A DNA stretch of 38,624 bases from Bacteroidota bacterium (GTDB lineage Bacteria > Bacteroidota > Bacteroidia > Chitinophagales > Saprospiraceae): contig JAGWYI010000002.1 in assembly GCA_018969455.1 (NCBI GenBank), positions 1-38,624 of the forward strand. Reading direction: 5' to 3'. Made by a program: the position numbers and the translations under genes. Of this stretch, positions 1-38,624 are shown piece after piece (positions within the stretch are counted from its first letter, which is position 1; each line of letters starts with the position of its first letter). The notes under the pieces are model-generated. The model was not told where the DNA came from. It did no database searches and was given only the letters and a program-made list of their open reading frames with translations.

Positions 1-174
1 GAAACCCTTGCAAAAGCCTTGCACGATGCGCCGGAACGCATGCAAACCGGCCCCGCCATACGCGGCGATGTTGAAACCATCAACCGACACTTGCATTTGC
101 TGGAAAAACATCCAGCCTGGCGCGAATTATACCTCGGACTCACCCACAGCATCAACCGCGACTTGCAGCTCTGA
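1..174 (+). CDS. DUF2520 / Rossmann-like oxidoreductase, C-terminal fragment
   Basis: The reading frame is open from the first base and stops at TGA 172-174, so only the last 57 residues are visible. The fragment contains QTGPAIRGD followed by a helix-rich tail ending LYLGLTHSINRDLQL. This matches the C-terminal helical domain of DUF2520 proteins, which follow an N-terminal NADP-binding Rossmann fold related to F420-dependent NADP oxidoreductases and ketopantoate reductases. The substrate of the family is unknown to me. The N-terminal nucleotide-binding part lies outside the window. It sits 39 bp upstream of purK on the same strand, but a promoter-like sequence between them suggests purK can be transcribed separately. 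Family assignment rests on a short segment. Confidence 0.6.
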   Translation, partial: ETLAKALHDAPERMQTGPAIRGDVETINRHLHLLEKHPAWRELYLGLTHSINRDLQL

Positions 175-208
175 TTTGCAGGCTTTTGATTTTTGTATGT
201 TACCTTTG
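175..208 (+). promoter_or_regulatory. Candidate Bacteroidota promoter for purKE
   Basis: TACCTTTG at 201-208 fits the Bacteroidota -7 consensus TAnnTTTG, and TTTG at 175-178 fits the -33 element with a 22-bp spacer. The -7 box ends only 5 bp before the purK ATG at 214, so the transcript would be leaderless or nearly so. No Shine-Dalgarno sequence is visible, which is usual in this phylum. Confidence 0.5.
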
Positions 209-213
209 CCCGC

Positions 214-1362
214 ATGTTCAACACCAATCAGAAAATCGGCATTTTGGGTGGCGGTCAACTCGGAAAAATGTTGTGCCTCGCCGCTGCCAATTTCGACTTT
301 AAAACTTATGTTCTCGACGCCAAATCCGATTATCCGGCAGCCAGCGTTTGTACCGCTTTTTCAGAAGGCGATTTTAAAAATTTTGACCACGTATGGGAAT
401 TCGGTCAGGATAAAGACCTGATTACCATCGAAATAGAACATGTAAATACCGAAGCCTTGCACGCGCTCGAGCAGGCAGGCAAAACCGTACACCCCTCCCC
501 GCGTGCACTCGATCTCATTAAAGACAAAGGCCTGCAAAAGCTGTTTTATCGGGAAAACAACATCCCAACTGCCGAGTTCGAACTGTTTGACGATGAAAAA
601 GCATTAAAGGAAGCCGTAAATTCCGGCCGTTGGTCACTTCCCTTGGTACAAAAAACACGCACCGCCGGTTACGATGGAAAAGGGGTGGTTATTTTGCGCA
701 ATCTGGCCGATTTAACTGAAAAAATACTGCCCGGCCCCTGTCTGGCAGAAAAATTGGCGCCCATCCAAACCGAAATTGCCGTAATTGCCGCGCGCAATGC
801 CAACGACGAGGTAAGCCTTTTTCCCGCCGTAGAAATGGCGTTCCATCCCGAGGCCAATTTGGTTGAATGGCTTATTTGTCCGGCACGCATTGCGCCCCTT
901 GTAACAGCCGAGGCCGAAGCACTCGCCGAACGGGTTATCCGCACTTTTGATGTGTGCGGCCTCCTGGCTGTGGAAATGTTTCTCACCACCGATGGCCAAT
1001 TGCTGATAAATGAGGTTGCGCCACGCCCGCACAACAGCGGCCACCATACCATCAACAGTGCTGTTACAAGCCAGTTTGAACAACATTTACGGGCTATTTG
1101 CAATCTTCCCCTGGGAAATACCGAACAAATCATGCCTGCCGTGATGCTCAATGTATTGGGTGAGCCTGCCTACAAGGGGCCGGTTCGATACGAAGGCGTT
1201 GACGCTTGTTTGGCATTGCCCGGCGTACACCTGCACTTGTACAGCAAAGCCCACACTGCCCCTTTCCGAAAAATGGGACATGTCACCGTCACTGCATCCA
1301 ATTTGAAAACCGCGCTGGAAAACGCGCAATTTGTCAAAAACACCTTAAAAGTTACATCCTGA
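214..1362 (+). CDS. purK: N5-carboxyaminoimidazole ribonucleotide synthase PurK
   Basis: PurK is a cytosolic ATP-grasp enzyme of de novo purine synthesis. It carboxylates AIR to N5-CAIR using ATP and bicarbonate. The 382-residue protein is of normal length. Visible motifs are the N-terminal GILGGGQLGKML, EIEHVN, the ATP-grasp segment KTRTAGYDGKG, and EVAPRPHNSGHHT near the C-terminal part of the active site. I chose the ATG at 214 because the protein then begins MFNTNQKIGILGGG, as PurK proteins usually do. A TTG in frame at 193 would add seven residues that overlap the promoter box. The stop codon directly abuts the ATG of purE, so the two are translationally linked and supply consecutive steps of the pathway. 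Confidence 0.95.
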   Translation: MFNTNQKIGILGGGQLGKMLCLAAANFDFKTYVLDAKSDYPAASVCTAFSEGDFKNFDHVWEFGQDKDLITIEIEHVNTEALHALEQAGKTVHPSPRALDLIKDKGLQKLFYRENNIPTAEFELFDDEKALKEAVNSGRWSLPLVQKTRTAGYDGKGVVILRNLADLTEKILPGPCLAEKLAPIQTEIAVIAARNANDEVSLFPAVEMAFHPEANLVEWLICPARIAPLVTAEAEALAERVIRTFDVCGLLAVEMFLTTDGQLLINEVAPRPHNSGHHTINSAVTSQFEQHLRAICNLPLGNTEQIMPAVMLNVLGEPAYKGPVRYEGVDACLALPGVHLHLYSKAHTAPFRKMGHVTVTASNLKTALENAQFVKNTLKVTS

Positions 1363-1848
1363 ATGGTTGCCATCATTATGGGTTCCGATTCCGATCTGCC
1401 AGTTATGCAAAAAGCGGCAGATATTCTACAGCATTTGGCTGTACCTTTTGAAATGACCATCGTTTCGGCGCATCGAACCCCCGCGCGTTTGTTCGATTTT
1501 GCCCAAAATGCACATACCCGGGGCATTGAAGTTGTAATTGCAGGCGCAGGCGGCGCTGCACATTTGCCTGGTATGGTCGCGGCCATTTCTCCCCTGCCTG
1601 TAATCGGCGTGCCCGTAAAATCGTCCAATTCCATAGACGGTTGGGACAGCATTTTATCCATCCTGCAAATGCCAGAGGGGGTACCTGTAGCCACAGTGGC
1701 CCTCAATGCAGCCCGCAATGCGGGTATTTTGGCTGCACAAATGCTCAGTTTAAAAGATCCCAATCTTCAGGAACGCATTGTGGAATACAAAAAACTGATG
1801 GAATCCACCGTTTTGGAAAAAGCCCAAAAAATGGAGGACCAACGCTAG
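1363..1848 (+). CDS. purE: N5-carboxyaminoimidazole ribonucleotide mutase PurE
   Basis: PurE (class I) converts N5-CAIR, the product of PurK, into CAIR in de novo purine synthesis. It is a cytosolic homo-octamer in characterised members. The 161-residue protein has the normal size and carries the family signatures GSDSD near the N-terminus, SAHRTP, AGAGGAAHLPGM and GVPVKS, and the histidine in SAHRTP is the conserved acid/base residue. Its ATG follows the purK stop with no gap. The presence of purK just upstream supports a class I mutase rather than the class II AIR carboxylase. A further gene follows after 56 bp on the same strand and may be co-transcribed. Confidence 0.95.
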   Translation: MVAIIMGSDSDLPVMQKAADILQHLAVPFEMTIVSAHRTPARLFDFAQNAHTRGIEVVIAGAGGAAHLPGMVAAISPLPVIGVPVKSSNSIDGWDSILSILQMPEGVPVATVALNAARNAGILAAQMLSLKDPNLQERIVEYKKLMESTVLEKAQKMEDQR

Positions 1849-1904
1849 CACTTTTTAAGAAAAACCGGAGTATCCCGGCATAACTTTCAATACATCAACC
1901 CTTT

Positions 1905-2657
1905 ATGACTTCCAAACTAACAAAAATTGCCTTCCTTGCACTTTTATTCTGCGCGTTTTTGAACGCCCAAATGCAGGCGCAAACCAGCAACAAAAAAGTT
2001 GCCCTCACTACTTTTTTTGTGCGTCGCCAAATCGACATGTCGGAATTGTCGGTTCAGGCACAAAAAGGGGCCGAGATGTTGAAAACCGTGAAAGACTCGG
2101 CTTTCAATCTTGAACCCATGTTGAACGATTTTAAAAAGGTATTTTTCGAGGATTATGCCAAAAATTTCAACTTCATGCTGATGCCCGAAACCAGCGTGCT
2201 GGACAATCCGGATTACAAAGCTTATGCCGAGCCTGTATACGACGATGCCGTGCATCCGGTAGTTCCTCCGGGCTACAAGGTGATGTTTCCCGGGTTTTTC
2301 CTGCAAAAGAAAGAAGACCGTGCCCAAAACGAGATGCTCAAAATATTCCCGGATGCCGATGGCGTCATGTTTGTGTTTATGAGTTACGGATTTTTTGTCA
2401 AGGCAGCCATCGGCGGCACGGGCGCTGCCGGAATACGGGCATACTGCCACATTTGGCTGTACAACAAAGAAGGAAAAGTTGTTTTTAAAGTAAATGAGGG
2501 CGCCACATCCAAAGGCTCTGTTGGTTTGGTTGGCGGCATTCCTGTGATGGGCGTGGATAAAGTTTTGCCATTGTGCAAAGATGCAACCACCCGCTTGCTG
2601 GAGGATTTAAAAGATCGCTTGCCCAAAATGCTGAAAAAGGCGGGCGAAAAACTGTAA
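1905..2657 (+). CDS. Secreted protein of unknown function
   Basis: I do not recognise this 250-residue protein. It begins with a clear signal peptide: a lysine in the n-region, a hydrophobic core ALLFCAFL, and a likely cleavage site after QMQAQ at about residue 26. The mature part is mixed alpha/beta with no catalytic motif that I can name. Near residues 160-180 there is a hydrophobic stretch with glycines (AAIGGTGAAG), followed by a strand-rich segment (HIWLYNKEGKVVFKV). The C-terminus is a basic amphipathic helix. It is probably periplasmic or outer-membrane associated. It lies 56 bp after purE and ends just before a strong hairpin, so it may be the last gene of the purKE transcript, though I see no functional link. 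Confidence 0.75.
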   Translation: MTSKLTKIAFLALLFCAFLNAQMQAQTSNKKVALTTFFVRRQIDMSELSVQAQKGAEMLKTVKDSAFNLEPMLNDFKKVFFEDYAKNFNFMLMPETSVLDNPDYKAYAEPVYDDAVHPVVPPGYKVMFPGFFLQKKEDRAQNEMLKIFPDADGVMFVFMSYGFFVKAAIGGTGAAGIRAYCHIWLYNKEGKVVFKVNEGATSKGSVGLVGGIPVMGVDKVLPLCKDATTRLLEDLKDRLPKMLKKAGEKL

Positions 2658-2678
2658 GAAACTGTTTACCTCATTTTG

Positions 2679-2710
2679 GAGCCTGTAAAAATGCCTATTT
2701 TTACAGGCTC
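2679..2710. terminator. Bidirectional hairpin between convergent genes
   Basis: GAGCCTGTAAAAA (2679-2691) and its exact reverse complement (2698-2710) form a perfect 13-bp stem around a 6-base loop. It lies between two gene ends that face each other (2657 and 2725). There is no T-run after the stem on either strand, though the arms themselves contain A5/T5. Confidence 0.6.
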
Positions 2711-2724
2711 TCTCCTATTAAGCC

Positions 2725-3447
2725 TTATCGCCCGTGTACCCCGCCAGATCCCGAAATATCTATTTTGGTTGTCGGCTTGCCGCCGTATGAAATTTGGCCG
2801 CTTCCGCTAACGCTGGCATCCAGGTATTTGTTTACCGTTCCACAATCCAGGAACCCGGATCCCGATACACTTGCTGCACTGGAATCAGAACGCAGGTTTT
2901 GGCCTTCTATCTGTCCGCTGCCACTGATAGAAGCATCCAACGAATTGGCTTCTCCCCCTACAACGATGGATCCACTGCCGCTGATAACCGCATCCAAAAC
3001 CCCACAATTTAAGTTCTTCACTTGAATGTTTCCGGAGCCGCCGAGGTTGAGGGCTAATTTTGCAGCTTTAATAGAATCTTCCGAGGTAATGTTGCCACTT
3101 CCTTGCAGGGAAAGCAAATCCAGACTGGGCGCCCAAACCTTTACTTCCACACCTTGAGAATTCATCACATTGGTGTCAAAAAAAAGGCTGAGTTCTCCGT
3201 TCGAAACTTCCGTTTTAAGGTGTGGCAGCAAATTTTCCTGAGCCTGAACCTCTACTTTAAAAACATCGGAAACAAAGAACTGGACATTTCCGGCCAGGTT
3301 GGCCTCCAGGGCGTGAAAGCGGGGCACTTCCCGGATCTCCGTTTTAATGGGCCCTTTCCCGGATAGGCCGAAAAATGAAAAAGAAAGGAAGCGTTTGCCC
3401 AGAACAAAAATTCCCACAAGGAGCATGAAAAGCAGCAGGTAGCGCAT
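2725..3447 (-). CDS. DUF2807 (GIN domain) surface protein
   Basis: This 240-residue protein has an N-terminal hydrophobic segment (about residues 2-17) that could be a signal peptide or membrane anchor. A right-handed beta-solenoid-like DUF2807 domain follows over about residues 40-235. The family hallmark is plain: repeated short units of the type GSGNI or GSGQI occur seven times (LQGSGNI, LGGSGNI, ISGSGSI, ISGSGQI, VSGSGFL, VSGSGQI, ISGSGGV). Pfam describes the family as putative auto-transporter adhesin head GIN domain. In Bacteroidota such proteins are common and of unknown role, probably at the cell surface or in the periplasm. It stands alone, converging on the gene upstream across the hairpin at 2679-2710. 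A TAnnTTTG-like box (CATTTTTG, 3472-3479 on this strand) lies just upstream of the ATG. Confidence 0.85.
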   Translation of the reverse strand: MRYLLLFMLLVGIFVLGKRFLSFSFFGLSGKGPIKTEIREVPRFHALEANLAGNVQFFVSDVFKVEVQAQENLLPHLKTEVSNGELSLFFDTNVMNSQGVEVKVWAPSLDLLSLQGSGNITSEDSIKAAKLALNLGGSGNIQVKNLNCGVLDAVISGSGSIVVGGEANSLDASISGSGQIEGQNLRSDSSAASVSGSGFLDCGTVNKYLDASVSGSGQISYGGKPTTKIDISGSGGVHGR

Positions 3448-3509
3448 GATTTATCGTTTATTTGTTGTTTCAAAAATGCGATTTTTTTTAAAATATCCGG
3501 CACGCTGCC

Positions 3510-3517
3510 TATTTTTG
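3510..3517 (+). promoter_or_regulatory. TATTTTTG box, candidate -7 element
   Basis: This exact match to TAnnTTTG lies in the intergenic region upstream of the DUF1573 gene. It would give a leader of about 120 nt, and I see no convincing -33 element at the right distance, so this is weak. Confidence 0.3.
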
Positions 3518-3640
3518 TGTTTGTCATTCGACATAACTCATTGAAAAACAGCGCCTAGTTTGATTGCACATGCAGCCAGCGCGGCCGCATGTTTATTCCC
3601 TAAGACACCTTGTTGGTGCTTCAGGTTACAATATAGACAC

Positions 3641-4018
3641 ATGAAATCAATTTTTCCCACTTGTTTTTTGCTTGTATTCATCGCATGGATGCAGGCGGGT
3701 TTCGTTCAAGCTCCGGTAGTATCCTGGAAAACCGAAACAGACCACAATTTTGGGCAGGTAAGGCAGGGATATCCTGTAAAATTTACTTTTCAGTTTACCA
3801 ACATAACCCAGGAGCCGGTGTTGTTGCAAACCGTACGTACAACCTGTGGGTGCACGGCAGCCAAATGGCCGGAATCGGCCATCCTGCCCGGGGAAACCGG
3901 AGATATCCTGATTGAATACGATACTTATAAAAGCGGCGATTTTGAAAAGAAAATACGGGTTTTCTTTGACAAGCAACGAAAACCGGAAATTTTATGGATA
4001 AGGGGCAGCGTGGATTAA
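3641..4018 (+). CDS. DUF1573 domain protein, secreted
   Basis: This 125-residue protein has an N-terminal signal peptide (about residues 1-23) and then a single DUF1573 domain. The family features are visible: DHNFGQV at the start of the domain, FQFTN, the cysteine pair in TTCGCTAAKWP, and ILPGETGDI followed by a closing beta-strand pair. DUF1573 domains have an Ig/ASPM-like beta-sandwich fold and occur in exported proteins of Bacteroidota and Planctomycetes. Their function is unknown. I chose the ATG at 3641 because it places the signal peptide directly at the N-terminus. The open frame extends upstream to 3560 only with sequence that does not look like protein. Its stop lies 4 bp from the end of the convergent TetR-type gene. 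Confidence 0.85.
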   Translation: MKSIFPTCFLLVFIAWMQAGFVQAPVVSWKTETDHNFGQVRQGYPVKFTFQFTNITQEPVLLQTVRTTCGCTAAKWPESAILPGETGDILIEYDTYKSGDFEKKIRVFFDKQRKPEILWIRGSVD

Positions 4019-4022
4019 ACGC

Positions 4023-4706
4023 TTATTCGCTTTTAGAATTCAAACTTGAAAATACCAGGGCTTGCATAAAAGACTTCACGTTGTCAACCTGCTGATCGGC
4101 ATGGAAATCGGTCAAACGCGGCAAATGATGCATAAAATAGGTCTGTAAATGAGCCATTTCCATCAGTGTACTGGCCAGGGAACGCGGATAAGGGTAGCTC
4201 GGGTTGTATTCGATAAAAAGTTCGGCAATGCGGCCGCAGAGGTCCTTGTAGGGCTTAAACAATTGAACCTGATTGATTTGATTCACCTCACGGGTAAGGT
4301 AGGTTTTGTTGCTTTCGGCAATCACAATTTGGTAAAGGGCTTTTTTGTCGAGCCCCGAATTATCAAGGTCCTCTGGCAGTTCCTCCACCAGCAACTCAAT
4401 CACCTTTTGGATTTTCTGTTCAGTGTCGTTCAGATTTTGGAGGTAAAAGACCACCAGATATTCCAGAAAATTCCAATAAAAGCTTAAGATATACAATAAA
4501 AGCCGGTGTTTGTTTTCAAAATACCGGTAAATGCTTGCTTCGGTGGTATGAATTTCGTCGGCAAGTTTTTTGAAAGTAAAATGCTCATAGCCCAGTTTAT
4601 GCATCAAAACCAGTCCTTGGCGTACAATATTTCTTCCAAGTGGGGTGTCTTCAGGGTCCCGTAAAGCGAGCCGATCGTTTGGTGTGATTTTTATTTGAAA
4701 TTGCAT
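4023..4706 (-). CDS. TetR/AcrR-family transcriptional regulator
   Basis: This 227-residue protein is a one-component DNA-binding regulator. The TetR-type helix-turn-helix lies at about residues 28-76: a first helix with GLVLMHKLG, then FTFKKLADEIHTTEASIYRYF and the closing ENKHRLLLY. This is the typical order of the family. The rest is helical and would form the ligand-binding and dimerisation domain, where family members differ and ligands cannot be predicted. It is divergent from the 107-residue protein at 5031 and may control that gene or itself through the 324-bp region between them. No transporter or enzyme typical of TetR targets is adjacent. The ATG at 4706 is preceded by TAATTTTG (4729-4736 on this strand). 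Confidence 0.88.
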   Translation of the reverse strand: MQFQIKITPNDRLALRDPEDTPLGRNIVRQGLVLMHKLGYEHFTFKKLADEIHTTEASIYRYFENKHRLLLYILSFYWNFLEYLVVFYLQNLNDTEQKIQKVIELLVEELPEDLDNSGLDKKALYQIVIAESNKTYLTREVNQINQVQLFKPYKDLCGRIAELFIEYNPSYPYPRSLASTLMEMAHLQTYFMHHLPRLTDFHADQQVDNVKSFMQALVFSSLNSKSE

Positions 4707-5030
4707 GTGGGAGATTGCTTTAAAAATGCAAAATTAAAAATTTAAGCAAAATTGGTGTTAGAACATTTGGTTTCACAACTTTTTTTGAGCAGTTTTTTAA
4801 ATAACCGAAGGCGAACGGGAATTCACCGATAAAAACGGCCCGCTTATCTAAATTGAACAAAAAAAGGGTACTTTCAGAAATCATTTATGGTTTGTACTTC
4901 GTTATATACACAACATAAAATAAAGTTTTGTAAGTTTGTCGGTAACACGATGCTTCATCACTGAAAAGCCCATTGTTCCAACGATTCTTGAAAGAAATTT
5001 CAAGTTTTATTGTTTAAGTAATAATCTCCC
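4707..5030. other. 324-bp divergent intergenic region
   Basis: This AT-rich region separates the TetR-type gene (-) and the gene at 5031 (+). It holds a TAATTTTG box at 4729-4736 for the minus strand and TAAGTTTG at 4931-4938 for the plus strand. GCAAAATT occurs twice, at 4728-4735 and 4746-4753, starting 18 bp apart over the minus-strand box, which could be a regulator site. I found no RNA gene or further coding sequence. Confidence 0.4.
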
Positions 5031-5354
5031 ATGTTTATGATCCAACACAATTCCTTGCCCGATCTTTTACAATCCATGGCCCAGAAGGGCTACCAATTTG
5101 CCGATGCGCATGTTGCAGCCATGCCTCCGGAATCGATTCAATCGGACGATTGGCGGCTCGATTCAGTTCAACAGGTATATCAAGACCCCAAAAAACAAGT
5201 AAAAGCGCTCGTAATTGCAGTTTCGAGCGAAAAACGGCGTATGAAGCTGGTATTCGTAGAAGTAAGTTCTCCGCAAGAAGCATTCAATCCAATGCATTTA
5301 TTGCGTCGGCTTTTTCCACTGCAACATCCCAAGCGCCAAATTGTGCATCTTTAA
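5031..5354 (+). CDS. Small protein of unknown function (107 aa)
   Basis: No signal peptide or membrane segment is visible, so it is probably cytosolic. The sequence suggests an alpha/beta fold: an N-terminal helix (LPDLLQSMAQKGY), then WRLDSVQQVY and two strand-like segments (VKALVIAVSS, MKLVFVEV). The order of a helix with KGY, then WRLD, then a hydrophobic strand pair faintly resembles a short Bacteroidota family often labelled phosphoribosylpyrophosphate synthetase, but without that enzyme's catalytic residues. I treat this as weak similarity only. ATG 5031 and ATG 5037 are both possible starts. It is divergent from the TetR-type regulator and may be its target. The stop codon lies inside a perfect hairpin. 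Confidence 0.6.
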   Translation: MFMIQHNSLPDLLQSMAQKGYQFADAHVAAMPPESIQSDDWRLDSVQQVYQDPKKQVKALVIAVSSEKRRMKLVFVEVSSPQEAFNPMHLLRRLFPLQHPKRQIVHL

Positions 5355-5374
5355 AAACGGATTTAAAGATGCAC
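5343..5374. terminator. Hairpin over the stop codon, possible bidirectional terminator
   Basis: GTGCATCTTTAAA (5343-5355) pairs perfectly with 5362-5374 (13 bp, 6-base loop). The left arm includes the TAA of the upstream gene (5352-5354). The hairpin lies between convergent gene ends. No T-run follows on either side. Confidence 0.5.
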
Positions 5375-5394
5375 CCTACCCGATTCTGGAAAAA

Positions 5395-5805
5395 TCAGTC
5401 CTGTTCCCGGTAATCCATTGGATCCACATGGTCGAAATGGTGTCTGAGGCTCTGCAGGCCCTTGGTATTTTGTGCATCCAGGGTGAGGTCGTCGGTTACA
5501 CTTGTTTCAAGCCAGGTATTTCCTGATTTGCGAAAAACCTGCACGTGCAAACCGAAGGCTTCTTCAAACAACCGTTCTACCTGCCAGGTTGGCATATCGT
5601 CTTCGATGTACAGGTTTCCGGAATGCGGATTTTTTTCAATTTGAATCAGTTTCTGGCTGGGGTCGTTGATCATAAACTTGGCGGGACTTCCCTTGTAGGC
5701 TTCGTGTTTTTTGGTAAAAAACCGCAAACTTAGGGCGGGAAATTGTTGGCTGAATTCGCGTTGTACTTCAGCAATGGTGCGTTCAATATTCAAATCAATT
5801 TTCAT
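5395..5805 (-). CDS. Conserved Bacteroidota-type protein of unknown function (136 aa)
   Basis: This protein has no signal peptide and is likely cytosolic. It begins MKIDLN, followed by a helix (TIAEVQREFSQQFPAL), a strand with LRFFTKKHEAYKGSP, a middle segment, and a second unit with WQVERLFEEAFGLHVQVFRKSGNTWLET and a C-terminal TDDLTLDAQNTKG. I recall similar proteins in many Bacteroidota with the same two-part pattern of helix plus FF.K.H followed by F...FGL.VQVFRKSG..WLET, none with a known function. I chose the ATG at 5805; a TTG in frame at 5835 would add ten residues with no family support. It converges on the gene at 5031-5354 and appears monocistronic. Confidence 0.7.
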   Translation of the reverse strand: MKIDLNIERTIAEVQREFSQQFPALSLRFFTKKHEAYKGSPAKFMINDPSQKLIQIEKNPHSGNLYIEDDMPTWQVERLFEEAFGLHVQVFRKSGNTWLETSVTDDLTLDAQNTKGLQSLRHHFDHVDPMDYREQD

Positions 5806-6051
5806 GGCAGCAGTGTTTAAGGTTAAAATGTCCAAATCGCCATCATTCCCAAAAAAGCTTGAATTTCGAAATGAAATTTGGGAAATAGACTAAAGTGTAG
5901 TCAGAACACCACACAAAACTGCTGTTTTGCCAATACAATAATTATGAGTCGAATCAGCACCCGCGTTGATTTATGTCAGCCTAGTCAATAGTCAACAGCG
6001 AGGATACACGGAAAATGCAGGAAATTGGGATTTTAAAGGCTTTTTGGCACT

Positions 6052-6918
6052 TTACGCTTCGTTTAAGGCGGTAATAAAGCATTTGGGATAAGATTTCCTG
6101 GCAACCTGTTTTTGTTGTGCTTCAGCGCTTTTACGGTCGGGATAGGGGCCCAAAATGAGGCGATAACTGGAGGGATTGCCATCAGCATCTTTTTGCACAC
6201 GCACCAGTACTTTTCCGGGCCAAATTTTTTCAAGTTTGGCAACTTCAGGCAGTACATTTTGCGCATCATTAAGGGTTCCAACCTGAATTCCAAAACCGGT
6301 TTTACCCGCTTTCTTCATCTGAATTTTAAACAATTCTGAACTTCCGGCGCTTGCCTGACGCGGAGTATGTGCCACGCCGGGTTTGTTTTCATTGATAGAA
6401 GCGATGGTGGCCGGGCGTGGATCTGTGGGCGAATAATCAACCGAACGTGCTTTGGAAGTTTGGGGAATCAGCAAACGCGTGGAGCCGTTGGCCCCCGTTT
6501 CAGTAGAATAGCGCACCGGTTCCGGATCGCGAATCTCCTCGGTGCTGGTAGCAATAACTTCAATTTTTACATCTGCAACCCCTGCCTTGATCAAATTTAT
6601 TTCGGTCGCAGCGGCACGGGAAAGGTCTACAATAAACCCGGCTTTGTATGGGCCACGATCGTTTACAGTTACGATAACTGCCAATTGATTGTCCAAACGC
6701 GTTACCCGCAGTTTCGTTCCGTAAGGCAGGGTTTTGTGTGCGCAGGTAAACGCATTTTTGTCGTATTTTGCACCACTTGCGGTTTTTCTACCATGTAAAG
6801 CATCCGAATAGTATGCAGCCTTTCCATATTCTTCAAATGAAGTGTGGGCAAAGGCTGGAAACAACATAAAACTCAGAAAAACAGAGCACAAAATTTGCAC
6901 AAAAACGAGTTGGCGCAT
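6052..6918 (-). CDS. RlpA-like double-psi beta-barrel protein with SPOR domain
   Basis: The 288-residue exported protein is organised like septal-ring RlpA. A signal peptide at about 1-24 (ending PAFAH) precedes a double-psi beta-barrel at about 30-125 carrying GKAAYYSDALHGRKTASG, the segment HKTLPYGT, and VNDRGPYKAGFIVDLS. A low-complexity linker follows, then a C-terminal SPOR domain at about 205-288 (FGIQVGTLND, YRLILGPYPDR). RlpA proteins bind, and in some species cleave, glycan strands lacking stem peptides at the division site, and SPOR domains bind the same denuded glycans. Whether this one is an active lytic transglycosylase cannot be read from the sequence. The ATG at 6918 gives a compact signal peptide; a TTG 24 bases upstream is less likely. 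No terminator is obvious. Confidence 0.88.
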   Translation of the reverse strand: MRQLVFVQILCSVFLSFMLFPAFAHTSFEEYGKAAYYSDALHGRKTASGAKYDKNAFTCAHKTLPYGTKLRVTRLDNQLAVIVTVNDRGPYKAGFIVDLSRAAATEINLIKAGVADVKIEVIATSTEEIRDPEPVRYSTETGANGSTRLLIPQTSKARSVDYSPTDPRPATIASINENKPGVAHTPRQASAGSSELFKIQMKKAGKTGFGIQVGTLNDAQNVLPEVAKLEKIWPGKVLVRVQKDADGNPSSYRLILGPYPDRKSAEAQQKQVARKSYPKCFITALNEA

Positions 6919-7111
6919 GGTACTTATTTTAGAAATGAACAATTATACATGCTGCAGCAAAACAGGCCGCAGATGAGAATAATCGTGGCAAATATACCAA
7001 GGTTTACCAAATTTAAAAGACCCTGAGGGATTGATCGGTCTGATTATTAAGGATTTATAAAAAGCGTAATACACAAAACATTGCCTGATTCAGCATTAAC
7101 ACCCATCATAA

Positions 7112-7954
7112 TCAGGTGGCCAGGCTCCATTGCTCCCATATTTTTATGGTTTCAATTGCAGCCTTCACATCGTGTACGCGCAGGATACGCGCACCTTGTT
7201 GCAAGGCCAGCATGTGGGCAGCAGTTGTGCCATTTAATGCATTTTCAGGATTCACATTCAGCACTTTACATATCATAGATTTTCTCGAAATGCCTACCAG
7301 GACGGGTTTGGCTGTAACTGTTTCAAAAACCGACAAATTCTTCAGCAGGGCATAATTGTGCGCTATGGTTTTGCCAAAGCCAAACCCGGGATCCAGGAGA
7401 ATGTCGTTGATGCCCAAAGTGTGCAGTTTTTTTATTTCATCTATAAAAAAATCAAGCACTTCGGTTACAATATCCTGATAATGGGGATCTAATTGCATAT
7501 TTTGAGGTTGCCCCTGCATATGCATCAGAATATAGGGCAGGTTTTTCTGCGGCAAGTTTTGCAACCATGGATACAGTGTGGAATCGAGTCGACCGGCAGA
7601 AATATCGTTCAGCATGGATACACCGGCATCCAGTGCAGCCTGGGCCACTTCAGCGCGCCAGGTGTCGACAGACAGGATGGCATCGGGGAAGTAGCGCCGC
7701 AAGCGGGCAATGACCGGCGCCGTGCGACGGATTTCCTCCTGGGTTTCTACGGTGCTTGCGCCCGGACGGGAAGAAGCTCCCCCCACATCGAGCAAGGTGG
7801 CGCCTGCCTCCAGCATTTCCTCGGCCTGCCGCAGGGCCTGATCGGGCGTTTCCAGCCAACCGCCATCATAAAACGAATCGGGCGTTAAATTCAGGATACC
7901 CATCACCCGAGGCCTGGACAAATCGAGCAATTGACCGCGGCAATTTAAAGTCAT
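7112..7954 (-). CDS. folP: Dihydropteroate synthase FolP
   Basis: FolP condenses p-aminobenzoate with 6-hydroxymethyl-7,8-dihydropterin pyrophosphate to give dihydropteroate in folate synthesis, and it is the sulfonamide target. The 280-residue TIM-barrel protein carries the expected motifs in order: GILNLTPDSFYDGG, DVGGASSRPGA (pterin-phosphate loop), SVDTWRAEVA, ILLDPGFGFGKT, LVGISRKSM, and a C-terminal RVHDV. It is the last gene of a minus-strand set and starts 6 bp after the stop of the diheme cytochrome gene, so it is very likely co-transcribed with it and with the two-component genes further upstream. This is an unusual setting for a housekeeping folate gene. No terminator with a clear T-run follows. 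Confidence 0.95.
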   Translation of the reverse strand: MTLNCRGQLLDLSRPRVMGILNLTPDSFYDGGWLETPDQALRQAEEMLEAGATLLDVGGASSRPGASTVETQEEIRRTAPVIARLRRYFPDAILSVDTWRAEVAQAALDAGVSMLNDISAGRLDSTLYPWLQNLPQKNLPYILMHMQGQPQNMQLDPHYQDIVTEVLDFFIDEIKKLHTLGINDILLDPGFGFGKTIAHNYALLKNLSVFETVTAKPVLVGISRKSMICKVLNVNPENALNGTTAAHMLALQQGARILRVHDVKAAIETIKIWEQWSLAT

Positions 7955-7960
7955 AATCCT

Positions 7961-9007
7961 TTATTTATCGTTCAAATTTCGAATCCAGTTTTTAACCAAT
8001 GCAATACCCTCCTTATGGGCCAGTTGGCGTCCCAGTTCAGGCATGCGAATACCCGGATCATCGCTTTCCATCCGGTAACACAATATGCTTTCCTGGGGTT
8101 TTCCGGGCACAATGGCATAGCGCAACTTACCGCTGCCGCGTCCGGCCGCTACCGGCGATTTATACACCCCCCATTTTTCTTTATCTGTCTGATTGTATTC
8201 CAAAAACAATCCGCTGGTACTGGCGGGGCCGTGTGGATTGTGGCAATGGGCGCAATTGGCATCGAGGTAGGCGCGCGCAGCAGCGTTCAATTCGCCCGAA
8301 AATTCAGCATAAGGGCTGAGCTGTGATAGTTTTGGCGCGTTTGATGCATCAAAATCGCCTGGAAGTTCCAGGATGTCGGATTTATGCCAGGATGCCAACT
8401 GGGATTCCGGGTTGCCAGCGCGTACCGTAATCCGGTTGAGTTGGCGGGCGGTGAGACCAATCGGGGTAAATACACCATCATACGAATGGCAACCTTTGCA
8501 TTGGTTCAGGTTGGGAACCTGGTAATTCAGTGCTTGTTTGTTTCCTTTTGCATCGATCCAGGAAACAGGAAGTTCAGCGCCGGCTATTTCCAGGTGTGCA
8601 TCGGTTTGGTCTTCATTCCACACATAAGTAAGGGCTTTCCAGCCCGTTTTTTCCCGCAAAAGCAGGCGTGTTTCGAGCAGTCGACGGCCTTTTTCGGGAT
8701 GGGAGGCGTCGTTATAATAAAAAAACTGCTTGATGAGTACGGCGCCAGGCGGTAATTCGAAGGCTACATTGGCTTGATATTGCATTTTAGTACCTTCCGG
8801 CAAATAAACGAAGCGCGCTTTTTCGGCATAGTCGCTAAACAGCGGCGCGTTCACTTCGTATGGAAAAACCTGCCGAGTCGGATTCAAATCGGCAAGCGGG
8901 CCGGTAAAAAAGCCGTATTCCGACAAATTGGCCTTGGGTGCGGGCGCAGAAGGCGCCGTTGCAAGGCAGGTCAGTAGGCCCAGAAAAAAAAAGACACGCA
9001 AATACAT
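7961..9007 (-). CDS. SO2930/HNE_0200-type diheme c-type cytochrome
   Basis: This exported 348-residue protein has a signal peptide at about 1-22 and two covalent heme-binding motifs: CKGCH at 170-174 and CAHCH at 252-256. RMPELG near residue 321 offers a candidate distal methionine. Between the signal and heme 1 is a beta-rich region (FPYEVNAPLFSDYAEKARFVYLP, with the YVWNEDQTDA segment) typical of the family that I recall as TIGR03806. That family is regularly paired with a parallel beta-helix protein and has no known function. The partner is present here, 10 bp upstream. The protein presumably transfers electrons in the periplasm or at the outer membrane. I prefer ATG 9007 over a TTG three codons upstream, because the ATG starts directly with the signal peptide. 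Confidence 0.88.
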   Translation of the reverse strand: MYLRVFFFLGLLTCLATAPSAPAPKANLSEYGFFTGPLADLNPTRQVFPYEVNAPLFSDYAEKARFVYLPEGTKMQYQANVAFELPPGAVLIKQFFYYNDASHPEKGRRLLETRLLLREKTGWKALTYVWNEDQTDAHLEIAGAELPVSWIDAKGNKQALNYQVPNLNQCKGCHSYDGVFTPIGLTARQLNRITVRAGNPESQLASWHKSDILELPGDFDASNAPKLSQLSPYAEFSGELNAAARAYLDANCAHCHNPHGPASTSGLFLEYNQTDKEKWGVYKSPVAAGRGSGKLRYAIVPGKPQESILCYRMESDDPGIRMPELGRQLAHKEGIALVKNWIRNLNDK

Positions 9008-9017
9008 GGTCCTCAAA

Positions 9018-10259
9018 TTATTTCAGATTCCGGCAGTCGAAAGGCCTGGTATCCCGGCTGATGCCTTTAAATTTCTTATCTGCTTTCAAATTGGCAAAAC
9101 TGCCGTTTTCATTGTCGTATACACAAATCTGGTATGGAGGCTTTAATCGACCGTTGGCCATCAACCATTCCGGATTTTGGATGCCATCGTATAAAATATG
9201 CGGCACGTTGCGGCCAAATTTCGTCCAGAATAAAACGCCCATTTTGTTTTTCCAGCTGGGCATGCGTTTTCCCATGGAATAAATGTTGTCGTGAACGTAA
9301 ATGTTTGAAGGATATGGATTGTACTGTTTGTCCTGAAAAGGTCGTTCAACCAGGAAGTAGCTGACAATGGCGGTGGAAACCGTTTTATTTTCCCATATTT
9401 TATTTTCATAAATTTCTACATCGTTGGTAGCGAGCACCATTATGCCGGTTCCGGGCGGCACTTCGCCAACGATGTTTCCTTTAGGTGCGAAGTTGCGCAG
9501 GTTGTTGCGCGTTACCAGGTTTTTGTATACTTTAACGTGTCCGCCGCGTTTTTTGGGCAAGTCGGGCAGGTCGAACACCAGGATACCGCCGGTATTATCG
9601 AAGGCTTTGTTGTTCCATACCCATGCGTTGGTGGTATTTTCGATTTCGATGCCGGCCACATTATTTTTGGCTATACAATCGGAAACCCACACCGAATCTG
9701 ATTGGCCAACATATATCCCGGCATCGGAGGCGCCTATGGCGGTGCAGCGTTCGAGGTGCACCTGGCTGCATTGCACGGGGTACAAGGCGTAGGAGCCGTT
9801 GCTGCTTTTGGGGCCGCCCGTCCAGCGTGCAGTAACGTCCTGAATATATAATTCTCTCACATTCTGCGCTTTAATCAAATCCCCCTTGCTGTCTTGGATG
9901 GTAAACTGTTCGAGGCGGATGTTTTCAGCGTTGGAGATTTTGAGTCCTTCGGCGCCTTGTTTCTGGTTTTTGAAGGACAAAATGGTATTATCCATTCCGG
10001 CGCCGCGCAGGGTGAGGTGTTTTTTGCCATCGATGGAAAGCGACCCGTTGAGTTCCATGATCCCGGAAGGCAGTTGAATCAGATCGCCGTCTTCTGCCAG
10101 GATGAGTTGGGTTTGGAGTTGTTTTTCCAGTTCGGGTTGGGCGATCGCGGTTTTAAATCGGAATAAAACCAAAAAAAGGGTAAAAGCCCAGGTAAAACGG
10201 TATTTTTTTACGAGGAAGCACATAAAATCAAGGTGTTGAATAATCTGTCGAAAAATCAT
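9018..10259 (-). CDS. Parallel beta-helix repeat protein (beta_helix_1 type)
   Basis: This exported protein of up to 413 residues has a signal peptide ending at TAIAQ (about residue 41 from the first ATG). A right-handed parallel beta-helix follows from about 55 to 330, shown by turns of the form LRGAGMDNTILSF, IRLEQFTIQDSKGD, LYIQDVTARWTGG, DAGIYVGQSDSVWVSDCIAKNN and GIEIENTTNAWVWNN. It resembles the family I recall as TIGR03805, which occurs in two-gene pairs with the diheme cytochrome found next door. No polysaccharide-lyase catalytic residues can be assigned. The ATG at 10257-10259 overlaps the kinase stop (TAATG), suggesting translational coupling. An in-frame ATG at 10223 would give a shorter and more typical signal peptide. 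Pair function is unknown. Confidence 0.85.
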   Translation of the reverse strand: MIFRQIIQHLDFMCFLVKKYRFTWAFTLFLVLFRFKTAIAQPELEKQLQTQLILAEDGDLIQLPSGIMELNGSLSIDGKKHLTLRGAGMDNTILSFKNQKQGAEGLKISNAENIRLEQFTIQDSKGDLIKAQNVRELYIQDVTARWTGGPKSSNGSYALYPVQCSQVHLERCTAIGASDAGIYVGQSDSVWVSDCIAKNNVAGIEIENTTNAWVWNNKAFDNTGGILVFDLPDLPKKRGGHVKVYKNLVTRNNLRNFAPKGNIVGEVPPGTGIMVLATNDVEIYENKIWENKTVSTAIVSYFLVERPFQDKQYNPYPSNIYVHDNIYSMGKRMPSWKNKMGVLFWTKFGRNVPHILYDGIQNPEWLMANGRLKPPYQICVYDNENGSFANLKADKKFKGISRDTRPFDCRNLK

Positions 10260-11629
10260 TAAGCTACCTGTGTAAAATTGAGTCGAAAGATGGTCCCGAC
10301 CCCCTGGGTTGAGCGTACATCCATGTGAATTTTATGGATTTTCATGATGCTGTCTACCAGCGAGAGGCCGATTCCGGATCCGCGTACATGGATGCTTTCG
10401 GAACTTCGGTAAAAGGGTTGGAAAATAAGTTGCAGGTCTTTTTCAGAAATACCGGGCCCATGATCGCTTATTTCAACGCGATGTTTACCCAGGGCATCGA
10501 AATGAATTTTAACTGAAACGCGTTTATCGGGCGAGAATTTGCATCCATTGTCCATCAAGTTCAGAAAAGCGGCACGCAGGAGGGGTTCATTGCCATGCAC
10601 ATAAAGATCCTCTTCCGATTCGGGCACCCCTTCCAGGTCAAACACCACATGATAATCTGGATGCAACCGGATCAAGGTTTCCCGGCATTGCAGCATCAGT
10701 TCGTCGAGGCGTACGTTTTCGAAGGGGATGTTGGTATCTTCGGAATAAACCCTTGCGAGTTGCAACAATTTTTCGGTGATGCCATTGAGTTCGTACATAT
10801 CATCGAGTACCGAAGAGAGGGTATTTCGGTATTCTTGCGGGCTGCGTTCTGCTTTATCGAGGGAAACCTCGAGTTGGGAAATGATTACAGAGAGCGGGTT
10901 TTTTAATTCGTGGGAGACGTTAGAGATGAAGCTTTTTTGCATTTTAAAGGCAAACTGGATGCGGTCGAGCAGGCGATTAAACGTTTTTACGAGTCGGGCC
11001 AGTTCGTCTTTTTGAGATTTAACCCGCAAGCGAGCACTGAGGTCGTTGGGCAAAATTTGGTCTACCTGATTGATGATACGGGATACCGGAGCGAGCGCTT
11101 GAGCGGCATAGATCCATCCTCCTGCGGCCACGATACCGATGGCGATCAGAAAAGTAATGAGTAGAATGTTACAAAGGCGTCGGAGGTATTCGGAGCTAAA
11201 TACCGATTCTCCCACGATGAGGTATTCCTTACCGCTTTGGCTGGTGTGTCGGAAACAGATCAGATTGCTTTTTCCGCGATCAAAATGGTATTCATTGCCT
11301 TTTTTGATGTTTTTGAGTTCTTGCGGGTTTAGCGGGTTGGCGTTGGGGTTAAAGGCGAATACTTTTTCCAGGTTTTGGTTGTATATGATGATGTTTTCAC
11401 GAAAAGGCAGGGTTTTGCTGCCGGTATTGAGTTGATTGGCAAGGGGTTTGAGCGTCGATTCGTCGTGCAGCACCATTTCTGCTGTCATGAGGGATTTGGA
11501 GCGCAAGCCGGCATAAAATTCATTGATGCTGAATTCCCGGAATTTAAAATAGATAAAATAATGTGAGAACAGCAGGATTCCAGCTACGAGCAGGATAAAC
11601 TGGAGGGTGAGTTTGCTTCGGATTTGCAT
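10259..11629 (-). CDS. Two-component sensor histidine kinase
   Basis: This 456-residue membrane kinase has TM1 at about 8-29, a periplasmic sensor region at about 30-150 without a domain I recognise, TM2 at about 152-174, HAMP at about 175-228, a HisKA dimerisation domain, and a HATPase_c domain. The phosphoacceptor is H240 in SNVSHELKNPL. The ATP lid motifs are present: N box NLMDNGCKFSP (357-367), G1 DHGPGI (389-394), F box FQPFYR and G2 GSGIGL (417-422), so it should be active. It starts 7 bp after the stop of the response regulator and overlaps the start of the beta-helix gene by one base. It is therefore built into the same operon as the beta-helix/cytochrome pair, whose expression or activity it probably monitors or controls. 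Confidence 0.93.
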   Translation of the reverse strand: MQIRSKLTLQFILLVAGILLFSHYFIYFKFREFSINEFYAGLRSKSLMTAEMVLHDESTLKPLANQLNTGSKTLPFRENIIIYNQNLEKVFAFNPNANPLNPQELKNIKKGNEYHFDRGKSNLICFRHTSQSGKEYLIVGESVFSSEYLRRLCNILLITFLIAIGIVAAGGWIYAAQALAPVSRIINQVDQILPNDLSARLRVKSQKDELARLVKTFNRLLDRIQFAFKMQKSFISNVSHELKNPLSVIISQLEVSLDKAERSPQEYRNTLSSVLDDMYELNGITEKLLQLARVYSEDTNIPFENVRLDELMLQCRETLIRLHPDYHVVFDLEGVPESEEDLYVHGNEPLLRAAFLNLMDNGCKFSPDKRVSVKIHFDALGKHRVEISDHGPGISEKDLQLIFQPFYRSSESIHVRGSGIGLSLVDSIMKIHKIHMDVRSTQGVGTIFRLNFTQVA

Positions 11630-11636
11630 GGCAAGC

Positions 11637-12320
11637 TTATTCTTCGGTTCGGAGGATATAGCCGTTTTTGAACTGTGTGTGGATTACTTTTTGGTTAAAA
11701 CCTTTTTCCAGTTTTTTTCTCAAAAAGTTAACATAAACCTCCACCACATTGGTGCCGGTATCAAAATCGAGGTTCCAGACTTTTTCCGAAATTTCGGATT
11801 TAGAAATTACGCGGTTCGAATTGCGCAAAAAGTATTCCAGAAGGGCAAATTCACGGGGAGTAAGCAGGATGTTTAGGCCACTCCGGGTGCAAGTTTTGGC
11901 GTCGAGGTTTAATTCGATATCGGCATATCGCAAAATACTTTGATTGGCAAAATTACCATTTTTTCTGCGGGACAATGCCTTTATTCTTACCAAAAGTTCC
12001 CGAAATTCAAAAGGTTTCGTCAGGTAGTCGTCGGCGCCTGCATCAAATCCTGCAATTTTGTCGTCTGTTAGTCCAAGTGCAGTGAGCAAAATAACAGGAG
12101 TTTGATTACCTTTGTATCTTATTTGGCGAATTACATCCAGTCCGGTGACGCCACCCGGCAAAATAATATCGGATATAATGACGGCATATTCACTTTGGTC
12201 TGATAACATTAGTCCTGTAATACCGTCCAAAGCAAAATCGACTTCAATCTGGTGCTCTTCGAGGCCTTTTTTCAGGGTTTGAACCATTTTCGGCTCGTCT
12301 TCGATCAGCAAAACCTTCAT
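11637..12320 (-). CDS. OmpR/PhoB-family response regulator
   Basis: The 227-residue protein has an N-terminal receiver and a C-terminal winged helix. Receiver residues are complete: the acidic pair E7/D8, phosphoacceptor D51 (SDIILPGG), T80 and K102 (TKPFEF). The OmpR-type winged helix spans about 125-225, with LTPREFALLEYFLR and the recognition region VVEVYVNFLRKKL. It should be phosphorylated by the kinase encoded immediately downstream. I chose the ATG at 12320 because the protein then begins MKVLLIEDEP and because a TAGCTTTG -7 box lies at 12339-12346. The alternative ATG at 12353 would place that box inside the coding region. It heads the operon and is divergent from the haloperoxidase-like lipoprotein gene across a four-repeat candidate operator. 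Confidence 0.94.
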   Translation of the reverse strand: MKVLLIEDEPKMVQTLKKGLEEHQIEVDFALDGITGLMLSDQSEYAVIISDIILPGGVTGLDVIRQIRYKGNQTPVILLTALGLTDDKIAGFDAGADDYLTKPFEFRELLVRIKALSRRKNGNFANQSILRYADIELNLDAKTCTRSGLNILLTPREFALLEYFLRNSNRVISKSEISEKVWNLDFDTGTNVVEVYVNFLRKKLEKGFNQKVIHTQFKNGYILRTEE

Positions 12321-12338
12321 AACGCGAAAAAATTTTGA

Positions 12339-12346
12339 CAAAGCTA
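12339..12346 (-). promoter_or_regulatory. TAGCTTTG -7 box of the two-component operon
   Basis: TAGCTTTG on the minus strand is an exact match to TAnnTTTG, 18 bp before the response-regulator ATG. I see no clear -33 element. That region instead runs toward the TTTTAA repeats, which would suit an activator-dependent promoter. Confidence 0.5.
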
Positions 12347-12370
12347 CCTTCATTTTGGCCTAAATTCACA

Positions 12371-12409
12371 TTTTAAGCCAATTTTAATCAATTTTAAAGC
12401 ACGTTTTAA
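12371..12409. promoter_or_regulatory. Array of four TTTTAA direct repeats, candidate response-regulator operator
   Basis: TTTTAA occurs at 12371-12376, 12382-12387, 12392-12397 and 12404-12409, with starts 11, 10 and 12 bp apart. Each copy is embedded in a wider unit close to CAATTTTAA. OmpR-family regulators bind direct repeats spaced by about one helical turn. The array lies 25 bp upstream of the regulator's -7 box and about 70 bp upstream of the divergent gene's ATG, so it could control both. Confidence 0.5.
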
Positions 12410-12479
12410 TCCTGGTTTCCTGAAATGGCCCGTCCTTTGCACTCACAATCTCATGAATGTTTCACCAATTCAACTGATC

Positions 12480-13871
12480 ATGCGTATTATTAAAAACTAC
12501 TCCATTTATTTTTTGGCCCTATTGGCAGTGGGGATGACTACCTGGTCTTGTAACAAAGGAGATGACAACACAGTTGTTGTACCTACAATCAAGCAGGCAG
12601 CGGATTATAGCCACGATGTGGTTTCATCCTGGAATCAGCGGTTTCTCGAAATTGAACGTTATGCTGCAGGCTACCGCCCTGGTCCTGCTCCGCGTGCGCT
12701 GGCTTACATTGGTTTGGCCAATTACGAGGCTTGCATCTCCGCGATGCCCAAGTACAATTCACTTGCCTCCAGCTATGCGGGCCTAAGCATCCCCAAAGTT
12801 CAGGCTGGCTCTGAGTACTACTGGCCTGCCGTGGTGAATACCTGCACCGCTTATTTGATGCGCCGTTTTTTTGCATCCGTGGCTTCCGACAAGTATCAAA
12901 AGATTGACGAACTCGAAAGCCTGAATAACAGCCTGTTTGAAGGCCAAGCTAGCAAAGAGGTACTGGATCGTTCGAAATTATACGGCCAGGATGTGGCTGC
13001 TGCCGTATGGACCTGGTCAAAAACCGATGAAGTAGGCCACGATGCCTACCTGGATCCATTCAAAAATTATGACTGGACGCAGCACATTGCCAACCCAGGC
13101 GACTGGAAACCAACCTTCCCAGGCCCCGGCAAACCCATGTTCCCCAACTGGGGCAGCGCACGCACATTTGCAATTCAGGAAGCAGACAAACTGTGTCCAG
13201 CACCCCTGCCATACAGCGAGTCTACCACATCGCCTTTCTTTGCACAAGCCATGGAAGTGTATGCCAATACGGTAAATGCTTCTTATGAAAATGTATGGAT
13301 CGCCGAGTTCTGGAGCGACGACCTTATTGACCTGACCTTCAGCCCCGGCCCACGCTGGCTGGCTGTCGCTGATCAAGTGTACTACCTGGAAAAAGTCAGT
13401 TTGGAAACGGCCCTTTACTGCAACGCCAAAATGGGTATGGCCCTGAATGATGCAGCCGTGGCTTGCTGGAAATCCAAATACTACTACAACCTCCAGCGCC
13501 CTCAAACCTACATCAACAAGGTAATTGACCCTTCCTGGAAACCACTGTTGTACAATCCGCTTACCAACCAAGACGGACTTACACCTTCCTTCCCGGCTTA
13601 TCCTTCCGGCCACTCCACCATGGGCGCTGCCGGTGCAGAAGTGTTGACATCTGTCTTCGGCATCAATTATGCCATGAGCGATCGTTGTCACGAAAACCGC
13701 ACCGAATTTGAAGGAAAACCGCGTTCCTTTACCCGTTTTTACGACATGGCGGAAGAAAATGCCTGGTCACGCGTACCCCTGGGTGTGCACTACCGCATGG
13801 ACTCTGAAGCAGGCGTCAACCTGGGTTACCGTTGCGGCCAACGGGTGAACGCCCTGCCTTGGAAAAAATAA
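12480..13871 (+). CDS. Vanadium-dependent haloperoxidase / PAP2-family lipoprotein
   Basis: The 463-residue protein starts with a lipoprotein-like signal peptide ending TTWSC at C24. The helical PAP2/haloperoxidase domain carries the full vanadate- or phosphate-binding set: K333 and R340 in KYYYNLQRP, the PSGH motif at 375-378, and SRVPLGVHYRMDSEAG with R431 and H437. Family members either oxidise halides with H2O2 using bound vanadate or hydrolyse phosphate esters. Residues specific to halide oxidation cannot be told here. Its location is probably the inner face of the outer membrane or the cell surface. I prefer ATG 12480 because it gives a compact signal peptide; ATG 12453 is possible. TCCTTTG at 12433-12439 is a weak -7 candidate. 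It is divergent from a two-component operon that may regulate it. Confidence 0.85.
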   Translation: MRIIKNYSIYFLALLAVGMTTWSCNKGDDNTVVVPTIKQAADYSHDVVSSWNQRFLEIERYAAGYRPGPAPRALAYIGLANYEACISAMPKYNSLASSYAGLSIPKVQAGSEYYWPAVVNTCTAYLMRRFFASVASDKYQKIDELESLNNSLFEGQASKEVLDRSKLYGQDVAAAVWTWSKTDEVGHDAYLDPFKNYDWTQHIANPGDWKPTFPGPGKPMFPNWGSARTFAIQEADKLCPAPLPYSESTTSPFFAQAMEVYANTVNASYENVWIAEFWSDDLIDLTFSPGPRWLAVADQVYYLEKVSLETALYCNAKMGMALNDAAVACWKSKYYYNLQRPQTYINKVIDPSWKPLLYNPLTNQDGLTPSFPAYPSGHSTMGAAGAEVLTSVFGINYAMSDRCHENRTEFEGKPRSFTRFYDMAEENAWSRVPLGVHYRMDSEAGVNLGYRCGQRVNALPWKK

Positions 13872-13926
13872 TGTCAAACCCTTTTTGAGGTTTTCCGGCT
13901 ATATTCTAATTGAATTTTAAGCCATA

Positions 13927-13953
13927 AGAGACCATCCAGATCGGATGGTCTCT
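13927..13953 (+). terminator. Rho-independent terminator after the haloperoxidase-like gene
   Basis: AGAGACCATCC (13927-13937) pairs perfectly with 13943-13953 across a 5-base loop and is followed by TTTTTCTTTG. This is a textbook intrinsic terminator on the plus strand. Confidence 0.9.
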
Positions 13954-13984
13954 TTTTCTTTGTATCTCCATAATCTAATACAAA

Positions 13985-14473
13985 ATGAACACCACAAAAA
14001 AATGGATTGCCTTGCTGACCACGGCCTCAATAATGGCCTGCGGCAAAAAATCGGGACCTGAAGAACGTATTTTATATTACCCGAACAGCAACAAGGTTAT
14101 GCGGAAATACACCGAAAACCAGGGTAAAATAGAGGGTAAAATGCAGGAATTTTACCCTGAAGGCCCCTTGAAAATGGAACGCGATTTTAAAAATGGCCTG
14201 GAAGACGGACTGAATACGCTGTATTATCCTGATGGACAAATTAAAGAAAAACAACACTTTGTACAGGGGGTGCAACAATTGGGGGATACCATTTTTTACC
14301 CGGGAAACAAACCGCAATTGATTGTCACCTTCAAGGATGGCAAAAAAAACGGGCTTTTGCAAAAATGGAGCCCGGAAGGTGCTTTGTCTTTTGAAGCAAT
14401 GTACGAAAATGACGCACTAAAAACCGTTACCAAAACCCCAAACACGGTTGAAAAATCGGAAACCTCTAAATAG
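13985..14473 (+). CDS. MORN-variant repeat lipoprotein (YwqK-like)
   Basis: This 162-residue protein begins with a lipoprotein signal peptide (SIMACGKK, lipidated cysteine at 19). The mature part is made of short repeats of the form YYP.G....E..F..G...G of the MORN-variant family: RILYYPNSNKVM, EFYPEGPLKMERDFKNGLEDG, TLYYPDGQIKEKQHFVQG, IFYPGNKPQLIVTFKDGKKNG, KWSPEGALSFEAMYEND. Such proteins are often annotated as YwqK-family antitoxins, but no toxin gene is next to this one and the label should not be taken literally. It ends 6 bp before the TonB-dependent receptor gene, so it is probably made with it and could be an accessory lipoprotein of that receptor. Confidence 0.8.
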   Translation: MNTTKKWIALLTTASIMACGKKSGPEERILYYPNSNKVMRKYTENQGKIEGKMQEFYPEGPLKMERDFKNGLEDGLNTLYYPDGQIKEKQHFVQGVQQLGDTIFYPGNKPQLIVTFKDGKKNGLLQKWSPEGALSFEAMYENDALKTVTKTPNTVEKSETSK

Positions 14474-14479
14474 CCGATC

Positions 14480-16654
14480 ATGAAAAAAATGCTTCTTTTT
14501 GGCGCCTTACTCGGCGCCCTTCCGCTTTTTAGCCAAAATACCCCGGCAGATAGTACCTTGACCAAAACTTTGAAACAGGTAATGATTGCCCGGCAAAAAA
14601 GCAATCTCGAACGCCTGCCCGATATCAAGGATGGCTATTTGTGGTCGGGCAAAAAAAATGAGGTGATCAATGTACAAGGTCTGGACGCCAACCTGACCGA
14701 ACGGGTGCCCCGCCAGATTTTTGCCAAAATACCCGGGGTATTCGTATATGATATGGACGGAACTGGCAATCAGATCAGTATTTCAACCCGCGGACTCGAT
14801 CCGCACCGGGGTTGGGAGTTTAACATTCGGGCCAATGGCGTGATTACCAATTCGGATATGTATGGCTACCCGGCCAGCCATTTCAGCCTGCCCATGGAGG
14901 CCATCGACCGGGTAGAACTGGTGCGCGGCACCGGAGCGCTCCAATACGGCGCCCAATTTGGAGGTATGCTCAATTATGTCATGCGCAAACCCGACACCAC
15001 CCGCGCGTTCAGCCTGGAAACCGTTAATGCATTGGGTTCTTATGGGGTTCTGAGCAATTATATTGGTGCAAGTGGTAAAATCGGTAAGTTCTCGTATTTT
15101 ATATATGCCAACCGACGCGTTGCAAGCGGATATCGAGCGAACAGCGACTCCAAATTCGGGGCAGAAGCTTTGGTACTGAATTACGAAGCCTCCCCCAAAT
15201 TGAAGTTCAATTTCACCCTTGGCCATTCTAATTACCGGATTCATCTTGCCGGTATGCTCAATGACAGCATGTTTCGGGAAAACCCTCGACAGGCTTCCCG
15301 TTCGCGCAATTATTACAGCCCAGATATTTACGTACCCTCTTTTACCAGCACCTGGAACTTCCGCCCAACAACCCAGTTGAAATGGACCGTATCGGCGGTA
15401 TTGGGCTCCCGAAACAGCGTCATGTTTGACAAACCCGTAACCACGGTCGACAAAATAGATCCAGTTACGCTTCAATACGCGAATCGTCAAGTAGATATAG
15501 ATCAATTTAACAGCTATACTACCGAATTGCGTCTGTTGCAACAATATGTTTTCTTGCGCGAGATTTCTGCCTTGTCGGCGGGTGTCCAATACATCAACAA
15601 TGATTTGCACCGTCAGCAATTGGGCAAGGGAACCACTGGTTCTGATTTCAATTTGAGTTTGGTTACGCCCGGATTTGGCCGAGATATGCACTTGAAAACC
15701 CAGAACATTGCCTTTTTTGTAGAAAACAAATTTCAATTGTCTTCCAAATGGTCGCTTACGCCAGGTATTCGCGTGGAAAGCGGGGTATCCAATTTAACTG
15801 GAAAAATCAGTTATTACAATTCCGACAGTTTAAAAACCAGCATTACGCATCGTTTCCCCCTGTTGGGCCTAAACAGTACCTATCAATTGGGCGCCGCCCA
15901 AAGTGTATATGCTGGCTGGTCACAAGCCTATCGTCCGGTGATTTTCAAAGACATCATTCCGGGATCGGTGTATGAATATACCGACAAAAACCTTAAAGAT
16001 GCTTTTGGTTACAACCTGGAATTTGGGTATCGCGGGGCAGCCGGTAATTTCCGTTGGGACCTGAGCGGCTTTGAAATGCGATACAACAACCGACTGGGCA
16101 GCGTTGCAGTAGAGCAAAACGGAACTGTGACTATTTTTCGAACCAACATCGGAGATTCACGTACCCGTGGCCTCGAGGCATTTGCGGAGTATAGCTGGTA
16201 CCCATCAGAAAATCTGCGATTGAATGTATTTACGTCTACTTCCTATTTTAATGCAGTGTATGTAAAAGGCAACATTCGATCCGGAAATGAGAATAAGTCC
16301 TTGGCAGGCAAAAAGTTAGAAGGTGTTCCCAACTGGATCGTCCGCAATGGCGCGAATGTTCGATACAAGAAATTAAGTGGCTCGGTTCTGTATAGTTATA
16401 CCAGCGAAAGCTATGCAGATCCTTTAAATACAGTAAAACCCTCCCCCTCTGGTTCTATTGGGAAGGTGCCGGGATATGGCATTTTGGATTTGAATTTTAC
16501 CTTTTTGGCTTCTGCGCGGTTGACATTTCGCTTTAATGTAGGCAATGTGCTGAACAAACAATATTTTACCAAACGTCCAACATTTTACCCGGGGCCCGGC
16601 ATTTGGCCCTCGGATGGAAGGAGTTTGAATTTTTCAGTTGGATTGCGGTTGTAG
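14480..16654 (+). CDS. TonB-dependent outer-membrane receptor, FecA-like
   Basis: This 724-residue receptor has a signal peptide (about 1-19, ending LFSQ) and a plug domain at about 70-180. The plug is recognisable by QIFAKIPGVFVYDMDGTG, STRGLDPHRGWEFNIRANG and VELVRGTGALQYGAQFGGMLNYV. A 22-strand-type beta-barrel follows to the C-terminus, which ends in the aromatic/hydrophobic strand LNFSVGLRL. The plug resembles FecA-type siderophore receptors. It lacks the N-terminal carboxypeptidase-like domain and the SusD partner of glycan receptors, so iron-chelate import is the most likely role, though the ligand cannot be read from sequence. There is no N-terminal signalling domain of the FecR-interacting kind and no sigma/anti-sigma pair nearby. 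It follows the MORN lipoprotein by 6 bp. Confidence 0.9.
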   Translation: MKKMLLFGALLGALPLFSQNTPADSTLTKTLKQVMIARQKSNLERLPDIKDGYLWSGKKNEVINVQGLDANLTERVPRQIFAKIPGVFVYDMDGTGNQISISTRGLDPHRGWEFNIRANGVITNSDMYGYPASHFSLPMEAIDRVELVRGTGALQYGAQFGGMLNYVMRKPDTTRAFSLETVNALGSYGVLSNYIGASGKIGKFSYFIYANRRVASGYRANSDSKFGAEALVLNYEASPKLKFNFTLGHSNYRIHLAGMLNDSMFRENPRQASRSRNYYSPDIYVPSFTSTWNFRPTTQLKWTVSAVLGSRNSVMFDKPVTTVDKIDPVTLQYANRQVDIDQFNSYTTELRLLQQYVFLREISALSAGVQYINNDLHRQQLGKGTTGSDFNLSLVTPGFGRDMHLKTQNIAFFVENKFQLSSKWSLTPGIRVESGVSNLTGKISYYNSDSLKTSITHRFPLLGLNSTYQLGAAQSVYAGWSQAYRPVIFKDIIPGSVYEYTDKNLKDAFGYNLEFGYRGAAGNFRWDLSGFEMRYNNRLGSVAVEQNGTVTIFRTNIGDSRTRGLEAFAEYSWYPSENLRLNVFTSTSYFNAVYVKGNIRSGNENKSLAGKKLEGVPNWIVRNGANVRYKKLSGSVLYSYTSESYADPLNTVKPSPSGSIGKVPGYGILDLNFTFLASARLTFRFNVGNVLNKQYFTKRPTFYPGPGIWPSDGRSLNFSVGLRL

Positions 16655-16680
16655 ACAGAAAATCTGCAGTTATTCCATCT

Positions 16681-17637
16681 TCAATACCGTTTTACCGACT
16701 CAATGATGTAAGGCGGCCTGTTTTTTAATTCAGTATATATATTAGAAAGATAAATAGACATTATATACAAATTCAGGCAGGTTATGGCAAAGAAGATGGA
16801 AATCAGCACCACCAGAAATGCCCAACCGGAAAGCGTTTGGTGGTAGTCACCGAAAATATCTACATTGGTGAAGCGCACTTTTACAGCGTTGTAAATGGTC
16901 GTACCGGCCACCAGCACCGAGCCGAGGAAGATCCACAACAACACGCTGCGGAGGAAGGTTGTAAATGAGGTAACAGCCACCAGTGCATTACGGAACTGTG
17001 CGCCCAATCCGGCGCCGGGTTCGGGTAAAATAGGCGCCGAAACAGGCAGAAAAGCGGTATTGTACCCCACCATGGCATAAATGGCTTTGATGTAATGGCT
17101 GTTTTCGCGCATGCGCAGGAGCGAATTCAGGGCGCGTCGGCTGATGATGCGGCTGTGGTGTGCCATCGGGTCGAGTTGCAGACCGGAATACCGGCGCATA
17201 ATGGTATAGAACAGTCCGTACAACTGTTTTCCTGCCCAGGACAGGTGTCGCTCAGGTGCGCGCAGGTACACGATATCGAAACCCTCCTGCGATTTTTCCC
17301 ACATTTGGGTGATCAAATCCGCTTGTTTTGAAAAGTCAAATTCAAAAATAAGGGCATAATCGCCGTTGGCCCGGTCTAGTCCGGCAAGAATGGCATTGTC
17401 ACGGTTGACGGAGGAGCTTAGGGAGAGGAGAAATAGGTGTTTGCGCAATGTTTCCGGCAGGGGTCGGATGGCAGCATCGATTTCGGAGGTCGCGCAATGG
17501 TTGTTGATGAGCACAAACTCGAAATCGCTGAATTGTGTCGACAGTTCGGTATGCACCATTTGAAGCCATTCAGGGAGTACCCGAATGTGGTAGGGCGTTT
17601 GAATTACGCCAATGATAGACAGGAAACTGTGGTGCAT
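16681..17637 (-). CDS. Family 2 glycosyltransferase-like protein with C-terminal membrane helices
   Basis: The 318-residue protein has the layout of GtrB/DPMS-like polyprenyl-phosphate sugar transferases: an N-terminal GT-A domain (about 1-215) and two C-terminal transmembrane helices at about 229-253 and 270-300. Family signs are the early FEFVLINNH, SSSVNRDNAILAGLDRANGDYALIFEFD, and the C-terminal YLSNIYTELKNRPPYIIE. It departs from the family at key points. The usual DDGS.D loop reads NNHCATS, and the metal-binding DAD.Q segment reads EFDFSKQ, so activity or nucleotide-sugar specificity may be altered. It stands alone, converging on the TonB receptor, with no polysaccharide genes nearby. 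It would act at the cytoplasmic face of the inner membrane. Confidence 0.8.
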   Translation of the reverse strand: MHHSFLSIIGVIQTPYHIRVLPEWLQMVHTELSTQFSDFEFVLINNHCATSEIDAAIRPLPETLRKHLFLLSLSSSVNRDNAILAGLDRANGDYALIFEFDFSKQADLITQMWEKSQEGFDIVYLRAPERHLSWAGKQLYGLFYTIMRRYSGLQLDPMAHHSRIISRRALNSLLRMRENSHYIKAIYAMVGYNTAFLPVSAPILPEPGAGLGAQFRNALVAVTSFTTFLRSVLLWIFLGSVLVAGTTIYNAVKVRFTNVDIFGDYHQTLSGWAFLVVLISIFFAITCLNLYIMSIYLSNIYTELKNRPPYIIESVKRY

Positions 17638-17705
17638 ATAACTTGCAAAATATGAACTGCGAAGGTATATCGGCCAGATCTATTTGTCAAAAACAATAAA
17701 AAAAA

Positions 17706-17728
17706 GCTGCATTCGGAATGAATGCAGC
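17706..17728 (-). terminator. Intrinsic terminator of the two-domain T9SS gene
   Basis: GCTGCATTC (17706-17714) and GAATGCAGC (17720-17728) form a 9-bp stem with a 5-base loop. On the minus strand the stem is followed by a run of eight T. It lies 31 bp past the stop at 17760. Confidence 0.85.
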
Positions 17729-17759
17729 CCTTTTTTATCATTGAAAATGCAAGTCTGAT

Positions 17760-19259
17760 TTATTGTTTTACCATTTTCACAACTGCGGCTGCACCATTTA
17801 CGATGATGCGGCTGTAGTACACACCAGCCTGATTTGTTTCAAAACGGAACGTATGGATTCCGGCGTCCATGCGGGCTTGCGCAAGCACCTGAACCAAACG
17901 GCCCAATTGGTCATACACTTCGATGCGCACTTGTGCCTGTTCTTTCAGTTCAAAGCTAATGTTGGTTTGCTTGTCGAAAGGGTTTGGAACCACTTGAATA
18001 TGTTGGCCTAAAACAGCTGGATCATTTACCGCAACCGATGGCAGCGCATAATCGATCAACAATTTGCAAGCACCCGCAGGTAATCCATCGTACGACTCTG
18101 CTTCGCGCAATCCTTTACCGGCGAGGGTAAACACCATGGCATTTCCGGAAGCCCAATCGGCCCGGTCGACCAGTTTTTGAACCAAGCGTGCGATGTTACT
18201 GCTGCGCTGGTCGGCGCCGTTCTGACCAACCACGGTCCAGGAAGCCGCTGGAATTGACCAATAAACAGAATCTGTTAAAGTTGGGCGGGAAGAAATATCA
18301 AACGGAGTAGTGGTAAAGGAAAGCGGCGTTACGCTGTTTTGGGCTTTGATCCAAACAGCACAGGGATCGGTGTTTTTGTTGGTATTATCTACCTGAAATT
18401 GCAGGCGCGCATTGGAAATTTTGGCCCCTTTTGGAATGGCCAGGTTGGCAAAACGCACGCCAACCAATTGAGGATCTACGTTATTGGCGGTTTCGCAGCC
18501 CAACTCCAGGTCAGAGCTGCCTGCATCGAGGTCGCCCACCGTTTTGGTTTGGTTGGCGCCTGGCAAATATTCTTCCAGATCGTCTTCAGCTGCGCTCACT
18601 TGAGCGGTTACACTGCTGCTCGCTGGCTCGAAATTGATGATCAGTTTGCAAGCGCCGGTAGCACTTCCGTCAAAAGATTCTGCTTCACGCAAGCCCGAGC
18701 CATACAGGAAAAACGCCATGGCATTGCCGGATACCCAGCCATCGCGGGTTACCAGAGATTGTACCAGTTTGGAAATATCGGTGCTGCGTTGATCGGCATC
18801 ATGGGCGCCCACGGTAGTCCAGGAACCGGCCGGAATGGCCCAGTACACAGAGTCTTGCAATTTTGGGCGTTGAGAAAGGTTGAAAGGCGTAGGATCAAAC
18901 GTTACCGGATTGTCGCTATCCTGTGCTTTGATCCAAAGGTTGCAGGGGTCGGTGTTTTTATTGGTGTTGTCTACCTCAAATTGCAGGTAAGCAGAGGCAA
19001 TCCAGGCATTTTTGGGAATGTTTACCCCGGTAAAACGCAGGCCAACCAATTGAGGGTCAACATTACCTGCGGTTTCATTACCCAATTCCAGGTCGGAACT
19101 GCCAGCATCGATTCCACCCACGGTTTTGGTTTGAGTTGGGCCTGGCAAGTATTCTTCCAGGTCGTCGTTGATGGTATTTACTTGAACGGTAATGGTTTGC
19201 TGAGCGGAAAGGCAAAAGCACCAAACCATAGAAAGGGACAAAAACAATCCTTTTTTCAT
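17760..19259 (-). CDS. T9SS-secreted protein with two tandem ~194-residue beta domains
   Basis: This 499-residue secreted protein has a signal peptide (1-20) and two copies of a repeated domain at about 21-210 and 215-405. A T9SS type A sorting domain covers about 415-499 (VVPNPFDKQTNISFEL, IEVYDQLGRLV, AGVYYSRIIVNG). Each repeat carries DDLEEYLPG, AGSSDLELG, DPQLVG.RF, FQVDNT.KNTDPC, SWT.VG...ADQRS and LREAESYDG. The pattern looks like DNRLRE-type or carbohydrate-binding beta-sandwich domains in bacterial surface proteins, but the exact family and ligand are unknown to me. The sequence is nearly a shortened version of the next gene, without its phosphatase part. T9SS would export it and leave it on the surface or release it. 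Confidence 0.85.
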   Translation of the reverse strand: MKKGLFLSLSMVWCFCLSAQQTITVQVNTINDDLEEYLPGPTQTKTVGGIDAGSSDLELGNETAGNVDPQLVGLRFTGVNIPKNAWIASAYLQFEVDNTNKNTDPCNLWIKAQDSDNPVTFDPTPFNLSQRPKLQDSVYWAIPAGSWTTVGAHDADQRSTDISKLVQSLVTRDGWVSGNAMAFFLYGSGLREAESFDGSATGACKLIINFEPASSSVTAQVSAAEDDLEEYLPGANQTKTVGDLDAGSSDLELGCETANNVDPQLVGVRFANLAIPKGAKISNARLQFQVDNTNKNTDPCAVWIKAQNSVTPLSFTTTPFDISSRPTLTDSVYWSIPAASWTVVGQNGADQRSSNIARLVQKLVDRADWASGNAMVFTLAGKGLREAESYDGLPAGACKLLIDYALPSVAVNDPAVLGQHIQVVPNPFDKQTNISFELKEQAQVRIEVYDQLGRLVQVLAQARMDAGIHTFRFETNQAGVYYSRIIVNGAAAVVKMVKQ

Positions 19260-19413
19260 GATAGAGAAATTTGATCAAAAAAATAAAAAAGTTGAATTAA
19301 TGTGATAGCAATTGCGCTTCCTGTTATTGTATTTGGCCTTTGGCCTAAAACATTGACAATCAGCGTTAAAAAAACAATGAAAGCAGCTTCCAGGGGGCGT
19401 TCGGAACAACATG

Positions 19414-19449
19414 AAAAGGATCCTGAAATAAAGCATTCAGGATCCTTTT
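19414..19449 (-). terminator. Terminator hairpin of the PhoX-fusion gene
   Basis: AAAAGGATCCTGAA (19414-19427) pairs perfectly with 19436-19449 (14-bp stem, 8-base loop), starting 6 bp past the stop codon at 19455. On the minus strand the stem itself ends in TTTT. Confidence 0.75.
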
Positions 19450-19454
19450 ATCAA

Positions 19455-22400
19455 CTATTGTTTTACCATTTTTACCACTGCTGCGGCGCCGTTTACGATC
19501 ACGCGGGCATAATAAACACCTGCCTGATCGGCTTCGAAGCGGAAAACCTGCGTACCTGCATCAAAACGGGCTTGTGCGAGTACTTGAACCAGGCGGCCCA
19601 GTTGATCATAAATTTCAATGCGCACCTGTGCTTGTTCGAGCAGTTCAAAAGCGATGTTGGTTTGATCGCCAAACGGATTCGGGTAAACCTGAATTTGCTG
19701 TCCTAATACGGCAGGATCATTTACTGAAACCTGAGGCCCCAGGTAATCGCGGCGGGATATTGCAAGTGCGACGCTGCGGTTTATTTTTTCTGAACGGCCG
19801 CTGATATCTGTTTGTAAGGTGTTGTTTCCGGGATTTGGTCCCTGAATGGACACAAACATATACCGATAATCGGGTGTGAAAGTCATCCCTGTGGGTTCAG
19901 AACTGAGCGGAGTTTGCATGAAAATCTCCACTTTGGGATCTGCTTGAGTATGGTTTGGACGTACAATCCAGATGTGATTGCGACCGCCATCTTGAAGTAC
20001 CCACAAGTTGCCGCGGTCGTCGAAAGTCAGGTTGTCATTGCCCACACCCCAATCTTCCGAAACCACTTCATTCCCACTGGTAACGCGGTAGGTTTTACCC
20101 CCTACATAAGTTTCGAAACCGCTTACAGTGCTTCCATTGTCGGCAAAGGTGTAAACGCGGCTTGCGCCCTTTACGGCAAAATAGACATGTCCGGTAAGCG
20201 GATTAATCTCTACATCTTCGATACCGGCAAAAGTGGTACCATTGGCTGCGGCGAATGTTTTGGTGGCATTTTGTTCGGCTTTGGTGGTATTAGGAACTTG
20301 CACCCAGGTACCGGTTGACCCGGTTGGTTCAAAACCGGCAAATGGCTGGTTGAGTTTCAACACATACAATTTTCCGCTAGACAAGTTGTCTTGCTGATCG
20401 GCGACAAATTTGTAGATGCTGCCATTGGGCTCATCTTCCCCCTGGTAAACTGTTTTCCGGTCGGATGCCACCACCACATTTTCGTGGCTCATGCGTCCCA
20501 TTGCCCACAATTTTTGCGGACCGTTGCCATAACTGCGCACCTGGCGGGTGAGCGGGTCAATTTCAACGTTCCAACCCAAATCGATGTAACCATCGTTGTT
20601 GGCGTCGGTATTGGAAGTGGTTTCCTCGCAAGTAATAACGGTTCCCCAAGGGGTAACGGTACCAGAACAGTTGCGCTGGGTACCTCCTACCGGTGCGAAA
20701 TTTACAGGGCCGGAGCTATCTACTTTCCAAAGTCCTGTTGCATTGTTGAAGTGCAAGTCTAAAACAGATACAGCGCCAACCGATTCTTCATGGTTGATCG
20801 ACAAATGTCCGAGGCGGCTGTTGGTTCCGTTTGCGGGAACATAACCGGTAAAGTCGAAAGTGGGGGGCAGTTTTCCGGAAGTAAGTGTATACGGCTCGTT
20901 TTCAAAGGCAACGTATTGGAAAACGTGAGAGGCATTTGGAATTTCAAATGTATCGCGTTGTTCGCGTGGTATCAGGGAGGTAAAGCACCCGATGTGTTTG
21001 TCGTTGGGATCCACACAACCCAGATCGCTTGGGTTGCTCACGCCAACCGGCGTATTCAAAGACAGATCGAAAACGAGGTCGGGACTATTGGGGGCAACTT
21101 GGTGCACTTCAGCAGCAATAATATTTACATCATTAACAAACAATGACTTAGGCACATCGAATGTAAAATAAGCATATTCGCGGTTTCCACTCACTTCTGC
21201 ATTAGCCAGGGTGTTGTTGGTGATTGCGCCAGCATTCATGTTACGGCGCAGCACTTCGGTTCCATTTACATAAACGACAACGCCGTCATCTGCGCGCACC
21301 TGCATTTCCACTTGAGCGGGCAAGGAAGCGACATCGGCAATTCGGATGCGCTTTCTGAAATAGGTAGTGAGGTATTTATTGTTGGCGTTGGGACCAAAAC
21401 CGATGGTGGTGTTTAATTCGTTGAGATTGTACCCCAATGGCCCCGGGCCGAATGCCCATTGTGCATCATTGAAAGTCAAAGCGTTCCAGTCGGCAGCAGG
21501 AGAAGTTCCATTATCGAGGTAAGCCCAGCTTCCCTTTTTATTCAATGGGTAGTTGGTTGTTGGGTTACCTGGCTGTGGCGTATCGTTGGAAACGTATTCT
21601 ACGATTAATTTACAAGCGCCAGCAGGCAAGCCATCATAAGATTCTGCTTCGCGCAAGCCTTTACCGGCGAGGGTAAACACCATGGCATTACCCGGCGCCC
21701 AGTTGGGGCGATTAACGAGCGCCTGAACCAGGGGAGCGATGTTGTTGCTGCGTTGGTCGGCGCCAGCAGCGCCAATTACCGTCCATGATCCATTGGGAAT
21801 TGCCCAGAAAATGGAATCTTTCAGGGTTGGGCGACTGGAGATGTTAAAAGGAGTCAATTCGAAGGAGGGAGGATTGTCGGCATCCTGTGCTTTTACCCAA
21901 ACTTCGCAGGGGTCGGTATTTTTAGTGGTATTATCTACCTGAAACTGAAGGTATGCATTTGTGATGGCTGCGTTTTTGGGAATATTCAAATTGGCAAAGC
22001 GCACTCCAACCAATTGAGGGTCAACGTTATTGGCTGTTTCGGTGCCCAGTTCGAGGTCGGAGCTGCCGGCATCCAGGGTACCTACCGTTTTGGTTTGGTT
22101 AGTGCCCGGCAAATATTCTTCCAGGTCATCTTCGGCGGCGCTTACCTGTGCGGTGAGGGTATTGGTAGGCACGTAATCGATCAAAAGTTTACATGCGCCG
22201 GATGGTAAACCATCGTATGATTCCGCTTCGCGCAAGCCTTTACCGGCCAGTGTAAACACCATGGCGCTGCCGGCAGCCCAATCGGGGCGGTTGACCAGTG
22301 TTTGTACCAGACGGGCAATATTGGTACTGCGTTGATCTGCGCCATTTTGTCCGATTACATTCCAGGATCCATCAGGGATAGACCAGTAAACAGAATCGGG

Positions 22401-23381
22401 CACAGTTGGGCGGGAAGAAATGTCGAAAGGAGTAAGGGTAAAAGAGGCGGGAGAAACGCTGTTTTGGGCTTTAATCCAAACGGCACAGGGATCGGTATTT
22501 TTATTGGTATTATCTACCTGAAATTGCAGGTGTGCATTTACAATTTTAGCGCCTTTGGGAATGTCCAGATTTGCAAAACGGACGCCAACCAATTGAGGGT
22601 CAATGTTTCCGGCAGTTTCATTACCCAATTCGAGGTCGGAGCTGCCGGCATCGAGGGTACCCACGGTTTTGGTTTGATTGGTTCCGGGCAGATACTCTTC
22701 CAAATCGTCTTCTGCTGCGCCAACCTGAGCCGTTAAGCTATTGGTTGGAACAAAATTAATGATCAATTTGCAAGCGCCTGTGGCAGTGCCGTCATAAGAT
22801 TCTGCTTCCCGCAAGCCCGTTCCCTGAATGAAAAATGCCATGGCATTTCCGGAGGCCCAGCCATCGCGGTTTACCAGAGCCTGAACCAAACGGGCAATAT
22901 TCGCGCTGCGTTGATCGGGGCCATTGGCGCCAATGGTGCTCCATGAACCGCTTGGAACAGACCAGTAAATTGAATCGGGCAGTGTAGGGCGTTTGGACAG
23001 GTTAAAAGGCGCAATTTCAAAGGTAAGCGGGTTATCGCTGTCTTGCGCTTTGATCCATAAATTACAAGGATCGGTGTTTTTGCTGGTATTGTCAACCTCA
23101 AACTGCAGGTAAGCCGACAAAATCCAGGCATTTTTAGGAATGTTCACATCGGTAAAACGAACGCCGACCAATTGCGGATCGATATTGCCTGCGGTTTCTG
23201 TCCCCAATTCAAGGTCGGAGCTACCTGCATCAATGGCGCCAACGGTTTTGGTTTGGTTTGGACCAGGGAGATATTCCTCCAAATCGTCATTAATGGTATT
23301 TACCTGAACGGTAATGCTTTGTTGTGCACAAAGGCTCAATCCCCAGGCTAAACTGAGGAGTATGGGTAGAAATTTTTTCAT
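19455..23381 (-). CDS. T9SS-secreted PhoX-type phosphatase fused to three repeated beta domains
   Basis: The 1308-residue protein has a signal peptide (1-20) and three ~194-residue repeats at about 22-210, 214-403 and 408-596. A galactose-binding-like jelly roll follows at about 612-778 (GSWAYLDNG, FRKRIRI, DDGVVVYVNG). A PhoX/DUF839 region lies at about 795-1215, and a T9SS type A sorting domain at about 1225-1308. PhoX enzymes are Ca/Fe-dependent phosphomonoesterases. Candidate ligands seen here are NHEES (863-867), TCEETTS (917-923), HE at 966-967, YQGEDEP (979-985), GIEDVEIN (1053-1060) and DNLTFDDRGNLW. It could release phosphate at the cell surface, with the repeats anchoring it to glycans or other ligands; that role is inferred. 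It lies 110 bp downstream of smc and upstream of its shorter paralogue, whose sorting domain is nearly identical. Confidence 0.85.
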   Translation of the reverse strand: MKKFLPILLSLAWGLSLCAQQSITVQVNTINDDLEEYLPGPNQTKTVGAIDAGSSDLELGTETAGNIDPQLVGVRFTDVNIPKNAWILSAYLQFEVDNTSKNTDPCNLWIKAQDSDNPLTFEIAPFNLSKRPTLPDSIYWSVPSGSWSTIGANGPDQRSANIARLVQALVNRDGWASGNAMAFFIQGTGLREAESYDGTATGACKLIINFVPTNSLTAQVGAAEDDLEEYLPGTNQTKTVGTLDAGSSDLELGNETAGNIDPQLVGVRFANLDIPKGAKIVNAHLQFQVDNTNKNTDPCAVWIKAQNSVSPASFTLTPFDISSRPTVPDSVYWSIPDGSWNVIGQNGADQRSTNIARLVQTLVNRPDWAAGSAMVFTLAGKGLREAESYDGLPSGACKLLIDYVPTNTLTAQVSAAEDDLEEYLPGTNQTKTVGTLDAGSSDLELGTETANNVDPQLVGVRFANLNIPKNAAITNAYLQFQVDNTTKNTDPCEVWVKAQDADNPPSFELTPFNISSRPTLKDSIFWAIPNGSWTVIGAAGADQRSNNIAPLVQALVNRPNWAPGNAMVFTLAGKGLREAESYDGLPAGACKLIVEYVSNDTPQPGNPTTNYPLNKKGSWAYLDNGTSPAADWNALTFNDAQWAFGPGPLGYNLNELNTTIGFGPNANNKYLTTYFRKRIRIADVASLPAQVEMQVRADDGVVVYVNGTEVLRRNMNAGAITNNTLANAEVSGNREYAYFTFDVPKSLFVNDVNIIAAEVHQVAPNSPDLVFDLSLNTPVGVSNPSDLGCVDPNDKHIGCFTSLIPREQRDTFEIPNASHVFQYVAFENEPYTLTSGKLPPTFDFTGYVPANGTNSRLGHLSINHEESVGAVSVLDLHFNNATGLWKVDSSGPVNFAPVGGTQRNCSGTVTPWGTVITCEETTSNTDANNDGYIDLGWNVEIDPLTRQVRSYGNGPQKLWAMGRMSHENVVVASDRKTVYQGEDEPNGSIYKFVADQQDNLSSGKLYVLKLNQPFAGFEPTGSTGTWVQVPNTTKAEQNATKTFAAANGTTFAGIEDVEINPLTGHVYFAVKGASRVYTFADNGSTVSGFETYVGGKTYRVTSGNEVVSEDWGVGNDNLTFDDRGNLWVLQDGGRNHIWIVRPNHTQADPKVEIFMQTPLSSEPTGMTFTPDYRYMFVSIQGPNPGNNTLQTDISGRSEKINRSVALAISRRDYLGPQVSVNDPAVLGQQIQVYPNPFGDQTNIAFELLEQAQVRIEIYDQLGRLVQVLAQARFDAGTQVFRFEADQAGVYYARVIVNGAAAVVKMVKQ
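21594..23318 (-). repeat. Three tandem ~582-bp coding repeats
   Basis: Three copies of a ~194-residue module lie head to tail, each with DDLEEYLPG, SSDLELG, NTDPC and LREAESYDG at matching positions. Two further copies lie in the neighbouring gene at about 18045-19200. The sharp conservation points to recent duplication or continuing exchange between copies. Confidence 0.85.
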
Positions 23382-23491
23382 GATAGAGAAGATTGAGATG
23401 CATTATAGCAATGCTATCACAAAGGAAAGGCTCTATCATTATTTCAATTTAAATGGGGTATTAAGTTTTATTTAATCTCCAGAAAATTGAA

Positions 23492-26400
23492 TTATCCGGC
23501 TTCAAACACCAGTGCTTCGTGTCCCAATTGTCGGAAATCGACGGGTGTTACGGCAGAGACGCCTTGTTCGGGCATGTAAACGCCGTAGATGGTATCCACG
23601 GCAGCCATGGTAGCCTTATTGTGGGTAACCACAATGAATTGGGAATCTGCGGAGAATTTGCGGATGATGTTATTGAATTTTTCGATGTTGGCATCATCCA
23701 GGGGTGCGTCTACTTCATCAAAGATGCAGAAAGGGGCAGGTTTGAGGAGGTAGAGGGCAAAAAGAAGGGCTGTTGCGGTGAGTGTTTTTTCTCCGCCCGA
23801 GAGTTGGGCGATGGTTTGGGGGCGTTTGCCTTTGGGTTTGGCAATGATGTTGATGTCCGATTCCAGCGGGGCATCGGGATTTACCAGCAGTAAGTCGGCC
23901 GAGTCGTCTTCGGTGAAGAGGGTTCGAAACACCTGGATAAAGTTGGCGCGCACTTGCTCGAACGATTCCAGGAAGCGTGCCGTTGCCGTGGATTCGATTT
24001 CCAGCATGGTTTGCATCAGGTTTTCTTTTGCAGCCATGATGTCGGCTTTTTGGCCGGCGATGGTGTCGTATCGTTCTTTAATTTCATTGTACGCTTCGAT
24101 GGCGAGCGGGTTGATTTCGCCGTATCCATCCAGTTTTCGTTTTAGGGCATTCACCTCTTTTTCCAGCACATCGCGATCGAATTTGGGATCGGGTTCCTGG
24201 TTAATGACGTCATTGACGCCCATGCCGAATTCGGCGCGCAGGCGTTCTCCAATGGCTGTAATTTCGAATTTAACGTCTTGAAATTTTTCTTTAACCCGGT
24301 TTACGAGCACCTGTAATTCTTGTTGGCGGCGGAAATTTTCCCGATTTTGGTTTTCGAGTTCGTGAATTTCGTTTCGGGCTTTAAAATACGACTGTTCTAC
24401 TTCACTTAAAGCAGCTTCCAGGGTTTTCTTTTCGGCATACCAAGCCGAGAGTTTGGCATTGATATCGCTTAGTTCGGTTCGGATACGTTCCAGTTCTTCG
24501 GCATTTTTGGTTTTGGCCTGGTCATTTTGATGCACCTGGGAACGCAATTCGGCGAGGCGTTTTTCGCGGAAGCTCAATTCCTGCTGCAGGGTGCTTACCT
24601 TGTTTTGTTGTCGAATAAACTCGATGTTTTGTTGATTGAAGGCTGCTCCAGCCTGGCTGAGTTGTTCGGCCACATCGCGGAAGCTACCATCGGCATTGCT
24701 CATCCGTTCTTTGAGCGCATCGAGTTCGGCCATTTTTTCTTTCAAAAATGCTTCAATTTGCGCATTTGAATGCTCCAATTCAGCGATTGTCCGGCCGGAT
24801 TCGGCATTTTTAAGGTCAAAATTTTGAACGAATGCGGCAATATTTTCCAGTCTGGCTTTAACAGCAGCCATTTCCTGGGCGATGCGGCTGGATGCATCGC
24901 GTTCACGCGCGAGTGTTTGCGACTGATCTCCATTTTTAAGTGCCTGAAGATGCGTGCGGAGGGTAGCCAGTTTGATGTTGTGATCGGAGTCGTTGCGTTC
25001 CAGTTTTTGGATATCGCTTTCCAGCATTTCCAGGTTTTTCTTTCGGCCTATTTTTTTACCTTCAAAAAGGCCCACAGAACCGCCCGACATGGAGAATTTT
25101 TTACGTACCAATCCACCAGTTTTTGACAGCAGGACCACATTTTCTACCGGTGTTTTGCTTGGAATCTGATTGTCTTCCACCACCATTACGTTTTCGAGCA
25201 GGAAATCTACCAGATGGCGGTAGCGTTGGTCACATTCGACCAAATCGGCAGCCCGGATGCCGTTGAAAAGTGCCAAAGGCACATTGTATCCTTCAAAGGC
25301 ATCGAGAAGGAAGAAATTGGCGCGTCCTTTTTGGCTGGTTCCCAGGAGTTGAATGGCTTTTACCGCCTCGTCGGCATTGGGTACTACATAATAGTTGAGG
25401 TATGGCTCGAGGTAGTTTTCAATGACCACGCGAAACTCTTCGCGCACGTACATGAGGTCAGACAAAAGCGGGCAATTTTTGGCCCAATCTTTTTGTTGGC
25501 TAAGGAATTTGATGCTTTCGGGAAAGCCCTCGAGGCTTTCGACCATGCTTTTTGTTAGTTTGAATTCATTGCGTTTGGCATCGAGTCCTCGTTGAATGGC
25601 CGAAATTTTCTTTTGAAGTTCATCGGCATTTCGTTCGGTTTCGGCAATGTCGTTTTTTCGTTTTTCTTCTGCCAGTTGGATGGCCTCAATTTTTTCCAAT
25701 TGAGCGATTTCCTCTGCGTGGAGGCCATCCATTTTAGCCTGGAGGAGTTTCATTTCTTCGCGGCGTTGGGCTACATCAGCCAGGGTTCGGTCAACATCGC
25801 GGCGCAGGTTTTCGATCTGACTGGCCTGCACGGCGCGTTTTTTTTCAAATTCGACGATTTCGCGTTCGAGTCCTTGTTGGGCTTTTACGAATTCATCGAT
25901 GTTTCCCTTCATCAAGTTATGGTCGGCGCGCACTTGTTCCAGGCCGGCTTTGGAAAGTTCTACAGCTTCTTCGAGTTCGGCTTCTAATCTTTTTTCATAA
26001 TTTACATCAGTTTGGTAGCCTTCTACTTCCAGTTCCAGTTGTCGGATCTGGTCGCCGGCACGCAATACCAGGTCCTCCAGTCGACGTGCATCCTGTTCTA
26101 CGAAACTGAGTTTTTGGCTCAGCATATTTTTTTCATTTTCCGTTCCGCGAATGCGTCCGGTGAGCCGATTTACGATTTGTTGTTGGTCGCTGAGGCTGCT
26201 TTCTTTATCGGTATGCAGTTTTCGTTTGTATTCGATGGATGCTTCAAGTTCCCGGCCTTTGATTTCGGCGAGGCGGTAGTTGTCTTCCTCGCGGGCAATT
26301 TGGCCTTCCAGTTCCTTGTAGTTTTTTTTGTGTCGGGCCAGGTTATGAACAGCCAGTTCAATTGAGCGCTGCTTGTATTCGTCTTTTAGTTCATAGAATT

Positions 26401-27040
26401 TTTGGGCTCGTTGAGCCTGCTTTTCGAGTTTTTTCAGTTGATCTTCAATTTCGAACAGCAAATCTTCCACCCGATCGAGATCGGCAGCGGTGGCTTCCAG
26501 TTTTTGTTGGGTTTCGTGTTTTCGCGCTTTATACTTGCTTACGCCGGCTGCTTGTTCAAACATCCGACGACGAGCCTGTTCGCGATCGCTCAACAGGTCT
26601 TCCACCATGCCCAAGGCGATAATGGCATAAGAGTCTGCGCCTATACCCGTATCCATAAACAGGGAAGTAATGTCTTTAAGGCGGCAGCTCACGCCATTGA
26701 GTCGGTACTCACTTTCGCCCGAGCGGTATAAAATGCGCGTAATTGACACCGTATTATACTCGATGGGCAGGATATTTTTGGTATTTTCAAAGGTAAGAGA
26801 CACCGAAGCCATTTGGGCTTCCTTTCTTTTTTTGGTCCCGTTGAAAATAACGCTCGCCATTTTATCCAGGCGCAGCGAACCGGTTTTTTGTTCGCCCAAC
26901 ACCCAGCGAACTGCGTCTACCACATTGGATTTACCCGAGCCATTGGGCCCTACCACACCTGTTACATCCGCATTGAAGTGGATGACCGTTTCGTTGGCAA
27001 AACTTTTAAATCCTTTTAATTCGAGTGTCTTCAGTCGCAT
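23492..27040 (-). CDS. smc: Chromosome segregation protein SMC
   Basis: SMC is the core ATPase of bacterial condensin; with ScpA and ScpB it compacts and segregates the chromosome. The 1182-residue protein has the full layout: an N-terminal ATPase half with Walker A GPNGSGKSN (31-39), long coiled coils at about 170-500 and 670-1010, and a hinge at about 505-660. The C-terminal half has the signature LSGGEKTLTA (from 1080) and Walker B FCIFDEVDAPLDDAN with the catalytic glutamate at 1109. The start at 27040 gives the canonical MRLKTLELKGFKSF. scpA and scpB are not in the window. It is followed by the PhoX-fusion gene after 110 bp with no clear terminator between. Confidence 0.97.
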   Translation of the reverse strand: MRLKTLELKGFKSFANETVIHFNADVTGVVGPNGSGKSNVVDAVRWVLGEQKTGSLRLDKMASVIFNGTKKRKEAQMASVSLTFENTKNILPIEYNTVSITRILYRSGESEYRLNGVSCRLKDITSLFMDTGIGADSYAIIALGMVEDLLSDREQARRRMFEQAAGVSKYKARKHETQQKLEATAADLDRVEDLLFEIEDQLKKLEKQAQRAQKFYELKDEYKQRSIELAVHNLARHKKNYKELEGQIAREEDNYRLAEIKGRELEASIEYKRKLHTDKESSLSDQQQIVNRLTGRIRGTENEKNMLSQKLSFVEQDARRLEDLVLRAGDQIRQLELEVEGYQTDVNYEKRLEAELEEAVELSKAGLEQVRADHNLMKGNIDEFVKAQQGLEREIVEFEKKRAVQASQIENLRRDVDRTLADVAQRREEMKLLQAKMDGLHAEEIAQLEKIEAIQLAEEKRKNDIAETERNADELQKKISAIQRGLDAKRNEFKLTKSMVESLEGFPESIKFLSQQKDWAKNCPLLSDLMYVREEFRVVIENYLEPYLNYYVVPNADEAVKAIQLLGTSQKGRANFFLLDAFEGYNVPLALFNGIRAADLVECDQRYRHLVDFLLENVMVVEDNQIPSKTPVENVVLLSKTGGLVRKKFSMSGGSVGLFEGKKIGRKKNLEMLESDIQKLERNDSDHNIKLATLRTHLQALKNGDQSQTLARERDASSRIAQEMAAVKARLENIAAFVQNFDLKNAESGRTIAELEHSNAQIEAFLKEKMAELDALKERMSNADGSFRDVAEQLSQAGAAFNQQNIEFIRQQNKVSTLQQELSFREKRLAELRSQVHQNDQAKTKNAEELERIRTELSDINAKLSAWYAEKKTLEAALSEVEQSYFKARNEIHELENQNRENFRRQQELQVLVNRVKEKFQDVKFEITAIGERLRAEFGMGVNDVINQEPDPKFDRDVLEKEVNALKRKLDGYGEINPLAIEAYNEIKERYDTIAGQKADIMAAKENLMQTMLEIESTATARFLESFEQVRANFIQVFRTLFTEDDSADLLLVNPDAPLESDINIIAKPKGKRPQTIAQLSGGEKTLTATALLFALYLLKPAPFCIFDEVDAPLDDANIEKFNNIIRKFSADSQFIVVTHNKATMAAVDTIYGVYMPEQGVSAVTPVDFRQLGHEALVFEAG

Positions 27041-27117
27041 TTTTCAACAACTTGATCGGTTGCAGGGGTATTTTTTTGAAAAAGAGGCGCGAAGATAGGT
27101 TTTTTAATAAAAAAAAA

Positions 27118-27144
27118 GCGCATAAGTTATCAACACTTATGCGC
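27118..27144 (-). terminator. Intrinsic terminator of the SprB-repeat adhesin gene
   Basis: GCGCATAAG (27118-27126) and CTTATGCGC (27136-27144) form a 9-bp stem. On the minus strand it is followed by a run of at least ten T. It starts 9 bp past the stop at 27153. Confidence 0.9.
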
Positions 27145-27152
27145 CCTGTTTT

Positions 27153-30100
27153 TTATCGGATCAAGGTCGAATTTCCGTGTAAAATTTCTGTTTGTCCATC
27201 CAGATAGATTGCTTCTACCACCCATACGTACACACCCGGATCGCAGGCTTTGCCCCGGAAAGCGCCGTCCCAGCCAAAGGCACCGTCATTGGTTGTAAAA
27301 TTATCTGCCTGGTACACCAATTCACCCCAACGATCGTATAGACGGAAATTTTTAATTTTCGCATTGTTTTGTCCGTGTACCACAAGTCGGTCATTTTCGC
27401 CATCGCTGTTGGGGGTGAAAGCCGTGGGGACGTAAATACGCCGTGGGCGCTCTACTGAAATTCGAATACGATCCGTTCCTTCACATCCATTCGCATCAAC
27501 AACTTGTATTTTAAACCAATGTTGTTGCATCAAATTTTGCACCTGTGGATCGGGGCAGGTAAAGCAGGAAAGCCAGGTCGTGTCGCTGAAATTCCAGGCA
27601 AATTGATAAGGCTCAATACCATGTAATACCAGGGCATTCAATTGCGTATCTTGGCCGATTTCGATGCTGAAATCGGGACCAAGTTCAACTTCTACCTGAT
27701 CGGGCTGCTGTACCCGGATGGTATCAAGCGTGGCAATACATCCATTTTTGTCTATGATTTGCGGCTGATACAATCCGGCTGCGATGCCAATTTGCACGGC
27801 GGCTCCAATAAACTTCTGATTTCCTGTTGAATACCGGTAAGGTGGTGTGCCGCCGGCGCCGGAAAAGCTCATTTTTCCGTCTCTTCCACCAAAACAAGAT
27901 GGGTCTTCTTTTTGCACCTGTCCATATACGGAAGTATCGGGTTGAGGAATCATTAAATTGCCTGCATACACGCAGCCATTCTTGTCGGTAACATTCAACC
28001 AAACGGGTCCGGCAGCTTGCAATTGAATGCTGTCGTTGCTTGAGCCTGTTGACCAGCTAAAAGTATACGGCGGAACGCCCCCTTTGGCTTTGGCACGCGC
28101 GCCACCATCGGAACCGCCAAAACATTTGACAGGAATTGCCGATAAGTCGGCACGAAGGGCATCAGGCTCCGAAATACTTACCGTGGCAGTTTTTGGACAG
28201 CCTTTTGCATCGGTCACGGTAACAAAATATATGCCCGCTTTCATCCGTAATCCGATGGAATCGTTGGGGGCAGGCACGCCAGCACTCCAAAAGTATTGGT
28301 AAGGTGCGGTTCCACCACGACCTACCGCGCGGGCGCTTCCGCTTGCATTCCCCTGACAATCAACATTTTGAACATCTAAAATTGACACCTCAACAGGTTC
28401 CGGATTTCCCAGTGTGACCGATGCGGAACTTGTACAGCCTTGAGCGTCGGTGAGGGTCACGGTGTATTGCCCGAGCGCACTCAATCCGGTCGCCACAGGC
28501 TTATTTTGGGGTGGTTGGGTGCTCCAGGCATAAGTAAACAATGCGGGATCGGCGGTATTTGCTCCATAGAAAATGGCACTCAGACGGGCTTTGCCATCAT
28601 TGCCATTGTAGCAATTTGGATTTTCGTAGGCGCCCACGGCAAACAATTGATCTTGTTGCGTTACAATGGTTTGGGCGCTTTGGGAACACAAATTGGCATC
28701 GGTAACCGTGAGGGTATACACGCCGGTTGGCAGCCCAACTGCCTGTTGGGTGGTTTGCGCAGTGCCGTTGATGTCCCATAGATAAGTGAATGGAGGCGTT
28801 CCGCCAAAAACGGCGCCCCGGGCTTTACCGTCGGCGGCATTAAAACAAATGGTGTCGGCAAACTCGGGCAATTGGAGCACCAGCTCGGCTGCTGGTTCGG
28901 TTACGGGTTCAATAATGGTTCGGGTGCACGCTTTTGCGTCGGTGATGGTTGCGCGGTAAACACCTGCAAACAGACCAGAAATTTGGGTATTTTGATCAGA
29001 AAACCCATTCGGGCCGGTCCATTGAATGGAATATCCGGGAGTTCCCCCGTAAAGATCGATCAAAATAGAGCCGCTTGCCTGGCCCTTACACCGTACATTT
29101 TGGGTTGCCACGTTGATGGTAATTGCCGGAGGCTGGCCAATGGTAGCGGTTGCCGATTGAGTACAATTGTTGGCATCGGTAAGGGTAAGCGTGTAAACAC
29201 CGGCAGTTTGATTGTTTAAATTTTGTGTCGTGGCCCCATTGCTCCATTTATAGGAATATGGCGAGAGTCCGCCGCTTGCGGTCACCGAAATTTTTCCGTT
29301 GGCATCGGCAAAACAGCTGGCATCACTTACAAGTGTTTGTATTTGAATGGCTTGCGGTTGGGCTAAGCTTGCGCTTTGAGCGAGCGTACAGCCTTTGGCA
29401 TCAGTGATGGTTACGGTGTAGGATCCGGCAGACAAATTGGCGGCGGTTGCGCCGGTTTGTTGACCGGCATCACTCCATTTATAGGTGTAAGGACTGGTTC
29501 CACCAGCCGCTTGTACCGTTAAACTTCCTGAATTGCCCTGATTACAATCTACATTTACAGGTGTAATGGTTGCAGAAATGGCGTTGGGCGCAGGAACAAG
29601 TACAGATTGAACTGCAGTGCAGCCATTGGCATCCTTAACTGTTACGGTGTAATTTTGTGCAGCCAAATTGATTGCAGTTGCCGTAAGTTGAGGGGGCGTT
29701 GTATTCCAGGAATAGGTAAAAGCGCCAGTACCGCCGCTCGCCAAAGCAGCAGCGCTCCCATTTTGATCACCCAGGCAGGCAACACCAATAGCATTGACGG
29801 TAACAGAAATAGCGGGCGCCTGGCCGACACTCACAAATGCAGTGGTTGCACAGCCGTTGGCATCGGAGAGGGTGATGGTATAATTGCCAGCGGGCAAATT
29901 GTTGTTGATTGGGCCGTTGACATTGTTACTCCAGGCAAAGCCATAGGGCGGAACACCGCCGGATCCGGAAGCGGAAGCGCTTCCGCCAGGTAAACCAAAG
30001 CAAGGCGCCAGCGAAGACAAAGCGCTTACAGAAAGACTTGTTGGCTGGGTAAGGGTTGCCGAGGCCGTTGTTGTACAATTGTTTACATCGGTAATGGTCA

Positions 30101-32615
30101 CCGTATAAGTTCCTGCTGTCAAATTGGAGGCAGAAATGCCGGTTTGAGTCGGGCTGGTACTCCAAGTGTAAGTGTATGCAGCAGTTCCTCCGTTTGGAAC
30201 GGCCGTTAATTTTCCGTTGTCACCACCGAAGCAACTTACCGCCTGGACTGGTGTGGCTGTACCGGTCAATTGTTGTATTTCACCCACATTTACCGGTATT
30301 ACATTGGAACATCCCGTTCCATCGGTAATGGTTACGGTGTAAGTGCCCTGAGAGAGGTTTTGAAACAAACCCGTACTGTTGGTTTGAGTTCCCAATAAAA
30401 ATGCATAAGGCGGGTTGACCCCATCGGGTGTAAGTTGAATGCGGCCGTTGCTTCCTCCAAAACAGGAAACATCGGTCACGCTGGTGCTGGAAGCGGGTTT
30501 CTGGCAGCACACACCTGTACCGATTTGTGCGGTACAGGTATAGGCCGGATTAAAGCCGCGTACCTGCAGGGTAACTGGCGCACTATTAGACAATCCGGAA
30601 ATGGTATGCATGAGATTACCGGAAGCAGGAATCCAGCCTGCGCCATTCACATTAACCTCATATCCTGTGGCATTTGCGACGCTATTCCAGGAGAAAGTGG
30701 CATTTCCAGATCCAAAACTGGCACAATCAACGGTTGGAGCCGCAATTTCGGGTAAAATATCTATGCGCACGCTGTCGCTCACCACACAACCATATGAATC
30801 GGTTGCATACAACTTGTAGTTGGTAGAAGTACTTGGATGCAAGGTCGTTACCGGACATGTTGGACAATTTACACCAACAATGGGCGTCCATTGATAATCT
30901 ACCTTGTAATTGGGCTCAAATGTGATGGTCCAGTCGAGCAAGTTTCCTACATTACCCAAACCATCGTCGCGCAATTGTAGCTGCCAAACTCCATTCGCCG
31001 GGTAATTGCCATCCCAAAGATCGCTCCATTCCCCTTCTGGCAAAAAGTCTCCCGTGAAAGGTGCTGCACTGGATGGGGCAACAGGGCCCGGGAAATTGAT
31101 CTTTTTGGTTGCACTAGGCTTGAAACAGGTATTTGTATAGTTGTCGCCGCTGCCGCCGTTGTCGGTCGATAGCTCCAGATACTGCCCGCCAGGGGAAATC
31201 AGGTACATGTCTATGTCATCATCCCAACTATGGGCAATGTTCAGGCAAACCGAGCGGATGGAATTGGCGGTAAGAATTGCCGGTGTAACACCCGAAACGG
31301 TAATGGGCGAAAATACTGGTCCGAACAAGAACGGGATTTGATAATCCTGAAAATTGCTAAAAGAGGGCGGCGGCGGGTAAACGATTGGCAAGGTACCGTT
31401 GACATTCAAGGCCGGTGCATTTTGACAAAGCGCTGTATCCGGGCGCAAAGACGGTGGAAGCAATGCATTGTCTTTTATAAAAACGACAATTGTATCGCGC
31501 GTACATATATCGCGCTGAAAATCAAAGGCGAATGACTCCAAAGGCTCCGAAATGTTGTCCTCAATCGCATTGATGGGAATGGATAATTCGGTTTGGCCGG
31601 CGGGAATAATCAAATTATTGGGGATATTGGGGAAATCAACTCCATTAATTGCGGTCCCAAAAAACGAACAATCGATCTTAAAATCGGTGGTTTGGGGGTT
31701 GGGTATTCGGAAAGTCACCGACGCAGCGGCACAGCCTTCCACAATTTTACCATCGGGGCTTGCTGTTACCAATTCGGCCCGTAAGGTTCCGGTACCGAAA
31801 CTCTTGGCCTCAAGAAAAACGCCTGAATCCCATGCGGAATCACCCACATCGGCAATTGCCAGGGTAATGGTGTATTGTTGGCAAGGAACCACCACGGCTT
31901 CTGCTGTAAATACTTTGGTAAAACCGTCATAAACAGGTTGCTTGTTGCTAGCCAAATTATCGTTGTAAAAAATGGCATTTAAAGGGTCACAACCTGGTAC
32001 TGAAGGGTTGGAAGGATGTAAATTATTGATGGCTACCGGAAGATTGGTTCCCGGAATTAGGGCGATGTTTTTGGGAGTAGCATAACCGGGCCCCTGTATA
32101 AAGAACCCGAAAATGTCGTTGTACTGGGTACATGCAAATTCCGGGTATTCTTCCGAAGCGAAAACATAGCGAAAACGAAGGGTATCCGAAACTGGTATAA
32201 AGGTAATTTTATACACTGCCACATCGTTCAAAGTTCCCGTAGTCACGGCCTTCAAGTTGGGATCGGTTGCAGTGCTGCCGTTGCCGTTGGATGCAAAAAT
32301 CATCCCGTCCTCTTCAGAACCGTAGTTGTTACCCTGGGTTTGAGCACGCCCTGAAGTCATGATAATGCCGCGATCAAGTCCGAGTACCTGTTTCCCTCCG
32401 GTAAAATAACCCACTGCCTCAGGTTTCCCGTTGAAAGTGATGTTGGTTACCTCTACCCCATTGCCCAATAAGATGTTGGAAATCAAATTTTGGGGCGTAA
32501 TAGGCGACACAGTGGCATCAGTGACTTGCATCTGAGCCAGTGCCAATTGGGTGAAAAACAAGAAAAAGATGCAGGGTAAAATTTGTTTTGGGGAATGGCA
32601 ATGTGTGTAGTTCAT
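27153..32615 (-). CDS. SprB-repeat surface adhesin with choice-of-anchor L and T9SS type B sorting domain
   Basis: This 1820-residue secreted protein has a signal peptide (1-28, ending LALAQ) and a choice-of-anchor L domain (about 30-275: FNGKPEAVGYFTGG, RGIIMTSG, FRYVFASEEYPEF, NDIFGFFIQGPG). A Calx-beta-like segment lies at about 280-385. A proprotein-convertase P-type domain follows (about 440-570: HSWDDDIDMYLISPGG, WQLQLRDDGLGNVG), then a fibronectin-like segment and twelve SprB-type repeats. The C-terminal gliding-motility-associated domain (T9SS type B sorting; FTPNSDGENDRL, YDRWGELVYQ, CDPGVYVWVVEA) ends the protein. SprB and relatives are surface adhesins moved along the cell by the gliding machinery. 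T9SS export and a role in attachment, gliding or aggregation are likely; no gliding motor genes are in the window. It is divergent from sppA. Confidence 0.9.
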   Translation of the reverse strand: MNYTHCHSPKQILPCIFFLFFTQLALAQMQVTDATVSPITPQNLISNILLGNGVEVTNITFNGKPEAVGYFTGGKQVLGLDRGIIMTSGRAQTQGNNYGSEEDGMIFASNGNGSTATDPNLKAVTTGTLNDVAVYKITFIPVSDTLRFRYVFASEEYPEFACTQYNDIFGFFIQGPGYATPKNIALIPGTNLPVAINNLHPSNPSVPGCDPLNAIFYNDNLASNKQPVYDGFTKVFTAEAVVVPCQQYTITLAIADVGDSAWDSGVFLEAKSFGTGTLRAELVTASPDGKIVEGCAAASVTFRIPNPQTTDFKIDCSFFGTAINGVDFPNIPNNLIIPAGQTELSIPINAIEDNISEPLESFAFDFQRDICTRDTIVVFIKDNALLPPSLRPDTALCQNAPALNVNGTLPIVYPPPPSFSNFQDYQIPFLFGPVFSPITVSGVTPAILTANSIRSVCLNIAHSWDDDIDMYLISPGGQYLELSTDNGGSGDNYTNTCFKPSATKKINFPGPVAPSSAAPFTGDFLPEGEWSDLWDGNYPANGVWQLQLRDDGLGNVGNLLDWTITFEPNYKVDYQWTPIVGVNCPTCPVTTLHPSTSTNYKLYATDSYGCVVSDSVRIDILPEIAAPTVDCASFGSGNATFSWNSVANATGYEVNVNGAGWIPASGNLMHTISGLSNSAPVTLQVRGFNPAYTCTAQIGTGVCCQKPASSTSVTDVSCFGGSNGRIQLTPDGVNPPYAFLLGTQTNSTGLFQNLSQGTYTVTITDGTGCSNVIPVNVGEIQQLTGTATPVQAVSCFGGDNGKLTAVPNGGTAAYTYTWSTSPTQTGISASNLTAGTYTVTITDVNNCTTTASATLTQPTSLSVSALSSLAPCFGLPGGSASASGSGGVPPYGFAWSNNVNGPINNNLPAGNYTITLSDANGCATTAFVSVGQAPAISVTVNAIGVACLGDQNGSAAALASGGTGAFTYSWNTTPPQLTATAINLAAQNYTVTVKDANGCTAVQSVLVPAPNAISATITPVNVDCNQGNSGSLTVQAAGGTSPYTYKWSDAGQQTGATAANLSAGSYTVTITDAKGCTLAQSASLAQPQAIQIQTLVSDASCFADANGKISVTASGGLSPYSYKWSNGATTQNLNNQTAGVYTLTLTDANNCTQSATATIGQPPAITINVATQNVRCKGQASGSILIDLYGGTPGYSIQWTGPNGFSDQNTQISGLFAGVYRATITDAKACTRTIIEPVTEPAAELVLQLPEFADTICFNAADGKARGAVFGGTPPFTYLWDINGTAQTTQQAVGLPTGVYTLTVTDANLCSQSAQTIVTQQDQLFAVGAYENPNCYNGNDGKARLSAIFYGANTADPALFTYAWSTQPPQNKPVATGLSALGQYTVTLTDAQGCTSSASVTLGNPEPVEVSILDVQNVDCQGNASGSARAVGRGGTAPYQYFWSAGVPAPNDSIGLRMKAGIYFVTVTDAKGCPKTATVSISEPDALRADLSAIPVKCFGGSDGGARAKAKGGVPPYTFSWSTGSSNDSIQLQAAGPVWLNVTDKNGCVYAGNLMIPQPDTSVYGQVQKEDPSCFGGRDGKMSFSGAGGTPPYRYSTGNQKFIGAAVQIGIAAGLYQPQIIDKNGCIATLDTIRVQQPDQVEVELGPDFSIEIGQDTQLNALVLHGIEPYQFAWNFSDTTWLSCFTCPDPQVQNLMQQHWFKIQVVDANGCEGTDRIRISVERPRRIYVPTAFTPNSDGENDRLVVHGQNNAKIKNFRLYDRWGELVYQADNFTTNDGAFGWDGAFRGKACDPGVYVWVVEAIYLDGQTEILHGNSTLIR
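27690..30475 (-). repeat. Twelve SprB-type coding repeats
   Basis: Twelve units of about 75-90 residues each begin with a Cys-containing motif (SCFGGSNG, SCFGGDNG, PCFGLPGG, ACLGDQNG, DCNQGNSG, SCFADANG, RCKGQASG, ICFNAADG, NCYNGNDG, DCQGNASG, KCFGGSDG, SCFGGRDG). Each passes through GG..PY.Y.WS and closes with G.YTVT.TDA.GC. A thirteenth, degenerate unit precedes the sorting domain. The copies are diverged, so this is an old array. Boundaries are approximate. Confidence 0.85.
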
Positions 32616-32896
32616 CCGGTATGAAAATTAAAAAAAGTGCTCAAGACCTTCTCTGAGATACAGGATTCCAACCGGGAGGATGGGAGCAGGATTACGGATT
32701 AAAGTTGTTTGTCAATTGAAAGCCTAAATGTAGGAGTTTCTTCCAATTCCAAATGTATTATTCCCCAGGAAAAACAATTCCATCTGTCAAATCCGGTCTT
32801 TTATCTAATTTTGAAATCCAACGCACCAACTTCTTGTTTGTTTTGCAGGAATTACCCCGAACCGAACCTGTCCATTTAAAATAATTTAAATTTAAT
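32616..32896. other. 281-bp divergent intergenic region
   Basis: This region separates the SprB-repeat adhesin gene (-) and sppA (+) and must hold both promoters. I found no exact TAnnTTTG box near either start, no strong hairpin and no small gene. Confidence 0.4.
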
Positions 32897-34684
32897 ATGA
32901 ATCAGTTTTTCAAGTTTCTCTTCGCTTCCTGTCTGGGCACTGCACTGGCTTTGTTTCTGCTGTTCTGGATCGGTGTGGGCTGGATTACAAGCCTGGCTGG
33001 CAGCGCAACTTCCAAAGAAAAAGTGCAGATTGAGGAAAATTCGGTACTCGAACTCGATTTTAAAAAACAAATTCCGGAAAAAACCAACAACCTGTCCATG
33101 GATCCCTTTGATGTGGAACAGGAAGACATTCTGGGTTTGCAAGATATTCTGAGCGCGATTAAAAAGGCTAAGGAAGATCCCGATATCAAAGGTATTTTCA
33201 TCAATGGCTCCGAAATTTCGGCGGGAAAGGCTACGGCATCGGCTATTCGCGCCGCTATTGCCGATTTTAAAACCGCCAACAAATTCGTAGTGGCCTATGC
33301 CCACTACTATACCCAGGGTGGTTATTACCTCGCTTCGGTGGCCGATTCTATTTTGATCAATCCTGTGGGTGGCGTCGACTTTCGCGGATATGCCAGCATG
33401 ATCGCTTTCTATAAAGGCATGCTCGATAAATTAGACATCAAAATGCGCATTTTTTATGCCGGCAAATTCAAAAGCGCCACCGAACCGTTCCGTTTCGATA
33501 AAATGAGCGATGAAAACAAACTTCAGGTGCGCGCATACCTGAATACCTTGTACGACAATACCGTGCAGGAAATTGCCCTGAGCCGCCACCTGACCGAAGC
33601 GCAGGTGCGCACCATCGCCGAAAATTACGACGGCCGCAGTGCAGAAAGTGCATTGAAAGCCCATCTGGTGGATCGCATTGCCCACGAAGACGAAGTTTAT
33701 GCCCTCTTGCGCCAAAACATCGGGCTAAAAGCCAAAGACAAAATCAACCGCATTTCGGTAGAAGATTATTTTAACAACCGCGCAAAAAAATTAGACCTGA
33801 GCACCAAAGACAAAATTGCCGTTGTATATGCCGAAGGTACCATCACGGATGGCGCCGAACGCCAGGCCGGAAATATTACCGACGGTGAATTTGTCAAAAT
33901 TTTGCGCAAAATCCGCAAAGACGAACATGTGCGCGCCGTAGTATTGCGCGTCAACTCCCCCGGCGGCAGCGTGCTGGCCAGCGAAAACATTTTCCGCGAA
34001 GTGATGCTGTGCAAAGCAGAAGGCAAACCCGTGGTGGTGAGCATGGGCGACGTAGCGGCATCCGGCGGGTATTACATCGCCTGCCAGGCCGACAGCATTT
34101 TTGCCGAAGCCAATACCATTACCGGCTCCATCGGGGTGTTCGGCATGATCCCGATTTTGCAAAATACCATGAAAAACAAACTGGGCATCACCTACGACAC
34201 GGTGCGCACCAGCAAATACGCCGCATTTGGCTCCCCTTTCATCGATTTTTCAGATGCCGAAGGTAAAATGATCCAGGATCGCATCGATGAGACCTACCAG
34301 AACTTCCTCGAAAAAGTAGCAACCGGACGCAAAAAAACGCCTGAACAAATCAATGAAATCGCGCAAGGACGCATCTGGGCAGGCTCAACAGCCAAATCAA
34401 TCGGTCTGGTTGACGATATCGGCGGACTCGACCGAGCCATCAAAGCAGCCGCTCAATTGGCGCATTTAGACAAATTCCGCACGACCGATTTCCCTCGAAC
34501 CCAAACCGGTATCGAACAATTTATCGAAAAAATAACGCGCAAAAAAGACCGCGATGATTACGTGCGCACCCACATGCTGCAATCGGAACTCGACGATTTG
34601 TACCCGATGTACAAAACCTTGCACGACATCCGCCAAAACAGCGGCATCCAGATGCGCATGCCGTATGAGTTGATGATCCGGTAA
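32897..34684 (+). CDS. sppA: Signal peptide peptidase SppA, long (67K) type
   Basis: SppA is a membrane-bound serine protease that degrades signal peptides left in the inner membrane after export. The 595-residue protein has an N-terminal membrane helix (about 9-32) and two tandem ClpP-like S49 domains, the long form seen in E. coli. The Ser-Lys dyad is intact: K192 in [10 protein letters not shown] in the first domain and S389 in [10 protein letters not shown] in the second. The glycine-rich [10 protein letters not shown] at 353-362 is also conserved. The C-terminus ends [11 protein letters not shown] followed by [13 protein letters not shown] diverged second copy of this 3' end lies 350 bp downstream. 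A strong terminator follows 21 bp after the stop. Confidence 0.95.
34613..34656 (+). repeat. Direct repeat A, within the 3' end of sppA
   Basis: These 44 bases are identical to 34963-35006, exactly 350 bp downstream. They encode [15 protein letters not shown] of SppA. Confidence 0.9.
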
Positions 34685-34705
34685 TATTTGCTGTTAAAAA
34701 AATGT

Positions 34706-34740
34706 CGCGGCCTCAAAAAGTTTCCCTTTTTGAGGCCGCG
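34706..34740 (+). terminator. Terminator of sppA
   Basis: CGCGGCCTCAAAAAG (34706-34720) pairs perfectly with 34726-34740 (15-bp stem, 5-base loop) and is followed by TTGTTTG. The right arm ends exactly where direct repeat B begins. Confidence 0.8.
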
Positions 34741-34816
34741 TTGTTTGTAGCGGCATGCAACATGCCCGGAAGTCCTTATTTTTTGATGCGTTTTCCGGAA
34801 AATTGGCCGTTTTTCA
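34741..34816. repeat. Direct repeat B, upstream copy
   Basis: These 76 bases match 36524-36599 with two mismatches and no gaps. The copy includes the hairpin-like GGCATGCAACATGCC and the 3' end of a minus-strand lipoprotein gene. Confidence 0.9.
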
Positions 34817-34829
34817 TCCGGATGGTGTT
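34776..34829 (-). pseudogene. Remnant of a lipoprotein gene 3' end
   Basis: On the minus strand this reads NTIRMKNGQFSGKRIKK and a stop, matching DTFRLKNGQFSGKLIKK at the end of the intact lipoprotein gene at 36559-37086. A stop codon lies immediately upstream in the same frame, so only about 17 codons survive. Similarity continues a few codons beyond the near-identical repeat B, which shows common descent of the gene ends and not chance DNA identity. Confidence 0.65.
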
Positions 34830-34962
34830 TTAGTATATAAATTTACCGACATTAATTCTATAATTCAAGCGGTTAAAATGAAATCATTTAAATTTAACAA
34901 ACAAAAATATGCGCGTTTCAGAAGCATTTTTACAAGCCAACTTTTAATTTACAAAATGGCTA
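34817..34962. other. AT-rich segment between repeats B and A'
   Basis: These 146 bases are much richer in A and T than the flanking sppA and AAA-ATPase genes and match nothing else in the window that I can see. There is no convincing gene; a plus-strand frame through it has no protein-like composition. It could be what remains of inserted or foreign DNA. Confidence 0.5.
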
Positions 34963-35006
34963 AAAACCTTGCACGACATCCGCCAAAACAGCGGCATCCA
35001 GATGCG
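34963..35006 (+). repeat. Direct repeat A', second copy of the sppA end
   Basis: These bases are identical to 34613-34656 over 44 nt. Similarity continues past 35006 only at the protein level. Confidence 0.9.
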
Positions 35007-35043
35007 TTTGTCGTTTGAATTGCTGATTGAACAGGGCGCGTAA
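34963..35043 (+). pseudogene. Second, diverged copy of the sppA 3' end
   Basis: In the SppA frame this reads [11 protein letters not shown] then IQMRLSFELLIEQGA and a stop. The first 44 bases are identical to the sppA end, after which the DNA diverges, yet the protein stays alike (MRMPYELMI against MRLSFELLI). That pattern suggests it came from a different sppA allele, not from a simple local duplication. Nothing upstream of 34963 resembles SppA. Confidence 0.75.
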
Positions 35044-35072
35044 GCCTGGCATGTGCTTTCCGGGAAAAACGC

Positions 35073-35080
35073 TATTTTTG
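35073..35080 (+). promoter_or_regulatory. TATTTTTG -7 box for the AAA-ATPase-like gene
   Basis: An exact TAnnTTTG match lies 24 bp before the ATG at 35105. No clear -33 element is present at the expected distance. Confidence 0.45.
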
Positions 35081-35104
35081 CCTGTCAGATAAATCAGCAT
35101 ACAC

Positions 35105-36694
35105 ATGCCAAAAAAACTCCCGCTCGGGCTTCAGGATTTCAAGGGCATCATCGAAGACGGGTACAAGTACATTGATAAAACCCGATACTTGTATCAGATG
35201 ACCTCAAGCGGCAAGTATTTCTTCCTCTCCCGCCCCCGCCGGTTTGGGAAATCCATCACCATCAATACCCTGCACGAACTGTTCAGCGGCAGCCGGGAAT
35301 TGTTTGAGGGCCTGTGGATTCAGGACAAATGGGACTGGAATAAAAAGCACCCGGTGTTGCGCCTTACTTTTACCGGAATCGGGTTTGTTGAACAGGGACT
35401 GGAAGCGGGCATGCATTATTTATTAAACAAAAACATCAAAGACCATGGATTGCCCGCCGTTGATTTGCCCGTCAGCGGAAAATTTGAATATTTGATTCAA
35501 GCACTCTCCGAAAGAGGCAAAGTAGTGGTGTTGATTGATGAATACGATGCGCCCATCATCCATTATTTGGGGGGCGACACCCAACGCGCCATCCAAAACC
35601 GGGAACTGTTGCGCGAATTTTATACCGTGCTCAAAAACAACGACAGCTACCTGGAATTCGTTTTCCTTACCGGCGTGAGCAAGTTCAGCAAAACCGGCAT
35701 TTTTTCCGGATTGAACAACCTCACCGACCTGAGCATACACCCCGCTTATGCTACCATGCTGGGCTACACCCAATCGGAACTGGAACACCATTTCAGCGAA
35801 GAAATTGAAAATACGGCGCAAACCATGAATCTGAGCCGGGAGGCGCTGCTTAATAAAATGAAGACCTGGTACAATGGATACCGGTTTCATTACCTGGCAG
35901 ATAAAGTGTACAACCCTGTTTCAGTGAACATGTTTTTTGATCGGCAGGAGTTCGAAAACTTCTGGTTTGCCACTGGAACGCCTACTTTTCTCATCAATTT
36001 ATTGAAAAAAGACGGCATTTTCGACCTCAATCACACCCGGCAAACGGTGCTGGACTTCGACAGTTTCGATCTGGAGGATATCCGAACCTATGGGCTGCTG
36101 TACCAAACCGGTTACCTCACCATTCAATCGCGCGATGCTTTTGGACAGTACACGCTCGATTACCCCAATCTGGAGGTTAAAAACGCCATGCTGGCTTATC
36201 TGCTGGAGGCTTTTGGCGGGGTATCGAAAGGGACAGGCATATCCACTGCCATCCGCATGGAAATTGCCTTTATGGAAAATGATCTGGAAACGGTAATCCG
36301 CAGTTTGCAAGCCATTTTTGCCGATATTCCCTATTTCCTGGTCGAGAAATACCCCGAAAAATTCTTCCACGCGGCGATACACCTCTTGTTTACCTACATC
36401 GGCATTCGCGTTCGCAGCGAGGTATGTACCACAGAAGGCCGGGCCGACAGCATGGTGGAAACACCCACCCATGTGTATATTTTAGAATACAAACTGGATA
36501 AAAGTCCGCAGGCAGCACTCGAGTTGTTTGTAGCGGCATGTAACATGCCCGGAAGTCCTTATTTTTTGATGAGTTTTCCGGAAAATTGGCCGTTTTTCAA
36601 ACGAAACGTGTCTGGATATGCGGAATACGGCCGGACTTTAACAATAAAACTCAGGTTAAATACACCTTTTATTTCTTTCGTAATTGTATCATAG
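35105..36694 (+). CDS. AAA-ATPase-like / PD-(D/E)XK nuclease-domain protein with replaced C-terminus
   Basis: The protein belongs to a common Bacteroidota and Firmicutes family of unknown function with an N-terminal AAA-ATPase-like domain (PF09820 type, about 5-230) and a C-terminal PD-(D/E)XK domain (PF08011 type). The P-loop variant RPRRFGKS is at 43-50, Walker B VVLIDEYDAP at 141-150, and FLTGVSKFSKTGIFSGLNN at 187-205. The nuclease-like residues are D448 (GRAD) and E461/K463 (LEYKLD). After AALE at 473 the family sequence stops and is replaced by 56 residues encoded by repeat B and the antisense of the next gene's 3' end. The natural C-terminal 30-40 residues are therefore probably lost. 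The frame overlaps the minus-strand lipoprotein gene by 136 bp. Activity is uncertain. Confidence 0.8.
   Translation: MPKKLPLGLQDFKGIIEDGYKYIDKTRYLYQMTSSGKYFFLSRPRRFGKSITINTLHELFSGSRELFEGLWIQDKWDWNKKHPVLRLTFTGIGFVEQGLEAGMHYLLNKNIKDHGLPAVDLPVSGKFEYLIQALSERGKVVVLIDEYDAPIIHYLGGDTQRAIQNRELLREFYTVLKNNDSYLEFVFLTGVSKFSKTGIFSGLNNLTDLSIHPAYATMLGYTQSELEHHFSEEIENTAQTMNLSREALLNKMKTWYNGYRFHYLADKVYNPVSVNMFFDRQEFENFWFATGTPTFLINLLKKDGIFDLNHTRQTVLDFDSFDLEDIRTYGLLYQTGYLTIQSRDAFGQYTLDYPNLEVKNAMLAYLLEAFGGVSKGTGISTAIRMEIAFMENDLETVIRSLQAIFADIPYFLVEKYPEKFFHAAIHLLFTYIGIRVRSEVCTTEGRADSMVETPTHVYILEYKLDKSPQAALELFVAACNMPGSPYFLMSFPENWPFFKRNVSGYAEYGRTLTIKLRLNTPFISFVIVS
36524..36599. repeat. Direct repeat B', downstream copy
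   Basis: This is the second copy of repeat B (74 of 76 bases identical to 34741-34816). It contains both the fused tail of the AAA-ATPase-like frame (from residue 474) and, on the minus strand, the last codons of the lipoprotein gene plus its downstream region. Confidence 0.9.
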
Positions 36695-37086
36695 GCAGTT
36701 AATGACACCACATTTGTACTGCTATCAGATTCTAAAAGGTCGTATTCTCCCATGGGTTGATCAGCATCCCACATTGACAGGGATGCATCAAGTTGATCCA
36801 CCCCATAAGCATATCTATTTACTCTAAATGTGCCCAGACGCGGTGGAATATCAGAAATTATGAGAGATTCCTTTAAATAAAAGTCTTGCCAAAATGAATC
36901 CAGTTCCACCACCAAATTGGTGTGGTCTATCAAATCAACCCAACATGCTGGATGACCTGTCCACGGTTTTCCATTTCGTTCAGCGCTGGCAGTTCCGTAG
37001 TAGCCATCAGGCAAGGAAGGCTTGGCAGGCTCCTTTTTGCAGGCAAAGAGGATGAAAATAAGGGCGAAGAATAGAATGTGTTTCAT
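36559..37086 (-). CDS. Small lipoprotein of unknown function (DUF6252-like pattern)
   Basis: The 175-residue protein begins with a lipoprotein signal peptide (LIFILFACKKEP, lipidated cysteine at about 16). The body is beta-rich: ASAERNGKPWTGHPACWV near the N-terminus, a middle with SDIPPRLGTFRV, VVSLTAYDTITKEIKGVFNLSF, and a C-terminal FRLKNGQFSGKLIKK. The order of a metal- or ligand-free beta sandwich, a T.YD...K.I.G.F strand and a final NG.F segment resembles DUF6252-type lipoproteins of Bacteroidota. No function is known to me. I chose the ATG at 37086 because it starts the signal peptide directly; an in-frame start further upstream would fall in a hairpin. Its 3' end overlaps the AAA-ATPase-like frame, and a remnant of a paralogue lies at 34776-34829. 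Confidence 0.75.
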   Translation of the reverse strand: MKHILFFALIFILFACKKEPAKPSLPDGYYGTASAERNGKPWTGHPACWVDLIDHTNLVVELDSFWQDFYLKESLIISDIPPRLGTFRVNRYAYGVDQLDASLSMWDADQPMGEYDLLESDSSTNVVSLTAYDTITKEIKGVFNLSFIVKVRPYSAYPDTFRLKNGQFSGKLIKK

Positions 37087-37110
37087 AGGAGCAATGTTTT
37101 TTTGAAACCT

Positions 37111-37147
37111 TTGAGGCATCGAACCTTGGACAGGTTCGATGCCTCAA
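37111..37147 (-). terminator. Perfect 15-bp hairpin between metalloprotease and lipoprotein genes
   Basis: TTGAGGCATCGAACC (37111-37125) pairs perfectly with 37133-37147 across a 7-base loop. It lies just past the stop of the metalloprotease gene and 25 bp before the lipoprotein ATG. No T-run follows, so termination is probable but not certain. Confidence 0.5.
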
Positions 37148-37166
37148 GAGAGATAAAGTTAAAAGG

Positions 37167-38624
37167 TTATTTTCCGGTTATGGCAAGCTTATGAACACGG
37201 CCAGATGTGCCGGACTGATTTAACCTGATCAGATACAATCCTGCCGGAAGTTTTGCGACATCAATTTGGAAGTTCTGTATATCCTGACCATTCTTATTTA
37301 AGGTTTTTAAAATACATACCTCCCCTGTCAGATTTGTTACAACAACTTCGATGTCCTGTTTGATTGGCGTATCTAATTGAATTTGAATGTTATTAATTGC
37401 CGGATTTGGAATAATTTGAAAATCGGCCGGGAAGCCTTCTGGTTCTTTTTCATCTCTTTCATTAGAAGATGGCCTGTAATGCGGACATTTGAGGTAATCA
37501 GAGTAAGCCCATGTAGAACTAGTTGCGTAATCTGTACCATTCGTTACGGTTAATTCTACATAAATCATCCCGTAAAAATTACCCGGGATCGTATAATTAA
37601 AAGTGCTTTGTGAATTATTCGGATTATAGTCAATCCAGGCGCCGTTACCCAATCTGTACTTCCAGTAAAATTGATATGGTCCAAATCCACCAAATGCAGT
37701 TCCAGTCAAACTGATTGAATAACCTGGACAAGTAAATGGAATTGGCCCATTTATGATATTAACATTTATAGCATGCGACTCACGATAGTTTGCTATTCTG
37801 CAGGCAGCATTTCTCAATATTTTTGCATTGTTACTTTCTCCAGCAACGCCGGTTTCTTTACCATTAAACTCAACACCCGGATTTGAGTAATAAAGAATTT
37901 TTGCATATTGACCATAATTACATGCATTAACTATTGTTCTATAATATCTTTGAAAATTAAGCAGTCCTAAATGGAATCCTTTTCCCCAGTTGTGCGCATG
38001 CGCATCAGATAATCCTGAATTGTCATGATTTAGGTAGCAATCAGTATCCAATTGATGTCTGCAACCAAAAAGGTGTGCAAACTCATGCGCGAAAGTGTAG
38101 GTAGGCGCATTTGCGAACCCCGTCTCAACGACAGCAAAAGCATGGTTGTTACCATCCGCTTCAGAATCACCAAAATTTATTACCGCACCAGAAAAAAAGG
38201 TATAAACTTCAGGTACCATAATTAAAACAAGGTCCGCATTGTATGCATTCCTTAACATTCTAACAGCAGAGTTTGCTCCGATAATTGTTGTCGTATCTGC
38301 TCCCCACATTCCAGTAGGCTCAAAACCTGACACAAGTTGTACTCCTACTAAATTAGGGTTCAGCCGGGATTTTGGCACAACGCTATTTGTAAGTGCCGTC
38401 ACTGTATTTGAAAATGCAAGGTATGCCCTGCTTATTATATCTGGATAAGCATTCAGCGCTGCTTGAGTGTAAAGGATGAGTACATCCACGTTCGGGCATT
38501 GCTCCCTTTCATCTATGATTTCATTCGCATCTGAAATTACCCCTCCCCCGCTGATGCACTCTGAATTTCCTTCCGAAATGTTGTATTTTACCAAAGCATT
38601 CAAGTTATCACCAAGTGCCGGAAT
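37167..38624 (-). CDS. Secreted zinc metalloprotease with T9SS sorting domain, 5' end outside the window
   Basis: The frame stays open to the window edge, so the N-terminus (signal peptide and any propeptide) is missing. The visible 485 residues hold a metzincin-type protease domain with the zinc motif HEFAHLFGCRH (HExxHxxGxxH), preceded by VDVLILYTQAAL and ADLVLIMVPEVY strands as in M12-type (reprolysin/astacin-like) enzymes. A PKD/Ig-like segment follows (PYQFYWKYRLGNGAW), then a T9SS type A sorting domain at the C-terminus (IIPNPAINNIQIQL, LPAGLYLIRLNQSG). It would be exported by T9SS and digest extracellular protein. The gene is clearly more AT-rich than most of the window, with many AT-ending codons, which suggests recent transfer or different selection. 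The downstream lipoprotein is separated by a hairpin. Confidence 0.85.
   Translation of the reverse strand: MPALGDNLNALVKYNISEGNSECISGGGVISDANEIIDEREQCPNVDVLILYTQAALNAYPDIISRAYLAFSNTVTALTNSVVPKSRLNPNLVGVQLVSGFEPTGMWGADTTTIIGANSAVRMLRNAYNADLVLIMVPEVYTFFSGAVINFGDSEADGNNHAFAVVETGFANAPTYTFAHEFAHLFGCRHQLDTDCYLNHDNSGLSDAHAHNWGKGFHLGLLNFQRYYRTIVNACNYGQYAKILYYSNPGVEFNGKETGVAGESNNAKILRNAACRIANYRESHAINVNIINGPIPFTCPGYSISLTGTAFGGFGPYQFYWKYRLGNGAWIDYNPNNSQSTFNYTIPGNFYGMIYVELTVTNGTDYATSSTWAYSDYLKCPHYRPSSNERDEKEPEGFPADFQIIPNPAINNIQIQLDTPIKQDIEVVVTNLTGEVCILKTLNKNGQDIQNFQIDVAKLPAGLYLIRLNQSGTSGRVHKLAITGK

Follow-up and report, generated by a model that had tools for sequence, protein, structure and literature searches.

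A PhoX-type phosphatase domain on a modular protein with a type IX sorting tail in Saprospiraceae, and a proposed shift of the active-site charge in its Bacteroidota branch

PhoX ranks among the main phosphatases of the environment, and the export route usually described for it is Tat. We asked whether a PhoX domain that is built into a large protein with a Sec-type signal, repeated modules and a type IX secretion system (T9SS) tail is still likely to act as a phosphatase, how it would leave the cell, and what its additional domains would do there. The gene in question lies at positions 19455-23381 (minus strand) of the window, the 38,624-nucleotide stretch of Saprospiraceae DNA analysed here. 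It is a real open reading frame with an ATG start, and its 1308-aa product consists, in this order, of a Sec signal, three tandem modules of ~191 residues, a beta-sandwich, the PhoX domain and a T9SS type A tail (Table 1). The original prediction had described just such a PhoX enzyme with three modules, a jelly roll and a T9SS tail in a 1308-residue protein, and the reading frame and domain profiles agree with it. The tail scored 44 bits with TIGR04183 (cut-off 23, NCBIfam) and 2e-8 with the Pfam Por_Secre_tail family. The beta-sandwich is all-beta by prediction, with no Pfam or NCBIfam family above cut-off and no PDB match by sequence. An assembly artefact was considered and rejected: genome G007, of the same genus, carries a 1308-aa counterpart with the same layout, 63-78% identical per domain and likewise adjoining smc, and the fusion is therefore not an artefact.

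Table 1. Positions of the features in the window.
Feature	Coordinates	Strand	Basis
499-aa paralogue: signal peptide, two modules, T9SS tail, no enzyme	17760..19259	-	profiles, comparison
Sec-type signal peptide, ~aa 1-19 (MKKFLPILLSLAWGLSLCA), no twin-arginine motif	23325..23381	-	sequence reading; putative cleavage site
Module 1, aa 22-212	22746..23318	-	repeat comparison; AlphaFold model pLDDT 96.8
Module 2, aa 215-405	22167..22739	-	repeat comparison
Module 3, aa 409-597	21591..22157	-	repeat comparison
Beta-sandwich ("jelly roll"), aa 606-786	21024..21566	-	AlphaFold DSSP; precedes PhoX in most relatives as well
PhoX catalytic domain, aa 785-1214	19740..21029	-	Pfam; PDB sequence and fold matches
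C905 = PhoX C179	20667..20669	-	alignment
E967 = PhoX E273	20481..20483	-	alignment
D983 = PhoX D292	20433..20435	-	alignment
G1053 at PhoX R385	20223..20225	-	alignment
E1055 = PhoX E387	20217..20219	-	alignment
K1071 at PhoX T403, proposed R385 replacement	20169..20171	-	alignment, census
D1116 = PhoX D479	20034..20036	-	alignment
T9SS type A sorting domain, aa 1232-1308	19458..19688	-	TIGR04183 and PF18962

Membership of the PhoX family is firm, as profile, PDB sequence matches and fold are concordant. The Pfam profile PF05787 covers aa 893-1182 (E=1.4e-43; 150.3 bits against a cut-off of 24), and phmmer against the PDB matched 3ZWU and 4AMF at 1e-17. The AlphaFold model holding the beta-sandwich and PhoX (pLDDT 92.6) has 3ZWU (2.7e-22) and 4A9V (7.3e-22) as its top PDB folds, the next propeller following at 4e-8. 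No other PhoX domain is encoded in the window's genome. The protein shares with PhoX of Pseudomonas fluorescens (3ZWU, 4A9V) the propeller fold and residues C179, E193, E194, E273, D292, E387 and D479, whereas it differs in having Gly for R385, Lys at 403, a shorter domain, a Sec signal, a T9SS tail and four extra domains. The numbering is that of 3ZWU as printed in the alignments (the cysteine of NC..G.TPW is 179 and the RPE motif 385-387). It agrees with that of R385 and D292, the residues named for PhoX in PMC11098088. Judged by the refuting condition set in the original prediction, a loss of PhoX ligands, one active-site residue, R385, is gone, and C179 and the conserved acids are in place. 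C179, E193, E194, E273 and D292 are kept throughout the Bacteroidota census and the added phyla; E387 is absent from one row only, and D479 from one incomplete row. We take C179, E273, D292, E387 and D479 as the probable cysteine and acids of the metal site; PhoX enzymes are characterised by two Fe, three Ca and phosphomonoesterase activity.

What, then, does the loss of R385 mean? We aligned 124 PhoX sequences from Bacteroidota, Pseudomonadota, Actinomycetota, Deinococcota, Spirochaetota, Thermomicrobiota and haloarchaea. Exactly one basic residue is found at 385 or 403 in 123 of them (R385 in 23, K385 in 9, K403 in 91), the residue pairs at 385/403 being R/T 23, K/S 8, K/Q 1, G/K 85, N/K 3, S/K 2, A/K 1 and G/Q 1. 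R385 is therefore not universal in the family. In a tree built without columns 385 and 403, at least five changes occur among the R385, K385 and K403 states, and three between K403 and the rest; these counts carry more weight than the row counts because many rows are close kin. One of the G/K cases, an actinobacterium (L159), sits on a long branch with an unsure placement. By the predicted secondary structure of the PhoX model, strands 449-454 and 461-465 are consecutive, the Gly being residue 448 of the model and the Lys residue 466, an arrangement like that of a single hairpin within a propeller blade. Positions 385 and 403 should therefore be close to each other. Since the window's protein has K403, we infer that its active site is compensated rather than dead. 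The K385 form, a third solution to the same charge, occurs in haloarchaea, Pseudomonadota and Pseudonocardia plasmids (L157, L158, L160, L161, L196-L199, L202). A lysine in place of R385 (K432, which may correspond to position 385 or to 403) is also known from Psip1 of picocyanobacteria, which has a PhoX-like site but, according to its authors, no overall sequence identity with PhoX (PMC11098088). The sole census PhoX without a basic residue at either position (G, Q), at L047:323-2242, is possibly inactive. A conjugative Escherichia coli plasmid carries a classical R385 PhoX gene (L204:1063-3042) next to an IS2 transposase.

The export route is the other point at which the protein departs from the usual description. 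Its N-terminus lacks the RR motif of Tat export, a route that is usual for PhoX but does not define the family. Sec and Tat calls were made by reading N-termini by eye, as a pattern search for twin arginines also picked up Sec signals such as MKRKLL. The window's genome encodes the T9SS sortase PorU. It encodes TatC as well, so a lack of Tat does not account for the Sec signal. Around T9SS-type PhoX genes the order MauG-like di-haem protein, PhoX, leucine-rich repeat (LRR) protein is conserved (L119:3451-8555 and many other loci). Within the window's branch a MauG-like gene is present in 63 of 97 loci and an LRR gene in 75 of 97, nearly always directly downstream; with close relatives thinned, the counts are 23 and 32 of 49. 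A second Sec-type PhoX group, that of L036, which itself has R385, shows a MauG-like gene in 7 of 8 loci. By contrast, none of 10 loci with Tat-type PhoX (RRxFL signals, same taxonomic order) has a MauG-like gene within ~5 kb; Fisher's test of the window's branch against this Tat set gave p ~0.005, relatedness being ignored. The window's own PhoX gene adjoins neither a MauG-like nor an LRR gene, and its genome holds, of these, short di-haem peroxidases only, with no LRR homologue found. The MauG-PhoX link has already been reported in Flavobacterium, with the suggestion of a cofactor need of PhoX (PMC8812569), and loading of PhoX with iron in the cytoplasm before Tat export is a published speculation (PMC4223295). 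New here are the spread of the MauG link and its contrast with Tat-exported PhoX. A paper that names both PhoX and type IX secretion does not connect the two.

An experimental comparison comes from Flavobacterium johnsoniae. Its phoX-like gene fjoh_2478 is strongly induced by phosphate depletion and its product has been described as a lipoprotein (PMC8115612). Deletion of the gene lowers the phosphomonoesterase activity induced by phosphate starvation, and expression in Pseudomonas putida gave an inactive enzyme (PMC8812569), so that the branch may need partners. Judging by the gene context of its congeners, Fjoh_2478 probably falls in the window's branch, since in Flavobacterium members of that branch MauG-like and phoX genes follow the same order. 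Members from Chryseobacterium and Flavobacterium resemble the window's protein in that PhoX carries a T9SS-type tail in relatives, with a MauG-like gene upstream. Their one or two beta-sandwiches are not accompanied by modules, of which the window's protein has three, and they adjoin MauG-like and LRR genes whereas the window's gene has neither.

The window's PhoX is a member of a large and little-described Bacteroidota branch. Scanning bacterial and archaeal genomes brought up at least 445 relatives, and the best 80 of these belong to Saprospiraceae, Flavobacteriales, Chitinophagales, Cytophagales and other Bacteroidota; one close relative (L066) is a Saprospiraceae metagenome bin. In a census of 99 PhoX proteins from the loci examined, some genomes being counted twice, the number of modules combined with PhoX ranges from 0 to 3 and that of beta-sandwiches from 0 to 2. 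Modular PhoX bearing a T9SS-type tail is therefore widespread in Bacteroidota, and the view of the fused build as exceptional has to be given up, PhoX with such a tail being common there with or without modules. Giant single open reading frames (~2260-2700 aa) of Winogradskyella, Mesonia and Chitinophaga (L083:1-7584, L084:1-7824, L088:1312-8082) join PhoX to a PhoD-like phosphatase, the two phosphatases being unrelated; for L088 the PhoD part has a direct score, and for L083 and L084 coordinates place it in the same reading frame.

We consider it probable that the protein is a Bacteroidota-type PhoX alkaline phosphomonoesterase, exported by Sec and then by T9SS, that frees phosphate from organic phosphomonoesters outside the cell. 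It would cross the inner membrane via Sec and the outer membrane via the type IX secretion system, and the predicted enzyme would then release phosphate on the surface of the cell or in the surrounding medium. This supposes that the PhoX domain is active and that K1071, on the neighbouring strand, takes over the role of R385. A different outcome is conceivable, in which the loss of R385 ended phosphate binding and the protein became a surface adhesin with a vestigial propeller, or took on another activity. The Gly at 385 fits such a loss, as do the replacement of the QHPGE motif by QGPN, without its H, in the window (the H is also lost in some relatives) and the inactivity of the F. johnsoniae enzyme in a foreign host (PMC8812569). 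We nevertheless regard it as improbable: C179 and the conserved acids persist throughout the census, K403 is present in 91 of the 92 cases of a small residue at 385 and on more than one branch, and the F. johnsoniae knockout does lower activity (PMC8812569).

As for the modules, those of the window have diverged further than the "near-identical" of the original prediction, modules 2 and 3 being 69% and 71% identical to module 1, at a repeat spacing of 579 nt. The window's genome has five in total, three in the PhoX protein and two in the adjacent 499-aa paralogue, which the original prediction had missed and whose two modules and tail are 79-82% identical to their counterparts in the PhoX protein (modules 1 and 3 and the tail). 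In G007 the matching stretch (L037) lacks this second, module-only gene. At 27153-32615 (minus strand) the window also encodes an 1820-aa protein; it combines a choice-of-anchor L domain and a P-domain with eleven SprB repeats and ends in a T9SS type B tail. Modules are sparse, being found in 11 of 396 genomes of the phylum, and elsewhere they sit on purple-acid-type metallophosphoesterases, subtilases and one CotH-type protein. By sequence, they gave no match above chance in Pfam or the PDB. The comparison with carbohydrate-binding modules (CBM) that the original prediction had proposed came out in its favour, the nearest solved folds being glycan-binding: the first three matches of the module 1 model are 8WAB, a chondroitin-sulfate CBM (two chains; E 7.9e-6, TM 0.61), and 7VBO, a CBM96 (E 9.9e-6, TM 0.51), followed by BMP9 prodomains at 7.5e-4. 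The predicted fold and the size of ~180-190 residues are alike, and we take the module fold as CBM-like; the modules are nonetheless only 15-16% identical to 7VBO and 8WAB and stay under the Pfam and NCBIfam cut-offs. Indeed, the CBM96 profile matched 2 of 46 module members (best E 0.007, under cut-off), the DNRLRE profile reached 15-21 bits against a cut-off of 34 (NCBIfam), and profile-profile comparison with three CBM96 domains was not significant, the CBM96 alignment being very thin. Lysines and an arginine mediate the alginate binding of CBM96 (PMC9971899) whereas the modules are acidic, a contrast of overall charge and not residue by residue, and the CBM96 ligand residues cannot be transferred to them.

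On the strength of the predicted fold, polymer binding by the modules is plausible, and we propose that they and the beta-sandwich would anchor the enzyme to a glycan or matrix surface rather than to its phosphorus substrate, the 499-aa neighbour being an enzyme-free protein for the same surface. They may also be ligand-free spacers or stalks for surface display, a serious contender that we place somewhat below an even chance. Their number varies from 0 to 3 with many relatives having none, they are acidic throughout, CBM96 gave no match above cut-off, and their partners are as diverse as subtilases, purple-acid-type phosphatases and a CotH-type protein, all of which would suit a stalk. A mere stalk accords less well with the two glycan-binding modules that head the fold matches, with the invariant polar residues S33, D35, E37, Q49, R110 and R170, and with a neighbour that consists of modules alone plus an export signal and a tail. 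The original prediction had suggested that the modules may bind a polymer and concentrate the enzyme on organic phosphorus sources. On this line they would bind the phosphorus substrate itself, such as DNA, teichoic acid or a phosphorylated polysaccharide, and their presence on two unrelated phosphatase folds, PhoX and the purple-acid-type metallophosphoesterases, speaks for it. However, all 46 aligned modules are net negative (-7.5 to -12.5, about -10 each, in the window), which argues against binding of a polyanion or DNA through a basic groove, and subtilases carry modules too; we therefore think substrate binding very unlikely.

Returning to the anchored, active PhoX that we favour, two points of interest stand out in its branch, the swap of the charge between 385 and 403 and export by way of Sec and T9SS. 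We speculate that they are connected: the active-site charge may move from 385 to 403 on the adjacent strand, the swap would mark a large branch of Sec-exported and surface-displayed PhoX, and many members may be matured by a MauG-like partner rather than loaded with iron before Tat export, the window's group doing even without the partner. Taken as a whole, this reading is possible rather than probable. To our knowledge, P. putida has no T9SS. The Sec/T9SS route may thus be part of the reason that no activity of the F. johnsoniae enzyme was seen in that host (PMC8812569). Altogether, our results describe a widespread Bacteroidota branch of PhoX in which R385 is absent, Lys stands at 403 and export would proceed through Sec and T9SS, so that it can now be tested whether the moved charge keeps PhoX active and how PhoX acquires its iron outside the Tat route.
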